Of a stretch of DNA of 64,000 nucleotides, positions 1 to 64,000 are shown piece after piece (the stretch's first letter is position 1; every line of letters begins with the position of its first letter). The notes under the pieces are model-generated. The model did not search any database, was not told the DNA's origin, and worked only from the letters and a program-made list of their open reading frames with translations. The stretch covers positions 1 through 64,000 of the forward strand of contig NZ_QXPZ01000050.1 in NCBI RefSeq assembly GCF_003664595.1, written 5' to 3'. Made by a program: the position numbers and the translations under genes. This DNA comes from Atopobacter sp. AH10. GTDB lineage: Bacteria > Bacillota > Bacilli > Lactobacillales > Aerococcaceae.

Positions 1-532
1 CACAGCTCTCCCTTTGTGAAAAATTTAGGGGGTGGCTAACTTGTACTTGAAATTTACGTTCCAAAATTTTCCCACAAAAAACGACTTCTCTTGTCGATTT
101 GTTGATTTTTAAAGTAGCCGTCGTAATCATTTGTGTTTGATCACTAACTGTGTATTTGTGTGCATGATTGTAACGTCGATAAATCGCACGAATCTTGGCA
201 ATCAATAAAATTTCACTAAATGGTTTAGTGATATAATCATCCGCTCCCATTTCCAAACCAATAATCTGATCACTTTCTGAAATTTTTTCAGACAAAATCA
301 AAATTGGAATATCTTGGTCTTCTTTTCGAATCTCTTTTAACACTTGTAGGCCGGGCAAAGTCATCAATTTTAAACTTAAAATCAAAAAGTCATATTTGCC
401 CTTGCTTTCTCTAAAAGCTTCTAAGCCTTCTTGCCCATCACCATAGTAATCTACAGTCCATCCTTCTCTTTCGAAAAATAATTCTACTCGATCGCAAACA
501 GACTGATCATTTTCCATCATCATCAACCTCAT
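1..532 (-). CDS. Atypical OmpR-family response regulator, 3' end cut off by the window
   Basis: Read from an ATG at 532 with a GGGG-rich ribosome site upstream; the reading frame is open to base 1, so the C-terminal part of the DNA-binding domain is missing. Residues 1-115 align with a WalR/OmpR receiver: GADDYITKPF with the conserved Lys is intact. The N-terminal acidic pair (usually DD) reads MMMENDQ, that is E-N, and the phospho-acceptor position reads LILSLKLM, with Ser where Asp is expected. The protein is therefore probably not phosphorylated in the normal way. The start of a winged-helix domain follows (TLKIN, GKILE) but looks shortened. No kinase gene is seen beside it. It lies downstream of ssb and points the same way. 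Family call confident; regulated genes unknown. Confidence 0.75.
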   Translation of the reverse strand, partial: MRLMMMENDQSVCDRVELFFEREGWTVDYYGDGQEGLEAFRESKGKYDFLILSLKLMTLPGLQVLKEIRKEDQDIPILILSEKISESDQIIGLEMGADDYITKPFSEILLIAKIRAIYRRYNHAHKYTVSDQTQMITTATLKINKSTREVVFCGKILERKFQVQVSHPLNFSQRESC

Positions 533-614
533 AAGCGAGCCCCTACTCCTCTTTTATTTTATTTAGACATTTCAGGCGTCACGCTCATGAATACAGGTCG
601 ATCCATCTAACGAT

Positions 615-983
615 TTATTGGAAGAGTTCAGCCAGACTCTCCGGCGTTAGATCTGAATCTTCTCTGTCACTCCCATGGCTTTGGGTAAAAGTAATGCTTT
701 CTACAACCAACTCTACCACATATACCGTCTGCTCTTGCTTATTGGTATAATGACGCGATTGAAAATGTCCCGAAACACCAATTTGGTGTCCTTTTTTTAC
801 ATATTGATGCATGAGTTCAGCTGTTTTACCCCAAACAACAAATGGAATAAAATCGGCGCTTTGCTCATTCGTGTTTCGCCGTTTGGGAATGGCCAGTACA
901 TTATTAATGACATTATTCCCTTGTGGCGTTTCAATTAATTCTATCTGTCGAACTACCCGTCCAATTCCAGAAAATTGATTCAT
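615..983 (-). CDS. ssbB: Short single-stranded DNA-binding protein (SsbB-like)
   Basis: 122 aa with one OB fold (MNQFSGIGRVVRQIELI at the start; VVWGKTAELMHQYVKKGHQI in the middle). It binds single-stranded DNA. It is much shorter than housekeeping SSB (about 150-180 aa), has no Gly/Gln-rich linker, and ends LAELFQ rather than the acidic DDDxPF tip that recruits partner proteins. These traits match the competence-associated paralogue SsbB/YwpH, in keeping with comFA and comFC in this window. The ATG at 983 follows a strong GGAGGTGG ribosome site. No cin-box-like competence promoter was found upstream, so the competence role is inferred from family features only. Confidence 0.82.
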   Translation of the reverse strand: MNQFSGIGRVVRQIELIETPQGNNVINNVLAIPKRRNTNEQSADFIPFVVWGKTAELMHQYVKKGHQIGVSGHFQSRHYTNKQEQTVYVVELVVESITFTQSHGSDREDSDLTPESLAELFQ

Positions 984-1065
984 TTCATTTCCACCTCCGT
1001 CTTATTACTGGTTCTTCCAGCTACCTATAAGATACGCAAGTGCTAAATGCAATGATCTTTTTATT

Positions 1066-2001
1066 TTACCTTTTTTCTAATTGGTCTGCAATATCATTTA
1101 ACTTTCTGAGTCGATGATTGACACCAGACTTAGAAATAGGCCCTCCTTCAACATGTTTCCCCAATTCCGTTAGATTAGCATCTGGAAATTTTAACCGAGC
1201 TAAAGCTATTTGTTGCAGTTTTTCAGGCAACTGGCTCAGCCCCATCATTTCATCAATTTTCTTGATATTTTTGATCTGTTTCGCTGAGGCTTCCGCTACT
1301 TTATTCAAATTGGCGACTTCACAATTCACAATCCTATTGGCAGAATTCCTTAAATCTCTCACGATGCGGATATTTTCAAACGTTAATCGTGCATTGGTCG
1401 CCCCAATTAAAGCCAGGAAATCCCCTATTTTTTCAGCTTCTTTTAAATAAATGATATGCCCCTGCCGTCGATCTATGGTCTTAGCATTCAAGGCACAATC
1501 ATTCAACATCTCTAACAGATCTTCATTATGCTCTTCTTGCTGCGAATAAATTTCCAAATGATAGCTAGCACTTTCGGGATGATTCATCGATCCTGTCGCT
1601 AAAAAAGCTCCTCTTAAGTAGGAACGCCTCAGCTCTTCATCATCTTTAAAATGAGGATCCACATGCGGATTAATCATCAATCCATCCATAATATGCAAGG
1701 CTTCTAATAATTCCCCTGCTTTCGACTTGAAACGAACAATATAGACATTGTTCTTTTTTAATTTCATCTTCCGTCGAACCAAAAGCTCTCCTTCAGCATT
1801 GAAATGCTCCTTGGCTAAAACATAGATACGCCGAGCAATCGCCGCGTTTTCCGTCTGGACGTTGAGGATTATTTTCCCTTGCTGCAAGCCAATTGCCCCA
1901 TTCATACGAATCATCGCGGATAATTCTGCCCGAGCATGCTCAGGATGTACGATCAAATGGGTCAACTCATTTTTAGTTTCTGAAGCAAATGACACGTCCA
2001 T
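1066..2001 (-). CDS. whiA: WhiA-family DNA-binding regulator
   Basis: 311 aa, full length for the WhiA family. It has an N-terminal degenerate LAGLIDADG homing-endonuclease-like domain (for example [14 protein letters not shown]) and a C-terminal helix-turn-helix ([25 protein letters not shown]). In Firmicutes WhiA links cell division, chromosome segregation and metabolism. It is the last gene of the rapZ-yvcK-whiA cluster: it starts 11 bp after yvcK ends, preceded by a GGAGG site. The order is conserved in Gram-positives, which supports the call strongly. Nothing unusual is seen in the protein. Confidence 0.95.
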
Positions 2002-2012
2002 CCCTCCTTTTC

Positions 2013-3005
2013 TTAATCAACTTTGGCAGAATAGAGTAAACGATAGAGTTCTTCAACCACCTTATCTCCATCATGGCAAACCCCACGTTCACTTAGATGT
2101 AAGAAATCAGAAGAAATCACTCGGCAACCTTGATCACGTAATGCCGAAAAATCAGTGGCCACCTGATAAAGATATTCGCCGTTTTCAATCGGATTAATCC
2201 ATTCATCAGGCACCTGTTCATTATTCACCAAAACTGTATCGATAAAGTTTTTCCCCAAATGCTTATGCAAGACTCTAACATGGTCGGCATCTGTAAAATG
2301 TTCTGTTTCACCCCATTGAGTCATAATATTACAAATGTAGACAACTTCAGCAGGCGTGTTACGTACAGCTTCTGCTACATTTTGGATGGTTAAATTCGGC
2401 AAAATGGAGGTGTATAAGCTTCCTGGTCCTAAAACGACCATATCTGAATCCATAATAGCTTGAACGACTGCCTCATGCGCTACAGCCTCATTTCCCCCGT
2501 CAGATGTTTTAACATAAACATGATCAATCGGTTTACGGAATGTAGCAATCTTGGACTCGCCAACCCCTACACTACCATCTTCAAAGGCGGCATAGAGGGT
2601 CAAGGGTTCATTTGATACAGGATAAACATGCCCTGATATCCTCATCATCTCATTCAGCAAATTAACCGCCTCAAAAATATTGCCCTTCATTTCAGTTAAA
2701 GCAGCAATAATCAAATTTCCAATCGCATGACCGGCGAAAAATTGATCTTCCGAATCAAAACGATACTGAAAAACATCTTTTTCCAAATCTGACAGTTCAG
2801 ATAAGGCTGTCAGACAGTTTCTTATATCTCCTGGTGGTACGACATTGACATAGTCCCGAATAACGCCAGAACTGCCACCATCATCAGCAACTGTTACAAT
2901 TGCTGTGACATCCGCCCTTTGAGAACGAAGAGCGCTCAAAATAATCGGCAAGCCCGTTCCTCCACCGATAACAGTGATCTTCGGCCTATTTGTCAGTAGA
3001 TTCAA
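2013..3005 (-). CDS. yvcK: YvcK/GlmR-family gluconeogenesis factor
   Basis: About 330 aa of the CofD/UPF0052 family that binds UDP-sugars and tunes carbon flow into cell-wall precursors in Bacillus and Listeria. [11 protein letters not shown] at the N-terminus is the nucleotide-binding glycine loop, and [10 protein letters not shown] and [12 protein letters not shown] are family signatures. I chose the TTG at 3005 because an AAGGAG site lies 8 bases upstream; it gives MNLLTNRPK and a 20-bp overlap with rapZ. A longer reading from an ATG at 3041 adds a charged stretch unlike the family. The overlap suggests translational coupling in a rapZ-yvcK-whiA operon. Confidence 0.93.
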
Positions 3006-3888
3006 GTTCTCTTCTCTCCTTCCTCCGTCTTTCTTCTTCACGATGATAGCTAGTCACTTCATAACCTTGATCAGCTAAAGCTTTAGCTACACGCTCTGTT
3101 AAAGCGATAGAGCGGTGTTGCCCCCCTGTACAACCAATAGCGATGACCACTTGGCTCTTCCCTTCTTTTTTATAACCTGGAAGACAGAAGGACAAGAGGT
3201 CAAGAAACTTCTGATAAAAAATCTCTGTTTCAGGTTGTTTCATCACATAATCATATACAGGTTGATCCAATCCCGTCAATGGCTTCAAATCTTCGACATA
3301 GAAGGGATTAGGCAAAAAACGTACATCCATCACCATATCTGCATCAATAGGCAAACCATACTTAAAGCCAAAGGACATAACCACCACTTGAAAGTAATGG
3401 TCTTTTTCCTGCCCAAAAGTATTCATGATCTCTTCTCGAAGTTCTCTTGGCGATAAATCTGTTGTATCGATAACTTTTTGTGCTCTTGATTTAATTTCCT
3501 GCAAGAGTCGCCTTTCCAAGCGAATCCCCGTCATGACCAAACCATCTTCCGCTAGCGGATGACTTCTTCTCGTTTCCTTGTAGCGACTCACCAATTTTTG
3601 GTCACTTGCCTCCAAAAATAAGATACGAGTGGTCACAAAAGTCGTATTATCTAAATTGCGGATAGCTTCCTCAATCTCATGAAAGAAGGCTCTCGCCCTC
3701 AAATCAATCACCAAAGCAACTTTGGTCACTTTTCCAGAAGTTTTGACCAAATCCCAAAAAGTTGGAATTAAACTAGGAGGCATGTTATCAATACAAAAGT
3801 AGCCCATATCTTCGAAAGAACGCATCGCTACCGTCTTTCCTGCGCCACTCATCCCTGTAATTATTACGAGGTCTAAACTCTCCATCAT
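2986..3888 (-). CDS. rapZ: RapZ/YvcJ nucleotide-binding protein
   Basis: 300 aa. Walker A is [10 protein letters not shown] near the N-terminus, and the C-terminal domain carries [19 protein letters not shown], typical of RapZ. In Gram-negatives RapZ controls GlmZ small RNA turnover; in Firmicutes YvcJ is a GTPase/ATPase linked to competence and wall metabolism. First gene of the rapZ-yvcK-whiA cluster; ATG at 3888 with a GGAGGG site. The very C-terminus is arginine/glutamate rich ([15 protein letters not shown]) and overlaps the yvcK start. Confidence 0.94.
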
Positions 3889-4364
3889 ACCCTCCCCAAT
3901 CTGCTATCATATACTAGTTCTTCACTCTATTATATCCTATTACTACTGAAGATATAGAGATAATGCCTGTAAGGTATAGTTTACTTATTCTATAACACGA
4001 TTCTACCATGCCACTTCCGTCAATAAAAACAACTAGCCTTCCAGGTGATGAAAAAAGCGCTGAAAACAACTAAACAGAGGTCTTCAACACTTATCCGCAA
4101 AAGGTGGCCTCCCCAATGGAATCTTCCATCCTTTAACAAAAAAACTACAACTGTAATTAAGTTTAACCCTAATCCCTTATTTAGACAAGAGCTTTAACTA
4201 GATTATTGGCCAATCGCTTTAAGTAAGCTTATCTCTAAGTCGATAGATTATTCCATCTAAAAATAAATTAGCCTCCCGATGGCCAAATCCCTCCAAGATC
4301 TAATAGCTTAAATAGGGTCACTTAGACTAATATAATTTCTGATAAAAAGCTTCTAGTCCGCTAG
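3889..4364. other. Intergenic stretch between rapZ and the pgcA terminator
   Basis: About 475 bases, AT-rich, without a convincing reading frame, RNA gene or repeat. The part next to rapZ (3889-4000) presumably holds the rapZ promoter; the AT-rich run near 3930-3990 fits, but no clear -35/-10 pair stands out. Confidence 0.4.
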
Positions 4365-4429
4365 AACAAAAGAAGCCCAACTCAAGCAGAAGACTTGCCC
4401 TTCCACATGAAGTTAGGTTTCTTTTGTTT
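4365..4429 (-). terminator. Rho-independent terminator of pgcA
   Basis: Long inverted repeat downstream of pgcA: AACAAAAGAAGCCCAACT at 4365-4382 pairs with AGTTAGGTTTCTTTTGTTT at 4411-4429 with two mismatches, loop about 28 bases. Read on the minus strand it ends in a T-rich run. Confidence 0.75.
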
Positions 4430-4472
4430 GTTATCCTTTATTTTATCCTTACAAAATAGGAGATTTTCTTAT

Positions 4473-6191
4473 TTAAGCTAATAGCTCACGTAAGACTCCT
4501 TCATAACCCGCAATTTTTTCTTGTGCTAAAGCTTGATTTTCAGCAGTTACGCCCATGTAGACTTTCAACTTAGGTTCTGTCCCTGAAGGTCTAAACGCTA
4601 ACCAATCCCCATTGTCAAGATAATACTTCAACACATCAGATTTTGGTAAGCTAATCGGCTTAGTAGCAGTTGTTTCAACACGTTGGCTTGTCAAATAATC
4701 TTCACGAGCCGCTACACTAGCCCCTAAGAGTTGCGTCAATGGTTTATCCCGCAATTGCTTCATGATTTCTTTCATGCGTTCTTGACCACTTTCTCCTTCA
4801 AATTTAAAGGCTAAAGTCTTTTCCGCATGAACCCCGAAACGAGCATATAAATCCTCTAAGGCATCCGCCAAGCTAAGTCCTTGTTCTGCTTGATAAGCAG
4901 CCACTTCTGCTAAAAGTAAGGTTGCTTGCAAGGCATCTTTATCACGGACAAAGGCTTTTACCAAATAGCCATAAGATTCTTCAAATCCAAACACAAATTC
5001 CCCTGATCTATTTTGCTCGAATAAATGAATTTGCTCTGCAATATATTTAAATCCTGTGAGAACATTACGCATTTCAACCCCATAAGAGTGGGCTACCTTC
5101 GTCGCTAATTCTCCTGACACGATCGACTTAATTGCGCAGGTCTTGTCACTTAATTCTCCCTTGGCTTGTTTAGCTTTCAAGAGATAGTCTAATAAGATGG
5201 CACCAATTTGATTACCGGTTAAGGTACGGTAGCTTCCATCACTCAAACGAACTGCAGCACCCATCCGATCAGCATCTGGGTCACTTGCAATCAAGACGTC
5301 TGCATGAACAGCACGTCCAATTTTTTCTGCTTCAATAAAAGCTTCTCCATCTTCTGGATTTGGGGATTTAACAGTAGAGAATTCTCCATCTGGATCCTTT
5401 TGGCTATCCACATAGTGAACAGATTTAAAACCTGCTTCTCTAAATACTTTTTCCATTAAATATTGCCCTGTCCCATGAAGCGGAGTGTAAACAAATTTAA
5501 GATCAGATTGCCGTTTAATAACACTAGGATCTACTGTTACACTAGCGATTTCTTTCAAGTAAGCTTGATCCACTTCGTCACTAATCAATTGGAAAAGATC
5601 ACTTTGAAGTAGTTCTTCTTGGCTAACCCCTTCAATGGACAAGAGATCTGGTCTAGATAACATGGCTTCTGTTACTTTTATAGCGTCTTCTGGTGGCATT
5701 TGACCGCCATCAGGCCCATAACATTTGTAGCCATTATATTGTTTTGGATTGTGACTAGCTGTAATCATAATCCCAGCAGCCGTCTTCAAATAGCGAACTG
5801 CAAAACTTAGTACTGGTGTTGGACGCAATGAATCATACATATAAGTTCTAATCCCTTGCCCTACCAAGATTTGACTCGCATGAAAAGCGAATTCTCTAGA
5901 ATGGTGACGAGAATCATAAGAAATAACGACCCCCGCTTGCTTTGCACCCTCACCTTGCTTAAGAACAACTTGAGCTAGACCATAAGTTGCTTGACGAACG
6001 GTATAAATATTCATCCGATTAATCCCAGGTCCCATCAAGCCACGCATACCTGCTGTCCCAAATTCCAGTGGATGAGAGAAAGCATCTGCTAAACTTTCAG
6101 GATCTTGTTCTAGTGCATCTAACTCTTTTTTCAAATCAGAATCGCCAGATAAACCTAATTTCCAATCTTTCACTAATTCTTTCCAGCTCAT
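4473..6191 (-). CDS. pgcA: Phosphoglucomutase / phosphomannomutase (alpha-PGM family)
   Basis: 572 aa, the usual length for Firmicutes PgcA. It interconverts glucose-6-phosphate and glucose-1-phosphate, feeding GalU to make UDP-glucose for glycolipids, teichoic acids and polysaccharide. The active-site phosphoserine loop is ITASHNPKQYNGYK, the metal-binding loop is IASDPDADRMG, the sugar-recognition loop is GFEESYGY and the phosphate-binding loop is RPSGTEPKLKVY. ATG at 6191. galU lies close by on the same strand with murE and trxB between. Strong terminator downstream at 4365-4429. Confidence 0.95.
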   Translation of the reverse strand: MSWKELVKDWKLGLSGDSDLKKELDALEQDPESLADAFSHPLEFGTAGMRGLMGPGINRMNIYTVRQATYGLAQVVLKQGEGAKQAGVVISYDSRHHSREFAFHASQILVGQGIRTYMYDSLRPTPVLSFAVRYLKTAAGIMITASHNPKQYNGYKCYGPDGGQMPPEDAIKVTEAMLSRPDLLSIEGVSQEELLQSDLFQLISDEVDQAYLKEIASVTVDPSVIKRQSDLKFVYTPLHGTGQYLMEKVFREAGFKSVHYVDSQKDPDGEFSTVKSPNPEDGEAFIEAEKIGRAVHADVLIASDPDADRMGAAVRLSDGSYRTLTGNQIGAILLDYLLKAKQAKGELSDKTCAIKSIVSGELATKVAHSYGVEMRNVLTGFKYIAEQIHLFEQNRSGEFVFGFEESYGYLVKAFVRDKDALQATLLLAEVAAYQAEQGLSLADALEDLYARFGVHAEKTLAFKFEGESGQERMKEIMKQLRDKPLTQLLGASVAAREDYLTSQRVETTATKPISLPKSDVLKYYLDNGDWLAFRPSGTEPKLKVYMGVTAENQALAQEKIAGYEGVLRELLA

Positions 6192-6454
6192 ACATAAGTC
6201 TCCTTTAATCTATCCATATTTTATGGTCAGTCACACGCTATACAAGATAGCACGCTATAAAAGGCTGGCCTTTTTTATACTAATTTAGCCCAATAATGAC
6301 ATATACAGCTCTTAAACCATTCCTACTAGGAACTTTGCGTTAACAGTAAAGCTACTCTTTCAGTCGAATTAGCCAATAACTCTTCATATGAATCGTTGAC
6401 CGTACAAATCCTAAAAAGGCAGAACTTCACCCTTCTTAGGCCTAGCCTAGGCTT

Positions 6455-7984
6455 TTATTTTTTCTTCTCTAAAGCTGCGACTATTTCTTGAGCGATCGCT
6501 AAATCTCCCTTATAAGCTAAGCGTTCACTTCCAATTTCTTGGTAATTATCTCGTCCCTTACCCGCTAAAATGACCAAGGTATTTTCGTCAGCTCCTTCAA
6601 TGGCCTGACGAATAGCTTCTTCCCGATCCACAATAATCTTTGTTGGGACATCTGAACAATAAGATTGAATCTCTTTAGCAATGTCCACTGGATCTGTATC
6701 TGCAGGGTCTTCGGCGGTTAATATAGCTGAATCCATATAAGCTTTAATAATTATACCAAAATCTTTTCGACGAGACAGACCTCTTTTACCTGGAGCCCCT
6801 ATCACTAAAGTTAAATGGGCTTTAGGATAACGTTCTCGTAAGTCAGCACACAAGGCCTCACAACTCAAGCGATTATGAGCATAGTCTACGATAATCGGAT
6901 AGCCAGCAGACCTTTCTACTACTTCCATACGTCCAGGAACATGAGTAGCTAACAAACCTTCTCGTATAGCTTTTACACTAGCTCCAGCTTTCAAGGCCAT
7001 AGACGCCGCTATAGCAGCATTTTGCAGGTTGAATTTCCCCGGCATTTTGATGCTAAAATCTGCTGCTTCATCCATGCCTTGTCCCTTAAAACTAAAGCTT
7101 AAAAGTCCTTCCCTATCGTCAATTTCTTTCCAATGATAAGCCAGTTCTTCATCCTTCCCAAGTAAAGCATAAGCATTGCCTGCATCGTCTAATTCTTCTT
7201 TTATAAAGTCGACATAATCGCTTGCTCCATTAAGAAATAGAAAATCTGACAAGGGGAACATTTGCCGCTTGCAATAAAAATAGTCTTCAAAATCAACGTG
7301 CTCGTTTTCACCAATATGATCTGGTGAGATATTTAAAAAGCTCGCTATCGAAAAGCGCATTGCAGCTACACGATCCATTTTAAAAGCTTGAGAGGAGGTT
7401 TCCATCACTACATGGGTCATCCCATTTTTAACACACTCTGCCAACATTTGAGCTAAATCGATAGATTCTGGCGTAGTTAACAAAGATTTTTGGTAGTTTT
7501 TACCATCCAAGGTTGTTTCCATGGTAGAAAGTAAGGCGGTTTTGCCACCGTTAACCCGATCCATGATATTTTTTAAAAAGTAAGCAGTTGTTGTCTTACC
7601 TTTCGTTCCACCGATCGCCATGACCGTTAGCTTGGAATCAGGATGATCGTACATAGCAAAAGATAAGAAAGCAAGCGCCTTTCGACTATTGGTCACCACC
7701 AAGGCACAGGCCTCTTTTTTCACTTCAGGTAAGCGATCGGTTACATAGAAACGAACGCCACTTTTTACAGCTTGGTCAAGGAATTCACTAGAAAAGTTCA
7801 TCCCCTTGCAAACAAATAAAGTGTTTTCCCCCACTTGACGAGAATCGCTCGAAATATGGTCAAAAGAAATGTTTTCCTCTTCAGGCGTTAAATGGTGCCT
7901 CCAAGCATCTGCTGTCACTATTTCTTTTAAGAGCTTATTTTCTTTTAATATTTTATACACTTGGCCCAATGTCATAGTAGCCAT
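6455..7984 (-). CDS. murE: UDP-N-acetylmuramoyl-tripeptide synthetase, probably L-lysine adding
   Basis: 509 aa Mur ligase that adds the third amino acid to UDP-MurNAc-L-Ala-D-Glu in peptidoglycan synthesis. ATP loop GGTKGKTTTAYFLKNI; central-domain TTPESIDLA and ETSSQAF; C-terminal VDYAHNRLSCEAL. The substrate-selecting motif reads EDPADTDP rather than the DNPR typical of diaminopimelate enzymes, which points to L-lysine (inference). It lies between trxB and pgcA, ATG at 7984. Length and motifs are normal. Confidence 0.92.
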   Translation of the reverse strand: MATMTLGQVYKILKENKLLKEIVTADAWRHHLTPEEENISFDHISSDSRQVGENTLFVCKGMNFSSEFLDQAVKSGVRFYVTDRLPEVKKEACALVVTNSRKALAFLSFAMYDHPDSKLTVMAIGGTKGKTTTAYFLKNIMDRVNGGKTALLSTMETTLDGKNYQKSLLTTPESIDLAQMLAECVKNGMTHVVMETSSQAFKMDRVAAMRFSIASFLNISPDHIGENEHVDFEDYFYCKRQMFPLSDFLFLNGASDYVDFIKEELDDAGNAYALLGKDEELAYHWKEIDDREGLLSFSFKGQGMDEAADFSIKMPGKFNLQNAAIAASMALKAGASVKAIREGLLATHVPGRMEVVERSAGYPIIVDYAHNRLSCEALCADLRERYPKAHLTLVIGAPGKRGLSRRKDFGIIIKAYMDSAILTAEDPADTDPVDIAKEIQSYCSDVPTKIIVDREEAIRQAIEGADENTLVILAGKGRDNYQEIGSERLAYKGDLAIAQEIVAALEKKK

Positions 7985-8049
7985 TAGTTTTTATCCCTCT
8001 TTCTTTCTCATAAGGCTTAGATCCCTATCTAAAAGCCTTTAAGAGACGA

Positions 8050-8994
8050 CTATTTCAAGTCCCCTTGCGCTTCGATATATTGGTAAGCAGCTTGACCAGC
8101 AATAGCCCCGTCTCCAACTGCTGTTGCAATTTGGCGCAAATGTTTTGCCCTGACATCTCCAATCGCAAAGATACCTGGGCGAGACGTTTGCATATAATCA
8201 TCCGTTTTAATCCACCCTTGTTCGTCCGTAATCCCAAGACTAGTGAAGGCCTCACTAACAGGAATAACCCCTACATAGATGAAAACACCATCTATAGCTA
8301 GTTCAGACTCCTCTTTGGTCTTGACATTTTGAAGACGCAAGCCTGTCACACGATGACTATCTCCCAATATTTCTAGTGGGACTGTATCGTATAGGAAATG
8401 CACATTTTCTTTTTCAAAAGCACGTTCTTGCAAAACAGCTTGGGCTCTCAACTTATCTCTCCGGTGCACAATCGTCACTGAATCGGCTAATTGAGAAAGA
8501 TAGGTTCCTTCCTCAACAGCTGAATCTCCGCCACCAATGACCACTACATTTTTTTTGCGGAAGAAATTCCCATCACAGACGGCACAATAAGAAACGCCTT
8601 TCCCTTGATATTCTTCCTCACCTTTAATTCCAAGTTGACGATGACTAGCTCCTGTCGCAATAATCACTGTCTTACTTTTATAATCTGCCTTCTTTGTATG
8701 GACGATTTTAATATCTCCTTCATCGCTAATACCAGTCACATCTGCCAATTGGTGTTCAGCGTCAAAGCTCATAGCTCCTTCATACATTTTATCGGCTAAC
8801 TCATATCCAGCAATACTCTTAAAGCCTGGATAGTTCTCAATATCTGCCGTATTGAGCATTTCACCGCCAGGAGCACCTTTTTCAAGCAACAAAGTAGACA
8901 AATTAGCTCGAGAAGCATAAAGAGCTGCAGTCATACCACCAGGCCCAGCCCCGATAACAATAACGTCATATACTTTATCTAGCTCTTTAGTCAA
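8050..8994 (-). CDS. trxB: Thioredoxin reductase
   Basis: 314 aa flavoprotein that reduces thioredoxin with NADPH. FAD loop [18 protein letters not shown] near residue 14, redox-active disulfide [16 protein letters not shown] loop [10 protein letters not shown] and the C-terminal FAD motif GIFAIGDVR are all visible. ATG at 8994 overlaps the end of galU by 8 bases, so the two are probably translated together. Conserved gpsA-galU-trxB order. No anomalies. Confidence 0.97.
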
Positions 8995-9877
8995 TAGACT
9001 CGCCTCTTTCTATTTTTTTACCTAATTCAAGTAGGTAGCTTCGCAATCCATCTTTGATCTCTGGATGATTTAGGCCAAATTCAATATTGGTTTTAACAAA
9101 GCCTAATTTATCCCCGATATCGAAACGTTTCCCCCTAAACGTTTTCGCATAGACGGAACGTGTGGTATTCAAACGTTCGATGGCATCAGTCAATTGGATT
9201 TCCCCACCACGACCTACTTCCTGTGTTTCAAGGAAATCAAAAATTTCAGGTGTTAAAAGATAGCGCCCAATAATGGCTAAATCACTTGGCGCATTTTCAG
9301 GGTCTGGTTTTTCAACAAACTGTTCTACTTCACTGATGTCTTCCTTAATTTGACGTTTAGGCGAAATGATCCCATATTTAGAAGTGTCTTCATGTGGAAC
9401 TTCCATAACGGCTACGCTTGGTGCATCATAGTTTTCATAAATATCGATCAACTGGCGGGTCAATGGGACTTCATCAGTCATCAAGTCGTCCCCTAGCATC
9501 ACGACGAAAGGTTCATTCCCCACAAAAGCTTTAGCTTGTAAAACAGCATCCCCTAAGCCTTTAGGATAAGATTGGCGGACAAAATACAGCTTGATCCCAG
9601 TGGTTTCTTCAACTAATTTCAAGAGATCAAGTTTACCTTTTTCTTTCAAATTAGCTTCTAGCTCAAAGTTAGAGTCAAAGTGATCTTCAATTGGTCGCTT
9701 CCCTTTACCAGTAACGATTAAAATTTCTTCAATTCCTGAAGCCAAAGCTTCTTCTACAATAAATTGAATAGTTGGTTTATCGACGATAGGCAACATTTCC
9801 TTGGCCATCGCCTTGGTAGCTGGAAGAAAACGAGTCCCTAGACCTGCTGCTGGAATTACGGCTTTTTTTACAGTCAT
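8987..9877 (-). CDS. galU: UTP-glucose-1-phosphate uridylyltransferase
   Basis: 296 aa from the ATG at 9877, chosen because GAAAGGAAA lies just upstream; a TTG at 9901 would add eight residues (MTARKEIK) unlike the family. It makes UDP-glucose from UTP and glucose-1-phosphate. Signature [23 protein letters not shown] at the N-terminus (nucleotide loop and catalytic Lys region), VMLGDDLM for the metal site, and FVEKP. It overlaps trxB by 8 bases. Together with pgcA it forms the UDP-glucose route. Confidence 0.96.
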
Positions 9878-9929
9878 TTTTATTTCCTTTCTTGCTGTCA
9901 ACTTTTCTTATTTACTGAGTGCTAAATGC

Positions 9930-10937
9930 TTAACTTTCAAAAACTTCTGACTTTGGATCTCTTCTCATCAATTGCCTTATACTAGAATGAATTTCCTCAC
10001 CATGATAAAGAACACCATATAAAGCATTTGTGATCGGTAGATCTACATCTAATTCTTGACCTAGTTCATAAACAACCTTAATGGTCGCTACACCTTCAAC
10101 GACCATCCCCATATGATCAAGGACTTCCTCTAGGGATTTCCCTTGCCCTAATTGATAACCCGCTCTCCAGTTCCTTGAATGATGGCTGGTACAGGTCACA
10201 ATCAAATCACCAACACCAGATAGGCCAATAAAAGTAAGCGGGTCAGCTCCAAAGACTCGTCCTAATCGATTAATTTCTGTTAATCCTCTTGTGATTAAAG
10301 CGGCTTTGGCATTATCCCCATAGCCTAAACCTGCTAAAACACCTGCACCAACAGCAATAATATTCTTGGTTGCTGCACCAATTTCTACCCCAATCACATC
10401 AGGATTAGTATAAACACGGAAGTAATCATTCATACAAACAGCTTGAACAGCTTCAGCTGCTTTTTGATTGCGGCTCGCTGCGGTAATGGTCGTAATATCT
10501 TTTACTGCTACTTCTTCGGCATGACTTGGTCCAGATAAGACAACAATGGCTTCATAACGCTCACTTGGAATCACTTCTTCAATCACTTGGGAAATCCTTA
10601 ACCTGGATCCTTGTTCCAATCCCTTGGAGGCATGAACCAGTATTGGCTTTTTCTTTAATAGAGGGGCTACAGCAGTTGCTACTGAACGAATAGCCTTCGT
10701 CGGTAAAACAAACCATACCATATCTGCCCCTTCAACAGCTTCTTTTAAATCTGTCGTCGCATAGATCTTATCATCTAATACAGTATCGGGCAAATAATGC
10801 TGATTCGTGTGCTGTTGATTAATCTCCTCTACTTGTTCCTTCATGTTAGTATAGAGAACCACATCATGGCCATTATCCACTAGAAGCATGGACAAGGCTG
10901 TCCCCCATGATCCGCTTCCCAAAATTGCAATTCGCAT
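9930..10937 (-). CDS. gpsA: NAD(P)H-dependent glycerol-3-phosphate dehydrogenase
   Basis: 335 aa. It reduces dihydroxyacetone phosphate to sn-glycerol-3-phosphate for phospholipid and teichoic acid synthesis. Rossmann loop ILGSGSWGTALSMLL at the N-terminus; VHASKGLE, the catalytic region GAATKNIIAVGAG, and GDLIVTCTSHHSRN are family signatures. ATG at 10937 with GGAGAG upstream. It sits 52 bp ahead of galU on the same strand. Confidence 0.96.
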   Translation of the reverse strand: MRIAILGSGSWGTALSMLLVDNGHDVVLYTNMKEQVEEINQQHTNQHYLPDTVLDDKIYATTDLKEAVEGADMVWFVLPTKAIRSVATAVAPLLKKKPILVHASKGLEQGSRLRISQVIEEVIPSERYEAIVVLSGPSHAEEVAVKDITTITAASRNQKAAEAVQAVCMNDYFRVYTNPDVIGVEIGAATKNIIAVGAGVLAGLGYGDNAKAALITRGLTEINRLGRVFGADPLTFIGLSGVGDLIVTCTSHHSRNWRAGYQLGQGKSLEEVLDHMGMVVEGVATIKVVYELGQELDVDLPITNALYGVLYHGEEIHSSIRQLMRRDPKSEVFES

Positions 10938-11100
10938 ATTACTCTCCTTCCGCCAACAGATCTCAGCTGATCATTTAGATATTCTAACGTCTTCCGATCT
11001 GGGCCTTCTTCCTTTTTTCAATTAGCGACTACTTCTTCCATCTACTCCTTGCTCTATTAGGGAAATATCCCCATAAGCCATCTGCTCTTAGCGGAAAATT

Positions 11101-11196
11101 CTTATCAGATATTCTAACCCAAAAAAGAAATCCTTATCGAATACTCTATCCTAAAAAAGAAATCCTATCCACTCAGATCCTTATTCTAAAAAAAAG
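11101..11196. repeat. Imperfect 32-bp tandem repeat in the gpsA-lgt gap
   Basis: Unit 1 is 11101-11132 and unit 2 is 11133-11164. Both start CTTATC, have ATA(T/C)TCTA in the middle and end AAAAAAGAAATC. A degenerate third unit runs to about 11196. The rest of the 324-base gap (10938-11261) holds nothing else I recognise. Confidence 0.7.
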
Positions 11197-11261
11197 CTGT
11201 TATTCACCCATTCCTAACACTTAACGGCTACTCGACTCCTTTTTAAATCACGCCTTTACTA

Positions 11262-12095
11262 TCAGAGAACCGCTAGATTCATAGGATGAATAACCTTTTT
11301 GTAATAGATATATTCTTCTTTATGCTGGTAACGGTAAATGGCATACAAAATCCCAAGAGCAATAAAAATGAGAGATAAGGCTTGCGATACTCGAATAGTT
11401 GAAAAAACATATAGGCTATCCGTCCGCATTCCTTCAACTAAAAATCGACTACTCCCATACCAAACAAGGTAAAAGCTGACCGCATCTCCCAAACGTAAAG
11501 GAGCATAGCGCCGTAAAGTTAAAATAATGATCACCCCAATGAAACTGAGGAGAGATTCATAAAGAAAAGTAGGTTGATAGTATACCCCATCAATCCTCAT
11601 TTGTTCAATCACAAAGGCAGGCAAATGCCAAGCTTCTAAAACGGATTTGGCAATTCTATCCCCATGAGCTTCTTGGTTCATAAAATTGCCCCAACGCCCT
11701 ATGCTCTGCGCTAAAAGAAAATAAGGCGCCAGTATATCCACAAAAAGGGTACAGGAATAGCTATTTTTTATGCAGTAGATCAAGGCGGCTATGGCCCCAA
11801 AAATTAGGCCACCATACAAGGCAATTCCGCCTTTATGAATCGCTAATATTTCAGATAGATGCCCTGCATAATAATCCCATTTAAAAAGAACATAATACAG
11901 CCTAGCTCCTAAAAAAGCAAAAGGGAGCCCCCAAAAGGCAAAATCCCAAAGGCTGTCTTGAGGGAAACCTCTTTTCTTCGCCTCTCTATTCGCTAATTCA
12001 ATGCCTAGAAAAGCTGCCAAGGTAATAATAATGCCATACCAGCGTACCTCCCAGCCAAAGAGCGAAAAGGCAACGGGATTAATGGCTAGAAACAT
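11262..12095 (-). CDS. lgt: Prolipoprotein diacylglyceryl transferase
   Basis: About 277 aa, seven predicted membrane helices. It attaches diacylglycerol to the lipobox Cys of lipoproteins at the outer face of the membrane. HKGGIALYGGL (with the essential-type HGG-like stretch) and the Lgt signature RIGRWGNFMNQEAHG are visible. I chose the ATG at 12095: AGGAGG lies 6 bases upstream, while the longer frame from 12116 has no good site. It overlaps the end of hprK by 17 bases. The lipoprotein at 48390-49448 is a likely substrate. Confidence 0.95.
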   Translation of the reverse strand: MFLAINPVAFSLFGWEVRWYGIIITLAAFLGIELANREAKKRGFPQDSLWDFAFWGLPFAFLGARLYYVLFKWDYYAGHLSEILAIHKGGIALYGGLIFGAIAALIYCIKNSYSCTLFVDILAPYFLLAQSIGRWGNFMNQEAHGDRIAKSVLEAWHLPAFVIEQMRIDGVYYQPTFLYESLLSFIGVIIILTLRRYAPLRLGDAVSFYLVWYGSSRFLVEGMRTDSLYVFSTIRVSQALSLIFIALGILYAIYRYQHKEEYIYYKKVIHPMNLAVL

Positions 12096-13032
12096 CATTA
12101 TCCTCCTTTTGGGCATTCGTCTTAATCAATGAATCCAAACGTTGGTTGAACAGATACATAGGGTCATACCCCATCCCCTTAGCTCGGAAATTCATGGCAG
12201 CGACTTCGATAATAATAGAAATATTCCGACCAGTCTTCACTGGAATGGTTAACTTCTTAATGTCCACACCCAGAACTTTTTCCTTTTCATCATCTTTCCC
12301 TAGACGGTCATAAGGGGTATCCTTTCTCCAATTTTCTAAATGGACGATCAAATCGACTTCTACACTCGAACGAATAGCGCCTGCTCCAAAAAGGGTCATC
12401 ACATCTACAATACCTACCCCCCGAATTTCGATCAAGTGAGACAAAATCTCTGGTGCTTCTCCGACAATCGTCAATTCATCTTGTCGATGCAAGTCCACTC
12501 GATCGTCTGCTACTAATCGGTGCCCCTTTTGAACTAGTTCTAAAGCCGTTTCAGACTTTCCAACACCGCTTTCTCCAGTGATGAGCACACCTATCCCAAA
12601 CACATCCACCAAGACGCCGTGTACAGTTTGCGCAGGTGCCATCTTACTTTCCAAAAAATTCGTCATATGGCCTATGATCCGAGTCGTCCGACGATGCGAG
12701 CGAAGAATAGGCACATGAAACTCGTGACTAGCCCTTAACAATTCTTCTGGAAGGGGAAGATTTCTCGCTAAAACAAAGCATGGTGTCCCATTTTCTGCCA
12801 TAAATCGAAAAATCTCCAATTTTTTCTCTGAATGTAAATTGTGTAAATACGTTGATTCTGTCCGGCCAAAAACTTGTACCCGATTGCGTGGGTAAAACTT
12901 ATAGTATCCTGCTAAGACCAATCCTGGGCGAGAAATTTCACTAGTCGCAATTAAACTATCCAGATGATCTTTTTCTGAGATAATCTCCAGTTGTAACGCT
13001 TCAGCTAATTCTTTTACCGTAACGTCCGCCAT
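12079..13032 (-). CDS. hprK: HPr kinase/phosphorylase
   Basis: 317 aa. It phosphorylates and dephosphorylates Ser46 of HPr, controlling carbon catabolite repression. Walker A GESGVGKSETALEL sits in the C-terminal kinase domain; the HprK signature region reads IEIRGVGIVDVMTLFGAGAIR. The N-terminal domain is normal. Followed by lgt with overlap, the usual hprK-lgt order in Lactobacillales. ATG at 13032. Confidence 0.96.
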   Translation of the reverse strand: MADVTVKELAEALQLEIISEKDHLDSLIATSEISRPGLVLAGYYKFYPRNRVQVFGRTESTYLHNLHSEKKLEIFRFMAENGTPCFVLARNLPLPEELLRASHEFHVPILRSHRRTTRIIGHMTNFLESKMAPAQTVHGVLVDVFGIGVLITGESGVGKSETALELVQKGHRLVADDRVDLHRQDELTIVGEAPEILSHLIEIRGVGIVDVMTLFGAGAIRSSVEVDLIVHLENWRKDTPYDRLGKDDEKEKVLGVDIKKLTIPVKTGRNISIIIEVAAMNFRAKGMGYDPMYLFNQRLDSLIKTNAQKEDNDVSSH

Positions 13033-13187
13033 TTATCTCCCTCGCTTTACCATAATCTCCATCTATTCTACCATAGACGAACCATTTTGGGCAGATAAGA
13101 TAACTGATTCTTCTTGTACAACTTCCCTATATCCCCCTATATTACAACTTTCTTTAAGCTCATCCACTAAGCTCAAGTTTCCCCCAT

Positions 13188-13225
13188 AAAAAAAGCCCTA
13201 GAGAAGATAAACTTTCTCTAGGGTT
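13188..13225 (-). terminator. Terminator of the liaXYZ-like cluster
   Basis: CCCTAGAGAA and TTCTCTAGGG form a 10-bp perfect stem; on the minus strand the second arm runs into a T tract (CTTTTTTT). It lies about 15 bp after the 13239 gene end. Confidence 0.85.
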
Positions 13226-13238
13226 TATTTTGACCTAT

Positions 13239-13592
13239 TTAACGCCATTCCTTTCCAAATCTTCTAGACATGAAATTCTGAAATGCCGTCAAAAGGAAAC
13301 TGATCAGCAAAGCCATCCCAAATGAACTGATCCTAAATTGACTGCCCATTAATGAACTAACAAGTTGCAAGACTAACGCATTTAAGGCAAAGGCAAAGAG
13401 TCCCATGGTTAAAATTGTGATAGGCAAAGTTAGGATAAAGAGAAGTGGCTTAACAAAAACGTTTAAAGCTGCCATCAAAAAACTAGCAAATGCTGCCGCC
13501 CACAACGAACTAACATGAAAATACGGGGAAAAGAGGAAGGATAGGATCATAAAGCCTAGAGCGTTGGTCGCCAATCGTTGCCAAAAACCCAT
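13239..13592 (-). CDS. liaZ: Phage holin superfamily IV membrane protein (LiaZ/YvlD-like)
   Basis: 117 aa with about four hydrophobic helices (GFMILSFLF, FASFLMAALNVFVKPLLF, LPITILTMGLFAFALNALVL, GMALLISFLLTAF). Matches the Phage_holin_4_2/YvlD type. The ATG at 13592 shares one base with the TGA of the PspC gene before it, indicating coupled translation. In Enterococcus the same trio (surface protein LiaX, PspC protein LiaY, holin-like LiaZ) answers membrane stress under LiaFSR; the symbol here is by synteny and family, not by identity. Confidence 0.72.
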   Translation of the reverse strand: MGFWQRLATNALGFMILSFLFSPYFHVSSLWAAAFASFLMAALNVFVKPLLFILTLPITILTMGLFAFALNALVLQLVSSLMGSQFRISSFGMALLISFLLTAFQNFMSRRFGKEWR

Positions 13593-13831
13593 CAAAAATC
13601 ACTCCACTCTCTCTTGTGATCATTAGCTTCATCATCGTCCTTGCGGCGTCTTGTTTCTTCAGGAATAAGCACAGCTAAAACCAGGTACAAAAATAAAGGA
13701 GAACCAGAAGGCGCCAAAAAAATATAGAGTAGGCGCAATATGCCTGAAGAAACACCTAAATACTCTGCTATACCTCCAATCACGCCTGCAAACCATCTAT
13801 CGTGTCGTGATCTTCTCAATTCTTTCTTCAC
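13592..13831 (-). CDS. liaY: PspC-domain membrane protein (LiaY-like), copy 2
   Basis: 79 aa. It begins with an RSRHDRWFAGVIGGIAEYLG block typical of PspC domains, followed by one hydrophobic helix pair (LRLLYIFLAPSGSPLFLYLVLAVLIPEE), then a charged tail rich in Asp/Glu/Lys/Arg. PspC proteins sense or stabilise stressed membranes. It lies in an apparent operon with liaX upstream and the holin-like gene downstream (one-base overlap). A shorter paralogue precedes it directly (13883-14062), so this is a tandem duplication. Confidence 0.8.
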   Translation of the reverse strand: MKKELRRSRHDRWFAGVIGGIAEYLGVSSGILRLLYIFLAPSGSPLFLYLVLAVLIPEETRRRKDDDEANDHKREWSDF

Positions 13832-13882
13832 AGCGTTCTCTCCTTTCTCTCTAAATAATCGTTCAGTTTACTCATCTATTCT

Positions 13883-14062
13883 CTACCATTCATCTGGAAT
13901 AATCAAGGCAAGTAATATATAGCATAGAACCGGCGCTCCAAAAGGGCTAATCAGCACATATAGTATCCGAAGCAATGTGGACGAAACCCCTAAATATTCA
14001 GCTAGGCCTCCCATAACGCCTGCAAACCATCTATCGTGCCTCGATCGTCTTAATCTTCTCAT
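13883..14062 (-). CDS. Short PspC-domain protein (LiaY-like), copy 1
   Basis: 59 aa, read from the ATG at 14062 to the stop at 13883. It starts MRRLRRSRHDRWFAGVMGGL and shares RSRHDRWFAGV(I/M)GG(I/L)AEYLGVSS with the 79-aa gene that follows, then has the same hydrophobic segment (LRILYVLISPFGAP) and ends at IIPDEW without the charged tail. So it is a tail-less tandem paralogue between liaX and the longer PspC gene. An upstream AGGAAA can serve as ribosome site. Whether it is expressed as a separate protein is untested, but codon-level similarity to its neighbour argues that it is real. Confidence 0.75.
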   Translation of the reverse strand: MRRLRRSRHDRWFAGVMGGLAEYLGVSSTLLRILYVLISPFGAPVLCYILLALIIPDEW

Positions 14063-14130
14063 TTTTTTATTTTCCTTTCCTAGTCAATACGATCTCTTCT
14101 ACAGCTTCCACTTATCTTGCTGGCTTATTT

Positions 14131-15792
14131 CTAGGCTTCCTTATCCATCTGAGATGTCGTCAATTGAATGTTCCCTAATTTAGTCGATAGGGTCGCTATG
14201 ACTGGTGTCCCTTCCTTTAAATGGCGAAACTTCAGCCTTTGCCCAGCTCTCCTCTCTTCTTCAATAGAGATATCCATATCTTCCCGCAAATAAGGATGGC
14301 TAATGCTTCCAATACCTGACTTAAGATCTGCTTCAATCGATTGATAATCCATATTATACCAACGTATATTCCCTGTCTTCACCTTAGCTTCTACATGTTG
14401 CAAACTCTTGTCCGTATCGAGGAGAATATTCCCAGTCTGAACGTCTAAATCGAGACCTTGCACTGCCCCTGTATAGTAAATTTTCCCTGTAGTAAGCTTG
14501 GAAAATACATCTCTAAACTGACAATCTTTGAGATATATCTTCCCACTTGTATTCAAACTTTCTAGCATGGTTCCAGAAACTTTATCAAAAGAGATATTTC
14601 CTGTCTTCACTTTAGCCAAAATATCTTGACTCTTCAAGCTTTCAGCCTTAATTTCACCAGAGATTACCTTGAGCGATACATAGTCGTAATTTTTTTCTGA
14701 TAAATAAAGCTTAACTGCCACTTGAATATTCCGACTAGAAAAATGGAATTTCGCCATTTCTAGATCATTTCTCACCAGCCTATGTTTTTCAATTGTATCT
14801 CTTAAAGACTTACTATCTTCGAAAACTCCCTGATAGCTTATCTCTAATCGGCCACTTTCTCCCTCTTTTACTTCTAGGTCAATTTTCCCACATGCCAATT
14901 TAATATCAACGATAGAAGCTTCTTTATCTATAGGGATCACTTCTTGATAAGTATTTAATCCTCCTCTTGTTTTTGAAGATGAAGGTTTAGAGCGACCCAC
15001 TTCCATTGAAAAATCCTCTGCAATTTCCTGTACACGATCAGCATACACCTTAACTGCTGATAAGATACTAGGCGTTACTTTGTTCACCCAATCCGCAGTA
15101 TCTTTAGCAAAATTCTTCCATTCCTCTCTTCCTTTTTCATCCTGAGAGCTATCCTTACTTTCTGAAGAACTAGGGCTCTTTTTTTCTCCTAAAGCACTAG
15201 TTCCAACCGCTTGTATTTCCGCCATTTTTTGACTTAGATTACTTATATCAGCTTCCTTTTCCTGAATCGATTTAGTTAAACTATCTATATCTTCCCTCGA
15301 ATCTGCAATAGCTTCTACAAAATCTTTTTCAGTATAACGACTAAAAGGCTTATCCAAGTCTTCTTGACAAGCTTCTTGTCCCTCTTCCTTTTGCCCTTCA
15401 GTTGAAAGATCCGCTTCTAGCAAATCATCAACTGAAGTTGGTATAAAACCATCTGAGAGATCTTCTTTTTCTTGGTCACGTAATTGTTGAAAGTCGGCAT
15501 AGGCTGCTTCTAGTTCTTTAAAAAAGTCCTTTTTATGGAGAAGGAGTTCATTCAATTGTTCCAATTGCGCTTTTTCTTGATCGATTTTAGCCGATAGACT
15601 TGCAGCTTTTTCTAAAATAATAGTGGCTTCTTCTTTCATTTCTTCTTGGCTGACTTGCCTTTTTTCTTCTGAATTATTTTGTTCCCTTGTTATTCCGATC
15701 TTTTGACCTTCTTGTTCTAACAAGATTAAGGCATCATCTTCATTAATCACGCCAGCCTTTAGCAAAGCCATAATTCTTTCTTTCTTATCCAT
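14131..15792 (-). CDS. liaX: DUF4097 beta-repeat protein (LiaX/YvlB-like)
   Basis: About 553 aa. The N-terminus (ERIMALLKAGVINEDDALILLEQEG) is a short helical domain typical of YvlB/LiaX; residues about 45-200 are a highly charged coiled-coil-prone region; from about residue 290 to the end lie DUF4097 beta-strand repeats with recurring K-V-K-T-G-N-I motifs (VKTGNISF, VQTGNILL, VKTGNIRW). In Enterococcus, LiaX is a surface sensor for daptomycin and host peptides that restrains the LiaFSR response. No signal peptide is visible. Start at the second of two adjacent ATGs (15792), 6 bases after AGGAGG. First gene of a four-gene cluster ending at the 13188-13225 terminator. Confidence 0.8.
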   Translation of the reverse strand: MDKKERIMALLKAGVINEDDALILLEQEGQKIGITREQNNSEEKRQVSQEEMKEEATIILEKAASLSAKIDQEKAQLEQLNELLLHKKDFFKELEAAYADFQQLRDQEKEDLSDGFIPTSVDDLLEADLSTEGQKEEGQEACQEDLDKPFSRYTEKDFVEAIADSREDIDSLTKSIQEKEADISNLSQKMAEIQAVGTSALGEKKSPSSSESKDSSQDEKGREEWKNFAKDTADWVNKVTPSILSAVKVYADRVQEIAEDFSMEVGRSKPSSSKTRGGLNTYQEVIPIDKEASIVDIKLACGKIDLEVKEGESGRLEISYQGVFEDSKSLRDTIEKHRLVRNDLEMAKFHFSSRNIQVAVKLYLSEKNYDYVSLKVISGEIKAESLKSQDILAKVKTGNISFDKVSGTMLESLNTSGKIYLKDCQFRDVFSKLTTGKIYYTGAVQGLDLDVQTGNILLDTDKSLQHVEAKVKTGNIRWYNMDYQSIEADLKSGIGSISHPYLREDMDISIEEERRAGQRLKFRHLKEGTPVIATLSTKLGNIQLTTSQMDKEA

Positions 15793-16130
15793 CATTTTCC
15801 TCCTTGGCTGCCATTTTACCTCTTAGAACCCTTACAAGTGTATTATCACCAAATTCAAGTAAGTTTTCATAGGCCCTAGGACCCATCTTCTGAATATTTC
15901 CCTTTATCAAGGATATCTTCACCAGAACTCCTGTAAAAGATCCCTATATAAAAGTTTACACAATTTATTTGACACTAGCTGGCGAGTTGAGAGACCTTGG
16001 CTCGAAACGGTGGCATGGCTGTTGAACAGATGACCAATTCTCTAAAAGCTCTAGTTACTTTCTAGAAGCAATCAATAACCCGAAGTAATAAGCAATGTAG
16101 CTGGCTATCGACCACTTACACTTTTCCTGA
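15793..16130. other. Intergenic region upstream of liaX
   Basis: About 340 bases with no credible gene. The first 150 bases before liaX should hold its promoter; the region near 15945-15970 is AT-rich, but I cannot name a LiaR-type box with confidence. The remainder separates liaX from the repeat at 16131. Confidence 0.4.
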
Positions 16131-16164
16131 AAAATTTACCCACAACAAAATTGGACAAAGTGCC
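16131..16164 (-). repeat. Direct repeat copy A, IS-terminus-like
   Basis: This 34-base stretch matches 17030-17063 at 31 of 34 positions in the same orientation; the copies flank the secreted-protein/partner gene pair. On the minus strand it reads GGCACTTTGTCCAATTTTG then TTGTGGGTAAATTTT. The layout resembles what I remember of ISL3-family ends; no transposase is present. Confidence 0.7.
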
Positions 16165-16170
16165 CAAAAG

Positions 16171-16216
16171 AAAAGCGAGTATAAACGTTGTTAAATCAAT
16201 ATTTATACTCGCTTTT
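16171..16216 (-). terminator. Terminator of the secreted-protein/partner pair
   Basis: A 15-bp perfect stem: AAAAGCGAGTATAAA at 16171-16185 with TTTATACTCGCTTTT at 16202-16216. On the minus strand it is followed by CTTTT. It lies about 75 bp after the end of the 107-aa gene. Confidence 0.85.
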
Positions 16217-16293
16217 ATATTTTTAAAGTATCAAGATCGGGAAAAGTACCCTCTAAAAAAGAGTTCTATCCATACCACATGACTATTGCCTGA

Positions 16294-16617
16294 CTATTCT
16301 TCTTCGATAACATAATTTTTCTTAAAAATGTTAACCATACCTTCAAAAACTTCTTCAGATAATAAAGCCAACTTTGGTACTTCTCTAATGATATTTCTTT
16401 TTAATTCTAAATAGCTAACATTTTCATTTTCTGAAAATAGCCTATTCAATAATATAATAATTTTCCCTCTCTCATCAAAAGTAATACCATTCTCCAAGCA
16501 AAAAAGACTTGGAGATACTGGGTTTAAAGCTGAATGTCCATGTAATTCGGCTAATTCAGAAATAGCACTTTCTATCAGATTTAACTTATCTAAAACATGC
16601 CCATCTACAATATCCAA
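16294..16617 (-). CDS. Small helical protein, candidate immunity partner
   Basis: 107 aa, acidic, no signal peptide or membrane segment, predicted mostly helical. It begins at a TTG (16617) placed 7 bases after AGGGAGG, and overlaps the end of the preceding secreted-protein gene by 13 bases, so translation is probably coupled. Size, position and composition resemble bacteriocin immunity proteins of lactic acid bacteria (about 100-aa helical bundles), but I do not recognise a specific family. The function is inferred from context only. It could equally be a small regulator or chaperone of the neighbour. Confidence 0.5.
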   Translation of the reverse strand: MDIVDGHVLDKLNLIESAISELAELHGHSALNPVSPSLFCLENGITFDERGKIIILLNRLFSENENVSYLELKRNIIREVPKLALLSEEVFEGMVNIFKKNYVIEEE

Positions 16618-17108
16618 CTAACTGCCTCCCTAATAGCAAGAGCTATATTAGTAACAACACTTCTTGAAACGCCAGAATTGACTAAACCTCTAAAAACAGC
16701 ATCGTATACTGCTTGAGCAGGAATATCAGTCCACTCTAACAAAGGGGTAAGAGAAGCAGCAATCTTACCAAAGTATCTATCAACTTGGTTTGCAACTGCT
16801 TTACCAGAAACAGATTTTACCGCATTTACAATAGCAGTTCTATTCTTTATAGCTTTCCTAATGGCAGTTTTACCAACTTTTTTCCAAATACTTCTTTCTT
16901 CTTTTAAATATTGATAATCAGATTCTTTAGGAACTTGATAAATAATATTAGAACTACTATCAGCTAAAACTTCAGTAGCTGGTAAAACACTCCCAGACAA
17001 AGTAACAGCTAACATTGATAAAGTGCCAAAAAATTTACCCACCACAAAATTTAACAAAGTGCCTTTTTTCGGAAGATTTTCCAGCAACACTATTTGACTA
17101 AGCGCCAA
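16605..17108 (-). CDS. Small secreted protein of unknown family, candidate bacteriocin/toxin
   Basis: Up to 167 aa. A signal peptide is clear (GKFFGTLSMLAVTLSGSVLP, then ATEVLA before DSSS), giving a mature part of about 118 aa that is basic in the middle (IWKKVGKTAIRKAIKNRT) and then amphipathic helical, ending in the hydrophobic REAVSWIL. No Cys in the mature part. The start is uncertain: the TTG at 17108 lies in IS-like repeats; GTGs at 17045/17042 or the ATG at 17015 would also keep most of the signal peptide, but none has a strong ribosome site. This suggests the original 5' end was replaced by an insertion. A small gene overlaps its 3' end. A secreted antimicrobial is a reasonable guess, not shown. 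Confidence 0.55.
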   Translation of the reverse strand: MALSQIVLLENLPKKGTLLNFVVGKFFGTLSMLAVTLSGSVLPATEVLADSSSNIIYQVPKESDYQYLKEERSIWKKVGKTAIRKAIKNRTAIVNAVKSVSGKAVANQVDRYFGKIAASLTPLLEWTDIPAQAVYDAVFRGLVNSGVSRSVVTNIALAIREAVSWIL

Positions 17109-17130
17109 AATTCCCCGCCAACACTATTAA
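17030..17130 (-). repeat. Nested IS-terminus-like repeats at the 5' end of the secreted-protein gene
   Basis: On the minus strand three related segments follow one another: TAATAGTGTTGGCGGGGAA, then GGCGCTTAGTCAAATAGTG with TTGCTGGAAAATC, then GGCACTTTGTTAAATTTTG with TGGTGGGTAAATTT (17030-17063, copy B of the direct repeat at 16131). Each has the layout GGCnCTT...AGTGTTGGnGGAAAA that I associate with ISL3-family ends. They overlap the possible start codons of the secreted protein. Confidence 0.55.
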
Positions 17131-17176
17131 AAAAAGCAGTGAAAGCTCTAGTCCGACTCCTATTTTTGCGCACTCA

Positions 17177-20008
17177 CTAGATCTTTTTTTCTAAAAGTGG
17201 TTTAAGATATTGACCGGTATAAGAAATAGCTGTCTTGGCTATTTCTTCTGGTGTGCCAGTCACAAGAACTTGACCTCCACCAGCACCACCTTCAGGCCCC
17301 ATATCAATCAAATAGTCGCAAGATTTGATCACATCCAAGTTATGTTCGATCACTAAAACCGTGTTTCCCGCATCGACTAAACGTTGAAGAACTGCTAAAA
17401 GCTGTTGAATATCTGCCATATGCAAACCAGTTGTTGGTTCATCTAATATATAAAAAGTGTTACCGGTTGCCACGCGTTGCAGTTCACTGGCTAATTTCAT
17501 CCGTTGCGCTTCTCCACCTGATAAAGTCGTTGCTGGTTGTCCTAAACGAATATAACCTAAACCAACATCCACAATAGTTTGTAATTTACGTTTGATCTTA
17601 GGAATATTCGCAAAGAAATCGAGAGCTTCTTCCACTGTCATTTCCAATACATCAGCAATACTTTTCCCTTTATAACTGACTTCCAAGGTTTCACTATTAT
17701 ACCGTTTACCATGACAAACTTCACAAGGCACATAAACATCTGGTAAAAAATGCATTTCAATCTTCAAAATCCCGTCGCCTTTACAGGTTTCACAACGGCC
17801 ACCTTTAAGATTAAAGCTAAAGCGTCCCTTTCCATATCCTCTGACTTTAGCTTCATTCGTATGCGCGAATAAGTCACGGATATCATCAAAAACACTCGTA
17901 TAGGTCGCTGGATTAGATCGTGGTGTCCGTCCAATCGGGCTTTGGTCGATCGCAATCACCTTATCTAGGCTTTCATAACCCTTTATTGCCCGACATTTTC
18001 CTGGACGTTCACTGGTCTTGTAGAGCTTTCTCATTAAACTCTTTTTCAAAACTTCATTCACTAAAGAACTCTTTCCTGACCCAGACACACCAGTAACCCC
18101 TATAAATAAGCCCAAAGGAAATTCTACATCCACTTGTTTGAGATTATTTTCGCTAGCTCCCTCGATCTTTACTGCCCCTTTTTCAGGCTTTCGTCTTAAT
18201 AAAGGAACTGCTATGTGCTTCTTTCCGGATAAATATTGTCCCGTCAAGGATTTTTTGTTTTTGGCTACTTGGATAGGCGTACCAGCTGCTACCACTTGCC
18301 CTCCATGTTCGCCAGCTCCAGGCCCTATATCGATCAAATAATCTGCCTGCCTCATCGTATCTTCATCATGTTCTACCACAATTAAGGTGTTCCCCAAATC
18401 CCTCATTTGTTTTAAAGAGGCAATCAAGCGATCGTTATCTCTTTGATGAAGTCCTATAGAAGGTTCATCCAAAATATACAAAACTCCACTCAAATTAGAG
18501 CCAATTTGAGTAGCTAAGCGAATGCGTTGCGCTTCCCCACCAGACAAAGAGCCTGCCACCCTACTCAATGTTAAATAACCCAAGCCTACATTTTCTAAAA
18601 AGCTCAGCCGATCTAGCAATTCTTTTTGAATAGGTCCTGCTATTTCTTTATCTTTATTTTCTTTAAACTTTAGCCCTCGAACAAAAGTCAAAAGATCTGT
18701 TACCGCCATATCAGAAACTTCCCCAATATGTTTGCCTTCGACTTTTACCGCTAAAGCTTTTTCATTCAGCCGATAGCCATGACAAGTTGGACAAGTCAAT
18801 TGAGTCATATATTGACTCATCAGCTCTCGTGTAAATGAAGAATGCGTTTCATGATAGCGTCGATTCACATTGACCAATACACCTTCGAAATCAATTTCCT
18901 TTTGTGTCCTTTTCCCAAAGTCATTAGTGAAATCAAAGGTAAAATAAAAGTCTGGACGGCCATATAATAACCAATTCTGTTGCTTTTTAGGCAATTGATT
19001 AAAAGGGGTATCCAGATCAATCCCTGTAGCTTTTGCAAATTGCTGTAAGAGCTCCGGATAGTAACGTGAAGAAATCGATCGCCAAGGCACAAAAACTTGC
19101 TCTCTTATCGTAAGATTTGAATCAGGAATAACTAAATCTACATCCACTTCTAACTTAGCCCCTAAACCGTCACAATCTGGGCAAGAACCAAAAGGAGCAT
19201 TAAAAGAAAAAAGACGTGGCTCCAAATCCCCTATACTGAAGCCACACTCTGGGCAAGAATAATGCTCACTAAAGACAAGGGTTTCTCCCTTTTCAAGCAA
19301 AACTTCTGCACGACCTTCAGCCAAATGAAGCGTATTTTCCAAGGAATCAAACAAGCGAGACCTAGATGAAGGCTTGATAGCAATGCGGTCAACTACCACA
19401 CTGATATCATGCTTTTTATTTTTATCTAATTCAGGGACTTCAGACAGTTCAAAAATTTCGCCATCCACAGCTACACGGATATAACCTTCTTTTTTTACTT
19501 TTTCAATAATTTGCTTGTGTTGCCCCTTTTTCCCTCTAACAATAGGCGCCAACAATTGTATCCGAGTCCTCTCCTTCATCGCCATCAAGCGATCCACCAT
19601 TTGCTCCACACTTTGACTCGCAATCAAGTGCCCATCATTCGGACAAACAGCCTCCCCAACTCTAGCATAGAGTAAACGTAAAAAATCATTAATTTCCGTT
19701 ACCGTACCGACAGTAGAACGAGGATTATTACTAGTACTTTTTTGGTCGATAGCAATCGCAGGGCTTAAGCCTTCAATACTGTCCACATCAGGTTTATCCA
19801 TCTGCCCTAAAAATTGACGAGCATAAGTAGACAAGCTTTCCACATAACGCCGTTGCCCTTCTGCATACAAAGTATCAAAGGCCAAGGAGCTTTTACCAGA
19901 TCCAGATAAGCCAGTAACCACCACAAGCTTGTCTCTTGGAATACTTAAATCAATATTTTTTAAATTATGGGTTCGTGCACCATGTACCAGAATCTTCTCT
20001 TTCCCCAT
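17177..20008 (-). CDS. uvrA: Excinuclease ABC subunit A
   Basis: 943 aa, full length. DNA-damage recognition ATPase of nucleotide excision repair. Two ABC modules: Walker [14 protein letters not shown] (about residue 32) and [15 protein letters not shown]; signature [12 protein letters not shown] and [12 protein letters not shown]; zinc-finger cysteines SCPECG...SCPDCDG and CETCKGDG...PCEVCHG; Walker [13 protein letters not shown] and [15 protein letters not shown] at 20008 with GGAG upstream. uvrB is not in the window. Confidence 0.98.
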
Positions 20009-20155
20009 AAGCTCCTGTCACTCCTATCTCACTCATCTTCTATCGTTTATTAAAGCGAATGTCTGTTCCCTTTTATTATATCATGTCCTTCAGATAGACG
20101 AAAGTCATCCACTTTTCAGCTGTCTCAAAACTAAAAAACAAGGTGCAATTCTTAT

Positions 20156-20285
20156 GAAACGGGGATGGGATAAAATTCATAAAGCAAGAAGAAAAGTGCG
20201 CCAATCAAGTTTTTCCCGACTTGATATGACACACTTTCTTATTTGGACTTACTTAATTATTGGGCTTTTGTCCCAGCCCCGCTTC
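20156..20285. repeat. Roughly 130-bp imperfect long inverted repeat
   Basis: The outer arms GAAACGGGGATGGGATAAAA (20156-20175) and TTTTGTCCCAGCCCCGCTTC (20266-20285) pair at 17 of 20 positions. Inside, AATCAAG with CTTGAT and the flanking AAGTGCGC/ACACTTT pair again around a TTTTTCCCGA loop. The whole stretch can fold into one long hairpin. The GGGGCTGGGACAAAA end resembles dispersed GGCTGGGAC repeats seen in Lactobacillales and staphylococci (from memory). The rest of the 20009-20407 gap holds the uvrA promoter region (20040-20095) and a weak AAAGAGCT/AGCTCTTT stem after ftsX. Confidence 0.65.
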
Positions 20286-20407
20286 AAAAGAATTTGCCAA
20301 CAAAAAATTGAATTAAGAATAAAAATGTGGGTCATAAAACTTGATAAAGAGCTACTAATTCCCTCGATCTCTTTTCAAAGATCCAGCTCTTTTTTAAAAG
20401 CTCTCAT

Positions 20408-21295
20408 TTATTTCTTCAAATAGCGTGAAATAGAAAAGAGCGAACCAAAAGACCCAATGACAACTCCAACAATAACCATGGCCAAACTAATCCAGACAAT
20501 ATGTGGATATGGAGGAATCAGCTTCAAAGACGTCCCTGCCATCTTGTCCATCCCATAACGATAAAGGATAGGATAGCCAATAATAAAGAGAGCAAGCGGT
20601 ATAATAGACCCTAGTAAGCCAATCAAGCCCCCCTCCAAGAAAAATGGCGCACGAATATAGGAATTTTTTGCCCCCACTAGACGCATGATATCAATTTCCA
20701 CTTGTCTTGCATAAATAGCTGTTCTGACCGTGTTGGAGATTAAGAAAATCGCAATGATTAAAAGTGCTCCTAAGACACCCATCCCGATTAAACGACCTGT
20801 TTTCACATAAGACAAGAACTGGGTGACGCTTTCTCCCCCATAGTTAACATCCACCACATAAGCTAACTTAGCGACTTCTTCAGCAACTTTTTTAGTCACT
20901 TGTGGGTCTGTCGTCTTAATGACTAAGGCATTGGATAAAGGATTAGAATCTTCCGTAAATATATTGAACTCCTGCCCTTGAGACTTGGTTAAATCTTTTA
21001 GTTCTTGTTCCTTCGTTCGATACTCCACAGACTTTACATGCGAAATTTTTTGGACAGATTCTTGTAATTTCTTTTCATCATCTGGATTAGCCGCTGGATC
21101 GATAAAAGCTTTAACCGTTACTTGTTCTTCAAGATGCATAGCGACATGATTCACATTCATCAAGAAGCTGGTCGCTAAACCAAACAAGATGAGGGTCAAG
21201 GTCACTGCCGTAATGGAAGCGACAGTTAGGAGGCTATTCCGCCTAAGCCCCTTAAAGGCATCCCTTATATGGCGAAGAAAATTTCTAACGAACAT
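20408..21295 (-). CDS. ftsX: Cell-division ABC transporter permease FtsX
   Basis: 295 aa from the ATG at 21295 (MFVRNFLRHIRDAFKGLRRN), which overlaps ftsE by 11 bases. Four membrane helices: one near the N-terminus (SLLTVASITAVTLTLILFGL), three in the C-terminal half (VLGALLIIAIFLISNTV; GLLGSIIPLALFIIGYPIL; IVWISLAMVIVGVVIGSFGS), with an extracellular loop of about 120 aa between. With FtsE it activates peptidoglycan hydrolases such as PcsB/CwlO from inside the cell. An in-frame extension to 21349 would lie inside ftsE and is rejected. Confidence 0.95.
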   Translation of the reverse strand: MFVRNFLRHIRDAFKGLRRNSLLTVASITAVTLTLILFGLATSFLMNVNHVAMHLEEQVTVKAFIDPAANPDDEKKLQESVQKISHVKSVEYRTKEQELKDLTKSQGQEFNIFTEDSNPLSNALVIKTTDPQVTKKVAEEVAKLAYVVDVNYGGESVTQFLSYVKTGRLIGMGVLGALLIIAIFLISNTVRTAIYARQVEIDIMRLVGAKNSYIRAPFFLEGGLIGLLGSIIPLALFIIGYPILYRYGMDKMAGTSLKLIPPYPHIVWISLAMVIVGVVIGSFGSLFSISRYLKK

Positions 21296-21980
21296 AAGCG
21301 TAGCCTCCTCGATTTTGGTCACGCACAATTTTGCCATTTTCAATAGCAATAACCCGATGACGCATATGATTCACAATTTGGCTATTATGAGTTGCCATTA
21401 ATATGGTTGTCCCTTGCTTGTTGATTTTTTCTAGAATTTGCATAATCTCAACTGAAGTTTCCGGATCCAAATTTCCTGTCGGTTCATCTGCAATCAAAAC
21501 TTTTGGCATATTGGCAATCGCACGAGCAATGGCTACCCTCTGTTGTTCTCCACCAGACAATTCATCTGGGAAACGATCTTTTTTGGCGGATAAGTGAACC
21601 AATTCCAAGACCTCATTCACTCGTTGCTTGATCTCTTTTGGACGTTTCCCCACAACTTCCATAGCATAAGCAACGTTTTCATAAACGGTCAACTTAGGTA
21701 AGAGTTTAAAATCTTGATAGATGACCCCAACAAACCTTCTTAAATAGGGAATATCTCTATTTTTTAGTCGAACAAGGTCAAAATCCCCGACTTTAATATA
21801 GCCCTTGCTCACTTTCTCCTCCCGATAAATCAATTTCGTAAAGGTAGATTTACCTGAACCACTCGGCCCTACAATATAGACAAATTCTCCAGCATCAACT
21901 TGAACAGAAATGCCTTTCAAGGCTGGGACTTCTCCCTCATAATATTTCGACACATCCATCATCTCTATGATGAGTCCCAT
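21285..21980 (-). CDS. ftsE: Cell-division ABC transporter ATPase FtsE
   Basis: 231 aa ABC ATPase, partner of FtsX. Walker A GPSGSGKSTFTKLI, signature LSGGEQQRVAIARAI, Walker B VLIADEPTGNLDPE, switch His in ATHNSQ. ATG at 21980 with GGGA upstream; ends inside the start of ftsX. prfB lies 73 bp upstream, the usual prfB-ftsE-ftsX order of Firmicutes. Confidence 0.96.
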   Translation of the reverse strand: MGLIIEMMDVSKYYEGEVPALKGISVQVDAGEFVYIVGPSGSGKSTFTKLIYREEKVSKGYIKVGDFDLVRLKNRDIPYLRRFVGVIYQDFKLLPKLTVYENVAYAMEVVGKRPKEIKQRVNEVLELVHLSAKKDRFPDELSGGEQQRVAIARAIANMPKVLIADEPTGNLDPETSVEIMQILEKINKQGTTILMATHNSQIVNHMRHRVIAIENGKIVRDQNRGGYAYVR

Positions 21981-22053
21981 ACACTTCCCTCTCTTCTTTT
22001 TTTATTTTCATTTACCTTAGACTCAGTATAGCATCTTTCCTAAAAACTTCTCC

Positions 22054-23176
22054 CTAAAGTGAATGATCCGAAACTTTCCCCATTCTCCACTTGAGATAAG
22101 CATCAATAAATCCATCTAAATCTCCATCCATCACATCGGATATCGAAGAAGTAGAATACTCAGTCCGTAAATCCTTCACTAAACTATAAGGATGGAAAAC
22201 ATAGTTACGAATCTGCGATCCCCAACCAATTTCCAGTTGTTCTCCACGAATAGAAGCCAACTCTTTTGCCTTTTCCTCTTCTTCCATTTGCAACAATTTA
22301 GCCTTTAAGAGTTGCATAGCTGTCTCCTTATTAGCAAATTGCGACCGTTGTGCCTGAGATTGCGTTACAATCCCTGTTGGTAAGTGGGTGATCCGTACAG
22401 CTGATGACGTTTTATTGATATGTTGCCCCCCAGCCCCAGAAGCTCGGTAGGTATCAATTTTTAGATCATCTGGTCTAATATCTACATTCACATCTTGTGA
22501 TAACTCTGGAACCACATCAACCGAGCAAAAAGAGGTATGCCGTTTACCTGCTGAATCAAACGGTGAAATACGAACTAAACGATGGACACCCTTTTCAGCT
22601 TTTAAATAACCGTAAGCATTATGCCCTTTCACCAAGAAAGTCGCACTCTTCAATCCGGCTTCTTCACCATTTTGGTAATCAATGAATTCCACTGAAAAAT
22701 CATGCTGCTCAGCCCATCTCCTATACATACGTAGGAGCATTTCGCCCCAATCTTGAGATTCTGTCCCACCAGCCCCAGGATGTATTTCCACGATAGCATT
22801 GGAAGAATCATGAGCTTCGTCTAAGAGCATATCTAATTCAAACCCTCTTAGCTCCTTTTCCAATACCCTAGAAGCTTTTTCTGCTTCTGCTAGTAATTCC
22901 TCATCTTCTTCCTCTTCCAAGAGCTCAATGCTATCTCTTAAATCTTCCACTTGACTCCCTAAGGATTCAAATTGGTGAAGAATAGCTTTTTGTTGGTTGC
23001 TTTTGCCAATGATTTCTCTGGCTTTTTGAGGATCATCCCAAAAATCATTTGCCATCATTTGATGATCCATCTCGGCGATATCCTCAGATAAACGGTCTAT
23101 GTCAAAGAGACCTCCTGAAGCTGTTCACTTGAGCAGCTGCTTTTTCATAGATTCGCCTTAAGTCACTTATTTCCAA
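22054..23176 (-). CDS. prfB: Peptide chain release factor 2, with programmed +1 frameshift
   Basis: Two frames joined. Frame 1 starts at a TTG (23176, GAGGAAG site upstream) and encodes about 24 residues, MEISDLRRIYEKAAAQVNSF then RRSL, ending CTT TGA. A +1 slip at CTTTGAC continues as DIDRLSEDIAEMDHQMM and onward, giving about 373 aa in all, normal for RF2. The catalytic GAGGQHINKTSSAVR motif is present. RF2 ends translation at UGA and UAA, and the in-frame UGA lets it tune its own level. Annotating only the downstream frame from 23070 would lose the N-terminus. Next to secA and ftsEX as in relatives. Confidence 0.95.
23101..23116 (-). promoter_or_regulatory. RF2 programmed frameshift site
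   Basis: On the minus strand: AGGAGG (internal Shine-Dalgarno-like, 23111-23116), three-base spacer, then the slippery CTTTGAC (23101-23107) containing the in-frame TGA. This is the textbook prfB arrangement. Confidence 0.95.
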
Positions 23177-23256
23177 TTAGGACACTTCCTCTCTAAAGAC
23201 TTGCACTAGGCTAAGTCCTTCCATACTATTTCTTAAAAGCACTCGTATAGATGGAA

Positions 23257-23290
23257 AAAGAAATGGGTGAACTTTAACAGCCCATTTCTT
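23257..23290 (-). terminator. Terminator of secA
   Basis: AGAAATGGG (23260-23268) pairs with CCCATTTCT (23281-23289); minus-strand reading ends CTTTTTCC. It lies just after the secA stop and before prfB, so prfB probably has its own promoter or relies on read-through. Confidence 0.8.
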
Positions 23291-23304
23291 CTCTCCTACT
23301 CTCT

Positions 23305-25698
23305 TTAATTACTGTGCGATGGGGTTACTGCTTCTCTTTTCAAATTACGACGAATTTGAGCTTTCATAATGATCCGTGTGACATCAAAATCGATCGCTGC
23401 AATCATTTCGTTAAAGCGTGTATACCCCTCTGTTTGATACTCTGTTAGAGGGTTTGTTTGAGCATATGCTCTCAAGCCAACCCCAGTCCGTAATTGATCC
23501 ATGTCATCGATATGGTCTGTCCATTTTTGATCCACCACTCGTAAAATGACTACTTTTTCGAACTCTAACAATTGTTCAGGACTAGCTAATTGCTCCTTCT
23601 TATCTTCATAAGTTGCCATAGCAAGTTTCCATAAAAGATCCTCAATATCACTTGGGTTCTTTCCATCTATTTCTGATTTGGAAAGTTCATCTTCTCTAGC
23701 AATACTTGCAATAGCAGCATCGTAAATGGCTCTGTAATTCCAATCCTTCTTATCGCCAATCGTATTATTAGCCACCATACGATGAATAGTACGTTTGATC
23801 ATTTGCATCGTGACCTTTTCCAAAGATTTCTCCTCAGTAATCACTTGTAGACGTTGACGATAAATCGTTTCCCGTTGTTCCCGCATCACTTCGTCATATT
23901 CCAAAACGTTCTTCCGGGTATCATAGTTATTCCCTTCTACCCGTTTTTGTGCAGATTCAACTTGTTTAGTAAAGAAGCGGTTTTGAATCACGATGTCCTC
24001 AGTTTCATCTTGACCCAATCTTTCCCACATAGCTTGGATCCGTTCAGAACCAAATCGGCGCATCAAATCATCTTCTAAGGACAGGTAAAATTGCGTTACA
24101 CCTGGATCTCCTTGACGTCCAGAACGTCCACGAAGCTGATTATCGATCCGACGCGATTCGTGCCGTTCAGTCCCAATAACACAAAGTCCTCCAAGTTCTT
24201 TCACGCCAGGCCCAAGCTTAATATCTGTCCCACGACCAGCCATGTTAGTAGCAATCGTTACAGCTCCTCTTTGACCTGCTCCAGTAATAATTTCCGCTTC
24301 CTTAAAGTGGTTCTTGGCATTCAAAACTTCGTGAGGAATTTTTTCCTTTGCCAACATGCGGGACAAAAGTTCAGAAGTTTCTACAGCTACTGTCCCGACA
24401 AGAATTGGTTGACCAAGAGCATGACGCTCCTTAATTTCTCGAACAACAGCTCTGAATTTTGACGTTAAGGAAGGATAGAGTAAGTCGTGTTGATCCTTCC
24501 GAATAACTGGTCGGTTGGTTGGAATGACGATGGTATTCATATTGTAAATTTCACGGAATTCTTCTTCTTCCGTCTTAGCTGTACCGGTCATTCCTGAAAG
24601 TTTCTTGTACATACGGAAGAAGTTTTGGAAGGTAATAGTCGCCATGGTTTTAGATTCGTTTTCGATTTTTACGCCTTCCTTGGCTTCAATCGCTTGGTGC
24701 AGACCGTCAGAATAACGGCGCCCTTCCATAATACGACCAGTAAATTGATCAACGATCTTCACTTCACCTTCATCGACCACATAGTCAATATCTTTAAGCA
24801 TGATATAGTTGGCTCGAAGAGCTTGATCAATATGGTGCGTTAATGCAGAGTTATCCACAGAGTACAAGTTTGGCGTACGGAAATTCCGTTCTGCCTTGGT
24901 GATCCCTTCATCGGTTAAACCAATTGTCTTAGAGGTGATATCGATCACATAGTCCACATCTTCTTTAAGACGTTTCACAAATAGATCTGCTTGTTTATAG
25001 AGTAAATTGGATTGTTCAGCTTGACCGGAAATGATCAACGGTGTTCTTGCCTCATCGATCAATATAGAGTCTACTTCATCGACGATAACAAAATTCAATG
25101 GGCGTTGAACCATTTGCTCTTTATAAACCACCATGTTGTCCCGCAAATAGTCAAAACCTAATTCGTTATTGGTAGAAAAAGTGATATCTGCTGCATAAGC
25201 TTCCCTTTTTTCAGGGGCAGACATACTATTCAAGTTTAATCCAACCGTTAAGCCAAGGAAACGATACAATTCCCCCATTTCCTCCGCATCACGAGATGAA
25301 AGATACTCATTAACAGTAACCACGTGTACACCTTCACCAGACAAAGCATTCAGGTAAACAGGCATCGTAGCTGTTAAAGTCTTCCCTTCCCCCGTTTTCA
25401 TTTCGGCAATATTCCCTCCATGGAGAACAATACCACCCATAATTTGCACTTTAAAAGGGAACAAGCCCAACACACGCCGTGCCCCTTCACGAGCTACCGC
25501 AAAGGCTTCCAGAAGAATATCATCTAACGTTTCTCCTTCTTTTAGACGTGTTCTAAATTCTCTTGTTTTTGCTTGTAATTCTTCATCAGTCAAAGCAGCA
25601 TATTGAGGCTCCAAAGCCATGATTTTATCCGCTGTTTTACTGATGCGTCTAAGTTCTTTTTTATCGTTTTCGATTAATCGTTTCAAAAAATTTGCCAT
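23305..25698 (-). CDS. secA: Protein translocase ATPase SecA
   Basis: 797 aa. It drives export of signal-peptide proteins through SecYEG. Walker [19 protein letters not shown]-like [16 protein letters not shown], second motor [12 protein letters not shown] and [11 protein letters not shown]. The C-terminus ends [13 protein letters not shown], without the Cys-rich zinc tail found in many SecA proteins; this is common in lactic acid bacteria. ATG at 25698. Upstream gene is hpf. Confidence 0.97.
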
Positions 25699-25853
25699 AC
25701 TAGCTCCTTCTCAATCGCCTATCTTTAAATAAAGCAACGAATCACAGTGTGGGCATTATCTAATTTAGCCATATCAAAATTATTCTAACATTAAGTTATG
25801 ACAAAATAAAGCCTTACAGTGGCGACAAAGCTCTTGTTTAGCTTAAAAAAGCA

Positions 25854-25897
25854 ATAAGAGCAGCGGGATGCCAGCTAAAGGGTTCCCACTGCTCTGC
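25854..25897 (-). terminator. Terminator of hpf
   Basis: AAGAGCAGCGGGA (25856-25868) pairs with TCCCACTGCTCT (25884-25895), one mismatch; minus-strand reading ends in ATTGCTTTTTT. Confidence 0.8.
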
Positions 25898-25949
25898 TCT
25901 TCATTTTCATCCGACTTCAAGGCTAGCTGATCGCTCTCTTTTCCGTCTC

Positions 25950-26510
25950 CTAGTTTTCTAGGTCATCCGTTTCAATCAAGCCATACTTTTTGTCTTTACG
26001 GCGGTAGACAATACTGATGCCACCAGTTTCAGCATCTTCATAAATGAAGAAGTCGTGACCTAACATATTCATTTGTAGCACAGCTTCTTCACTGTCCATA
26101 GGTTTCAAAGCAATGCGTTTCTTCCGAACAATTGAAATGCCGTCTCCTTCACGTTGAGCGACTTCTTCGTCATCTACCAACGGAACCGTCAAGTCAACTT
26201 GTTTTTCACGTGCTTTACGGTTAATACGTGTCTTGTATTTACGAACTTGACGTTCAAGTTTGTCTTCTACAAAATCAATGCTGGCATATAGATCTGGAGA
26301 GGTTTCTTCTGCTCTCAAGACTAAGAAAGAAAACGGAATGGTCACTTCTACCTTAGCTTGTTTATCCGCATATACTTTAAAATTAACGTGTGCGGTCACA
26401 TCAGGAGAATCTGTGAAATATTTTTCGAGCTTACTGAGCCGTTTGATGGCATAATTACGAATTGCCTCAGTGACTTCGATGTTTTCTCCACGCATATTAT
26501 ACTTGAACAT
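25950..26510 (-). CDS. hpf: Long-form ribosome hibernation promoting factor
   Basis: 186 aa. N-terminal S30AE domain (about residues 1-100: MFKYNMRGENIEVTEAIRN, INRKAREKQVDLT) that binds the ribosome near the decoding site, and a C-terminal dimerisation domain (about 125-186: IALKPMDSEEAVLQMNML, FFIYEDAETGGISIVYRRKDK). The long form makes 100S dimers in stationary phase. Length and domains are normal for Firmicutes. Between comFC and secA, the conserved position. Confidence 0.95.
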   Translation of the reverse strand: MFKYNMRGENIEVTEAIRNYAIKRLSKLEKYFTDSPDVTAHVNFKVYADKQAKVEVTIPFSFLVLRAEETSPDLYASIDFVEDKLERQVRKYKTRINRKAREKQVDLTVPLVDDEEVAQREGDGISIVRKKRIALKPMDSEEAVLQMNMLGHDFFIYEDAETGGISIVYRRKDKKYGLIETDDLEN

Positions 26511-26733
26511 AGTACCAATCTCCTTTCGCTGGTTGCCCAGTTTTAGATCCCGACTCTTTGGTATGAGTAAATAAGGGGATCCTTCACTATTATTATAAAA
26601 CTTTAAGAGATCATTTACAAACGTTTTCAGTTTTTCTTCCCTATATTATGTTTTTTCTCTCCCTTATTGACTTCATTTATATTTCTAGCAGCAAGATGTT
26701 CTTTTGCTTTTCTAACTGAAAGGCAAGTCTTTC

Positions 26734-27447
26734 TTAAGCTCTTGCCAAAACCCAAGCTGCTATCGATTGAAAGGCTCTATTTTCTAGCAATTCTAAGGCA
26801 TGGTGCATGGTAGCACCTGTCGTATAGACGTCATCGATTAATAATATACTTTTTCCTTGCCTATCGGAAATATCTTTTAACAAATCTTCATTCAATTGGA
26901 AAGGATTTTCTGAAGCCAAGCGTTCTTGTCGGCTTTTATAGGCCTGTTTCATTTGCCCATCTCCCATTTGCTTACTTTCTAACAAAGGGACATATGCTAA
27001 ACCTGCCTTTTCTAACAGATAGGCCACTGGGTTAAATCCCCTTTGCCTCTTTCTTTCTCTATTGGAAGGAATAGGTACAAAAATTTTATCCTTAAAAACT
27101 TTTAGTTCCTCTTTAAAGATAGGCGATAAGATGCGTTCAAACCGTACATCCCCCTTCATTTTCAATTGCAGTAAACTCTCTTTAATCATCCCTTCATAGC
27201 GATAGGCTGACCATACACGAAATTTGGGATCCACTCCCTTAGCCCTCCAGTTTAGGCAATCTGCACACAGCACTTTTTTATCCTTTCCTTTTTGACAAAC
27301 ATAACAAGAATCCCCTTTAAACCTTTCCTCTTCTATACTTTTCTGACACTCAAGGCATAGACAAGGCTGGCTAATCGGATAAAATGTCAGCCACTGCTCT
27401 AGGAGGAATCTCCTTTGAATCTTTTCATGACAAAGTAAACAAGTCAT
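26734..27447 (-). CDS. comFC: ComF-family phosphoribosyltransferase-like protein
   Basis: 237 aa. Starts with a zinc-finger-like part (TCLLCHEK, CLCLECQKSI, CYVCQKG, CADC) and ends with the phosphoribosyltransferase motif SILLIDDVYTTGATMHHALE. ComFC works with ComFA in uptake of single-stranded DNA during transformation. Its start overlaps comFA by 23 bases, so the two are co-translated. In the same conserved block as hpf and secA. Confidence 0.9.
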   Translation of the reverse strand: MTCLLCHEKIQRRFLLEQWLTFYPISQPCLCLECQKSIEEERFKGDSCYVCQKGKDKKVLCADCLNWRAKGVDPKFRVWSAYRYEGMIKESLLQLKMKGDVRFERILSPIFKEELKVFKDKIFVPIPSNRERKRQRGFNPVAYLLEKAGLAYVPLLESKQMGDGQMKQAYKSRQERLASENPFQLNEDLLKDISDRQGKSILLIDDVYTTGATMHHALELLENRAFQSIAAWVLARA

Positions 27448-28786
27448 GGTAATCCTCCCTTCCCTCTTGATAAGAACGATTGAGGAAACGAATCGTCAAT
27501 TGAGCCTTTCTCATAGCTTTAGTTTGCCCATTATGAAAATAGACTACTCGTCCTGATGGGGCATCTTTATGCCTGCCAACTCGTCCAGCTATTTGAATCA
27601 AGGATTCAGAAGAAAAAGTCTCGTCTTCTGCGCCTAAAACAGCCACATCTATGGCATAAAAGGTCACTCCTCTTTCTAAGATCGTTGTGGATAAAAGAAG
27701 GTCATAAGCTGCTCCCTTAGCTTCCTGTACTTTTTCTAAACGTTTAGTATCCTTGGCTGAAACGCTAGCCACTCGCCAATCAGGATGCAGCTTTTTCAAG
27801 ATACTCTCCATTTTTATCATCAAGGGTATATGTGGCATAAAAAGAATAAGAAATTGTCCTTGAGCGACTTCTTCTTTCAAAAATTGGTGAATACAGTTAG
27901 GTAACTTCCCCTTTATCACTTTTTCCCGCCAATCCCCCACATAAGAAAACTCAGCTTCAGGCAAAGGATGCCCATGAAAGCGACCAGCTAAAATAGATAT
28001 AGGCAAGCCTTCACTCCTCACTTCCTCAATCAAAAAGTTTGGCGGTGTGGCTGTTAACCAGAATATACTATGTCTTTTTTTGACTGACTTCGCCACTGCC
28101 CTTTCTAAAAGCGCGGAACCATTAAAAGGGAAAGCATCCGCCTCATCCACAATAAGAAGGTCAAAGGCTTGGTAAAACCTCACCAATTGATGCGTTGTCA
28201 TCATCATAAAGGGTCTAAAGCGATACTCCTCCTTACTCTCCCCATACAAAAGAGGAATATCCTCGGACGGAAAAGCTTTTTTATACCTCGCGTGTAAATC
28301 TAAACACACATCAATCCTAGGAGAGGCATAGGCCACTCTCTTGCCTTGAGACAACGCCTTTCTTATACAAGCAAAAGTCATTTCAGTCTTCCCTGCACCA
28401 GTAACTGCCCATATCAATCGATCTTCTCCCTTACTCAGGCTCTCTAACATTTCCCCACTAATTCGCTCTTGATCGGTGGAAAGGGAGTGCTCCAAATAAA
28501 AATCAACCTCCCTAGGCTCTAAGGAAGTAACCGGTAGATACACTAAAGCACTACAAGTTGACACACGTGAAAAAGCCAAGCAATCCAGGCAATAAAAACA
28601 ATTTCCATGTCCCTTTACACAAGGTTTTTCCTGAAATAGCCGGCTATCCTGATTTAAACAACGACGACACATTCCCTCTCTAATGCCATAAAACTTTCTA
28701 AGCTGATCTGGATGCTTTTGAACAAATTCCCTTTGCTCTCTTGATAGTTCTTCTAAACTTAGCACCCTCCCCTCTAAACTTTCCAC
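27425..28786 (-). CDS. comFA: ComFA DNA-uptake helicase-like ATPase
   Basis: 453 aa. Four-Cys zinc finger near residues 40-75 (CRRCLNQ, CVKGHGNCFYCLDC), Walker A AVTGAGKTEMTF, DEAD-like LIVDEADAFPFNG, motif III TATPPNF, and motif VI QIAGRVGRHKDAP. It powers transfer of incoming single-stranded DNA through ComEC. The ATG at 28786 has AGGAGGGG upstream. Full length with all motifs intact, so the competence machinery looks functional at this locus. Confidence 0.93.
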   Translation of the reverse strand: MESLEGRVLSLEELSREQREFVQKHPDQLRKFYGIREGMCRRCLNQDSRLFQEKPCVKGHGNCFYCLDCLAFSRVSTCSALVYLPVTSLEPREVDFYLEHSLSTDQERISGEMLESLSKGEDRLIWAVTGAGKTEMTFACIRKALSQGKRVAYASPRIDVCLDLHARYKKAFPSEDIPLLYGESKEEYRFRPFMMMTTHQLVRFYQAFDLLIVDEADAFPFNGSALLERAVAKSVKKRHSIFWLTATPPNFLIEEVRSEGLPISILAGRFHGHPLPEAEFSYVGDWREKVIKGKLPNCIHQFLKEEVAQGQFLILFMPHIPLMIKMESILKKLHPDWRVASVSAKDTKRLEKVQEAKGAAYDLLLSTTILERGVTFYAIDVAVLGAEDETFSSESLIQIAGRVGRHKDAPSGRVVYFHNGQTKAMRKAQLTIRFLNRSYQEGREDYHDLFTLS

Positions 28787-29156
28787 TTTTCCCCTCCTTT
28801 ACATAGATGAACAACATTTTTCAAAACAAAAGCTCCCCCTGCACTTTACTCACATAAGGCAGCTCATCTACAGGGCTTCACAATAGTACAATATAACTTT
28901 TCCCCTTGCGTCAATAAGAAACGCAAGAGAGTTCATTTCTGATTAGCTCATTCACTTCATCAGTAGCTAGGCCCATTTATCCCCCTTCAAGCAAGATACA
29001 TCTAGCTCTTCAAGCAAAAAAGCCTGTCAAAAGCACTTGTATATCAGTACTTTTAACAGACTTTCGCCTTACTGTATTAACGTTTATTCATTTAAAGGCT
29101 CTTAGAATAGCGCCTAAATAAATCTTCCACAAGAACAATCGATCTCAAAAAGTTTA
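28787..29156. other. Intergenic region between comFA and degV
   Basis: 370 bases. On the comFA side a perfect 7-bp inverted repeat CTTGCGT/ACGCAAG (about 28904-28926) surrounds a TTGACG that could be a -35 element read toward comFA; an operator is possible but unproven. On the degV side lies the terminator listed at 29020-29064. No gene is seen. Confidence 0.4.
29020..29064 (-). terminator. Terminator of degV
   Basis: AAGCCTGTCAAAAGCACT (29020-29037) pairs with AGTACTTTTAACAGACTTT (29046-29064) with three mismatches; minus-strand reading ends GCTTTTTTGCTT. Confidence 0.7.
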
Positions 29157-30047
29157 TCATTCCTCTACATTAATCAGTGAGACTTGTGGATCAATAACAG
29201 ACCAAATCACCCCTAAAGATCTTTCTCCCAAATGTGTTGCTATAACAGGACTAAAGGAAGAAATCATCACGTCTACATTCGGATGCTTTTCTCGAATTTC
29301 TTCGGCTAATTCTTCGGCTTTATTTCGATAAAGCCCCTCTGATATCCCCACAAGAACTTTTTCATCTGACGAGCTTCGTTCGACATATTCTTCTAAGAGT
29401 GCAAAAACACGCTTGATGGCTCTTTGTTCTGTACGAATTTTTTCTTTTAAGACAATTTCGCCTTGTTCAAATTGCAACAAAGGCTTAATTTTTAGCATAT
29501 TGCCTACCATTGCCACCCCAGAGCTTAATCGTCCTCCACGAACTAGACTATCCAGCTCATTCACCACAATTGTGGTTTCCATTCGCTTAACAAAAGCTTC
29601 GACGGAAAATAAGATTTGCTCACTATTAAAACCGCTAGCAATCATCGAGGCAGTATATTGCACTAAACGAACCATTTCTGCTGCAGAAGACATACTATCT
29701 ACCACATGTATTTTCAAACGGTCAGCATATTCTTCCGCCATCATTTGTGCACATTGATAAGTCCCACTGATTTTAGAAGAAATAGTCACTACTATAACTT
29801 CCTCATAGCCCTCTTTTATCAAGCGTTCAAAAGCATCTGAAAAAGCTGTTGGAGCTGGCTGAGAACTCGTTGGAAAATGGCTATCCGTCTTCAAGTAGTC
29901 GTAAAATTTTTCTTCAGTCAATTCCGTTTCTAAAAAAGTTTTTTGCCCAAAAGTCACACTCAATGGCACGACGTCGACTTTCCATATTTTTTTCTGTTGT
30001 TCTGTTAAATTTGCCGTACTATCTGTCATTAAAGCTATCTTTGTCAT
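29157..30047 (-). CDS. DegV-family fatty-acid-binding protein
   Basis: 296 aa. MTDSTANLTEQQKKIW at the N-terminus, SSQPAPTAFSDAFERL with the lipid-contacting Thr/Ser, and VVNELDSLVRGGRLSSGVAMVGNMLKIKPLL are DegV signatures. DegV/FakB proteins bind fatty acids and present them to FakA kinase; no fakA is in this window. A second DegV protein lies at 47200-48072. Divergent from yigZ, 155 bp apart. Confidence 0.92.
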   Translation of the reverse strand: MTKIALMTDSTANLTEQQKKIWKVDVVPLSVTFGQKTFLETELTEEKFYDYLKTDSHFPTSSQPAPTAFSDAFERLIKEGYEEVIVVTISSKISGTYQCAQMMAEEYADRLKIHVVDSMSSAAEMVRLVQYTASMIASGFNSEQILFSVEAFVKRMETTIVVNELDSLVRGGRLSSGVAMVGNMLKIKPLLQFEQGEIVLKEKIRTEQRAIKRVFALLEEYVERSSSDEKVLVGISEGLYRNKAEELAEEIREKHPNVDVMISSFSPVIATHLGERSLGVIWSVIDPQVSLINVEE

Positions 30048-30151
30048 CTAATATCTCCATCACTTATCTGTATAATTGCATCATGTTGTGAATCTATGGC
30101 ACAAGCCTATCGTTTGCTAGAAGAGCCTAGCAAACATCTCCTTACAGTATG

Positions 30152-30160
30152 CTATAATCA
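30152..30160 (+). promoter_or_regulatory. Extended -10 promoter of yigZ
   Basis: TGCTATAAT is a perfect extended -10 (TATAAT at 30155-30160); the -35 region is weak. About 43 bases upstream of the yigZ start codon. Confidence 0.7.
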
Positions 30161-30202
30161 AGTCACAGAATCAACCACTAGAACGAAAGGAATTGCCACT
30201 TT

Positions 30203-30853
30203 ATGTCAAATCTCTCAATTAAAGAATGGGCTAGCGCAGATATCATGATCAAAGACTCTCAATTTATCGGCTATCTCTTTCCTATTTCCTCTGAACAAGA
30301 GGCTATCGACGGCCTAGCTAAAATTCGTGCAGAGCACCCCAAAGCAACCCACCACTGTTCTGCCTATCTTTTAGGCGACGATGACCATATCCAACGTGCC
30401 CACGATGATGGTGAGCCCAGTCAAACAGCTGGAGTTCCCATGTTAGAGGTCCTTAAAAAAAATAAATTACACGATGTTTCTGCCGTTGTCGTCCGCTATT
30501 TTGGTGGCACAAAGCTTGGTGCTGGCGGTCTTATCCGTGCTTATACTAAGGGAGTTACCATCGCCTTAGATGCCGCCTGCCTTGTCGATAGAGTCTGGCA
30601 CCAACCCTTTGATCTCACTTTTGCCTATAGCGCCATCGATCCTCTTGACCATTTTTTAAAAGATTATCCTGTAGAAATAACCAATCGCAGCTATCTAGAC
30701 CAGGTTACCTACCGCCTACAAACTCCTCTAGAGCACTACGATAAGCTAGTCTCTTCCATCCATAATTTCCTCAACGGTCAAGAAAAAATCACTCCACTAG
30801 AAAAGGAAATCCTCCCGCTAGTCGTGAAAAGAGGACAAGATCCAAACAACTAG
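30203..30853 (+). CDS. yigZ: YigZ/IMPACT-family protein (YvyE)
   Basis: 216 aa. IMPACT-family core with HPKATHHCSAYLLG, DDGEPSQTAGVPML and VVRYFGGTKLGAGGLIRAY, followed by a C-terminal ferredoxin-like domain. Widely conserved; biochemical role unclear, possibly ribosome- or tRNA-linked. It is one of few plus-strand genes in this part. Start ATG at 30203 after GAAAGGAA. Followed by a strong terminator. Confidence 0.93.
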   Translation: MSNLSIKEWASADIMIKDSQFIGYLFPISSEQEAIDGLAKIRAEHPKATHHCSAYLLGDDDHIQRAHDDGEPSQTAGVPMLEVLKKNKLHDVSAVVVRYFGGTKLGAGGLIRAYTKGVTIALDAACLVDRVWHQPFDLTFAYSAIDPLDHFLKDYPVEITNRSYLDQVTYRLQTPLEHYDKLVSSIHNFLNGQEKITPLEKEILPLVVKRGQDPNN

Positions 30854-30954
30854 TTCCTCTTTTATCTTTAAGCCACAAAAACATGAGGGGCAATCCTCAT
30901 ATTATCATCAGAAAACTAAGTAAAAGCAGCTAGCTATCACTCCCGACAAGAAAG

Positions 30955-30992
30955 AGCCCTAAATTTAGATCCTTTGATCCAAATTTAGGGCT
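30955..30992 (+). terminator. Terminator of yigZ
   Basis: GCCCTAAATTTAGATC pairs with GATCCAAATTTAGGGC across a CTTT loop (one mismatch), then TTATTT. Confidence 0.8.
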
Positions 30993-31005
30993 TATTTGAT
31001 CAAGT

Positions 31006-31066
31006 CTAAATTCCCCAAAAATTTATCCAATGCTCAAATGGTGGACAAATTTTTGGGGGAATTTAG
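31006..31066. repeat. Long inverted repeat beside the yigZ terminator
   Basis: Left arm 31006-31029 (CTAAATTCCCCAAAAATTTA then TCCA) and right arm 31042-31066 are near-perfect complements (one mismatch, one extra base), spacer 12 bases, with GATCAA on both flanks. No T tract, so it is not an ordinary terminator. It could be a small mobile-element remnant or a recombination site. The rest of the 30854-31182 gap shows nothing else. Confidence 0.6.
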
Positions 31067-31182
31067 GATCAAACATACATTTTTGACATCACTTCTAAGG
31101 GCATACCTTTCCAAAGAAAGAACAAACTCCAAAGATACCCTACTGACTTATCATTGAAGCGCAATAAAACTTTAAGGACTCG

Positions 31183-32208
31183 TTATCCATCTTTTGGCTT
31201 TTTTCTCGTCATCACTATTAAGTAAGTAGCCAACACTATAGCTAAAGCAAAGAAAATCACCGAAATATCATGGTAAACCTGTGCCGTCAAAGCGGATAAG
31301 CTAAAAAGCAAGCTAATGGAAAGGATGGCCAAGACTGCCTGCAAATGAGAGAGGCCTACATCTAACAAGCGATGATGCAGATGTTTCCTATCCCCCTGAA
31401 AAATGGCTTGCCCTGTCCACAGACGGCGAATAACCGAAAAGACAGAATCTATCAATGGTAAAGCTAAAATAAAAACTGGTAAGATAACCGACACAAAAGC
31501 TGCCGATTTAACCCCTACCAAGGACACGACAGAAAGCATAAATCCTAACCACAAACTCCCCGTATCTCCTAGATAAATAGAGGCTGGATACCAGTTATAA
31601 GGCAAAAAGCCCAGTAAACTCCCCATCATTAATATTACAATGACGAGCTGAGGAAAAGGAGTTGGAAAAATAAACCAATAGAAGATCATCCCCATCGTTA
31701 ATAAACTAATCACCGTTACCCCAGAGGCTAGTCCATCTAAGCCATCAATTAGGTTCATCGCATTGGTCAGCAAAAAGAACCAAACCCCAGTTGCCAACCA
31801 CTGCAACCAAACGGGCAAGAAAATTAGAGTATTCCCCATACGGATGGTTTCAATTAACAAAGATGATTTTGAGACGACTAAGACTGTCGCAAGCAAAATG
31901 CCAAAAGTTTTTTGAAATGGAGAGAGATCCCTATAGTCATCAATCGCTCCAGTAAGAACAATCAGGCTTGATCCAACAAAAACACTGGTATAATGCGCAA
32001 ACTGTTCTTTGAAAAGAATAGCAAATACCAACCAAAAACTGACATGAAGAGCCAAGCCACCCATAGTAGCCATAGCCTGATGATGGATATGGCGGAAGCG
32101 AGGTCGATCAACCCATTGGAAACGATAGGATAGATAACGAACCAATCGAGTCATAACTGAAGAAACCATAACGGTTAACACAAAAGCTACAAGCAATCGT
32201 CTATCCAC
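31183..32208 (-). CDS. tagO: Undecaprenyl-phosphate GlcNAc-1-phosphate transferase (WecA/TagO family)
   Basis: 341 aa with about 11 membrane helices. Catalytic motifs TGAIDDYRDLSPFQK, NAMNLIDGLDGLASG, YLGDTGSLWLG and KHLHHRLLDVGLSHLQ define the family. It transfers GlcNAc-1-P to undecaprenyl phosphate, the first step of wall teichoic acid or other polymer linkage. GTG start at 32208, 7 bases after AAGGAGG. No other teichoic acid gene adjoins, so the exact polymer is unknown. Confidence 0.88.
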   Translation of the reverse strand: MDRRLLVAFVLTVMVSSVMTRLVRYLSYRFQWVDRPRFRHIHHQAMATMGGLALHVSFWLVFAILFKEQFAHYTSVFVGSSLIVLTGAIDDYRDLSPFQKTFGILLATVLVVSKSSLLIETIRMGNTLIFLPVWLQWLATGVWFFLLTNAMNLIDGLDGLASGVTVISLLTMGMIFYWFIFPTPFPQLVIVILMMGSLLGFLPYNWYPASIYLGDTGSLWLGFMLSVVSLVGVKSAAFVSVILPVFILALPLIDSVFSVIRRLWTGQAIFQGDRKHLHHRLLDVGLSHLQAVLAILSISLLFSLSALTAQVYHDISVIFFALAIVLATYLIVMTRKKPKDG

Positions 32209-32385
32209 CCCAAAACCTCCTTAAGGCAGTCCCCTTTATAAAGATTCCCTTCCTACTGCTTCTATTCCATCTCATCCATCTATGTCTACATTTATCCGAA
32301 AAGTTACTTCAATGACAGTCCTACTCCTTATATTTCAACTAGTCCCCTTTGACTAATCTATCTTAGCCGGTCATCTTATACCGTG

Positions 32386-32497
32386 CTCATATCTATTCCA
32401 CCAAAAATCATCATATGCCATACTCATATCTATTTCTGCCAAAAATCATCTTCTGCCATACTCATATCTATTTTCGCCAAAAATCATCATAAACAGT
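32386..32497. repeat. Tandem 37-38-bp repeat derived from the 3' end of nadE
   Basis: Units at 32386-32422, 32423-32460 and 32461-32497 each contain CTCATATCTATT then CCAAAAATCATC. The last unit overlaps the nadE stop and its final codons (DDFWRK, stop); the two others are diverged copies of that end, including the stop codon. Confidence 0.8.
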
Positions 32498-33289
32498 GAT
32501 AGGCAAATGCCTTTTATGCGCCGTTTTGAGATACCAGCTTTCGATACGTTCAGCTTCTTCATCACTGACTTCTCGACCTTCCAAATAATCATCAATCGCT
32601 TGATAAGTCACCCCAAGTGCTTCTTCATCTGGTTTAAGAGGAGCATTTTCTTCCAAATCAGCTGTCGGAATTTTTTCATACAAGCGTGGATTAGCCCCTA
32701 AAGCCTTTAAAAGCTGGCGCCCTTGTCGTTTATTCAAGCGCCAAATTGGTAAAATATCACAAGCTCCATCCCCAAATTTCGTATAAAATCCGGTAACTGA
32801 TTCAGCTGCATGATCTGTCCCTAATACCACGCCTTGCTCTTGACCTGCTATAGCATATTGCGTCACCATACGCATCCTAGCCTTGATATTTCCCTTGTTA
32901 AAATCACTAATCGCTCCATCGATACTTTGGACTAAAGCGTCGACAGCAGCTTTTATATCCACCCGAATCACTCGGTCAGCTTGAATAAAATCAAGTGCCA
33001 ATTCCACATCTTCTTGATCCTTTTGTTGCCCGTAAGGAAGGCAAACCGCTAAAAATTGGTAATCCTCATCCCCAGTTTCTTCTCGTAATTCTTTCATGGC
33101 TAATTGACCTAAACGACCCGTTAAAGTCGAATCTTGCCCGCCAGAAATACCTAAAACAGCTCTTTTTAAAAAAGGATGGGCAAGAAAATAGTCTTTGATA
33201 AAGTCAATCGATCGCCTTATTTCTTTCTCCGCTTCAACTGTAGGCAACACTTTCAACTGTTGAATAATTTCTCTTTGCAATGGTCTCAT
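32468..33289 (-). CDS. nadE: Ammonia-dependent NAD synthetase
   Basis: 273 aa. It amidates nicotinate adenine dinucleotide to NAD. P-loop-like [44 protein letters not shown] for the deamido-NAD/ATP site. No glutaminase domain, hence ammonia-dependent. Starts 11 bp after pncB ends: a two-gene NAD salvage operon (pncB-nadE). The 3' end is tandemly repeated downstream (see 32386-32497). Confidence 0.96.
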
Positions 33290-33300
33290 TTGTTTCTCCT

Positions 33301-34773
33301 TTAAGCTTTAGCTTGCCCCTTTTCAACCTCTTTTCTAATCTCTTGGATGGCCTTCATCTTCCGATCATAAATCATTTGAGAAAAGTCAACCGGATAAGGT
33401 TCTGGGTTCAGTATACGTTTATATTCATCCCAAAGTTGATCCAATTGTTCTTTAGCAAAATTCCTTACTTCTTCTAAACTTGGTAGGTCATAGACCAATT
33501 TCCCATCCACAAAAATATCTTGTAAAACTGGTCGAGCCACAAAATCCTTCACTGTTTTATTGATATAGGTATAAGTTGGATGGAACATAAAGAGTTCATC
33601 CAAACCTGCCACTTCTTCATCCCAATCAGCCAAATAGTCCCCTTCAGATTTCCCATCTGATTTACGGGTGATCCGCCAAATTTGCTTTTTCCCTGGGGTG
33701 GTAATTTTTTCGGCGTTAGAAGAAATTTTGATGGTGTCCACCATTTTCCCTTGATCATCTTCAATCGACACAAGCTTGTATACAGCCCCTAAAGCTGGTT
33801 GATCATAAGCCGTAATCAATTTGGTACCAATTCCCCATACATCTATCTTAGCCCCTTGCATCTTCAAGTTTAGCATGGTGTTTTCATCTAAATCATTGGA
33901 GGCATAAATCTTTGCTTCTGTAAATCCAGCTTCATCTAATTGTTGACGAACTTTCTTGGACATATAAGCCATGTCTCCACTATCGATCCGAATACCTAAA
34001 AAGTTGATCTTGTCCCCGAATTCTTTTGCCACACGAATAGCATTTGGCACCCCTGATTTCAAGCTGTCATAGGTATCCACTAAAAAGCAACAATCTTTAT
34101 GCGACTTAGCATAACTAACAAAGGCATCATAGTCATTACGATAAGCTTGTACTAAGGAGTGAGCGTGAGTCCCAGCAGCTGGTATGCCAAACATTTTAGC
34201 AGCACGGACATTGGACGTCGCATCAAAACCTCCTATATAAGCTGCACGAGTTCCCCAAATAGCTGCATCAAATTCTTGCGCCCGCCTTGAGCCAAATTCC
34301 ATCACCGGGTCATCTTTAGCAACTGATTTCACCCGACTAGCTTTTGTGGCAATTAAAATATGAAAATTCACAATATTTAAAAGAGCTGTTTCCACTAATT
34401 GGCATTCGCAAAGCGTTCCTTCTACTTGTAAAACAGGCTCGTTAGCAAAAACAATGTCCCCTTCAGCCGGAGCACGCAAATTCCCTTTAAAGCGAAAGTT
34501 TCTCAAGTAGTCAATAAATTCTTCTTCGTAATCACAATGTTCCTTAATATAAGCTATATCAGTTTCAGAGAAATGAAGATTTTCAATGTATTGAATGATC
34601 CTCTCCAAACCAGCATTAACGGCATAACCACTCTTAAATGGTAACTTACGGAAGTACCCTTCAAAAACAGCCTTTCGATTTTCAAGGCCATCTTTCCAGT
34701 AAGAATACATCATATTAATCTCATATAAGTCTGTATGTAAAGCTAAAGAGTCGTCATGGTATTGAATAGGCAT
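33301..34773 (-). CDS. pncB: Nicotinate phosphoribosyltransferase
   Basis: About 490 aa from the ATG at 34773 ([20 protein letters not shown]), after GGAAGG. An upstream extension to 34827 (MEEICKQHVC...) lacks family similarity. It converts nicotinate to nicotinate mononucleotide using PRPP. Motifs [55 protein letters not shown] and [21 protein letters not shown] are characteristic. Operon with nadE. Confidence 0.95.
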
Positions 34774-34995
34774 TGCAATAGATCCTTCCTTTTTTTGGCA
34801 AACGTGTTGCTTGCATATTTCCTCCATTTTAACACACCTTTTCCCAAACTGGAGCTATCAACAGCTGAAATCTATTGCTTATAGCCCAAACAAACTTAGC
34901 CAATCGTCTCCCATAAGCGCTACTAGAGCTTTAAGGAAAGGTCATTTTTTTCATTACATTTAGGTTAGTTTATTATATTTACTTTCTCATTTTCA

Positions 34996-35046
34996 TGATA
35001 TAAAATTATTCAAACGTCAACGACGTTTAAGCAAAACAAAAGGAGG
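34996..35046 (+). promoter_or_regulatory. Promoter, palindromic operator and ribosome site of the radical SAM cassette
   Basis: Extended -10 TGATATAAA (TATAAA at 34999-35004) with a weak -35; just downstream a perfect palindrome AAACGTC-AAC-GACGTTT (35012-35028), well placed to bind a repressor over the transcription start; then AAAGGAGG (to 35046), 7 bases before the precursor ATG. Confidence 0.65.
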
Positions 35047-35053
35047 ATAAAAG

Positions 35054-35167
35054 ATGAAGCAACTATCTTTATATGATTTGAAAGCCAAATTAACTATTGA
35101 GACAGGTCAATCCATTCGCAATTGTGGCACAAAAAGAACCAAAAACACTAAATTAATTAGTTTTTAA
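35054..35167 (+). CDS. Candidate RiPP precursor peptide, 37 aa
   Basis: MKQLSLYDLKAKLTIETGQS, then IRNCGTKRTKNTKLISF. It has a strong AAAGGAGG ribosome site. The first half resembles a leader (acidic/hydrophobic, YDLKAKL); the second half is very basic, with one Cys (residue 24) and three consecutive T-K-x triplets (TKR TKN TKL). It sits directly upstream of a radical SAM protein with a PqqD-like N-terminus and an ABC exporter, the layout of ribosomally made, modified peptides. No match to a named precursor class comes to mind. The nature of the modification (thioether from the Cys, epimerisation, or C-C/C-O link) cannot be read from sequence. Confidence 0.7.
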   Translation: MKQLSLYDLKAKLTIETGQSIRNCGTKRTKNTKLISF

Positions 35168-35242
35168 TAATTACTACTTAGTTAAAATAGATTTATTCTT
35201 TTTTCAAGCATATTGTGCAAAGTGATCCAATCTAAGCAACAT

Positions 35243-35280
35243 CTCTTGGCTACGTTTTAATTTTAAAACATAGCCAAGAG
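35243..35280 (+). promoter_or_regulatory. Long hairpin between precursor and radical SAM gene
   Basis: CTCTTGGCTA pairs with TAGCCAAGAG (10 bp), one mismatch, then GTTTTAA with TTAAAAC (7 bp) around a TT loop. No T tract follows, so it is more likely a partial terminator, RNA-processing or 3'-stabilising structure that raises precursor over enzyme level, as often seen in bacteriocin operons. The remaining spacer up to 35581 has no other convincing gene. Confidence 0.65.
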
Positions 35281-35635
35281 TCATTTGCTCAGTTATTAAA
35301 ATCTATTCCTATTACCTATATTTCAAAATACTCCTTTCTATAGATATATGTCATTTATATCATTTTGTTATTCTTTTATTTATCACAAGCTTATTCAAAA
35401 GATTAACCATTTAATACGTTACTACGCTCGGAGGACTTGCCTATATGTAATTGTCTCAACATAAGTACAATCCTGATGCATTCTTAAGCTATTTACATCA
35501 CATTAATCCCTGATTATGTCATACACTTTCTAACAAAATCTTGCCATTTACTAAATCATCACATTAAAAATAGGGGGGCGCATTACTATACTCATCATCA
35601 ACCCAACAGCTTATTTACAATATTTTGGAGAAGAA

Positions 35636-36841
35636 ATGATACTAGATCTTCACAATCATTATTACCTTCTAAATCAGTATCAAGCAAAAATTTTAGCTAT
35701 GATCAACAACAATTTACCCTTCAATAGTATGGTGAATTACTTTAAAAATATAGTTATCGAAGACGATATACAAGCTATCACTACAATTCTTTCTTCTTTC
35801 ATTAAAGACATGATTGAAAAAGAATGGCTAGTAAAAAGTAGTATCTTTACTAGCAAAAAGATATTTGGCAAAAAAGGCTTATATTTCCCAAGAAAAATTG
35901 TCATAGAGTTAACCAATAAGTGTCATTTGCAATGTGTTCATTGCTTTAAAGAATGCAGTCCAAAACTTAGCTCTTCCATTGATTCAGACCAACTCTTCAA
36001 ATTTTTAAATAGCATCAAGGGAATTGTCTCTGAAATCCAAATAACTGGTGGAGAACCCATGATTCATCCTCAATTCAATGCCATAAGTGAATTTGTCAAT
36101 ACAAATTTTGACTATACCTCCATAACAACCACTGGGCATTTTATTAATACCAATAACCTCTCTGTTATGAGTTATTTTGATCACATTCAAATTTCACTAT
36201 ATGATTATGATCCCGCAATACATGATACTATAACCAAGAAAAAAGGAGCCTTTTTAAGAACTCTAGCGGGCATTCAATGTTTAACGGATATTAATGCCTC
36301 TTTTTCTGTCAGCAATATAGTTAGACATCAATTTTTGAATCGATTTGATCAATATATTCAGTTTTTAATCCAGCATCATATTCCTGAACTCTCCATGGGT
36401 TTGCTCAGCCAATTAGGGAGGGGCATCCCTATCCACAAGAAATGGTTGCTTTCAGAAAATGAGCTAGCTAACTTTCAAACTTTGCTACACATAAAAAGTA
36501 ACGAATACGTCAATCAAATAAAGATTCATACGTGGGACGATTCTGCTTGCTCAAGCTTTTTTAAAAATATAGACGGTCAAACTTTATCTTGTGGAGCAGG
36601 TTTATTAGAGTGGACAATCACTGAACAAGCTACTATCAAACCCTGTTCATTTTTCCCAGATTCCCTATTTTCAATGTCTGATTTAACTCATTTTGAAGAT
36701 CTTATCTCAAAAAAACATACTCAATGTATAAAAATGAGAATCAAACACTGGGAACGCGCTTTAAATAAAATTGGCCATTCCACTTCAGCTATATGCCAAG
36801 AAATCTATCAAGCAACACAAAAGGAGGAAGATTATGCGTAA
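35636..36841 (+). CDS. Radical SAM peptide-modifying enzyme with PqqD-like N-terminus
   Basis: 401 aa from the ATG at 35636 (TTTTGGAGAAGAA upstream). The [4Fe-4S] motif CHLQCVHC is at residues 96-103, GGEP at 138-141, and a GRG-plus-Cys C-terminal part (C305, C319-GAG, PC337, C364) looks like a SPASM/twitch domain for extra clusters. The first 75 residues (LDLHNHYYLLNQYQAKIL...) resemble a PqqD/RRE leader-binding domain. The similarity seems to begin before the ATG: the frame is open to 35555 and reads INPTAYLQYFGEE just upstream, so the true start may be an ATT at 35582 after AGGGGGGCG. It overlaps the exporter gene by 8 bases. Probably modifies the 37-aa peptide. Confidence 0.85.
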   Translation: MILDLHNHYYLLNQYQAKILAMINNNLPFNSMVNYFKNIVIEDDIQAITTILSSFIKDMIEKEWLVKSSIFTSKKIFGKKGLYFPRKIVIELTNKCHLQCVHCFKECSPKLSSSIDSDQLFKFLNSIKGIVSEIQITGGEPMIHPQFNAISEFVNTNFDYTSITTTGHFINTNNLSVMSYFDHIQISLYDYDPAIHDTITKKKGAFLRTLAGIQCLTDINASFSVSNIVRHQFLNRFDQYIQFLIQHHIPELSMGLLSQLGRGIPIHKKWLLSENELANFQTLLHIKSNEYVNQIKIHTWDDSACSSFFKNIDGQTLSCGAGLLEWTITEQATIKPCSFFPDSLFSMSDLTHFEDLISKKHTQCIKMRIKHWERALNKIGHSTSAICQEIYQATQKEEDYA

Positions 36842-38405
36842 ATTCTTATTTCTAACCGTTTTAACTTGTATTACTGCTGTATCAACGTTAAACGTGTTAT
36901 TTTCATATCAAATTCAATTTATTATTGACGCATTGGCTAAAAAAGACGTTGACGCTTTTTCAAAAAACATTTTAGTCATGGCTTTTATTATGATTTTGTT
37001 GCTCATTATCGAGTACGCCAGACAATATTTAAATACCTCTTATCTCAATAAAGTAGGCTTAGATATTCACAAAACCATTATTAGTAAAGTATTCCATTTA
37101 GACTTTCGCCAATTCAAAGAAAAGTCCAGTGGCGAATACATTTCCATTCTTAACAATGATATCGATAGAATAAAAACCTTCCATTATGATGCAATCATTT
37201 CCTTATACCAAGGGATTGTGACATTTATCATTGCCTCTATGGCTTTATTTTCACTTGACTCCATCACAGCTATCCTCATTATTTTAGTTTCAGCTTTCCC
37301 TATTTTAATTCCCTATCTGTTTAGGCATAAAACTCGATCAGTTACCAACAAAATATCTGATCAGCAATCCCAATACAACAGCTATTTGAAAGATTTTATC
37401 TCCGGTCTTTTAGACATTAAAAACTCTCATTCCTCGAAGCTATTTGTCGATAACGTTAATAACAAATATAAAGATGTCAATACAAGTGTTCAAGACGAAT
37501 GTCAACTTACCTCACTGATAAACGTTTTAATCGGCTTATTTTTCTACGGTTGTGTTATAGTGATTTTACTTATCGGTGGTCAGCAAGTTTTAAGTGGCGC
37601 CATAACAATCGGTGCTCTAACATCCATTATTGCTTTATCTAACGAACTTGAAATGCCTATCAACCTGATTGCAGACAATTTATCTAGTATCAACTCAGTT
37701 AAGGATATTAAACAAAGTTATGATCATCAATCAAACGAGCTAGTAGATGTAACGCATACAGCCAGCAAGCTAGAAGCATTGAACAGAATCCTTCTACAGA
37801 ACATCTCTTATTCCATCAACGACCATCAATTATTTAAAAACTTTACTTATGAATTTGTCAGAGGTCACAAGTACCTCATTATAGGTAGCAGTGGTAAAGG
37901 GAAATCTACTTTAGCTTATTTACTCACTAAAAACATCGAGCCTGATCAAGGAAGTATTTTATACAATAATCTTGATAGCCAACAACTGAGCTACGCCGAT
38001 GTGCAACAGCATATTGCCTTAATCTCTCAACAATCCATTATATTTACAGAAACACTCCTCAACAATCTACACTTATACCAAGATTTACCAGTCGATCAAA
38101 CTCAAAAATTGTTGCAGCAATTTAACTTAGAGAGTCGTTTTAAAGATCTAGATGAGCTACTCATCGATGATGGCAATCTCTCAGGTGGCCAAAAGCAACG
38201 CCTCCTCATCATTCGAGCCCTATTGCAACATAAAAACTTTATCCTATTAGACGAATCCCTTTCAGGCTTAGATAAAGAAAATTACGACTTGATTGAATCT
38301 TATTTGCTCAACAAAAAAGATCTATGTGTCATTAATATTTCCCATAGACCAACTAATCACATCGAGCAATATGACGCTATTCTTAATTTTGACCAATTAA
38401 ATTAG
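36834..38405 (+). CDS. ABC exporter (fused permease-ATPase), probable modified-peptide exporter
   Basis: 523 aa from the ATG at 36834, preceded by AAAGGAGGAAG and overlapping the radical SAM gene by 8 bases. Six membrane helices in the first 300 residues (type-IV exporter fold), then an ATPase domain: Walker A GSSGKGKSTLAYLL, signature LSGGQKQRLLIIRAL, Walker B FILLDESLSGLD, switch ISHRP. No N-terminal C39 peptidase domain, so it does not cut a double-glycine leader itself. Short for a full half-transporter; probably acts as a homodimer. Gene order implies export of the mature peptide and perhaps self-protection. Confidence 0.85.
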   Translation: MRKFLFLTVLTCITAVSTLNVLFSYQIQFIIDALAKKDVDAFSKNILVMAFIMILLLIIEYARQYLNTSYLNKVGLDIHKTIISKVFHLDFRQFKEKSSGEYISILNNDIDRIKTFHYDAIISLYQGIVTFIIASMALFSLDSITAILIILVSAFPILIPYLFRHKTRSVTNKISDQQSQYNSYLKDFISGLLDIKNSHSSKLFVDNVNNKYKDVNTSVQDECQLTSLINVLIGLFFYGCVIVILLIGGQQVLSGAITIGALTSIIALSNELEMPINLIADNLSSINSVKDIKQSYDHQSNELVDVTHTASKLEALNRILLQNISYSINDHQLFKNFTYEFVRGHKYLIIGSSGKGKSTLAYLLTKNIEPDQGSILYNNLDSQQLSYADVQQHIALISQQSIIFTETLLNNLHLYQDLPVDQTQKLLQQFNLESRFKDLDELLIDDGNLSGGQKQRLLIIRALLQHKNFILLDESLSGLDKENYDLIESYLLNKKDLCVINISHRPTNHIEQYDAILNFDQLN

Positions 38406-38511
38406 CTTTGTCTATCGTTTGCTTATCGAGGTCAATTTCGAGTACGAGCGCTTAAGTTGAAGCTAAGTTTTCTGTTAAATTTCTCTTATTTAAAACAAGA
38501 AGTGTAAAGCA

Positions 38512-38547
38512 AAAAAGAGCTAGTCCTTATATACTAGCTCTTTTTTG
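38512..38547. terminator. Bidirectional terminator between convergent genes
   Basis: AAAAAAGAGCTAGT pairs with ACTAGCTCTTTTTT (loop CCTTATAT); A/T tracts on both sides serve both strands: the exporter (+) and the ABC-2 permease (-). Confidence 0.9.
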
Positions 38548-38560
38548 CTGCCTAATTTGC

Positions 38561-39334
38561 CTAATTTGCGGAAACATAACGCTTCAATCCTGCTTTCCAA
38601 ACATAATAAACCGCCAGTAAGCCCAAACTATCTAAGGCCATTAACAGTAATAAATAGGTCTGATAACTATCTCCTTTAGCAATTAAAACTGGAAGATTCA
38701 AACCCATCAAAATTGGCACAAACCAGGTAAAGAAAAAGCGAATCCCTTTAGGATATATCACCATCGGCCTTGAAGAAAACTCTACTAAATACTCTGGGAC
38801 ACCTAAAATACTATCCGCATCTTCCACCCAAAAAGAAAGGGATACGGCCAGTTGATTCAAAATAAAGATCAAAATAACTGCCAAAAGCATGGTGAAGGCA
38901 AATAACACCAGCCTCAACACACTCATACTGTAATTTTGTATAAAATAAACTTGTACTCCTAAGCAAATCAACCAGTTAAAAAAGCTTGATACATCAATCC
39001 GATTCAATACAAAATACAGGAGAGAGTTAACTGGTTTCAACAAAAAAGGTTCAAGTTCGCCTTCCAAAATATACTCAGTTAAATTTTCATGCGATATAAC
39101 AAATAAAGTTTGATACATAAAACTGATACTAGATGCTGTTGAGACTAGCAATAAGTAATCCGTTTTTGTCCAATTTAAAATCGTTTCAGTTTGTTCAAAA
39201 AAGACTACGCCAGCAATTATTTCCACCCCAAAGAATAGGATTCCTATTAAAAAAACTAGGGCTGCCGACTTCCGATCAATCAACATTTCTTGAATGCTTT
39301 GACTGACCAATTTTCGCCACAATTTAAATGTCAT
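38561..39334 (-). CDS. ABC-2 type permease (DUF990-like), second subunit
   Basis: 257 aa from the ATG at 39334, which shares one base with the stop of the first permease (TAATG). About six membrane helices (AALVFLIGILFFGVEIIAGVVFF ; RLVLFAFTMLLAVILIFILN ; YLLLLMALDSLGLLAVYYVW). Contains EYILEGELEPFLLKPVN, a stretch typical of DUF990/YfiM-type permeases. Pairs with the next gene and the ATPase to form an exporter. The 3' end carries a 9-bp tandem duplication GCAAATTAG that repeats the last codons and stop. Confidence 0.82.
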   Translation of the reverse strand: MTFKLWRKLVSQSIQEMLIDRKSAALVFLIGILFFGVEIIAGVVFFEQTETILNWTKTDYLLLVSTASSISFMYQTLFVISHENLTEYILEGELEPFLLKPVNSLLYFVLNRIDVSSFFNWLICLGVQVYFIQNYSMSVLRLVLFAFTMLLAVILIFILNQLAVSLSFWVEDADSILGVPEYLVEFSSRPMVIYPKGIRFFFTWFVPILMGLNLPVLIAKGDSYQTYLLLLMALDSLGLLAVYYVWKAGLKRYVSAN

Positions 39335-40113
39335 TATGCACCCATTCCTTCGTATTTCTTTAAGCCCAATCTGTAACTCAATTGGTAAGCTACATAAAAA
39401 ATAAAGCTCCATCCTATAGCAACAATAATCAGCCAGACAATCTCCCGCTCATCCATTTGAAATTGCAAGGCTCTCGTGTAATGATAACCCACCAAAGCGA
39501 AAGGATTCAGCATCAACAAATGATAAAAACCCTTTGGCAACAAATTCAAAGGAAATAAAAGGCCTCCTAACAGGGTATAAGCAGCATTGAAGATCGACCG
39601 CATTGGCCACATTTGAATCAGCCAGAAGCCTAAATTACCTAATAAGGAAACAAACAAAAAGAACATGGCAACATTTACTATTAACAAGAGGGTTAAAAGT
39701 ACAGCATAGCTTGGTGAAAAACCCCTAAAAACCCCAAAAGCAATCACCAACAAATAAACTAGGAACTCCAGCGATTTTCCTCCCAAAAGTTCTGCAAAAT
39801 TATAAAACAAATAGGAATATGGTCTCAAGAGATGCATCGTCAACTTTCCTGTTCGAACCTGTTGACCCAAACGAACAATTCCCTCTCCTGAAAACAAAAC
39901 CATGGAAAAATTGACAAGAATAATATACACCATCATTTGTGTTTGAGAGAAATACCCTATTTCATCTTGACCTGAACTAGCAAAAATAGCCTGCCAGGTA
40001 AAAACCGACAAAATAATCGCAATCACATTATTAAACATGCCCGCTAGCAAATTGAATTTATATGACAACCTAATTGATAAACGATTTAAAAAGATGATCC
40101 AATATTTTTTCAT
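39334..40113 (-). CDS. ABC-2 type permease (DUF990-like), first subunit
   Basis: 259 aa, about six membrane helices (LLAGMFNNVIAIILSVFTWQAIF ; MMVYIILVNFSMVLFSGEGIV ; SLEFLVYLLVIAFGVFRGF ; LLLIVNVAMFFLFVSLLG). Motif RLGQQVRTGKLTMHLLRPYSYL matches DUF990-type permeases, which occur as ATPase plus two permeases. One-base overlaps with genes on both sides show a tight three-gene operon. Substrate unknown; related systems export drugs, viologens or peptides. Confidence 0.82.
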   Translation of the reverse strand: MKKYWIIFLNRLSIRLSYKFNLLAGMFNNVIAIILSVFTWQAIFASSGQDEIGYFSQTQMMVYIILVNFSMVLFSGEGIVRLGQQVRTGKLTMHLLRPYSYLFYNFAELLGGKSLEFLVYLLVIAFGVFRGFSPSYAVLLTLLLIVNVAMFFLFVSLLGNLGFWLIQMWPMRSIFNAAYTLLGGLLFPLNLLPKGFYHLLMLNPFALVGYHYTRALQFQMDEREIVWLIIVAIGWSFIFYVAYQLSYRLGLKKYEGMGA

Positions 40114-41060
40114 TATGCATTTTCCTTAAATAAGCGATAAATAATTTCTTCAAAACTTTCACTTTCTTTTTGGAAGGTTACTAGCTCCGATAGATCGATC
40201 TGGCCTTTAATCTTTTCATAATCTTCCAAAGCTAACCGGATACTGTTCTCCGTTTCTTTATAGGCCGTCAATTCTTCTGGAATTTCCTCCTTAAACTCGA
40301 TCACGTACTGATCTTGGGTCGTATATTTTTTCTTCAACCCTTCAATTGTAAGGTCATCTCGGACACTCCCCTTGATTAATACAATGACTCTTTCACATAA
40401 ATTCTCTATATCTTGCATATTATGAGAAGTAATAATAACGGTTGTGTGTTCATTTTGATTAATCTCTTTTAAAAACTGACGAATGGCCACTTGACTAGGC
40501 AAATCCAATCCAATAGTTGGTTCGTCCAAAAATAGAATTTGAGGTGAATGGATTAAAGCGCAAATAATTTCAAATTTGACACGTTCTCCCATGGACAACT
40601 TTCGAACAGGGATATTGAGTTTTTCGCTCAAATTCAACCTTTGCGTCAGATCTTCCAAGCGTTTCTTGAAAATCTCCCGGTCTATCCCATAAACAACCTG
40701 AAGCAAAGATAAAGTTTCCTTAGCAGGTAAATCCCAAATCAATTGACTTTTTTGTCCAAGGACAACCCCAATTTCTTTTAAGTAAGCTACATCTTTTCGA
40801 TAAGGAATATATCCATTCGCTAGCACACTTCCTTTATCTGTAGCTAATATCCCAGTCATGATTTTGATGAGGGTTGTTTTTCCTGCACCATTAGGCCCTA
40901 AAAGCCCAATCATTTCACCACGTTCAATCTGTAAATCAATATGAGAAAGGGCTGGTTCAAACTCATACTGCCGGTTAAAGAAATCTTTAATAGCTCCTAC
41001 AAACCCTTCACTTTTCTCGAATACTTTATAGTCGTAAGATACGTTTTTTACCTCGATCAT
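40113..41060 (-). CDS. ABC-2 exporter ATPase (NatA-like)
   Basis: 315 aa from the ATG at 41060 (MIEVKNVSYDYKVF; AGGGAC site). An in-frame extension to 41102 has no similarity. Walker A GLLGPNGAGKTTLIKIM, Q-loop VLGQKSQLIWDLP, signature LSMGERVKFEIICAL, Walker B ILFLDEPTIGLD, switch ITSHNMQD. The N-terminal insertion around FVGAIKDFFNRQYEFEP is typical of DUF990-partner ATPases. It has its own candidate promoter (41189-41216), so co-expression with the YcaO gene is possible but not required. Confidence 0.88.
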   Translation of the reverse strand: MIEVKNVSYDYKVFEKSEGFVGAIKDFFNRQYEFEPALSHIDLQIERGEMIGLLGPNGAGKTTLIKIMTGILATDKGSVLANGYIPYRKDVAYLKEIGVVLGQKSQLIWDLPAKETLSLLQVVYGIDREIFKKRLEDLTQRLNLSEKLNIPVRKLSMGERVKFEIICALIHSPQILFLDEPTIGLDLPSQVAIRQFLKEINQNEHTTVIITSHNMQDIENLCERVIVLIKGSVRDDLTIEGLKKKYTTQDQYVIEFKEEIPEELTAYKETENSIRLALEDYEKIKGQIDLSELVTFQKESESFEEIIYRLFKENA

Positions 41061-41188
41061 TTTGTCCCTCACGTATTGTTTTAATTTACCGCAATCTTTC
41101 AAATTGCTTTTTATTACTTTATTAACAATGTCATTTCATCCCTTAGCAACTTGTTCACAGACATTCCATACTGCTCTATTTCTTCACA

Positions 41189-41216
41189 TCTATAACAAGT
41201 ATAGCCTTCAGGTCAA
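41189..41216 (-). promoter_or_regulatory. Candidate promoter of the ABC-2 operon with inverted repeat
   Basis: Minus strand TTGACC, 16-base spacer, TATAGA. The -10 side overlaps a perfect 5-bp inverted repeat CTATA-CTTGT-TATAG (41190-41204), a possible operator. It lies just after the YcaO stop codon. Confidence 0.5.
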
Positions 41217-41225
41217 GGCATTCAG

Positions 41226-42386
41226 CTAGCTATTCAAACTAGAAAAGTTTATCTTTCTCGGAATAGCCATGACCCCCTGATTAACCACCTGAAAATTATC
41301 CGCTTCAAGAACAATAATTTTATAACAAGAAATCTCATTGTTAGTTTCAACTTCGTATTCATATCCATTCAAATGGTGCTTCTTTAGTAAGGTTAAAATG
41401 TATTGATATTGTTCCTTACAATTAGCGAAACTTACTTGGCTATTCATAAAATCAACATCAACTCTTTCAACCTCTTTATAGTCACAGGTCACCATTTTGC
41501 GATACTGTGGTACACTTTTAAATAATTCAAAAGTGTAGTCATCCATTCTTTCTTCTTCGATAGTATACAGTGCAAACGATTGGAATAGTTCTGACATAGC
41601 CCTAAACAAAGCTAACTCAGAGTTCTGTGATGTCCCTGAACCTTTTAGTGGCAGTTTTTTCAAAGCATCCGTCCATACATAATAACTATAAAATCCGTCA
41701 AATTCGGTCATATCAATCATATGAATCTTTGCATGTATCGTTTGTTCTAAATCACACAGCACATTCCGTAATGGTTGCGTGAGTGAACTAGGTCGGACTA
41801 CTCGAATCGGCTTATTTTTAGTCAAAAATGTTTCAACAAGATGAGTGGATAAAGCATTTCGTTCTAGAACTTCATTTATCGCGTGTATCTTTGCTTCATA
41901 AGGATTTAATCCTACTGCAAATCCATTGTTAGTCGCATATCTACTCACTATCTCATCACACAATCCTGCATTTTGAAAGATAAGAAATAAGGGAAAGGGA
42001 ATCTTTTCACCAGTATGCACATGCATTATATCAACAACTTCAACATCTTTATTCTTCTTATATAATCTTATAGGAAGCATGTCATTTAATTGGCTGTTTT
42101 TCGATCGTAAAGTTTCAATAGGTATATATTTTGATTCAAAAGTTGGTGAATCATCACAATAATAATGGTGTTCAATTGCTTCAAATAATGCTCCAGCTAA
42201 AGCTTGTTCTTTCCTTCCTTTTCCAGCTGCTATCGCCTCGCCAGAATTGTTTACCACTTCTACAGCATACAAACAACTATTCTTGCTTTTTACCATTCGG
42301 ATACTGTAGCTAGGACAAATGTCCGCCAATATTTTCTCAGCTATATGAATAGCTTCGCTCGTTAAAACGTCTCTTTCTAGGTACAT
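41226..42386 (-). CDS. Standalone YcaO-domain protein, probable peptide-backbone-modifying enzyme
   Basis: 386 aa. YcaO ATP-binding blocks are in order: GKGRKEQALAGALFEAIEHH (residues 55-74), NNGFAVGLNPYEAKIHAINE then VLERNA (153-178), and GSGTSQNSELALFRAMSELF (249-268). YcaO enzymes activate amide carbonyls with ATP to form azolines, thioamides or amidines. There is no C-terminal PxPxP tail typical of azoline synthases (it ends MAIPRKINFSSLNS), no fused or neighbouring E1/ThiF-like partner, no dehydrogenase and no TfuA, so the reaction is open. ATG at 42386; a 54-aa gene lies 59 bp upstream on the same strand and may be regulator or substrate. AT-rich and accessory in appearance. Confidence 0.85.
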   Translation of the reverse strand: MYLERDVLTSEAIHIAEKILADICPSYSIRMVKSKNSCLYAVEVVNNSGEAIAAGKGRKEQALAGALFEAIEHHYYCDDSPTFESKYIPIETLRSKNSQLNDMLPIRLYKKNKDVEVVDIMHVHTGEKIPFPLFLIFQNAGLCDEIVSRYATNNGFAVGLNPYEAKIHAINEVLERNALSTHLVETFLTKNKPIRVVRPSSLTQPLRNVLCDLEQTIHAKIHMIDMTEFDGFYSYYVWTDALKKLPLKGSGTSQNSELALFRAMSELFQSFALYTIEEERMDDYTFELFKSVPQYRKMVTCDYKEVERVDVDFMNSQVSFANCKEQYQYILTLLKKHHLNGYEYEVETNNEISCYKIIVLEADNFQVVNQGVMAIPRKINFSSLNS

Positions 42387-42445
42387 ATCTGCATCTCTTT
42401 CAAATTAGAGCTATTTTATCCAACGTCTACTAATGTGTACTCCTT

Positions 42446-42610
42446 CTAACAACTGCTCTGTTGAGTTTTCTCATTCATAAGATTTCTAGTCGTTTGCAAA
42501 ATTAAATTTCTATCTGCATTAAGCACTTTTTCAAAAAAATCTAATTCCTCATCTTTCAGTACAAAAGTATGTTCTTTTGCCCTATTTATTTCAGATCTTC
42601 TTCTACCCAT
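42446..42610 (-). CDS. 54-aa small protein: ribbon-helix-helix-like regulator or precursor peptide
   Basis: From the ATG at 42610, 7 bases after AGGAGG; an in-frame ATG at 42661 would run through the operator and is less likely. MGRRRSEINRAKEHTFVLKD starts it and MNEKTQQSSC ends it. The pattern basic start, one short strand (HTFVLK), two helices (DEELDFFEKVLNA; LILQTTRNLMNEK) fits a small ribbon-helix-helix DNA-binding protein, and two palindromes lie in front of its gene. Alternatively the Ser-Ser-Cys C-terminus could be a substrate for the YcaO enzyme that follows. I favour the regulator, at about 60:40. No homologue is recognised by name. Confidence 0.6.
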   Translation of the reverse strand: MGRRRSEINRAKEHTFVLKDEELDFFEKVLNADRNLILQTTRNLMNEKTQQSSC

Positions 42611-42629
42611 CTTCTCACCTCCTTTTTCT

Positions 42630-42711
42630 GAGTATTTTAACATACTCTCTAATGAGTGCATATGTATTTCTTAAAAAAATAATACATACTCTAATTTTAT
42701 AAACCAACTAC
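42630..42711 (-). promoter_or_regulatory. Promoter and two palindromes of the 54-aa/YcaO operon
   Basis: Minus strand: TTGGTT, 17-base spacer, TATTAT (-35/-10 about 42682-42711). Inverted repeats: TATGTATT/AATACATA (42661-42668 and 42681-42688) next to the -10, and GAGTAT-TTTAAC-ATACTC (42630-42647) in the leader. ACATACTCT occurs twice (42641 and 42685), suggesting repeated operator half-sites. Confidence 0.6.
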
Positions 42712-42789
42712 GCTTTTTTATCATAAAATACAATTAGAATACTATTACTAAAAATGACTTTTACCTAGCCTTATCCAGATTTTATATTG

Positions 42790-42890
42790 TCCCACTGACT
42801 TACTCGACTAAAAGAATATTGACCCCACTTTTTTTTGACCAATTACTAGCTCTCAGCTGTTGATCAGCTAGAAAATTGACATTTTCATTC
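42790..42890. other. AT-rich sequence of possible IS origin
   Basis: Between the YcaO operon promoter and the intron fragment. Minus-strand text includes TGTCAATTTTCTAGCTGATC and GTGGGGTCAATATTC, which look like multiple-repeat termini of IS21-type elements from memory. No transposase reading frame. Weak call. Confidence 0.25.
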
Positions 42891-42910
42891 TCAGGCACTA
42901 TTCAACTCAT

Positions 42911-42983
42911 TGTCTTAATCGAGTAGGACTCTGCCCATTAGTGGACTTGCACCACCAAGTTATTACCCATGCCGGGCGCACAC
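42911..42983 (-). mobile_element. 5' fragment (domain I) of a group IIC intron
   Basis: Minus strand from 42983: GTGTGCGCCCGGCATGGGTA, then GGTGGTGCAAGTCCACTA and GGGCAGAGTCC. This closely follows the 5' end of bacterial group IIC introns (for example the Oceanobacillus iheyensis intron: GUGUGCCCGGCAUGGGU). It starts right after the T tract of a terminator, the known insertion preference of this class. No intron-encoded reverse transcriptase or 3' domain V is found, so it is a remnant. Confidence 0.7.
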
Positions 42984-43033
42984 AAAAAAACAAGCAGCAG
43001 AGGGATTCCTATTTCCCAACTGCTGCTTGTTTC
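42984..43033 (-). terminator. Terminator of the sugar transferase gene
   Basis: CAAGCAGCAG (42991-43000) pairs with CTGCTGCTTG (43020-43029); minus-strand reading ends GTTTTTTT at 42984, immediately followed by the intron fragment. Confidence 0.9.
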
Positions 43034-43051
43034 TATTCTATTGAATGACTT

Positions 43052-44446
43052 CTAGCGGATAATTTCGATCCCCATTGCCTTCAATTCTGCTAAATTGTAT
43101 TGGTGGTTTTCTTCCTCATCTAAGCCCCGTGAAGATACCTTATCAAAAAGAATTTTCACTGTTTGAAGCATAATCTTCAAATCGAGTAGCAAGGAATATT
43201 TCTTGATATAGATCAAATCGAAATTTAATTTGCTATTAAAGTTTGAGGCATATTTCCCATACACTTGGGCATAGCCAGTTATCCCTGCACGAACATTATG
43301 ACGCAAATAGTAATGCGGATTTTCCTTTTTAAACTGATCCACGAAGAATGGGCGTTCTGGACGTGGCCCAACCAAGGACATGTCACCTTTTAAAACGTTA
43401 ATCAACTGTGGTAACTCATCAATTCGTAAACTCCTAATATATTTACCCACCCGAGTGACACGCCTATCATTCGAACTAGCCAAAATCGGTCCGGATTCTT
43501 TTTCGGCCTTTTCTCCCATGGAACGGAATTTGAGAATATCAAATTCACGCCCCTTCAAAGTCACTCGTTTTTGCCGGTAGAAGATAGGGCCAGGTGAATC
43601 TGCTTTGATGCAAATCGCTGTTATCACCATAATAGGCGAAGCTAGAACGAGTATAATCAAAGCGAAGAGAAAATCAAAAAATCGTTTGATGACATCCTGT
43701 TCTGAAGGAATTTCAAAAGTAGATAATTCAATAATACTCTCATCTTCAATACTCATGATATTAGGTGTCATGTAAATCATGTTTTCAAAAGAGGTATTAA
43801 AGAAAATTTTCTTGCCCCTACGGACTAACAGATCTACAATCTTATAGCGTTCAATTTCAGACAAGTTGCTGGCAAAATACACAATATCACACTCATCCAT
43901 ATACTCTTTAACATTGTAGTAATAATCCGACAGAACAACGTGTGTCACTTCATGTCGGATATTTTTTGATCGCCTAAAATTGTCAATCGCTTTGAACACC
44001 CGATTTTCTTCCCCCACAATCATCACCCGTTTCGTTCCAGCAAAATGAATGTAGGCCTTGAAGCATAAAAAGCGGAAAGCAAAGAGAACTACAGTCCCTA
44101 GCAAAATATTGACCAAAATGACTGATCTTGGAAAAGCAAACCACCTGCCAGCAAATGTCAATGCCATCGTCACCATAGAAGTGATGATTTGATTGATCAG
44201 CGTAATAAACAAGAGGTCTCCGATTGTTTTGTTGTAGAAAACATAAATACCAGATAAGACATTTACAAATACAAATCCAACCACCACTAACCAAAAAGCT
44301 TCACGAACATCATTAAAATTTCTTTCCGGAATCGTAAAGCCAAATCTCAAGTAAAAAGAGACGAATAGAGACAGCAGTAGTAAAGCTACATCTCCAATAG
44401 CCATCAAGATCTTGAGAACTTTATTCCAATCGCCTAAGCCAGACAT
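43052..44446 (-). CDS. Polyprenyl-phosphate sugar-1-phosphate transferase (initiating EPS/capsule transferase)
   Basis: 464 aa from the ATG at 44446 (AAGGAGG five bases upstream). Four N-terminal membrane helices and a nucleotide-binding-like middle domain (KRVMIVGEENRVFKAI), then one helix (FFDFLFALIILVLASPIM) and the bacterial sugar transferase domain: KADSPGPIFYRQKRVTLKGREF, SLRIDELPQLINVLKGDMSLVGPRPE, RAGITGYAQVYGKY. It loads a sugar-phosphate on undecaprenyl phosphate to start a polysaccharide or glycan. It stands alone here, without a polysaccharide cluster. Confidence 0.9.
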   Translation of the reverse strand: MSGLGDWNKVLKILMAIGDVALLLLSLFVSFYLRFGFTIPERNFNDVREAFWLVVVGFVFVNVLSGIYVFYNKTIGDLLFITLINQIITSMVTMALTFAGRWFAFPRSVILVNILLGTVVLFAFRFLCFKAYIHFAGTKRVMIVGEENRVFKAIDNFRRSKNIRHEVTHVVLSDYYYNVKEYMDECDIVYFASNLSEIERYKIVDLLVRRGKKIFFNTSFENMIYMTPNIMSIEDESIIELSTFEIPSEQDVIKRFFDFLFALIILVLASPIMVITAICIKADSPGPIFYRQKRVTLKGREFDILKFRSMGEKAEKESGPILASSNDRRVTRVGKYIRSLRIDELPQLINVLKGDMSLVGPRPERPFFVDQFKKENPHYYLRHNVRAGITGYAQVYGKYASNFNSKLNFDLIYIKKYSLLLDLKIMLQTVKILFDKVSSRGLDEEENHQYNLAELKAMGIEIIR

Positions 44447-44599
44447 GGAATCCTCCTTCATTGCTTCTTAAAGGATCAAGAAGCCTTCTAATTCAATTAC
44501 AAGTACACCTATTTTACCATAAGAAGGGGTTCTTTTCTCTTTTATTTAGACAACAGCCTTCAAAACTTGCTCTCTACTATTTCGAGTAAGCCATTTAAG

Positions 44600-46162
44600 T
44601 TAATCCTTTTCCAACGTTTGTTTGAAAAAAGTTTCAACCAACTCCCCATTTCCTGACTCATGTGCCACAAGGACTTGATCATTGAGCAAAAGGCAATCCT
44701 CTCCTTCTGGGACAAATTCTTCTCCCTCTCTTATAATCGTTGTCACCAAAAGAGGGCAAGGGAATTTTAAATCTTTGAGTTTTTTACCCGTTAGCTTTGA
44801 ATCAGGAGGCAAGCAAAAACGACTCATCATCGACAACTGTCTCCCACTTGGCAAACGAGAAGGTAAGTTAGCGATTAAGTGTTTGTATAGGGTATGATAA
44901 ACCGGCTCGACTTTCAAACTTTCAGAAAAAACATAAGCCACGATAGAGGCCAGAGATAAACTTAAAAATTGAGAAAAGGTTCCTGTCATTTCTGCAATCA
45001 AGACGACAGAAAGGATTGGGGACCTCACAACAGCCGTTAAAATAGCCACCATTCCAATGATCATAAAGTTGACACGATACGATTCAAGATTCACAAATCC
45101 TAAAAGCAATTGCTGAAAAACCACTCCAGTAGTCGCCCCTAAGACCAAGACTGGCAAGAAAATACCTCCTTGCGCTCCAGAATCAAAGGAAATACAGGTA
45201 AATACCAATTTACCAACAAGCAAAAGGCATAAAAAGCTTAAGGGAAATGTGCTTTTCGCTAAAGCTTCTACCAAACTATGTCCTCCCCCTTGAATTTCGG
45301 GTAAAACTTGCCAAATCCCAAAAGAAAAAAGGAACAATAGGGAGAAGCGCCAGTCCATCAATTTAGGCCAACGTTTAGCATAAGCTCGCCATTTATCTAA
45401 AAGTAGGTTAAAAGACATCCCAACTAAGCTTGCTAGAATGGCTAGAGGCAAAACCAAATATAGTTGACTTAAATCCAATAAATGAGTGGGTCTAAAATGA
45501 AAGGCTGTCTGATCCCCCAAGCAATAAAAAGAAACCACATTGGCCATCAAACTAGCTAACAGAGCAGGCACTAAGACACTCGAAGAAAAAGTCCCGTATA
45601 TTTCTTCCAAGACGAAAAGCATCCCGGCAAGAGGCGCATTAAAGGCTGCAGACAAACCGGCACTTGCACCAGCCGCCATTAGACTAGCCCGATCCATACG
45701 ATCAAGTTTTAAAAGCTGACCAAGAAGTTTCCCTATAGTCCCCCCCAACTGAATAGATGGTCCTTCTCGACCTAAACTCAAGCCAGCGAAGGCATTTAAA
45801 GCTCCTCCAAAAAATTTACTAATCAGGGTAGGACAAGTCGCATAATCAATTCTTCCCAATAATTCAGCATGAATTTGCGGAATCCCCGAACCACCAGAAT
45901 ATGGTGCCCACTTGAGCAAAAGGTTAACGACATATCCTGCCCCAATTAACAAGATTAGGATAAGACTAAGGGTGACCGGATGCTTTTGTGCAAACAAGAC
46001 ATTTCTCATCTCGGATAATTGTGTCAAAGCGAAGCGGTAAGCCACCACCACCAGTCCAGCTAAAAAACCTACCAACAAACTTTCTATTAGAATAAGAAGA
46101 CTAAATTTTTTCCCTCTGTGGCGTTCCATCGTCGACAAAGGCAGATCAGCCTTTTCCCTCAC
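44600..46162 (-). CDS. ClC-family chloride channel/antiporter with C-terminal RCK_C domain
   Basis: About 520 aa. ClC signature sequences: GSGIPQIHAEL, LSLGREGPSIQLGG (with the gating Glu), and SGAQGGIFLPVLVLGA. Ten or more membrane helices, then a TrkA-C-like domain at the end (PDSKLTGKKLKDLKFPCPLL, EGEDCLLLNDQVLVAH). Moves Cl- or F- in exchange for protons. Start uncertain: I prefer the GTG at 46162 after GGGGGAG; a TTG at 46198 or a later ATG (MERHRGKKF) are alternatives. Divergent from the DUF1836-degV operon. Confidence 0.9.
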   Translation of the reverse strand: MREKADLPLSTMERHRGKKFSLLILIESLLVGFLAGLVVVAYRFALTQLSEMRNVLFAQKHPVTLSLILILLIGAGYVVNLLLKWAPYSGGSGIPQIHAELLGRIDYATCPTLISKFFGGALNAFAGLSLGREGPSIQLGGTIGKLLGQLLKLDRMDRASLMAAGASAGLSAAFNAPLAGMLFVLEEIYGTFSSSVLVPALLASLMANVVSFYCLGDQTAFHFRPTHLLDLSQLYLVLPLAILASLVGMSFNLLLDKWRAYAKRWPKLMDWRFSLLFLFSFGIWQVLPEIQGGGHSLVEALAKSTFPLSFLCLLLVGKLVFTCISFDSGAQGGIFLPVLVLGATTGVVFQQLLLGFVNLESYRVNFMIIGMVAILTAVVRSPILSVVLIAEMTGTFSQFLSLSLASIVAYVFSESLKVEPVYHTLYKHLIANLPSRLPSGRQLSMMSRFCLPPDSKLTGKKLKDLKFPCPLLVTTIIREGEEFVPEGEDCLLLNDQVLVAHESGNGELVETFFKQTLEKD

Positions 46163-46470
46163 CACAACTCCCCCTCTATTTCTTACTGTTTCGGACAAAA
46201 TTAAATCTCATCCTATTATATTTTCTTTCCCCTCTTTTTTCAATGAAGGCTTGACCCTTCTTAAATGCTCGGCGTAAACGGGCAAATGTCCCCATCGAAA
46301 TCCTCTCCCTTTTGCCTCGGCTGCCAGCTCTTTTTAAAAAGGAGAACGCTCTCCGCTTCTCGAAAAAGGACTCCAACACATGCCATCCACCTAAAAAAAC
46401 TGTTTTCCCTAAAAAGCTGTTCAGTAGCAACCCTTACTAGCTTTCTAAAAGGACAAAGTATTCGGTATTC

Positions 46471-46499
46471 TTGACAGTTTTTGTGGTTTTCGTTACACT
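46471..46499 (+). promoter_or_regulatory. Promoter of the DUF1836-degV operon
   Basis: TTGACA (46471-46476), 17-base spacer, TACACT (46494-46499): perfect -35 and weak -10. The rest of the 46163-46622 gap shows only the leader of the DUF1836 gene and low-quality frames. Confidence 0.65.
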
Positions 46500-46622
46500 A
46501 TTTACAGTATTTATTACTAGAAACTAGCAAGCTAGAAACTATAAAGTTTTTTAAACAAGCTCTAACTAGTCCAGAAACAAATACTAATCTACTTAAGAGG
46601 ATGCCTAAAAGAAGGGGGAACT

Positions 46623-47186
46623 ATGCGCGACGCTCTAAACGTTTTAAGCCATTACCATTTACCTCGCTACAAAGAACTGCCTGATATCGGGCTTTTCTCC
46701 CGGCAAGTTATTCAATATATCAATGATATTTTAGGGCCGATATTAATTCAAGATAGCCAGCTAACAGCTACCATGATCCAAAATTACGTCAAACTTGAGA
46801 TCATGCCTAGTCCTAGTTGCCGACGTTATAACCGTGAACATATCGCTCATATCATTGCGATCACTATTTTGAAACATGTCATTCCAATCAAGCAAGTACG
46901 CCGTGGAATTGACTTAGCTATGCGGCATGGATCCATCAGTGTCACCTATGATGCTTTTGCAGAAGCCTTAGAGGAACAACTGCATCGAACAGTTCTACCT
47001 GTTTTAGTGAAGAAAAAGACTTACCATTTTGAAGCCTATGATCTTTCTCATGAAACAACAGGTCTTACCTATGCTTGTTTAGCCTATAGCCACTTACTTG
47101 TCCTTGATTTGCTATTAGCCACTGAAGGGTTGCAGGGACTTAATCATCCTGATGAAAACCACTCCTCTACCCTCAACCTACCATAA
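46623..47186 (+). CDS. DUF1836-family protein
   Basis: 187 aa. MIQNYVKLEIMPSPSCRRYNREHIAHIIAI resembles a MerR-like or DUF1836 helix-turn-helix, followed by KHVIPIKQVRRGIDLAM and a helical C-terminal half. DUF1836 proteins often lie next to degV in Firmicutes and may regulate it; function not established. ATG at 46623 after AGAAGGGGGAA. Ends 13 bp before the degV start. Confidence 0.8.
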   Translation: MRDALNVLSHYHLPRYKELPDIGLFSRQVIQYINDILGPILIQDSQLTATMIQNYVKLEIMPSPSCRRYNREHIAHIIAITILKHVIPIKQVRRGIDLAMRHGSISVTYDAFAEALEEQLHRTVLPVLVKKKTYHFEAYDLSHETTGLTYACLAYSHLLVLDLLLATEGLQGLNHPDENHSSTLNLP

Positions 47187-47199
47187 AAAGGAGAACTTA

Positions 47200-48072
47200 A
47201 TGGAAAAATTTGCAATTGTTATGGATACGGCTTCTAACATCGATATAGAATTAGCCGAAAAATACGGGATCACTCTCATCCCTTACCAAGTCCAATTAGA
47301 TGATCAACACTACCGTGACCAAATCGATATTTCTAGTCGTGAATTCTATCAACTGATCGGCCAACATGATACCGTACTTTCTGGTATTCCTAGTCCTAAA
47401 ACAGTCGATAGCACCATTCGAGAATTAGTTGACAAGGGGTATAAACAAATTTTGATCCTTACTGGGTCCATCCGCCTAACCGGGATGTACAACCTTTGCC
47501 AAGTCATTTGCGCTGACTTTATCGATGAGGGTATTCAGATTGAGGTCATCGACAGTGGGCAAATTGGTATTGTCATTGGGTTGATGGGGATTTACGCTAG
47601 CCTATTACGTGAAAAAGATATCCCATTTGTTGATGTGGTGAATCGCCTACGTGCCAATATCGACGACTCCGGCCGTGTTTATCTGCTCACTCGTACCCTT
47701 GAATATGTGATCAAAGGCGGACGCTTAGGCAAGATGAAGGGGGCAATTGGTACTTTACTGAATATCCAACCTACTCTAACTGTAGAGGATGGTCAATTAT
47801 CTGTCGCCTCTAAAGCAAGAGGAGCCAATAAAAGCCGTTTAGCCTTGATCCAAGCTTGTAGAGAGCAATTGGATACAAGCCGTCCATATTTCTTCGGGGC
47901 TTTTGCAGCAGATAACGATTCTGAATTGAACTTACTCTTAAAAGACATGTCAGACATCGTCGACAAGGCCGAATTGGTCATTACTCGTGAATTAACAACT
48001 GTACTAGGTGTCCATGGTGGGCCTAAATGCTTGGGTGTTGGTTTCTTCTATGTCGATGATTTAAATCTATAA
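47200..48072 (+). CDS. DegV-family fatty-acid-binding protein, second copy
   Basis: 290 aa from the ATG at 47200 (AAAGGAGAACTTA before it). MDTASNIDIELAEKYGITL, LSGIPSPKTVDSTIRELV, TRTLEYVIKGGRLGKMKGAIGTLLNIQPTL and HGGPKCLGVGF are DegV/FakB features. It shares only family-level similarity with the DegV at 29157-30047, so the two probably prefer different fatty acids. Operon with DUF1836; terminator at 48160-48207. Confidence 0.92.
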   Translation: MEKFAIVMDTASNIDIELAEKYGITLIPYQVQLDDQHYRDQIDISSREFYQLIGQHDTVLSGIPSPKTVDSTIRELVDKGYKQILILTGSIRLTGMYNLCQVICADFIDEGIQIEVIDSGQIGIVIGLMGIYASLLREKDIPFVDVVNRLRANIDDSGRVYLLTRTLEYVIKGGRLGKMKGAIGTLLNIQPTLTVEDGQLSVASKARGANKSRLALIQACREQLDTSRPYFFGAFAADNDSELNLLLKDMSDIVDKAELVITRELTTVLGVHGGPKCLGVGFFYVDDLNL

Positions 48073-48159
48073 ACCCAGGCAAAAACAGTTCTTCCGTCAC
48101 TCAGTTTTCTAAAATCAAAGCTATTGATGAGCTGAGTATTGAAATTCCTCACAGCAAAT

Positions 48160-48207
48160 AAAAAAGAAGTAGTTTCCCATCTAAATGATAAGGAACTACT
48201 TCTTTTT
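48160..48207 (+). terminator. Terminator of the DUF1836-degV operon
   Basis: AAAAAGAAGTAGTTTCC pairs with GGAACTACTTCTTTTT (one bulge), loop about 13 bases, T tract after. Confidence 0.9.
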
Positions 48208-48281
48208 ACTTGGCTTAAGCCTTCGTCTGACTAGAAAGTAAGCGGTCAACAAAAAAGACAGCCTGACTTTTCCTTGTCGAT

Positions 48282-48356
48282 GAAAGAGACAGCCCATTGT
48301 CTGTACATGTCATATAAAGCACAAATATGATCGATTCTTTCGAATAAGAGTTGCCT
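48282..48356. repeat. Partial copy of the 51.8-kb structured element
   Basis: Aligns with 51807-51884 over its full length; shared blocks include CATATAAA, CACAAA, CGATTCTTTCG and ATAAGAGTT. Differences are scattered substitutions, and the hairpin ACAG...CTGT is kept. It has no partner terminus here, so it is a truncated copy. The surrounding 48073-48389 gap otherwise holds only the degV terminator. Confidence 0.75.
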
Positions 48357-48389
48357 ATTCCTTAACTAACACCAGGCACTCCAATAAGC

Positions 48390-49448
48390 CTACTCATCCC
48401 CATCGAAAGCTTTAAGTCCATCTACTTTCACTTCTTCAAATGCTTGCTCTTTTAAAAACTTTTTCATGTCATCCACTAGCAACTTATTATCTTTCAGCAC
48501 TAATTTTTTAAATAAATCCATCTTTTTTAAAGTCGTAAAGTCCACCTTATTCGGATCAAAAGTAATCCCCAGATGCGTTTCCATCTTGGTCACTCGCATT
48601 TGTCCAGCTGCCCCATCTAAATGATTAACTTGCCGAATAATCTTTTGCCATTTCTTTTGGTCAGCTATTCTTTCCTTTTCAGATAGGCCTTTGTAAGAAC
48701 GAAAAAGGGTTACTTGCACGGCAGAAACTGGCTCATTGTCCTCGCTAAAGAAACGTAACTCTGCCATCTCTCCTTTTTCCATAGAACCTTTTTGATAGAC
48801 TTTAATAAATCTTGCTTGCATCTTAGCTTTCAAGCTTTCTACTAAAGCGTCCATTCGTTCCTTGGACTTTTCCTCTTCCAATAGTTCCTTTTCCAAACTT
48901 GCAAGATCTAACTTCTTCACTGGCTTAAAATGCTTCTTTTTCAGATAATCTAGGCTCTTCTCTAAGCTCTTTGACCCATCTAAACCGTCTTTTTTGGAAG
49001 AAGGAAATAATTTATTTAATGCCAATCGGTCTACCTTTTCGTAGTCTACTGCTACTTCTTCAATAAGGTAGAATTCCTTAAAATCAATCGAGTAGTCTAG
49101 CCCTTTTATTTTCTTAGCTGCTTTCAAACTATCTGCTAAATGCGAATCCTGCATGGCTTGGTAACGATTGCCATAGGACAAGCTAGAATAAGTCGCTAAA
49201 GTTTTGGTTATTTCTTGTAGGATACGGTCTCCTTTATGGCGATAAATCACCAAAACTTTTTCTTCTGGCATTTCCTTTAGCAAAGCATAAGTTTCCAACT
49301 TCTTTCCTTCTGCCTTTTCTAGAATTTTGTGTGTCTGATGAGTGACCTCCTTGATCGGACTTTTTAGCGATTCTTTAGCACTAAATCCACATGAAGATAA
49401 AACTAGGATAACCAAAGCTACTAGTCCCCATTTTTTTAATTGTCGCAT
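48390..49448 (-). CDS. Lipoprotein of unknown function
   Basis: 352 aa. Lipoprotein signal: MRQLKKWGLVALVILVLSSC with Cys 20 as lipidation site (Lgt is encoded at 11262). The mature part is very rich in Lys, Glu and Leu, with long helices (KKIKGLDYSIDFKEFYLIEE; LEKELLEEEKSKERMDALVE) and no catalytic motif I recognise. Mid-protein contains LRFFSEDNEPVSAVQVTLF. Stands alone; no operon partner. Could be an extracellular binding protein or stress protein. Confidence 0.75.
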   Translation of the reverse strand: MRQLKKWGLVALVILVLSSCGFSAKESLKSPIKEVTHQTHKILEKAEGKKLETYALLKEMPEEKVLVIYRHKGDRILQEITKTLATYSSLSYGNRYQAMQDSHLADSLKAAKKIKGLDYSIDFKEFYLIEEVAVDYEKVDRLALNKLFPSSKKDGLDGSKSLEKSLDYLKKKHFKPVKKLDLASLEKELLEEEKSKERMDALVESLKAKMQARFIKVYQKGSMEKGEMAELRFFSEDNEPVSAVQVTLFRSYKGLSEKERIADQKKWQKIIRQVNHLDGAAGQMRVTKMETHLGITFDPNKVDFTTLKKMDLFKKLVLKDNKLLVDDMKKFLKEQAFEEVKVDGLKAFDGDE

Positions 49449-49723
49449 ACCCTTCTCCCCCCTCTACTATAGTAGAAGCTAACTTAAGCCAAACGATTTC
49501 ACATCAGCAAAGATGACTTATTCTTTTAGTTTAACATAGCTAATAGATGCATTTATGTCTAGGGTTTTAACTTCATATGTTTTTTCGCTATCAAGCTTAC
49601 TTATCCCTAAACTAGTCATCTGAATCGTTTTATCATTACCTTCACTAACACTTGCTTTATAACACAAATGTCCAGTACTCAAACTCTCTTAACTATCAAA
49701 TGAAGCTTATATACTGGCAAATA

Positions 49724-49754
49724 AAAAAACTGTCAAGCCTAGGCCTAACAGTTT
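49724..49754 (-). terminator. Terminator of tRNA-Lys
   Basis: AAACTGT/ACAGTTT arms around a GCCTAGGC self-complementary centre, minus-strand T run after. The preceding stretch 49449-49723 shows no gene. Confidence 0.75.
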
Positions 49755-49759
49755 ACTGA

Positions 49760-49832
49760 TGGGATATGAGGGTCTCGAACCCCCGACCCATTGATTAAGA
49801 GTCAATTGCTCTACCAACTGAGCTAATATCCC
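49760..49832 (-). tRNA. tRNA-Lys (anticodon CUU)
   Basis: 73 bases on the minus strand: acceptor GGGATAT pairs with ATATCCC, D arm AGCTCAGTTGGTAGAGC, anticodon stem ATTGA/TCAAT with loop CTCTTAA (anticodon CTT), T arm GGGGGTTCGAGACCCTC, discriminator A. The 3' CCA is not encoded. CUU decodes AAG. Confidence 0.97.
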
Positions 49833-50100
49833 GTAACGACAAAAATAATTATAGCCAAGTTCATCATAAATTGCAAGACTTTTTCCAAAAAAATATCCGA
49901 TTATTCCATCTTTTCTTCCCCATCCACTTCTCATCTCTATTCCAGCCCTTTTCATGCAAGGACTAACTCCTACAACCTTTTCTATAAAAGAGCTAGCTCC
50001 ATTCTCCAATGACTTGATTCCACTAAAATGGCTAAAGGGGGACAGACACTCAAAAGTTTCATCTTTGCCAATTCCTATCATTGAATGTCCGTCCTTATGG

Positions 50101-50195
50101 AAACAAAAATGAATAGATAAACGACTACTTCAAAACAAAAATGAATAGATAAACGACTACTTCAAAGCAAAAGTAAACATATAAACGCCTGTTTC
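50101..50195. repeat. 32-bp tandem repeat upstream of tRNA-Lys
   Basis: Units 50101-50132 and 50133-50164 are identical (AAACAAAAATGAATAGATAA then ACGACTACTTCA); a diverged third unit runs to about 50195. No other feature is seen between the tRNA (49832) and the MATE gene end (50251). Confidence 0.85.
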
Positions 50196-50250
50196 CCAAA
50201 GTATGCCATCCATATGGGTTATCACTCTCTTCTGACCCTCGTTTACGCCT

Positions 50251-51621
50251 CTAGTTTTCGCCTGTTTCTGCTTTCAGACCAGTAGGATGTGCCATAAACC
50301 AAGACTTCAGATAATGCTTTAATAAAACTGAATTCACTATACCTTTCAAGACACTAGAGAAAGAAATAGCCATCCAAACACCTGGAGCACCATAATGAGG
50401 CATCAAAAGTAAGGCTAATGGAATACGTAAAAGATTGAGTGACATCCCCACCATAGATGGCAGTTTGGTTTGTCCAAAACCATGAAAGACCCCCGTTGTC
50501 CCAATTTCTACTCCTTGGAAAATTTGACTAGCCCCTAAGATCACTAAATAGATCGCCCCCAAGCGAAGAGCTTCTTGTGAATCTTGAATAAAGAAAGGAA
50601 AGATAGAGTGCCTCCCTAAAATCAGCACCATCATACCAAGAGCGCCTGCTACAAAAGTGAGGAAAACACCTTTTCTAATAACAACTTTCAAACGTTCATA
50701 GGCTTTAGCTCCCACATGTTGCCCGACCATCACTGTCAGCCCAAAGGCAATACCTTCTGCAGATAGCCAAGTTAAAGATTCCATTTGTGACCCAGCTGAA
50801 TAGACTGCTACTGGAATTGGGCCAAACTTGGCTACTAAACGTGTTAAATACATACTGATCAAGGCATGTAGCCCATTCTGAGCCCCTGAAGGTAGGCCTA
50901 GCCGTAACATTTCTAAATAAGCAGATAAACCCGGCCAGCGCAACCAAGGCACCTTTTTTAGATGAGGATGGAAAAAGTGCATATGGAGGAAAAAGAGGAT
51001 AACCGTCACTAAATTCGCCGTAACACTCGCCAAAGCAGCCCCTCTTACCCCTAAATGCCAAGAAAAAATAAAAATCGGATCTATGATAATATTCGTCACT
51101 AAACCCACTACATTCAATTTAAAAGGTGTTGCACTGTCTCCTGTCGAATGATAGGCAGAGGATAGGGTTGGCACAGCAAATATAACCGGCATCCCCAAGG
51201 CAACGATCTCTAAATACTGTTTAGCCATTTCATTGACTTCTTTAGAGAGATGAAAAAGGCTGATCAAGGGATCTTGGAAAAAGAGGATAATCGCCGCAAA
51301 GGCCAATGAAAGGAAAATAGTCAACTGTAGCCCTGAAGCAATCACTTCTTGACTTTTTTTCATATCATTCGCTCCATAAGCTTGAGAGGACTTCACACTC
51401 ACTCCGACACGAGCAGCTTGGACAACTGCCTCCCCTATCCACCAAAAATAGCCTGCCGTTCCACAAGCAGCGACAGCTTTTACAGACAGACGCCCAATCC
51501 AAAAAATATCCACGAGATTATAAGCCATCTGAGCAAAAGCTGTCGCCATCAAAGGAGCTGCTAGCCCCAATAAAATCGTCATCACATTGCCTTTTAGTAA
51601 GTTTCTTTGCTTCTTTTCCAT
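50251..51621 (-). CDS. MATE-family efflux transporter
   Basis: 456 aa with 12 predicted helices. Starts MEKKQRNLLKGNVMTILLGL; MATE-type features include FAQMAYNLVDIFWIGRLS in helix 1 and the repeated pattern SGAQNGLHALISMYLTRLV in the second half. Exports drugs or metabolites in exchange for Na+ or H+. Strong ribosome site GGGGGAGGGAGCGC. It stands alone. A second MATE protein is at 56679-57983. Confidence 0.9.
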   Translation of the reverse strand: MEKKQRNLLKGNVMTILLGLAAPLMATAFAQMAYNLVDIFWIGRLSVKAVAACGTAGYFWWIGEAVVQAARVGVSVKSSQAYGANDMKKSQEVIASGLQLTIFLSLAFAAIILFFQDPLISLFHLSKEVNEMAKQYLEIVALGMPVIFAVPTLSSAYHSTGDSATPFKLNVVGLVTNIIIDPIFIFSWHLGVRGAALASVTANLVTVILFFLHMHFFHPHLKKVPWLRWPGLSAYLEMLRLGLPSGAQNGLHALISMYLTRLVAKFGPIPVAVYSAGSQMESLTWLSAEGIAFGLTVMVGQHVGAKAYERLKVVIRKGVFLTFVAGALGMMVLILGRHSIFPFFIQDSQEALRLGAIYLVILGASQIFQGVEIGTTGVFHGFGQTKLPSMVGMSLNLLRIPLALLLMPHYGAPGVWMAISFSSVLKGIVNSVLLKHYLKSWFMAHPTGLKAETGEN

Positions 51622-51781
51622 TAGCGCTCCCTCCCCCTTCTTTCATTTCAATTGAGTTAGATGAGTCCATATAAGACTGACCTTTCTTCTTTAGCTATCT
51701 CTTAACGATTTTAACGGAAAGGCTTCTGAGAGTCTAGCATGGAAGATGGGAAAACAAAATAAAAGCCCTCCTATTTAAAAA

Positions 51782-52090
51782 GTCTCTGTACTTTTTGTTG
51801 TTGGCGAAGGAGACAGACTGTAGTCTGTCTATGCCATATAAAACACAAAAATGACCGATTCTTTCGGATAAGAGTTACCTTCATCCGGGAAAATGCAGCG
51901 GGACCACTGGGAGCCTTGGTCTCCCAGCTAGTCAGTCTCAAACTTGCTGTAAGCCTTTCGGCACAGCAAGTAATTCGCTTGACTTCCTTTTACGCTGCTC
52001 CCGATGAAGGACTCTTTCCTCCAGTTCGGTCATACTGAGCTTTCTATTCATCAGCGCTTGTTACATTCACCAACAACAAAGTATAGATAG
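51782..52090. mobile_element. About 305-bp structured MITE-like element
   Basis: Terminal inverted repeats TACTTTTTGTTGTTGGCG (51789-51806) and CACCAACAACAAAGTA (52068-52083). No reading frame. The interior is more GC-rich than the surroundings and can fold strongly: AGACAGACT/AGTCTGTCT; CTGGGAG-CCTTGGT-CTCCCAG; CTTGCTGT...ACAGCAAG; and an outer pair CCTTCATC-GGGA/TCCC-GATGAAGG with GCAGCG/CGCTGC. Part of it recurs at 48282-48356. Ends resemble the IS-like repeats at 17 kb (TTGTTGG). A mobilised repeat or an unknown structured RNA. It fills most of the 51622-52135 gap. Confidence 0.6.
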
Positions 52091-52135
52091 AAAGGCACAT
52101 CAAAATTCCTCTTAAATAGCTTTTTGGTCGTCTAT

Positions 52136-52783
52136 TTAGTGAGTCGTTCCACCTATGATTTTTTCGTCTTCTTTCCCTTCATAATCCACAATAGCACCAA
52201 TAGCTTCCGTTAATCCCTTGACAATATCGCCTAGGTTCATAGAAGGCATAGTCGGTTTATCCACCACCTGTTCAGGTAGAAAAGGTATATGGATAAAACC
52301 TGCTTTCACTCCCTTATAACAAGTGTGAGCGAGATATAAAGATTGATACATGATATGGTTGCAGACAAAAGTCCCCGCTGAGTTAGATACACTCGCTGCT
52401 ATACCAGAAGATTTCACGGCTTCTACCATGGCTTTGATAGGCAAAGTACTAAAATATGCCGCCTCTCCATCTTTTTGAATCTGTTCATCAATAGGTTGAT
52501 TCCCTTCATTATCTGGAATACGCGCATCATCTTGGTTAATCGCCACTCGTTCAACTGTTATTCCTGCACGGCCACCTGCTTGACCGACATTAAGAATGAC
52601 ATCCGGCTTCACTTCTTCAATCTTTGCTTTCATCACTGCTGCTGAACGGTGGAAAACAGTTGGAATTTCAAGCTGGTAAATTTCTGCTCCATGTATGCTT
52701 CTAGGCAAGCGTTTCACCGCTTCAATAGCTGGATTAATCTTTTCTCCTCCAAAGGGATCAAAACCTGTGACTAAAATTTTCAT
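52136..52783 (-). CDS. pcp: Pyrrolidone-carboxylate peptidase
   Basis: 215 aa. Cysteine peptidase C15 that removes N-terminal pyroglutamate. [21 protein letters not shown] at the start; catalytic Cys in [14 protein letters not shown], Glu in [20 protein letters not shown], His in [10 protein letters not shown]. Last gene after the DUF969 and DUF979 permease genes on the same strand (160 bp after DUF979), a known association with 5-oxoproline metabolism. Full length and intact. Confidence 0.95.
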
Positions 52784-52864
52784 TAACTCTCTTCCTTTCT
52801 AACAGTTCCCTCTACATCAATCATTTCTCAAGTGAGCTTCCGTCCTCTTTAGCGCAATTCTTTC

Positions 52865-52902
52865 TTAAAGAGCCCCTCCTAAATTAAAGAGCCCCTCCTA
52901 AA
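52865..52902. repeat. 19-bp perfect tandem duplication
   Basis: TTAAAGAGCCCCTCCTAAA occurs twice in a row (52865-52883, 52884-52902) between DUF979 and pcp, in the 5' leader of pcp. Confidence 0.85.
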
Positions 52903-52943
52903 ACGTGCTGTCCCTATAAACTGGCTTAACTTGAAACCTTTTT

Positions 52944-53864
52944 TTAAAAAGCCAAGAAGTACATCAGTAACACATGGATGAATAGTAAAGTAAAGGCTGG
53001 AATAGCTTGCTGTTTAATCACCCCATATTCAGATTTCATTTCCATCAAAGCTGCGGGTAAGGCGTTGAAATTCCCAGCCATTGGCGTGATTAAGGTGCCA
53101 CAAAATCCTGCAGTCATCGCTAAAGCCCCAGCTACTATAGGATCTCCACCTTGTGCAAAAACAAATGGAATCCCAATACCTGCCGTAATCACCGTAAAGG
53201 CCGCAAAAGCATTCCCCATCACAATAGTGAAGATAAACATCCCCAAGCAATAAGCAAATGCACCAACGAATTGGTTACCTGCAGGAATAAGACCACCAAT
53301 AGCCTTGGAAACCAATTCTCCAACGCCAGCTGTCGTAAAAATTGCCCCTAAGGCTGTCAAAATTTGAGGCAAAATGCTAACGGGAGAAACTTGTTGCACC
53401 ATACGATTGTTTTCTTCCAAAAATTCTTTCCCACTAGCTTTAGTGACTAAGAAGATAGCAATCAGCCCCAATACAGCCCCTAGACCAATCGCCACTTTCC
53501 CATATTCAGGTAAGGCTAAGCCCAAAGCCAAGGAACCTACTGATAAAAAAATAACTGGCAAAAAGATCAACCAACCTATACGATCAGCACGCTCTTTTAA
53601 TTGTTCGCTACTAGGGACTTTAAAACTCCCCAATTCTACTTGTTTAAATAAGGTTAATACGCCCAATAAACAAACCAATCCCCCATTTACCACATTTGGA
53701 AGATAAGATCCCAAGGCAAATAAAATAGCCAATAGGAGCCAAAATGCCCCTGTCCCTAAACGCTTGCTTTTCAAACTAGCATCTATAAAAGCTCGATAGC
53801 TGGTATGAAAGAGCTGGATACCCATCAAGACACAGATAATTTCTAAAACAAGATCCACACTCAT
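52944..53864 (-). CDS. DUF979 membrane protein, 5-oxoproline permease subunit
   Basis: 306 aa, about nine membrane helices. MSVDLVLEIICVLMGIQLFH at the start; GNAFAAFTVITAGIGIPFV and TAGFCGTLITPMAGNFNALPAALMEM are family-typical. It works with DUF969 as a two-part permease for 5-oxoproline or peptides, feeding pcp. Twenty-three bp after DUF969; ATG at 53864 with AAGGAG. Confidence 0.88.
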   Translation of the reverse strand: MSVDLVLEIICVLMGIQLFHTSYRAFIDASLKSKRLGTGAFWLLLAILFALGSYLPNVVNGGLVCLLGVLTLFKQVELGSFKVPSSEQLKERADRIGWLIFLPVIFLSVGSLALGLALPEYGKVAIGLGAVLGLIAIFLVTKASGKEFLEENNRMVQQVSPVSILPQILTALGAIFTTAGVGELVSKAIGGLIPAGNQFVGAFAYCLGMFIFTIVMGNAFAAFTVITAGIGIPFVFAQGGDPIVAGALAMTAGFCGTLITPMAGNFNALPAALMEMKSEYGVIKQQAIPAFTLLFIHVLLMYFLAF

Positions 53865-53887
53865 TACTTCTTAGCTCCTTTTTGATG

Positions 53888-54550
53888 TTATTGCTTCATT
53901 CGATAAGCCACATAATAATTATAAGCAATCCCTACGACTAACATCGCAATACCTGCAGGAATAGAAGCTTTGGCAATACTAGCAGGCAAAGCTTCTTTGT
54001 AACCTAAATCAATCAAAGTTCCACTAATCAAAAGAACCCCTGCATTCCCTAAATAGGTATTTTGAGCAAAGAAATTCCCAAAGTTTTCATTAGCAGCTGA
54101 CAAACCCTTAATTTCTTCTATATCTTCTTCATCCAACTCATCCATCTCTGTTTGAGCGGCAGCCTCTGCCATTGGATAAACAATAGGCCTAACAAATTGA
54201 GCATGTCCTCCAAGACGTAAAGCTAACAAGCCTGCTAATTCGCGAATCAATAAATACAAGCTAATAAATAGTGGCATGGTTAGCCCTCGTAGCTTTTCAA
54301 TCAACTTAACAGCCCCTTGTTTCAAGCCATAAGATTCAGCCAAGCCTAAGATAGGCAGGGTTAAGAAAAAGATGGACACTACCCGCTGATCCACAAAGGA
54401 TTTCCCCAAGACCTCCAAAAATTCCAGAAAATTCATTCCTGATACCAAAGCTGTTGCCAGTCCAGCAATAATGATCGTCGCAATGGTATCCAAGCCGAGT
54501 ACAAATCCGACAACAATAATGACAATTCCAATAAGCTTCATCCACTCCAT
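53888..54550 (-). CDS. DUF969 membrane protein, 5-oxoproline permease subunit
   Basis: 220 aa, about six helices. MEWMKLIGIVIIVVGFVLGL, VVSIFFLTLPILGLAESYGLK and RLGGHAQFVRPIVYPMAEAA fit DUF969. First gene of a DUF969-DUF979-pcp set; AAAAGGAGG before the ATG. Substrate is inferred from the neighbour. Confidence 0.88.
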   Translation of the reverse strand: MEWMKLIGIVIIVVGFVLGLDTIATIIIAGLATALVSGMNFLEFLEVLGKSFVDQRVVSIFFLTLPILGLAESYGLKQGAVKLIEKLRGLTMPLFISLYLLIRELAGLLALRLGGHAQFVRPIVYPMAEAAAQTEMDELDEEDIEEIKGLSAANENFGNFFAQNTYLGNAGVLLISGTLIDLGYKEALPASIAKASIPAGIAMLVVGIAYNYYVAYRMKQ

Positions 54551-54628
54551 TATAATGCCTCCTTTTTTTATACAACGCTAACTATAGTGTTTAAGCGTTT
54601 GCTATTACTTTTTATTCTATCAAAAAAT

Positions 54629-54662
54629 CCCCAAAAATGGTCAAAAAATTCCATTTTCGGGG
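54629..54662 (-). terminator. Terminator after the amidase-like gene
   Basis: CCCCAAAAATGG pairs with CCATTTTCGGGG (one mismatch); minus-strand reading ends GATTTTTTG. Confidence 0.85.
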
Positions 54663-54727
54663 AGAAAATAAGTCTTATTTGCTTTTTTTTGCTCTATACT
54701 GATGCCATCCATCGCTTAAAAGGTCAG

Positions 54728-56197
54728 CTAACTATCCACTTTCGTTCCATGTTGCCATTTTTGAATCCGGTGACTCAATTGGCGACTAAATTGGAGCAAG
54801 GCCTTATCGCTACCCTTCTTACCAATTAAAGTCAAACTTAAAGGTTCGCTCATCATCGTTACTCCCATAGGAATCGTCACAACAGGGAGACCGATTAGTG
54901 TTGCTTCTTGGATCATCCCCGCGTCAACGACCGCTAACACATCCGCCTTATTTTCAGCAAAATAATCAGCCATTTCTGCCTTATAACCTTCTAGAACTTG
55001 TTTTAAGTGATGGTCACTCGTTCTTTCTTCTAAATCCTCTGTGAAATAACGATCCATCCAAGTTTGTTTTTGTTTCGCCAAACATTTCGTTTGATGAATA
55101 ATTTCTTCAAAACTTGGCAAAAGGGTTGCTGTATTAGCCCTATAGTTATCAAAGGCTTTCCGTATCCTTCCTCTAAACAATTCGCCTAAAGACTGCTTAG
55201 TGAGGGAAAAACTTTGGTAAGTAATGGCTAGGCCTTCTTCTTTCATCCAACTTGTTGCCCTATCCATGATCCCAAAGTCGCCATCATTACTTGCCATAAC
55301 ACTCACACGGACATCTCGCCAATCTGGCATACTCTCTTTACTAGAAGATTTAGTTTTTGGCCTATCTTCATTTTCACCCTTGGCTGCTTCTGCTAGCAAA
55401 ACAACATCCGAAACACTCTTTCCCATAAAGCCGACCACTTCAGCCCAATCTGATAGAGGCAGAATCCCTCCCATCTCATAAAGATCTACAGAAGGCCTAT
55501 AGCCGATCAAGGATTGTCTGATAGATTGCCAGATTAATCTCCCTGCTAAGCCTGTCCCGATAGTTCCTAACGTTTGGTTGTGAGCTAAAAGACTAGCTCC
55601 ACCATCGTAATAGACCGATTCTCCTGCCCATTTCCGAATTTTCTTAAAGCCATACTTCCCAAGAATAACCGCCCCTGCTCGTTTCAAATGATGAACCACT
55701 TGTGCATCAGCTGAACTTGCGCGTTTAGATAAGGCTGTTAACCCCCGCAAGACTGGTAGTCCTTTTAACTCAATGGTATCTTTCACAATCAAGGGTATCC
55801 CATAAATAAGAGGCACTCCTTCATGATAGGCTTGATCCCTCGCCTTGGCATCGGCTAAGGCTTCTGGTGCTAAGGCCACTACATCTCGGCTTAGGACTTC
55901 TGGAAATTGACGCCAGCGATCCAAATACATGGCTGTCAATTCTTCGTAGCTAAAGATATTCTTTTGGCGCAGGTATTGAATCGTCTTGATATCATGATCT
56001 TGAACTACCCAATAAATACTATTAAGTCTCTCTTGATCATAGCCCTGCAAAAGTTGATTCAATTCATTCAACAAACGTTGGCCATGCAAGCTTAATTTAG
56101 GGCCAATCAAGCTCTTTCTTTTAGTATAAAGGCCTCCTGCTATAAGTCCTAAGACACCACCTGCAATAAGCCAAGCTGTTTTGCCTTTTCCCTTCAT
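54728..56197 (-). CDS. Membrane-anchored amidase-fold protein, apparently inactive
   Basis: 489 aa from the ATG at 56197 (AGGAGG upstream). One N-terminal membrane anchor (TAWLIAGGVLGLIAGGLYTK), then an amidase-signature domain: GIPLIVKDTIELKGLPVLRG keeps the catalytic Lys, but the glycine-serine loop reads YYDGGASLLAHNQTLGTIGT then GLAGRLIW, lacking both the cis-Ser of GGSSGGS and the nucleophile Ser of TDTGGSIR. It is probably not a working amidase. The C-terminal MIQEATLIGLPVVTIPMG is normal. Eleven bp after the Nudix gene, same operon. A binding or scaffolding role is possible. Confidence 0.8.
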   Translation of the reverse strand: MKGKGKTAWLIAGGVLGLIAGGLYTKRKSLIGPKLSLHGQRLLNELNQLLQGYDQERLNSIYWVVQDHDIKTIQYLRQKNIFSYEELTAMYLDRWRQFPEVLSRDVVALAPEALADAKARDQAYHEGVPLIYGIPLIVKDTIELKGLPVLRGLTALSKRASSADAQVVHHLKRAGAVILGKYGFKKIRKWAGESVYYDGGASLLAHNQTLGTIGTGLAGRLIWQSIRQSLIGYRPSVDLYEMGGILPLSDWAEVVGFMGKSVSDVVLLAEAAKGENEDRPKTKSSSKESMPDWRDVRVSVMASNDGDFGIMDRATSWMKEEGLAITYQSFSLTKQSLGELFRGRIRKAFDNYRANTATLLPSFEEIIHQTKCLAKQKQTWMDRYFTEDLEERTSDHHLKQVLEGYKAEMADYFAENKADVLAVVDAGMIQEATLIGLPVVTIPMGVTMMSEPLSLTLIGKKGSDKALLQFSRQLSHRIQKWQHGTKVDS

Positions 56198-56208
56198 CTT
56201 TTTTCCTC

Positions 56209-56673
56209 CTAGCAACGCTCTTCTACAGCTAGTAAGCGATCCTCTTTATCATAAACAAGACGGATATCCATAAAACGTGGATCATTCTCCAATAAGCGTT
56301 TTAAAAAGACTCGATCTCCTTCCCAAAGATCTAAATCTAAGATCTTTTCTTTCTCTATGTAATGGAGTTCCCCCTCATCACAAACACACGGATCTCCTTC
56401 TTTCGCTCGACCAGTATAGAGAAAGATATAGAGGGCTTCGTCTTGATCGTAAAGGAAGGTGATAATTCCTCTGGCTTTCAAATCATCTACTACATAGCCT
56501 GTTTCCTCATACACCTCACGCAAGGCCGCTTGATAGGGACTTTCCCCTGCTTCCACTTTTCCACCAACACCTAGCCATTTATTGGCATTGATGTCGACCT
56601 TTTTCTTATTACGCAGCATCATCAGAAACTTGCCCTCTCGTTCTAAATAAATTAAGGTAGATAATTTAGCCAT
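56209..56673 (-). CDS. Nudix hydrolase (MutT family)
   Basis: 154 aa from the ATG at 56673 (MAKLSTLIYLERE; GGAG upstream). Complete Nudix box GKVEAGESPYQAALREVYEE then TGYV. Cleaves nucleoside-diphosphate-X compounds such as 8-oxo-dGTP; similar proteins are annotated as 8-oxo-dGTP diphosphatase. It begins 6 bp after the MATE gene ends and is followed by the amidase-like gene: a likely three-gene operon. Confidence 0.92.
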   Translation of the reverse strand: MAKLSTLIYLEREGKFLMMLRNKKKVDINANKWLGVGGKVEAGESPYQAALREVYEETGYVVDDLKARGIITFLYDQDEALYIFLYTGRAKEGDPCVCDEGELHYIEKEKILDLDLWEGDRVFLKRLLENDPRFMDIRLVYDKEDRLLAVEERC

Positions 56674-56678
56674 TGAAC

Positions 56679-57983
56679 TTACTCCTTTACCCAATCAAAG
56701 TAACGCATTTTAAGACAAAAGGCAATGGTCACCCATTCTGTTACCATCACGGCTAACCAAATCCCATCAACCCCAGCTATCGTCGCTAGTCCGACCACAA
56801 GAGGTAAAATCACCACGAAACCTCTCATCATAGAAAGCACTAAACTTCTTCTGGATTGGTTGCTAGCACTGAAAAACATCGTATTAAATAAGTTAAATCC
56901 TGTAAATGGTAGAGCTAGGAAGTACAAACGTAATCCTCTTACAGCTAAATCTTGTAACTCTACTATCCGACCTTCATTAAATGCATTGGCAATACTTTCT
57001 GCTCCCAAGGCAATAATAGCATAAGAAATCAAACTAATTCCCGCAATAGTGCCCAGTCCTAAACGGTAATAATAGTGCGTCCCCTTGCTACTCGTTTTAT
57101 TGATGCTTTCACTGATCAAAGGTTGACTCCCCTGAGCCACCCCATTAAAGAGGGCATTCGTCACAATTCCAACGTTGGCCACAATGCCATAAGCTGCCAC
57201 ACCCATTTCCCCAGCTACTCCTAGTAATAGGCGATTAAAGACTAACAGAATAACCCCATTAGATAATTCCAATATCAAGGTTGCTAAACCTAAACGAATA
57301 AAATTCACAATGAGCTCAAAGCGCAAAGGCCCTAAACGTAACTTGACTCGATCTTTCTTCATAAAATGGGGCAAGGCTACAAAAATGCCTAAAATAGGTG
57401 ATACCCCTGTTGCTAAAGCCGCTCCAAACATCCCCATACCTAAAGGATAAATCAAGATGTAGTCAGCCACGCAATTGACGAGACTCCCGCACAACTGAAC
57501 CACCATAGCTCGTTTTGGTGCCCCATCATTTCTCAAAATATCCCCTAAAATCATATTCACCATAGCTACTGGTGCAAAAAAGACAATTACTAACATGTAA
57601 GTACGAACCAGAGGAAAAAGTCTCGGAGAAGCTCCTAAAAGCACTGCAATTGGTCGATGAAAAATCATCAGCAAAACTGCTTCTACAATGGCTAGTACAA
57701 GCCCAAAACTTAGAGCTGTCGAAAAACTTCTTTGACGACTGGAAGGGTCAGAATGAATCGAAAAATAAATGGCTGATCCAACTCCCACCATCATATTCAA
57801 CCCATTCATTAAGTTCCACACGGGTAAAGCAATATTCAAAGCCGCTAACCCATCTGCCCCAACACCATTAGCAATAAAATAAGTGTCTGCTAAAACATAT
57901 ATCGAAGCTCCTATAATTCCTACCATGCTGGCCATAATATAATGTCCGTATCGTTTTAATGAATATTCCTTGCTATTTGTCAT
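56679..57983 (-). CDS. MATE-family efflux transporter, second copy
   Basis: 434 aa, 12 helices. MVGIIGASIYVLADTYFIAN and MNGLNMMVGVGSAIYFS in the first half, MGVAAYGIVANVGIVTNALF and FNTMFFSASNQSRRSLVLSM in the second are typical of the MepA-like MATE branch. It differs clearly from the 50251-51621 protein. First gene of MATE-Nudix-amidase. ATG at 57983. Confidence 0.9.
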   Translation of the reverse strand: MTNSKEYSLKRYGHYIMASMVGIIGASIYVLADTYFIANGVGADGLAALNIALPVWNLMNGLNMMVGVGSAIYFSIHSDPSSRQRSFSTALSFGLVLAIVEAVLLMIFHRPIAVLLGASPRLFPLVRTYMLVIVFFAPVAMVNMILGDILRNDGAPKRAMVVQLCGSLVNCVADYILIYPLGMGMFGAALATGVSPILGIFVALPHFMKKDRVKLRLGPLRFELIVNFIRLGLATLILELSNGVILLVFNRLLLGVAGEMGVAAYGIVANVGIVTNALFNGVAQGSQPLISESINKTSSKGTHYYYRLGLGTIAGISLISYAIIALGAESIANAFNEGRIVELQDLAVRGLRLYFLALPFTGFNLFNTMFFSASNQSRRSLVLSMMRGFVVILPLVVGLATIAGVDGIWLAVMVTEWVTIAFCLKMRYFDWVKE

Positions 57984-58069
57984 ATCTCTCCTCTTTATCT
58001 CTCCTTATCCTCATGATCTTTTGCTTCTTTCGAGAAGCTCTGACCACTTTTTCCTAGTCATCCCCCATC

Positions 58070-58534
58070 TTATTTATGATAGCTATGCCCTGCATTAATT
58101 CGGTGGATCCTATAAATCTGTTCCATTAAAATCAAGCGCATCAACTGGTGGGGATAAGTCATTCTTCCAAAGGCTATTTTCCGATCACATCGATCCAAAA
58201 CAGCTTTAGATAGACCATTGGAGCCTCCAATAACAAAAGCATGGTCACTCTTCCCTTGAGTCCAATCCTTTTGAATTTGTTGGGCTAGATCTTCCGAGCT
58301 TAATAATTCTCCATCTAAGGCTAAAGCATAGGTCACCGCTTGTCTAGGCCACTTATCTAGTAAGCGTTGCCCTTCTTTCTCGATGGCTTGTTCAACCCCA
58401 TGATCATCTGCTTCATCAGGAACTTCTATAATATCCACTTTACTATAGTTCCCCATCCGCTTCATATACTCAGCAATCCCTTTAACTAAATATTTTTCCT
58501 TTAATTTCCCTACGCAAAGGATCGTTACCTTCAT
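58070..58534 (-). CDS. rlmH: 23S rRNA pseudouridine-1915 N3-methyltransferase
   Basis: About 154 aa from the ATG at 58534 (MKVTILCVGKLKEKYLVKGI). SPOUT methyltransferase; SAM-binding knot FVIGGSNGLSKAVLDRCDRK and C-terminal TYPHQLMRLILMEQIYRIHR are diagnostic. A frame extending to 58570 is not family-like. In the conserved position downstream of htrA. Confidence 0.96.
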   Translation of the reverse strand: MKVTILCVGKLKEKYLVKGIAEYMKRMGNYSKVDIIEVPDEADDHGVEQAIEKEGQRLLDKWPRQAVTYALALDGELLSSEDLAQQIQKDWTQGKSDHAFVIGGSNGLSKAVLDRCDRKIAFGRMTYPHQLMRLILMEQIYRIHRINAGHSYHK

Positions 58535-58758
58535 CTCTGTCCCTCTTTCTCCAGCATCTCTATACTTCAAAACTTTTTCTTTCCTATAGATCTTTGCCTA
58601 GTCATTTCCACTTGAAAGAAGCTTTCCAGCTATCAAATTACTTCTTCTTTCTTACCATTTTACAAGATCAGCCTATAGAATACCACAAAGAGCATGATAG
58701 CTCCTGTACTCTACCTGTCTTTCCTTTAAGAGAGACTATATCTTGAAAAAGATAAGGG

Positions 58759-59066
58759 CTATCCACAGACTTATCCACAACTTTTCCTATACTTTCCTCA
58801 TTTAATCTGCTTACATCTCTTTTTCACGATTGGGCTATCTCAGTTTATCCCATCTTATCCACTAGTCTATGCACAATTCTCTTAAATTCTTGTTTTTGTT
58901 GATTTAACAGCATTTTTAGCGATTTACAAGCCTGATTCAGGCAAGGCTTATCCACAACTTATCCACAGCCTTAGTGAACTTTTCCCTAAAAAAGCTTGCC
59001 CCTATCCCCTTTTGCTCGTGAAATAATTCATCCACATACTTTTAGCTTTCCACAGACTTATCCACA
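58759..59066 (-). promoter_or_regulatory. Cluster of DnaA boxes in the rlmH-htrA gap
   Basis: Perfect TTATCCACA at 58771-58779, 58948-58956, 58959-58967 and 59058-59066, all in one orientation; one-mismatch copies at 58759 (CTATCCACA), 58855 (TTATCCACT), 58867 (CTATGCACA, using TTATNCACA) and 59028 (TCATCCACA). Pairs are 11-12 bases apart. An AT-rich stretch (58880-58925) lies between. Both flanking genes point the same way and no dnaA is present, so a DnaA-titration or regulatory cluster is as likely as an origin. The gap 58571-59215 holds no other feature but the htrA terminator. Confidence 0.8.
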
Positions 59067-59137
59067 AACTTTTCAACAAGTCTAATCCCTCCTTATAGTC
59101 AAAAAGACTCCCCCTCTTCCTCGATTTTCCTATATAC

Positions 59138-59200
59138 AAAAACTCCAATGCTAGGAAAAAGTCGACAACAATCAACTTCTTCTTTCCCATTGGAGTTTTT
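59138..59200 (-). terminator. Terminator of htrA
   Basis: AAAAACTCCAATG pairs perfectly with CATTGGAGTTTTT (13 bp), loop about 37 bases, T-rich tail on the minus strand. Confidence 0.85.
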
Positions 59201-59215
59201 TATTCACTTGACTAG

Positions 59216-60460
59216 TTAGCGATTATTGGAAGGGAAAAGTGTTTTCTTTACTTTGCCTTCCAAACTATTATTTAACTTCAGATCGATACTTCTTTTCTTG
59301 CCTTCTCGTATAATATCTAGCTTCACACTAGAACCAACTTTGGCGTTATAAAGGGCATGTCTTAGGTCAATAGTCGTCCCTATTTCTTTTCCATCAAAAC
59401 GGGTAATGACATCATATTCTTTAAGACCCGCCTTATCGGCATTGCTTCCCTCTTCTACTTGGCCAATAACGACACCTGTATTCAGATCAGCTGGTAAGCG
59501 TAATTCTTCTCGATAAATATCTGGCAGTTCAGACACATTCAACATCGATACTCCTAAAGTCGGTCTCAACACTTTCCCATTTTCTTCGAGATCTTTCGCA
59601 ATTTTCACGACCTGATTACTTGGAATGGCAAAGCCCATCCCTTCTACTTGAGAAGACCCAATTTTCATAGAGTTAATCCCTACTACTTGTCCTGCATCAT
59701 TAAATAAGGCCCCACCAGAATTTCCTGGATTAATCGCCGCATCCGTTTGAATAACTTGGTTGGTAAAATCCGGCGTCCCATCACGATTCAAGTCCATAGG
59801 GACCTCTCTATTCACCCCAGAAACAATCCCACTAGTCACTGAACTAGAAAAAGCCTCTCCCAAAGGTGACCCGATTGCAATAGCCTTTTGCCCCACTTTA
59901 ATTTGGTCAGAGTTAGCAAATTCGGCTACAGTATCTACCCCCTTGGCATCTATCTTTAAGACTGCCAAATCCGTCCACATATCTGTTCCGACTACTTCTG
60001 CTTTCTTTTGCGTGCCATCACTTAATTTGACGTTAACTGCATCAGCCCCTTGGATCACATGATTATTGGTCACGACATAGGCATATTTACCCACAAGTTT
60101 GTAAATGACTCCTGAACCTTCTGAAGCCTTTTGTAAGCTTGCTTCCTTATTCCCTTTCTGCCCTAGAGGATGACTAAAAGGGCTTCCTTGAGAAGCAGTC
60201 ATATTTAAAACGGATACCACTGCATTTTTACTGCGCTCATAGACAGCAGATTCTACCGTATCATTTTTAGCCTTATTATCTTGAGGCTTGACTTTCCCAC
60301 TGGTCATTTTCATTTCAATCCGCTCTTGGTGGTCTTTGTTCTCCCCTGGAGCTTTTAAGTAACCTGTCTTCAGCATAACTAAAACCCCTACTAACAAGAC
60401 GACAAGGCCTCCGATCAGGCCGGCGATGAAACTCTTGGTCAAGCTATTGTTTTGTCTCAT
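59216..60460 (-). CDS. htrA: HtrA-type membrane-anchored serine protease with PDZ domain
   Basis: 414 aa from the ATG at 60460 (GGGAGAGAATGCT before it). N-terminal anchor (SFIAGLIGGLVVLLVGVLVM), trypsin-like domain with VVTNNHVI (His), TDLAVLKI (Asp), AINPGNSGGALF (Ser), then one PDZ domain (NTGVVIGQVEEGSNADKAGL). Surface quality-control protease. Lies between walJ and rlmH, the conserved order of Firmicutes. Confidence 0.95.
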   Translation of the reverse strand: MRQNNSLTKSFIAGLIGGLVVLLVGVLVMLKTGYLKAPGENKDHQERIEMKMTSGKVKPQDNKAKNDTVESAVYERSKNAVVSVLNMTASQGSPFSHPLGQKGNKEASLQKASEGSGVIYKLVGKYAYVVTNNHVIQGADAVNVKLSDGTQKKAEVVGTDMWTDLAVLKIDAKGVDTVAEFANSDQIKVGQKAIAIGSPLGEAFSSSVTSGIVSGVNREVPMDLNRDGTPDFTNQVIQTDAAINPGNSGGALFNDAGQVVGINSMKIGSSQVEGMGFAIPSNQVVKIAKDLEENGKVLRPTLGVSMLNVSELPDIYREELRLPADLNTGVVIGQVEEGSNADKAGLKEYDVITRFDGKEIGTTIDLRHALYNAKVGSSVKLDIIREGKKRSIDLKLNNSLEGKVKKTLFPSNNR

Positions 60461-60673
60461 AGCATTCTCTCCCTTTGACTTTCTCTTCTTCCATCTTACC
60501 GCTGAACACATCATTTCCCTTCAAAATTACTCTATTTTCATAAATTTTTAAGGCTTACTTTATGATTTGCTGATAAATTAGACCATTCTTGCCTAAATCC
60601 CCACTTCATCTCCTGGATTAGTCTACCGAGTTCACTTCATCCTTCTCAGTCAGCTTCCTTTAGCTAGCTCTTT

Positions 60674-61495
60674 CTACAAGTCTAAAAAATCTTGCGCCTT
60701 ATCCGGATCAGTGCCTAATAATTGAAAAGCTTGGTTAGGTCCAAGATCTTTTTCGTCTAAAATTTGATAGGCTGTATCATAAGCTAATTGCTTCATATTA
60801 TTTTTCTGGCTAAGATGTCCGAGATAGACCGCCTTCGTTTTATCTGTAATCATTTCAGCTACAGCTTCTGCCCCATCAACATTAGATAAATGTCCCTCAT
60901 CGCTTAGAATTCTTTGCTTCAAAGACCAAGGATAAGGGCCTAAACGAAGAAGTTCCATATCGTGATTACTTTCAATTAAATAGGCATCTGCCCCTCTTAA
61001 TAAGCCCCTTAAACGGTCACTTACATAACCCGTGTCCGTCAATAAAACAAATCTCTTCTTGTCCTTTTGAAAGGCATAGAATTGAGGATCTACTGCATCA
61101 TGGCTCACGCTAAAGCTCATGACATCAATATCGGAAAAGACCTGCATCTCGCCTGGTTCGATCAAATGACACTGATCGAGAGGAATATCCCCTACAATTG
61201 GCGCCATAGCCTTCCAAGTTTTTTCATTAGCGTACACATCCAAATTAAATCGTCTGGCTAATACGCCGACTCCATGAGTATGATCACGATGTTCGTGTGT
61301 CACCAAAATGCTATCTACATCCTCCATCCGTCGTCCAACTGAAGCTAATAATTCTTGCGCTTTTTTACCGCTAAGGCCACAATCTACCAAGATACGACGT
61401 TTGGGTGTTTCTATATAGGTTAAATTGCCCGTACTTCCGCTAGCTAGAACAGCCACACGAAAGCCATCTTTATTCACATTTTTTGCTTCTTCCAT
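60674..61495 (-). CDS. walJ: Metallo-beta-lactamase-fold exonuclease-like WalJ/YycJ
   Basis: 273 aa from the ATG at 61495 (GGGAGTGAAAAA upstream). Metal-binding THEHRDHTHGV, VDCGLSG, LLTDTGYVSD and VYLGHLSQKN. WalJ belongs to the MBL fold and is encoded in the WalRK operon; linked to DNA repair and wall homeostasis. Part of walK-walH-walI-walJ-htrA. Confidence 0.93.
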   Translation of the reverse strand: MEEAKNVNKDGFRVAVLASGSTGNLTYIETPKRRILVDCGLSGKKAQELLASVGRRMEDVDSILVTHEHRDHTHGVGVLARRFNLDVYANEKTWKAMAPIVGDIPLDQCHLIEPGEMQVFSDIDVMSFSVSHDAVDPQFYAFQKDKKRFVLLTDTGYVSDRLRGLLRGADAYLIESNHDMELLRLGPYPWSLKQRILSDEGHLSNVDGAEAVAEMITDKTKAVYLGHLSQKNNMKQLAYDTAYQILDEKDLGPNQAFQLLGTDPDKAQDFLDL

Positions 61496-61627
61496 TTTTT
61501 CACTCCCAACTCGCAAAAGAACTTTTACCTTTGGGGAAGTCCCTTAGATAAAAGTTCCCTTGTTTTTGCCTTTCTCTTCTCCAGCTACTTTTTCTGAATT
61601 AACGTATAGCTAATCTCTTTTAGCCAA

Positions 61628-62419
61628 CTATTTACGCATTTCTGAAGTAATAATCTTCCCAGATGTAGCATCCACTCGTTGAGTCGTTAAAGCCCCATCA
61701 TTTAGAATATCAAAATACCAGACAGGACTATACACCGTCATATCTTTCAATTTAAGGATTTGATGATAGGCCAAAGTGGCCGTTTCGATTCGACTATTAC
61801 TTGGCAACAAATTGTTCACATATAGTATTTCAACAGCTTTCTTCTGCGTAATCGTCTGCTTCTTGGTATCTTGTCGTTGAAGATGATCTACATGTGTCGC
61901 TAAATAAGATACGACGCGATAATCATTGTTCAAATAAAAGGTCACTTGACCGGTTCCATCTAAAATAGGTACCCCATTAATTTTTTGAGCGTAGACAATT
62001 TCACGTTTAGCTTTATAATAAGCCACAAATTCGTAATCATCACCCTTTAGGAAGGATGACTTCATAAAATTCTCTAAAGGGCCTAGATCTCTCTTCCCAG
62101 CCTTATTCAAAGTAGGAATGGATTGATAGATAGGAATAGGTTTACTTGCCTGTCCATCTTTCACGTTGAGCCATTCCACATCCCCATCTTTTTCCACAGC
62201 TACATTAAAAGGATCGGCAAGTAAATAAGGGACTTCCAAATTCTTTTCTTCCAATCGTGGTCCCTTGATGTTCTCTTCACTCATCTCCTGCACGATATTA
62301 ATGCTATTTTGCATCACTGGGTTCAAAACATCTCTCCGTTCCAGAATAAGGAATAGCAAAAATATGTTCAGGCAGAGAAAGGCCACAATAAAAATACGCT
62401 TAGTTTGCCTGAAGTCCAT
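61628..62419 (-). CDS. walI: WalK regulator WalI/YycI
   Basis: 263 aa. One N-terminal membrane helix (IFIVAFLCLNIFLLFLIL) then an extracellular YycI domain (YQSIPTLNKAGKRDLGPLEN; INGVPILDGTGQVTFYLNN). With WalH it modulates the WalK sensor kinase. Overlaps walH by 20 bases. ATG at 62419. Confidence 0.92.
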   Translation of the reverse strand: MDFRQTKRIFIVAFLCLNIFLLFLILERRDVLNPVMQNSINIVQEMSEENIKGPRLEEKNLEVPYLLADPFNVAVEKDGDVEWLNVKDGQASKPIPIYQSIPTLNKAGKRDLGPLENFMKSSFLKGDDYEFVAYYKAKREIVYAQKINGVPILDGTGQVTFYLNNDYRVVSYLATHVDHLQRQDTKKQTITQKKAVEILYVNNLLPSNSRIETATLAYHQILKLKDMTVYSPVWYFDILNDGALTTQRVDATSGKIITSEMRK

Positions 62420-63680
62420 ATTTTCGCTCTCCTTCCATCAGCCAATCCTCTAAACTACGCCAACTAGACTGATAACGTACAAACCATTTCGGCACCAGTA
62501 GCACCACTCGGCTATTTTCTTCACTCACTTGCCAATCATAGCCTATACAGGCATCCTCAATCTTTTTCACATCATAGCCCACTCGTCTCATTTGCTCAAC
62601 CATCTCAGAACCAGAAACAAGTTGTTCTTCTTCCACGTTACGTTTGAGACGGAAAAGCAAATTAATGGTTGGCATAGAAAGATACTTCACCTGTTCTTTC
62701 CCAGGAATAATCGCTAGAATAGACCGGTCTGGCGCACCAAAAATAGGTCTATTCTTGTAATAGCGACGGAAATAAACCTTCTCATCCGTTTGGTCAATCC
62801 CCGTATAGCGCAATTGGTAAGGCCAAGATTCAAATTCTGTCAAAATTTTGTGAGCCTTATGCAGTCGATCATCTAAACTTCCTTCTTCTAGTTGGGCATT
62901 ACTCCTATAGTAGAAGCGATTATTTTCACTGTCTATCTTTAATTCACCCTGATTATTCGTATATTGAGAAATATTCGAAGAAGAATGCACTGATAGACCT
63001 AACGTATCGGAAAAGAACTTAGCCACATAATTATCGGTAGAAACCATTTCTGCTAAAAAAGATTCTTTTTCCATCGTCACTGGATTCACAGGCAAATACA
63101 CCACTCGCCCTTTAAACTCAAAATAATCGACTTCCTGCCCCTTAACTCCTTCGATTAGTCCTTTTATCATCTGTTGAGTTTCATGTGGAATACTGGCTGA
63201 ATAAACCATCTTCTTTTCCTCATTCAGAAAATAAACCGTATTGGGATGATTTTTCAAAGCCACTATACGATTAATGCGAGGGTTCAAGTTTCGCTTAGCT
63301 ATCAAACCAGTCATATTCATGGTCAAAGGAGCTTTATAGACCAGCTGCCAAGATTCACTTTCAAAAAATTGTGACATATCTACAGTCGCCTCTCCAGCCT
63401 CCTTAAAATCCGACAATTTTCCAGAAAGTTCTGTCATCATTTTTTTGATCACATGAGCTTCATTGTAAGAAATTAACTGTCCATTAGCATAATGCACCAA
63501 TTCCACTGGTAAAAAAGCATTGGGGCTATCAAATCTTTGCTTATTATTATGCACTTCTGTCTTCGTCAATGTGGCTTGTTTTTCTTGATAAATCGATGGG
63601 GTAATCACATTATAGTAAGTTAAAAATAAACTTAAACTAACTAAAACCATCAATAAAATAGTGGTGAGATGTTTGCGCAT
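62400..63680 (-). CDS. walH: WalK regulator WalH/YycH
   Basis: 426 aa. One N-terminal helix (TTILLMVLVSLSLFLTYYNV), then an extracellular YycH domain (residues about 40-420). Starts at the walK stop (about 1-3 base overlap) and overlaps walI. Acts on WalK in the membrane. Diverged in sequence, as usual for the family; call rests on position and architecture. Confidence 0.9.
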   Translation of the reverse strand: MRKHLTTILLMVLVSLSLFLTYYNVITPSIYQEKQATLTKTEVHNNKQRFDSPNAFLPVELVHYANGQLISYNEAHVIKKMMTELSGKLSDFKEAGEATVDMSQFFESESWQLVYKAPLTMNMTGLIAKRNLNPRINRIVALKNHPNTVYFLNEEKKMVYSASIPHETQQMIKGLIEGVKGQEVDYFEFKGRVVYLPVNPVTMEKESFLAEMVSTDNYVAKFFSDTLGLSVHSSSNISQYTNNQGELKIDSENNRFYYRSNAQLEEGSLDDRLHKAHKILTEFESWPYQLRYTGIDQTDEKVYFRRYYKNRPIFGAPDRSILAIIPGKEQVKYLSMPTINLLFRLKRNVEEEQLVSGSEMVEQMRRVGYDVKKIEDACIGYDWQVSEENSRVVLLVPKWFVRYQSSWRSLEDWLMEGERKYGLQAN

Positions 63681-64000
63681 TAATTAAACTCCTCACTTTC
63701 ATCAAAAGGCTCATAAGGTAATTCAATATAAAAAGTAGACCCAACGTTTTCTTCACTTTCTACCCAAATACGTCCACCTGATAAGTCAATAACTTCTTTA
63801 GCAATAGCTAAGCCTAAACCCGTTCCGCCCATCGCTCTTGATCTTGCCTTATCCACACGATAAAAACGGTTAAAGACTTTCGGAATAGCCCGTCTTGCTA
63901 TACCCATCCCCTGATCCTGGATAGAAATCACAATCTTATCATGTGTTTCAATTAAGCTAGCTTTGATCTCTCCACCATTCGGAGAGTATTTGATCGCATT
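63680..64000 (-). CDS. walK: Sensor histidine kinase WalK, C-terminal part only
   Basis: Frame open to the last base of the window; 106 residues seen. ATPase domain motifs: N box NAIKYSPNGG, G1 DQGMGIA, F box FNRFYRVDKARS, G2 GGTGLGLAIAKEV. Ends EPFDESEEFN. WalK senses wall status and phosphorylates WalR; walR must lie beyond the window edge. Identity follows from the walH-walI-walJ genes directly after it. Confidence 0.93.
   Translation of the reverse strand, partial: NAIKYSPNGGEIKASLIETHDKIVISIQDQGMGIARRAIPKVFNRFYRVDKARSRAMGGTGLGLAIAKEVIDLSGGRIWVESEENVGSTFYIELPYEPFDESEEFN

Follow-up and report, generated by a model that had tools for sequence, protein, structure and literature searches.

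The 64-kb window, by which we mean the whole stretch of DNA analysed here, carries a three-gene RiPP cassette that we consider reasonably probable to be a "TKN" sister of the streptococcal TQQ RaS-RiPP operons (threoglucin/rotapeptide), its product bearing a Thr29-Lys30 ether and directed at the producer itself. It is a RiPP cassette and not a new class, and its product is probably a novel variation on an established type of growth-controlling peptide. A preliminary description had proposed a possible new RiPP whose precursor fits no nameable class; this was too strong, since the precursor, like the enzyme and the exporter, has homologues in the TQQ subfamily, and what differs is the TKN residue pair and the missing Rgg. 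What the sequence shows is the order of the genes, a core that is conserved, homology for each of the three proteins, and the absence of Rgg; from TqqB we infer the cross-link and where it lies, docking of the leader and its trimming, export of the product, and its activity. We do not claim strict TQQ membership, because the peptide has TKN in place of the TQQ motif, scores 12.4 bits with NF050041 against a cut-off of 50, and lies in a genome with no match to the Rgg model TIGR01716; the absent defining Gln, the low score, and the lack of an Rgg gene also count against the TKN-sister reading itself.

The cassette has a G+C content of 32.5% against a window mean of 39.3% (sd 2.2), the lowest of any 3.4-kb stretch in the window, and most neighbouring genes run opposite to it (Table 1). 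In these respects, the preliminary description held up well: the peptide ORF, radical SAM gene, and exporter gene are all present, the cassette is AT-rich and on the strand opposite to most neighbours, a perfect palindrome precedes the peptide gene, the peptide consists of a leader half and a Cys-containing core half, and the exporter overlaps the enzyme gene by 8 bases and has no peptidase domain.

Table 1. Features of the cassette, in window coordinates
Feature	Position	Strand	Basis or location
Interrupted palindrome AAACGTC-AAC-GACGTTT, candidate operator	35012..35028		Between promoter region and peptide gene
Precursor peptide, 37 aa	35054..35167	+	Core match with G005 and HMM rank
18-bp imperfect hairpin	35243..35280	+	Fold z-score; between peptide and enzyme genes
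Radical SAM maturase, TqqB homologue	35582..36841	+	Identity to relatives, profile match, fold
ABC exporter, TMD+NBD half transporter, 523 aa	36834..38405	+	Pfam and identity to relatives
17-bp perfect inverted repeat with A/T runs	38508..38549		Between exporter and convergent ABC-2 permease gene

The 37-aa ORF, MKQLSLYDLKAKLTIETGQSIRNCGTKRTKNTKLISF, is preceded by AAAGGAGG and contains a leader motif, LxxLxxKL, and a core, CGTKRTKNTK, spanning C24-K33. All ten core residues are identical in the peptide upstream of the related enzyme in the Aerococcaceae MAG G005 (MNILELDTLQDKLLEEIKEGITLGCGTKRTKNTKGNETLQTEQQISNEISTIVENVA), with five of the ten codons differing, all of them synonymously and none non-synonymously. 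The motif CGT[KR]xTxxTK occurs once in the window and in none of 60 shuffled windows, and in each related locus it is found once (twice in Vagococcus), solely at the peptide gene. With an HMM of three streptococcal precursors, the 37-aa ORF ranked first among 741 window ORFs (E 0.0012), and the E value fell to 2.7e-5 once the G005 peptide joined the model. That the ORF arose by chance and the enzyme has another substrate is hardly credible: the 468 bp separating it from the enzyme gene, a longer gap than in the relatives, would favour such a view, which is refuted by the conservation seen in the ten-residue identity, the absence of shuffle matches, and the ORF rank.

Short peptides also lie upstream of the enzyme in S. 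azizii (MVKMNLKNLSSKLLKIKSMPLSGCGTKRTQQTKGNLA), in the Streptococcus genomes G512 and G585 (MSVIEFKKLSSKLLKVSKIETLSGCGTKRTQQTKGWY), in S. sciuri (MIKINFKQLSSKLLKIKVVTSGCGTRRTHQTKRLL), and on a Vagococcus plasmid (MKLEEMNFEPVVMCGTKYTKNTKASPNLEEEMSIEPVVMCGTKYTKNTKASPNLEEISA), the last being 59 aa long with two cores, CGTKYTKNTK. The preliminary description had pointed to such upstream peptides, and to conservation of the 37-aa frame, as tests of its proposal, and both favour it: a short peptide gene lies directly upstream at every intact relative, and the core is conserved. CGTKxTxxTK is the only strongly shared part of these peptides, in which the Cys-Gly opening the core and three Thr are invariant, and the leader motif lies 9-11 residues before the Cys in all precursors except that of Vagococcus. 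At the predicted cross-link site, the window, G005, and Vagococcus peptides read TKN, the TQQ precursors TQQ, and S. sciuri THQ, so that the acceptor Gln of TQQ is replaced by Lys in the TKN peptides. With the model NF050041 ("TQQ cross-linked RaS-RiPP peptide"; cut-off 50 bits), the peptide of S. azizii reaches 86.8 bits and that of G005 34.5 bits. A tblastn search of the 37-aa peptide against plasmids gave no match, although the Vagococcus core is present there, because so short a query cannot give a significant score.

No NCBIfam or Pfam model matches the window peptide above its cut-off, which would favour a RiPP class that is new altogether and has no known relatives. We nevertheless regard such a class as very improbable, given the full-length enzyme and exporter homology and a core common to curated TQQ precursors; the shared core and enzyme homology refute it, unless the product bond proves unrelated.

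By analogy with TqqB, the LxxLxxKL leader would be bound by the N-terminal leader-binding region of the enzyme, which would then take the alpha hydrogen from the residue after the middle Thr of the core, allowing the oxygen of that Thr to close onto the alpha-carbon and form a six-membered alpha-ether ring. The pair joined is Thr-Gln in TQQ and would be Thr29-Lys30 here, with a predicted loss of 2.016 Da: the calculated mass of the 37-mer is 4227.32 Da unmodified and 4225.31 Da modified, and that of its Glu-C fragment TGQSIRNCGTKRTKNTKLISF is 2352.27 Da, or 2350.25 Da if modified. The leader would be trimmed by host proteases, the exporter having no peptidase, and the ABC protein would export a product that may, like the threoglucins in S. 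suis, serve as a self-directed signal or growth inhibitor of narrow range. Threoglucins inhibit S. suis, the species that makes them, at 500 nM, and they also change its tolerance of antibiotics (PMC13361665).

The enzyme ORF read from ATG 35636 (35636-36841) matches Pfam Radical_SAM (1.4e-9) and carries CxxxCxxC at C96/C100/C103, in agreement with the preliminary assignment to the radical SAM proteins. Two further attributes fared less well. The PqqD-like N-terminus gained no support, as the Pfam PqqD model does not match the enzyme. Of the SPASM-like Cys, what stood is a set of C-terminal Cys; the Pfam SPASM model does not match either, and only three are invariant (C319, C337, and C387, with all numbering from ATG 35636), in a SkfB-like pattern that suggests a single auxiliary cluster, as in SkfB, and not a complete SPASM domain. 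Over its full length, the enzyme is 41-43% identical to those of G005, S. azizii, and G512, so that a TqqB-type enzyme adjoins the window precursor just as its homologues stand beside TQQ precursors. Its structure model, for which one plasmid-record protein row was left out of the input, has a middling pLDDT of 61, a point against the TKN-sister reading, with the N-terminus modelled at low confidence, and its closest fold match is SkfB (6efn), followed by SuiB, both of them RiPP maturases, in keeping with the TKN-sister reading. The nearest NCBIfam enzyme models are AlbA (73.5 bits, cut-off 850) and SkfB (64.5 bits, cut-off 300), both far from being reached.

AlbA and SkfB are sactipeptide maturases and, together with the invariant Cys-Gly at the start of the core, they would suit an enzyme of that type, which would link Cys24 by a thioether to an alpha-carbon (e.g., that of Lys30 or Asn31) instead of forming the Thr29 ether; the conserved Cys could thus be the real cross-link donor, which counts against the TKN-sister reading. 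Such a maturase seems unlikely to us, since the three Thr are equally invariant and the TQQ precursors possess the same Cys, their reported bond being nonetheless Thr-Gln (PMC13361665), so that conservation of the Cys does not require a thioether.

The start of the enzyme is a further point against the Thr29-Lys30 ether reading. The profile match spans 35588-36832, and homology sets in some 16 codons before ATG 35636, near 35588, where NPTAYLQYFGEE matches G005 NPNAYYHYFGNQ, yet no in-frame ATG, GTG, or TTG occurs between 35588 and ATG 35636. An SD-like AGGGGGG precedes ATT 35582 and ATA 35588, the only likely starts of a full-length enzyme, and ATG 35636 is preceded by its own GGAG. The enzyme may therefore use a rare start, start inside the first strand, or have lost its start, and it may be poorly expressed or slightly truncated in this genome. 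A decaying locus, making little or no modified peptide after loss of the start codon, would account for this, and since both G074 and S. sciuri carry plainly broken copies, loss is common in the enzyme family. Decay is, however, rather improbable in our judgement, as the 419-codon enzyme frame is whole with all conserved cysteines intact, exporter and core are likewise intact, and both candidate start regions retain the ribosome-binding-like sequences just described.

The exporter ATG lies within the enzyme gene, the overlap covering 36834-36841. The protein matches Pfam ABC_membrane (7e-27) and ABC_tran (3.3e-25), with no Pfam C39 peptidase domain, and reaches 6e-46 with the NCBIfam model GggC, far under its cut-off. 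Identity to the exporters encoded next to the related enzymes of G005, S. azizii, and G512 is 39-43%, with 41% to S. azizii and 43% to G512 over nearly the whole protein.

Several non-coding elements accompany the genes. The palindrome has 7-bp perfect arms around a 3-nt spacer (17 bp in total), is the only window match with up to two mismatches (0.16 expected), and is absent from the related loci examined; it is a candidate site for a regulator other than Rgg. The gap between peptide and enzyme genes holds a hairpin with a fold z-score of -5.0 (0 of 200 shuffles as stable) and no U-tract on the + strand; the hairpin may restrict read-through, so that the peptide is produced in excess of the enzyme. 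A repeated element was ruled out, the hairpin being single copy in the genome, and searches for a known RNA in this spacer returned sub-threshold noise only. The inverted repeat downstream of the exporter gene is a probable two-way terminator for this gene and the convergent ABC-2 permease gene. As a separate observation, the ribosome-binding regions of the peptide (35029-35047) and exporter (36810-36828) genes are identical at 18 of 19 positions (AAGCAAAACAAAAGGAGGA), as if one had been copied from the other.

The system is rare and patchy. Across 76 Aerococcaceae genomes, we found one intact enzyme relative, in MAG G005 (42%), and one broken remnant, in G074. A scan of one genome per species recovered Streptococcus azizii (42%), G005 again, and the broken copy in S. 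sciuri; Streptococcus yielded two further intact copies, in G512 and G585 (58% identical to S. azizii), genomes that appear to belong to the S. suis group, judging by their Rgg gene and the C-terminus of their TqqA. A more distant enzyme (33%) is encoded by the 6.7-kb Vagococcus fluvialis plasmid p12B2_p3 (NZ_CP081476.1), and no further relatives turned up in 395 genomes sampled at order level or 399 sampled at class level, hence our description of the distribution. In G074 (L004 1400-3399 / L040), the peptide has gone and little of the enzyme is left, while the frame of the exporter is whole and may have been retained for immunity or some other function. In S. sciuri (L007 4734-5990 / L017), an intact THQ precursor lies next to the broken enzyme gene, the frame of which continues into what is left of the exporter.

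Named by reading the sequences, the genes next to the cassette are pncB and ABC-2 permeases in the window; in G005 they resemble CvfB and pyruvate-kinase genes, S. azizii has a PsiE-like gene, S. sciuri has trpA and a gene like that of homoserine dehydrogenase, and the Vagococcus copy lies among plasmid genes. Such differing neighbours fit horizontal spread, and the horizontal gain put forward in the preliminary description is probable. A clean empty site was not obtained, the sister genome G001 keeping tagO-nadE-pncB with other genes beyond pncB. A phage or mobile-virus origin was rejected, as no viral contig carried a close enzyme or exporter relative or a TKN core, and phage records gave remote radical SAM matches only. 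Two plasmid loci of other kinds were also noted: one in Macrococcoides bohemicum (L042 1-3777) encodes a PqqD protein, a radical SAM protein, a 41-aa-scale hypothetical protein, a second radical SAM protein, and an ABC transporter, and looks like another RiPP cassette, and on Clostridioides difficile p_TW11 (L043 1282-3821) a pair of neighbouring radical SAM genes with a 59-aa ORF after them may form a RiPP cassette.

In the enzyme tree, the window and G005 join (98/99) apart from the streptococci, and Vagococcus lies on a long branch. Since the outlying Vagococcus precursor also reads TKN, this may be an older state than TQQ, the tree root being not secure. It is quite possible, if short of probable, that the TKN group forms a separate rotapeptide branch with a Thr-Lys alpha-ether, spanning Aerococcaceae and Vagococcus, lacking Rgg, maybe ancestral to TQQ, and including a double-core plasmid precursor. 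The TQQ/threoglucin family is listed in a review only for S. suis and S. azizii (PMC13361665), and the loci described here extend a chemically unusual RiPP family, with aliphatic Thr-X ethers made by radical SAM enzymes, to two other families of lactic acid bacteria. The natural acceptor-site variants Gln, Lys, and His make acceptor tolerance of the enzyme directly testable, and the Vagococcus plasmid supplies a natural two-core precursor. Our search of the open-access literature, with subscription journals outside its scope, found no published work on TKN cores.

Among known systems, the TQQ RaS-RiPPs (threoglucins/rotapeptides; TqqA, TqqB; NF050041; S. suis, S. azizii) share with the window the order peptide, radical SAM enzyme, ABC exporter, the LxxLxxKL leader, the core CGTKRTxxTK, and 41-43% identity in both enzyme (full length) and exporter. 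They differ in having TQQ instead of TKN, in an Rgg-like gene, directly upstream in G512/G585 (L015/L016), and in their host, here a member of the Aerococcaceae; moreover, the palindromic site and hairpin are not seen in the streptococcal loci. The p12B2_p3 cassette, annotated only as a hypothetical protein and a radical SAM protein, resembles that of the window in its TKN core, enzyme, and exporter, but its precursor (L018 3730-3909) holds two identical cores in tandem, its enzyme is more distant, and its plasmid has its own HTH gene. SkfB and AlbA provide the closest solved fold and the closest named models for the window enzyme, whereas their precursors are unrelated and their bond is a thioether, not an ether. 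In the enteropeptins (KGR RaS-RiPPs), a radical SAM enzyme likewise closes a six-membered ring between neighbouring residues, there as a Cys-Arg alpha-thioether (PMC10373908) and here, as predicted, between Thr and the residue that follows it.

Follow-up and report, generated by a model that had tools for sequence, protein, structure and literature searches.

This 64-kb stretch of DNA (the window) carries on its minus strand, in order, a 54-codon open reading frame, a standalone YcaO gene, an ABC ATPase gene and two PF06182 permease genes (Table 1). We put at about even the chance that this locus is a small RiPP cluster, in which the 54-aa peptide would combine an N-terminal core with a follower, the YcaO would act at an Arg-Ser/Thr amide, and the ABC-2 system would export the product. 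The 54-aa peptide is very probably the YcaO substrate. An N-terminal position of the core, whatever the chemistry, is the reading we moderately favour, and the formation of a macrolactamidine in particular is put forward tentatively.

Organization of the locus and its genomic insert

The start of the 54-codon ORF is supported by a strong ribosome-binding site, with GGAGG located 7 nt 5' of the ATG. The stop codon of the peptide ORF lies 59 nt from the YcaO start, and a gap of ~165 nt separates the YcaO and ATPase genes. Scans of the operon for promoters and terminators returned site numbers about equal to those in shuffles. The cluster sits in an insert: in a genome of the same genus (G001; L097), pncB and the sugar-transferase gene are 113 bp apart with nothing between them, and the G+C of the insert is mostly 0.29-0.36, compared to about 0.37-0.43 in the flanks.

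Table 1 Features of the YcaO cluster and the surrounding insert, in window positions.
Feature	Position	Strand	Basis
Predicted precursor peptide gene, 54 aa, MGRRRSEIN...QQSSC	42446..42610 (42449-42610 plus stop)	-	Motif common to 12 distinct peptides beside related YcaOs
Putative N-terminal core, codons 1-9	42584-42610	-	Conservation stops past residue 9
Putative follower	42449-42583	-	
Precursor Shine-Dalgarno stretch (AAAAGGAGGTG)	42616..42626	-	Read from sequence
Standalone YcaO, 386 aa	41226..42386	-	PF02624; fold of solved YcaOs; clade (100/99) with Met-Gly-associated YcaOs
ABC-2 exporter ATPase	40113..41060	-	ABC_tran, E 8.7e-27; start ATG 41060 set by homologue comparison
ABC-2 permease 1, 259 aa, PF06182	39334..40113	-	Domain match and identity in four loci
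ABC-2 permease 2, PF06182	38561..39334	-	Start ATG 39334 set by homologue comparison
Low-G+C insert with cluster, ~8.2 kb, between pncB and sugar-transferase gene	34828..43051		Same-genus comparison and G+C

The same insert holds a second possible RiPP unit (35054-38405, plus strand). It comprises a 37-aa ORF (MKQLSLYDLKAKLTIETGQSIRNCGTKRTKNTKLISF) with a strong ribosome site as a possible precursor, a radical SAM protein (gene at 35636) whose nearest NCBIfam model, AlbA, is matched far below cut-off, and an ABC exporter with a weak likeness to the streptosactin exporter GggC. As it comes with its own exporter and possibly its own 37-aa precursor, we regard this radical SAM gene as a separate, unproven neighbour. 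Elsewhere in the window (16294-17108, minus strand), two adjoining small ORFs encode 167 and 107 aa. A hydrophobic stretch in the first is signal-like, and by eye the two could be a bacteriocin and its immunity protein.

The standalone YcaO

The intact YcaO recognized in the initial annotation is confirmed at its coordinates by a PF02624 match (E 3.1e-26, 92.9 bits, cut-off 25.7); TIGR00702 and TIGR03604 also match, both below cut-off. Its predicted model (pLDDT 81, pTM 0.85) shows a complete YcaO of ordinary fold, without any apparent extra domain, and the best PDB match is 6peu, a standalone M. jannaschii YcaO with a peptide (TM 0.71). The C-terminus (...PRKINFSSLNS) is without a PxPxP tail. 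The lack of the usual partners was likewise borne out, as E1/ThiF, TfuA and dehydrogenase domains are absent from the seven neighbouring proteins scanned, and a whole-genome search found TfuA in none of eight genomes, its own included. This genome encodes one YcaO. For actinobacteria, a passage of PMC8442711 states that most standalone YcaOs are without known function.

Distribution of related YcaOs

Homologues of this YcaO are rare and scattered, and reach distant bacterial phyla. With the window YcaO as query, two of 76 family genomes match, namely its own and that of Ignavigranum ruoffiae (G006). Seven of 395 sampled genomes of the order match, among which these two and Ligilactobacillus apodemi (G377) stand out. 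A profile of 13 YcaOs, searched against 398 genomes of the class, returned its own genome and G598 at E 1e-105 or better, followed by the next match at 9e-22; among 398 genomes of the phylum, just its own and G890 stand out. Around Nonomuraea, 84 of 394 genomes match at E 0.001, nine of the 84 better than 1e-30. Eight records of the plasmid collection match the window YcaO (Vibrio, Pantoea, Streptomyces, Acinetobacter, Nonomuraea); a plasmid search by the peptide alone gave no match. A profile of three YcaOs recovered 12 loci from genome contigs; a single-protein pattern search of genome contigs gave no match, and neither did the viral contigs searched.

In a tree built without the bottromycin and streptamidine YcaOs, the 18 YcaO rows from these loci group on a single branch (support 100/99), apart from the fused azole cyclodehydratases and the TfuA-type YcaOs. 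Most of the inner order is without resolution, with long rows for Mycobacteroides and Pantoea. The tree leaves out the truncated second YcaO of G890, four of the five YcaOs of Nonomuraea and related, an Inquilinus fragment (L024), the second Pantoea record and the Acinetobacter records; L. apodemi is represented by its second frame only (352 residues), and a planctomycete YcaO (L085) and that of G598 by the matched stretch.

Several of these loci have peculiarities of their own. The L. apodemi YcaO is split over two frames at an A run (L009:7061-8242), through sequencing error, mutation or slippage. In G890, a truncated YcaO occurs along with an additional copy of the MGKKGSEL peptide gene that is broken (L073:5053-5532 and 8714-9677). 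One planctomycete genome encodes two related YcaOs, of which L085 has an upstream MGSCYTGTW... peptide and L022 has none that we found.

A recurring peptide-YcaO-exporter operon

The peptide, the YcaO and the ABC-2 exporter recur in Ignavigranum (L003), L. apodemi (L009), Paenibacillus turicensis (L013) and a Eubacterium MAG (L015), with the same five genes in a different order in L. apodemi. Identity to the counterparts in these four Bacillota loci is 43-49% for the ATPase, 32-47% for permease 1, 33-47% for permease 2 and 23-34% for the YcaO. The exporter does not merely lie next to the peptide-YcaO pair, as annotated initially: its ATPase and both permeases are found with the pair in all five inspected Bacillota loci of the ABC-2 type, the window counted. 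The three components thus co-occur more than by chance. In two further Bacillota, G598 and G890, the peptide is present and the exporter is replaced by MFS or other ABC transporters, with radical SAM and cupin-like genes nearby. G598 has an elaborate version (L071:4255-13180) consisting of an MGSARTEI peptide, a B12-radical SAM protein, a cupin/JmjC-like protein, the YcaO and an MFS exporter, with transposase-like genes interspersed.

Across the relatives, the neighbouring genes comprise radical SAM, B12-radical SAM, cupin, ThcOx/nitroreductase, methyltransferase and UPF0489 genes, as well as MFS/ABC transporters; such tailoring genes are typical of RiPPs. The survey placed no YcaO homologue in an established pathway that acts on a different substrate. 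The UPF0489 protein of Ignavigranum (L003:7025-7846, minus strand) is encoded between the YcaO and the exporter and is peptide-arginase-like, its stretches DNHSD, EEHHELV and IDLDFFWC resembling three peptide-arginase motifs given in a passage of PMC12703449. No peptide arginase was found among the window proteins scanned.

The peptide and its conserved N-terminus

Twelve distinct peptides beside related YcaOs begin with MGxx[RSG][ST]E, always at residues 1-7. Their hosts comprise Bacillota, a Bacteroidia MAG, Vibrio and Mycobacteroides; a thirteenth motif peptide, from Vibrio europaeus, is nearly the same as that of V. lentus. Over the 12 peptides, the information content of residues 1-9 is 3.2, 3.2, 0.8, 1.4, 2.4, 2.2, 3.2, 2.0 and 1.1 bits and then mostly near 0. 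The sum for residues 3-8 is 11.9 bits, whereas 2,000 shuffles gave no more than 3.7. Ser or Thr occupies position 6 in all 12 peptides, and Arg is encoded residue 5 (residue 4 after Met removal) in 10 of the 12.

A Met-Gly ORF lies at most 330 nt upstream in 22 of 24 YcaO loci, as an inner start in the window and in the Eubacterium MAG, and ORFs of 35-80 aa with a ribosome site just upstream of related YcaOs begin with Met-Gly in 19 of 19 cases, compared to 32 of 567 background ORFs; these counts contain near-identical rows (five from Nonomuraea and related, two from Vibrio), and for some loci the YcaO start was assigned manually. As for the other two loci, the Met-Gly ORF of G598 lies ~4.8 kb upstream and the planctomycete L022 has none. 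Among the controls, 21 weaker YcaO matches, one of six ORFs with a ribosome-site-like stretch begins with Met-Gly. A later test on eight further actinobacterial loci yielded five Met-Gly peptides, one of them identical to the Mycobacteroides peptide, and three Met-Ala peptides, with several inner starts read by eye. A strict Met-Gly rule therefore failed for the wider clade; Met-Gly is not universal there, and the wider rule calls for a second residue that is small, not for Gly alone.

The C-terminal parts are charged and helix-like and have no common modifiable residue. A C-terminal motif written after looking at the peptides, L[STDK]xx[EDQ]xxx[LIFV], occurs in 9 of 19 peptides versus 0.9 in shuffles, and by eye fits one of the eight later peptides. 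The initial annotation had proposed the 54-aa protein as the YcaO substrate by way of its C-terminal Ser-Ser-Cys. The first half of this proposal holds up, with the protein as the most likely substrate, and the second does not: the window peptide is the only one of the 12 distinct motif peptides to end in Cys, and conservation is confined to residues 1-9. We rejected Ser-Ser-Cys as the substrate because it is found in the window peptide only and is not conserved.

The other proposal in the initial annotation was a ribbon-helix-helix regulator, which we considered as a DNA-binding regulator of the YcaO-exporter operon. The protein is indeed small, has a basic N-terminus and is encoded by the first gene of the operon. 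It matches no Pfam or NCBIfam family, however, and its AlphaFold model (pLDDT 68, pTM 0.30) shows at this low confidence one helix (20-51), a loose N-terminus and no strand. Given this model and the position of the conserved residues, at the extreme N-terminus and not in a strand-helix-helix core, we rejected the regulator as highly improbable.

Proposed pathway and alternative readings

Methionine aminopeptidase cuts before a small second residue such as the Gly here. We favour an N-terminal core because the motif register is fixed to the N-terminus and the Met in front of the small residue is removable, and also because relatives with quite different N-termini keep Met-Gly or Met-Ala and the remainder of the window peptide is modelled, at low confidence, as a helix. 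We infer the chemical steps, the role of the follower and the transport as follows. After Met removal, the core would read G1-R2-R3-R4-S5-E6-I7-N8, and the remainder would be a follower read by the YcaO. With Gly1 freed by methionine aminopeptidase, the YcaO would hold the helical follower and form an oxazoline on Ser5 by ATP-dependent activation of the carbonyl in the Arg4-Ser5 amide. An attack of the Gly1 amine on that carbon may follow, closing a four-residue macrolactamidine and leaving Ser5 free again. A protease would remove the follower, and the ABC-2 system would export the product; against the pathway, the insert yielded no dedicated follower protease. Macrolactamidine closure would need both the encoded Gly2 and Ser/Thr6, which could be why both are kept.

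The usual RiPP order, in which the YcaO would recognize residues 1-9 as a leader and the core would lie in the variable C-terminal part, deserves weight as a less probable arrangement. Taken alone, the MGxxR group, with its conserved N-terminus and variable remainder, fits such a leader with a C-terminal core as well. Against it, the motif keeps a fixed distance from the N-terminus and starts with Met-Gly, and relatives with other N-termini mostly keep Met-Gly or Met-Ala, whereas the charged, helix-like C-terminal parts offer no shared residue to modify. A slightly less probable variant retains the N-terminal core and has the YcaO make just an oxazoline or oxazole at Ser/Thr6, with no macrocyclization. 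The Ser or Thr present in every motif peptide agrees with this variant, as does the ThcOx/SagB-type oxidase gene of a Streptomyces relative, which points to azoles rather than amidines in that relative. It leaves the kept Met-Gly without explanation, though, and no dehydrogenase occurs among the neighbouring proteins scanned. In the macrolactamidine pathway, by comparison with bottromycin, the attacked residue 4 would be the mostly conserved Arg, followed by the invariant Ser/Thr, and in streptamidine the carbonyl under attack likewise lies before a Ser that ends up unmodified; opening of an oxazoline by the N-terminal amine would account for both.

Comparison with known systems

The methanogen YcaO family of MJ1094 modifies the large enzyme McrA. 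MJ1094 (6pe3/6peu) is likewise standalone and is the solved structure closest to the window YcaO by sequence (E 6.6e-8) and fold. In contrast to that family, the window YcaO neighbours a 54-aa peptide and an exporter, and it matches the NCBIfam model methan_mark_1 far below cut-off. As regards azole (LAP/TOMM) systems, neither an E1-like nor an ocin-ThiF-like partner is present among the seven neighbouring proteins scanned.

A passage of PMC12703449 lists 'MGXRRSSE', citing Mordhorst 2020, among uncharacterised precursor types near peptide arginases, and makes no mention of a YcaO. Its N-terminal motif is near-identical to ours, and the Ignavigranum relative has the arginase-like UPF0489 protein. 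Taking the motif from that one passage, the window peptide differs in reading MG-R-R-R-S-E, with one Ser before Glu instead of two, and the window has no arginase. Given the close motif and the one relative with an arginase-like protein, the window precursor is probably related to this listed type. The string 'MGXRRSSE' occurs in PMC12703449 only within the literature searched, and the same literature yielded no link between the motif and a YcaO, which is a weak negative as the search was without most subscription journals.

Streptamidine (AmiA/AmiD) resembles the proposed system in its standalone YcaO, in a short peptide that is not Ser/Thr/Cys-rich, and in an amidine formed with an N-terminal amine; as described in PMC8442711, the carbonyl on which the amidine closes precedes a Ser, and this Ser is left unmodified. 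It differs in its core, HLSATH, which lies inside the precursor between leader and follower. Its main cluster type, in the same source passages, has FecBCDE iron transporters, a hydrolase and a flavin dehydrogenase, none of which is seen at the window, and the ami gene set was not seen beside the window YcaO.

Bottromycin biosynthesis, in the passages of PMC5103208 and PMC7136475 that describe it, combines an N-terminal core and a follower, a need for Met removal and standalone YcaOs, one of which is proposed to take part in an attack of Gly1 on the Val4-Val5 amide. The likeness to our cluster extends to the Met-Gly start of the precursor (BtmD), the core-follower order proposed here and YcaOs without E1 or TfuA (BtmE, BtmF). 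Bottromycin clusters have two YcaOs, an amidohydrolase, radical SAM methyltransferases and an M17 peptidase, whereas the window operon has one YcaO and none recognized of these enzyme types. The bottromycin precursor family NF033414 matched none of 11 and none of 9 peptides with E allowed up to 10 and HMMER's filters in place, and no peptide matched the NCBIfam RiPP precursor models.

The conserved N-terminal substrate motif offers a direct and cheap test of function for one clade of standalone YcaOs, and it places in a biochemical context an orphan precursor type for which the passage in print gives a motif name only. If the proposed pathway is true, the window encodes a minimal system, of three parts, by which peptide backbones could be modified at the N-terminus in Gram-positive bacteria. 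More speculatively, and with the odds against it, we postulate a cross-phylum RiPP class of standalone YcaOs and extreme N-terminal cores, whose common scaffold would be a four-residue macrolactamidine (Gly1 onto residue 4, via a Ser/Thr5 oxazoline). The window would then represent its minimal bacillotal version, which needs no more than peptide, YcaO and exporter, and bottromycin would be a specialized actinobacterial cousin.
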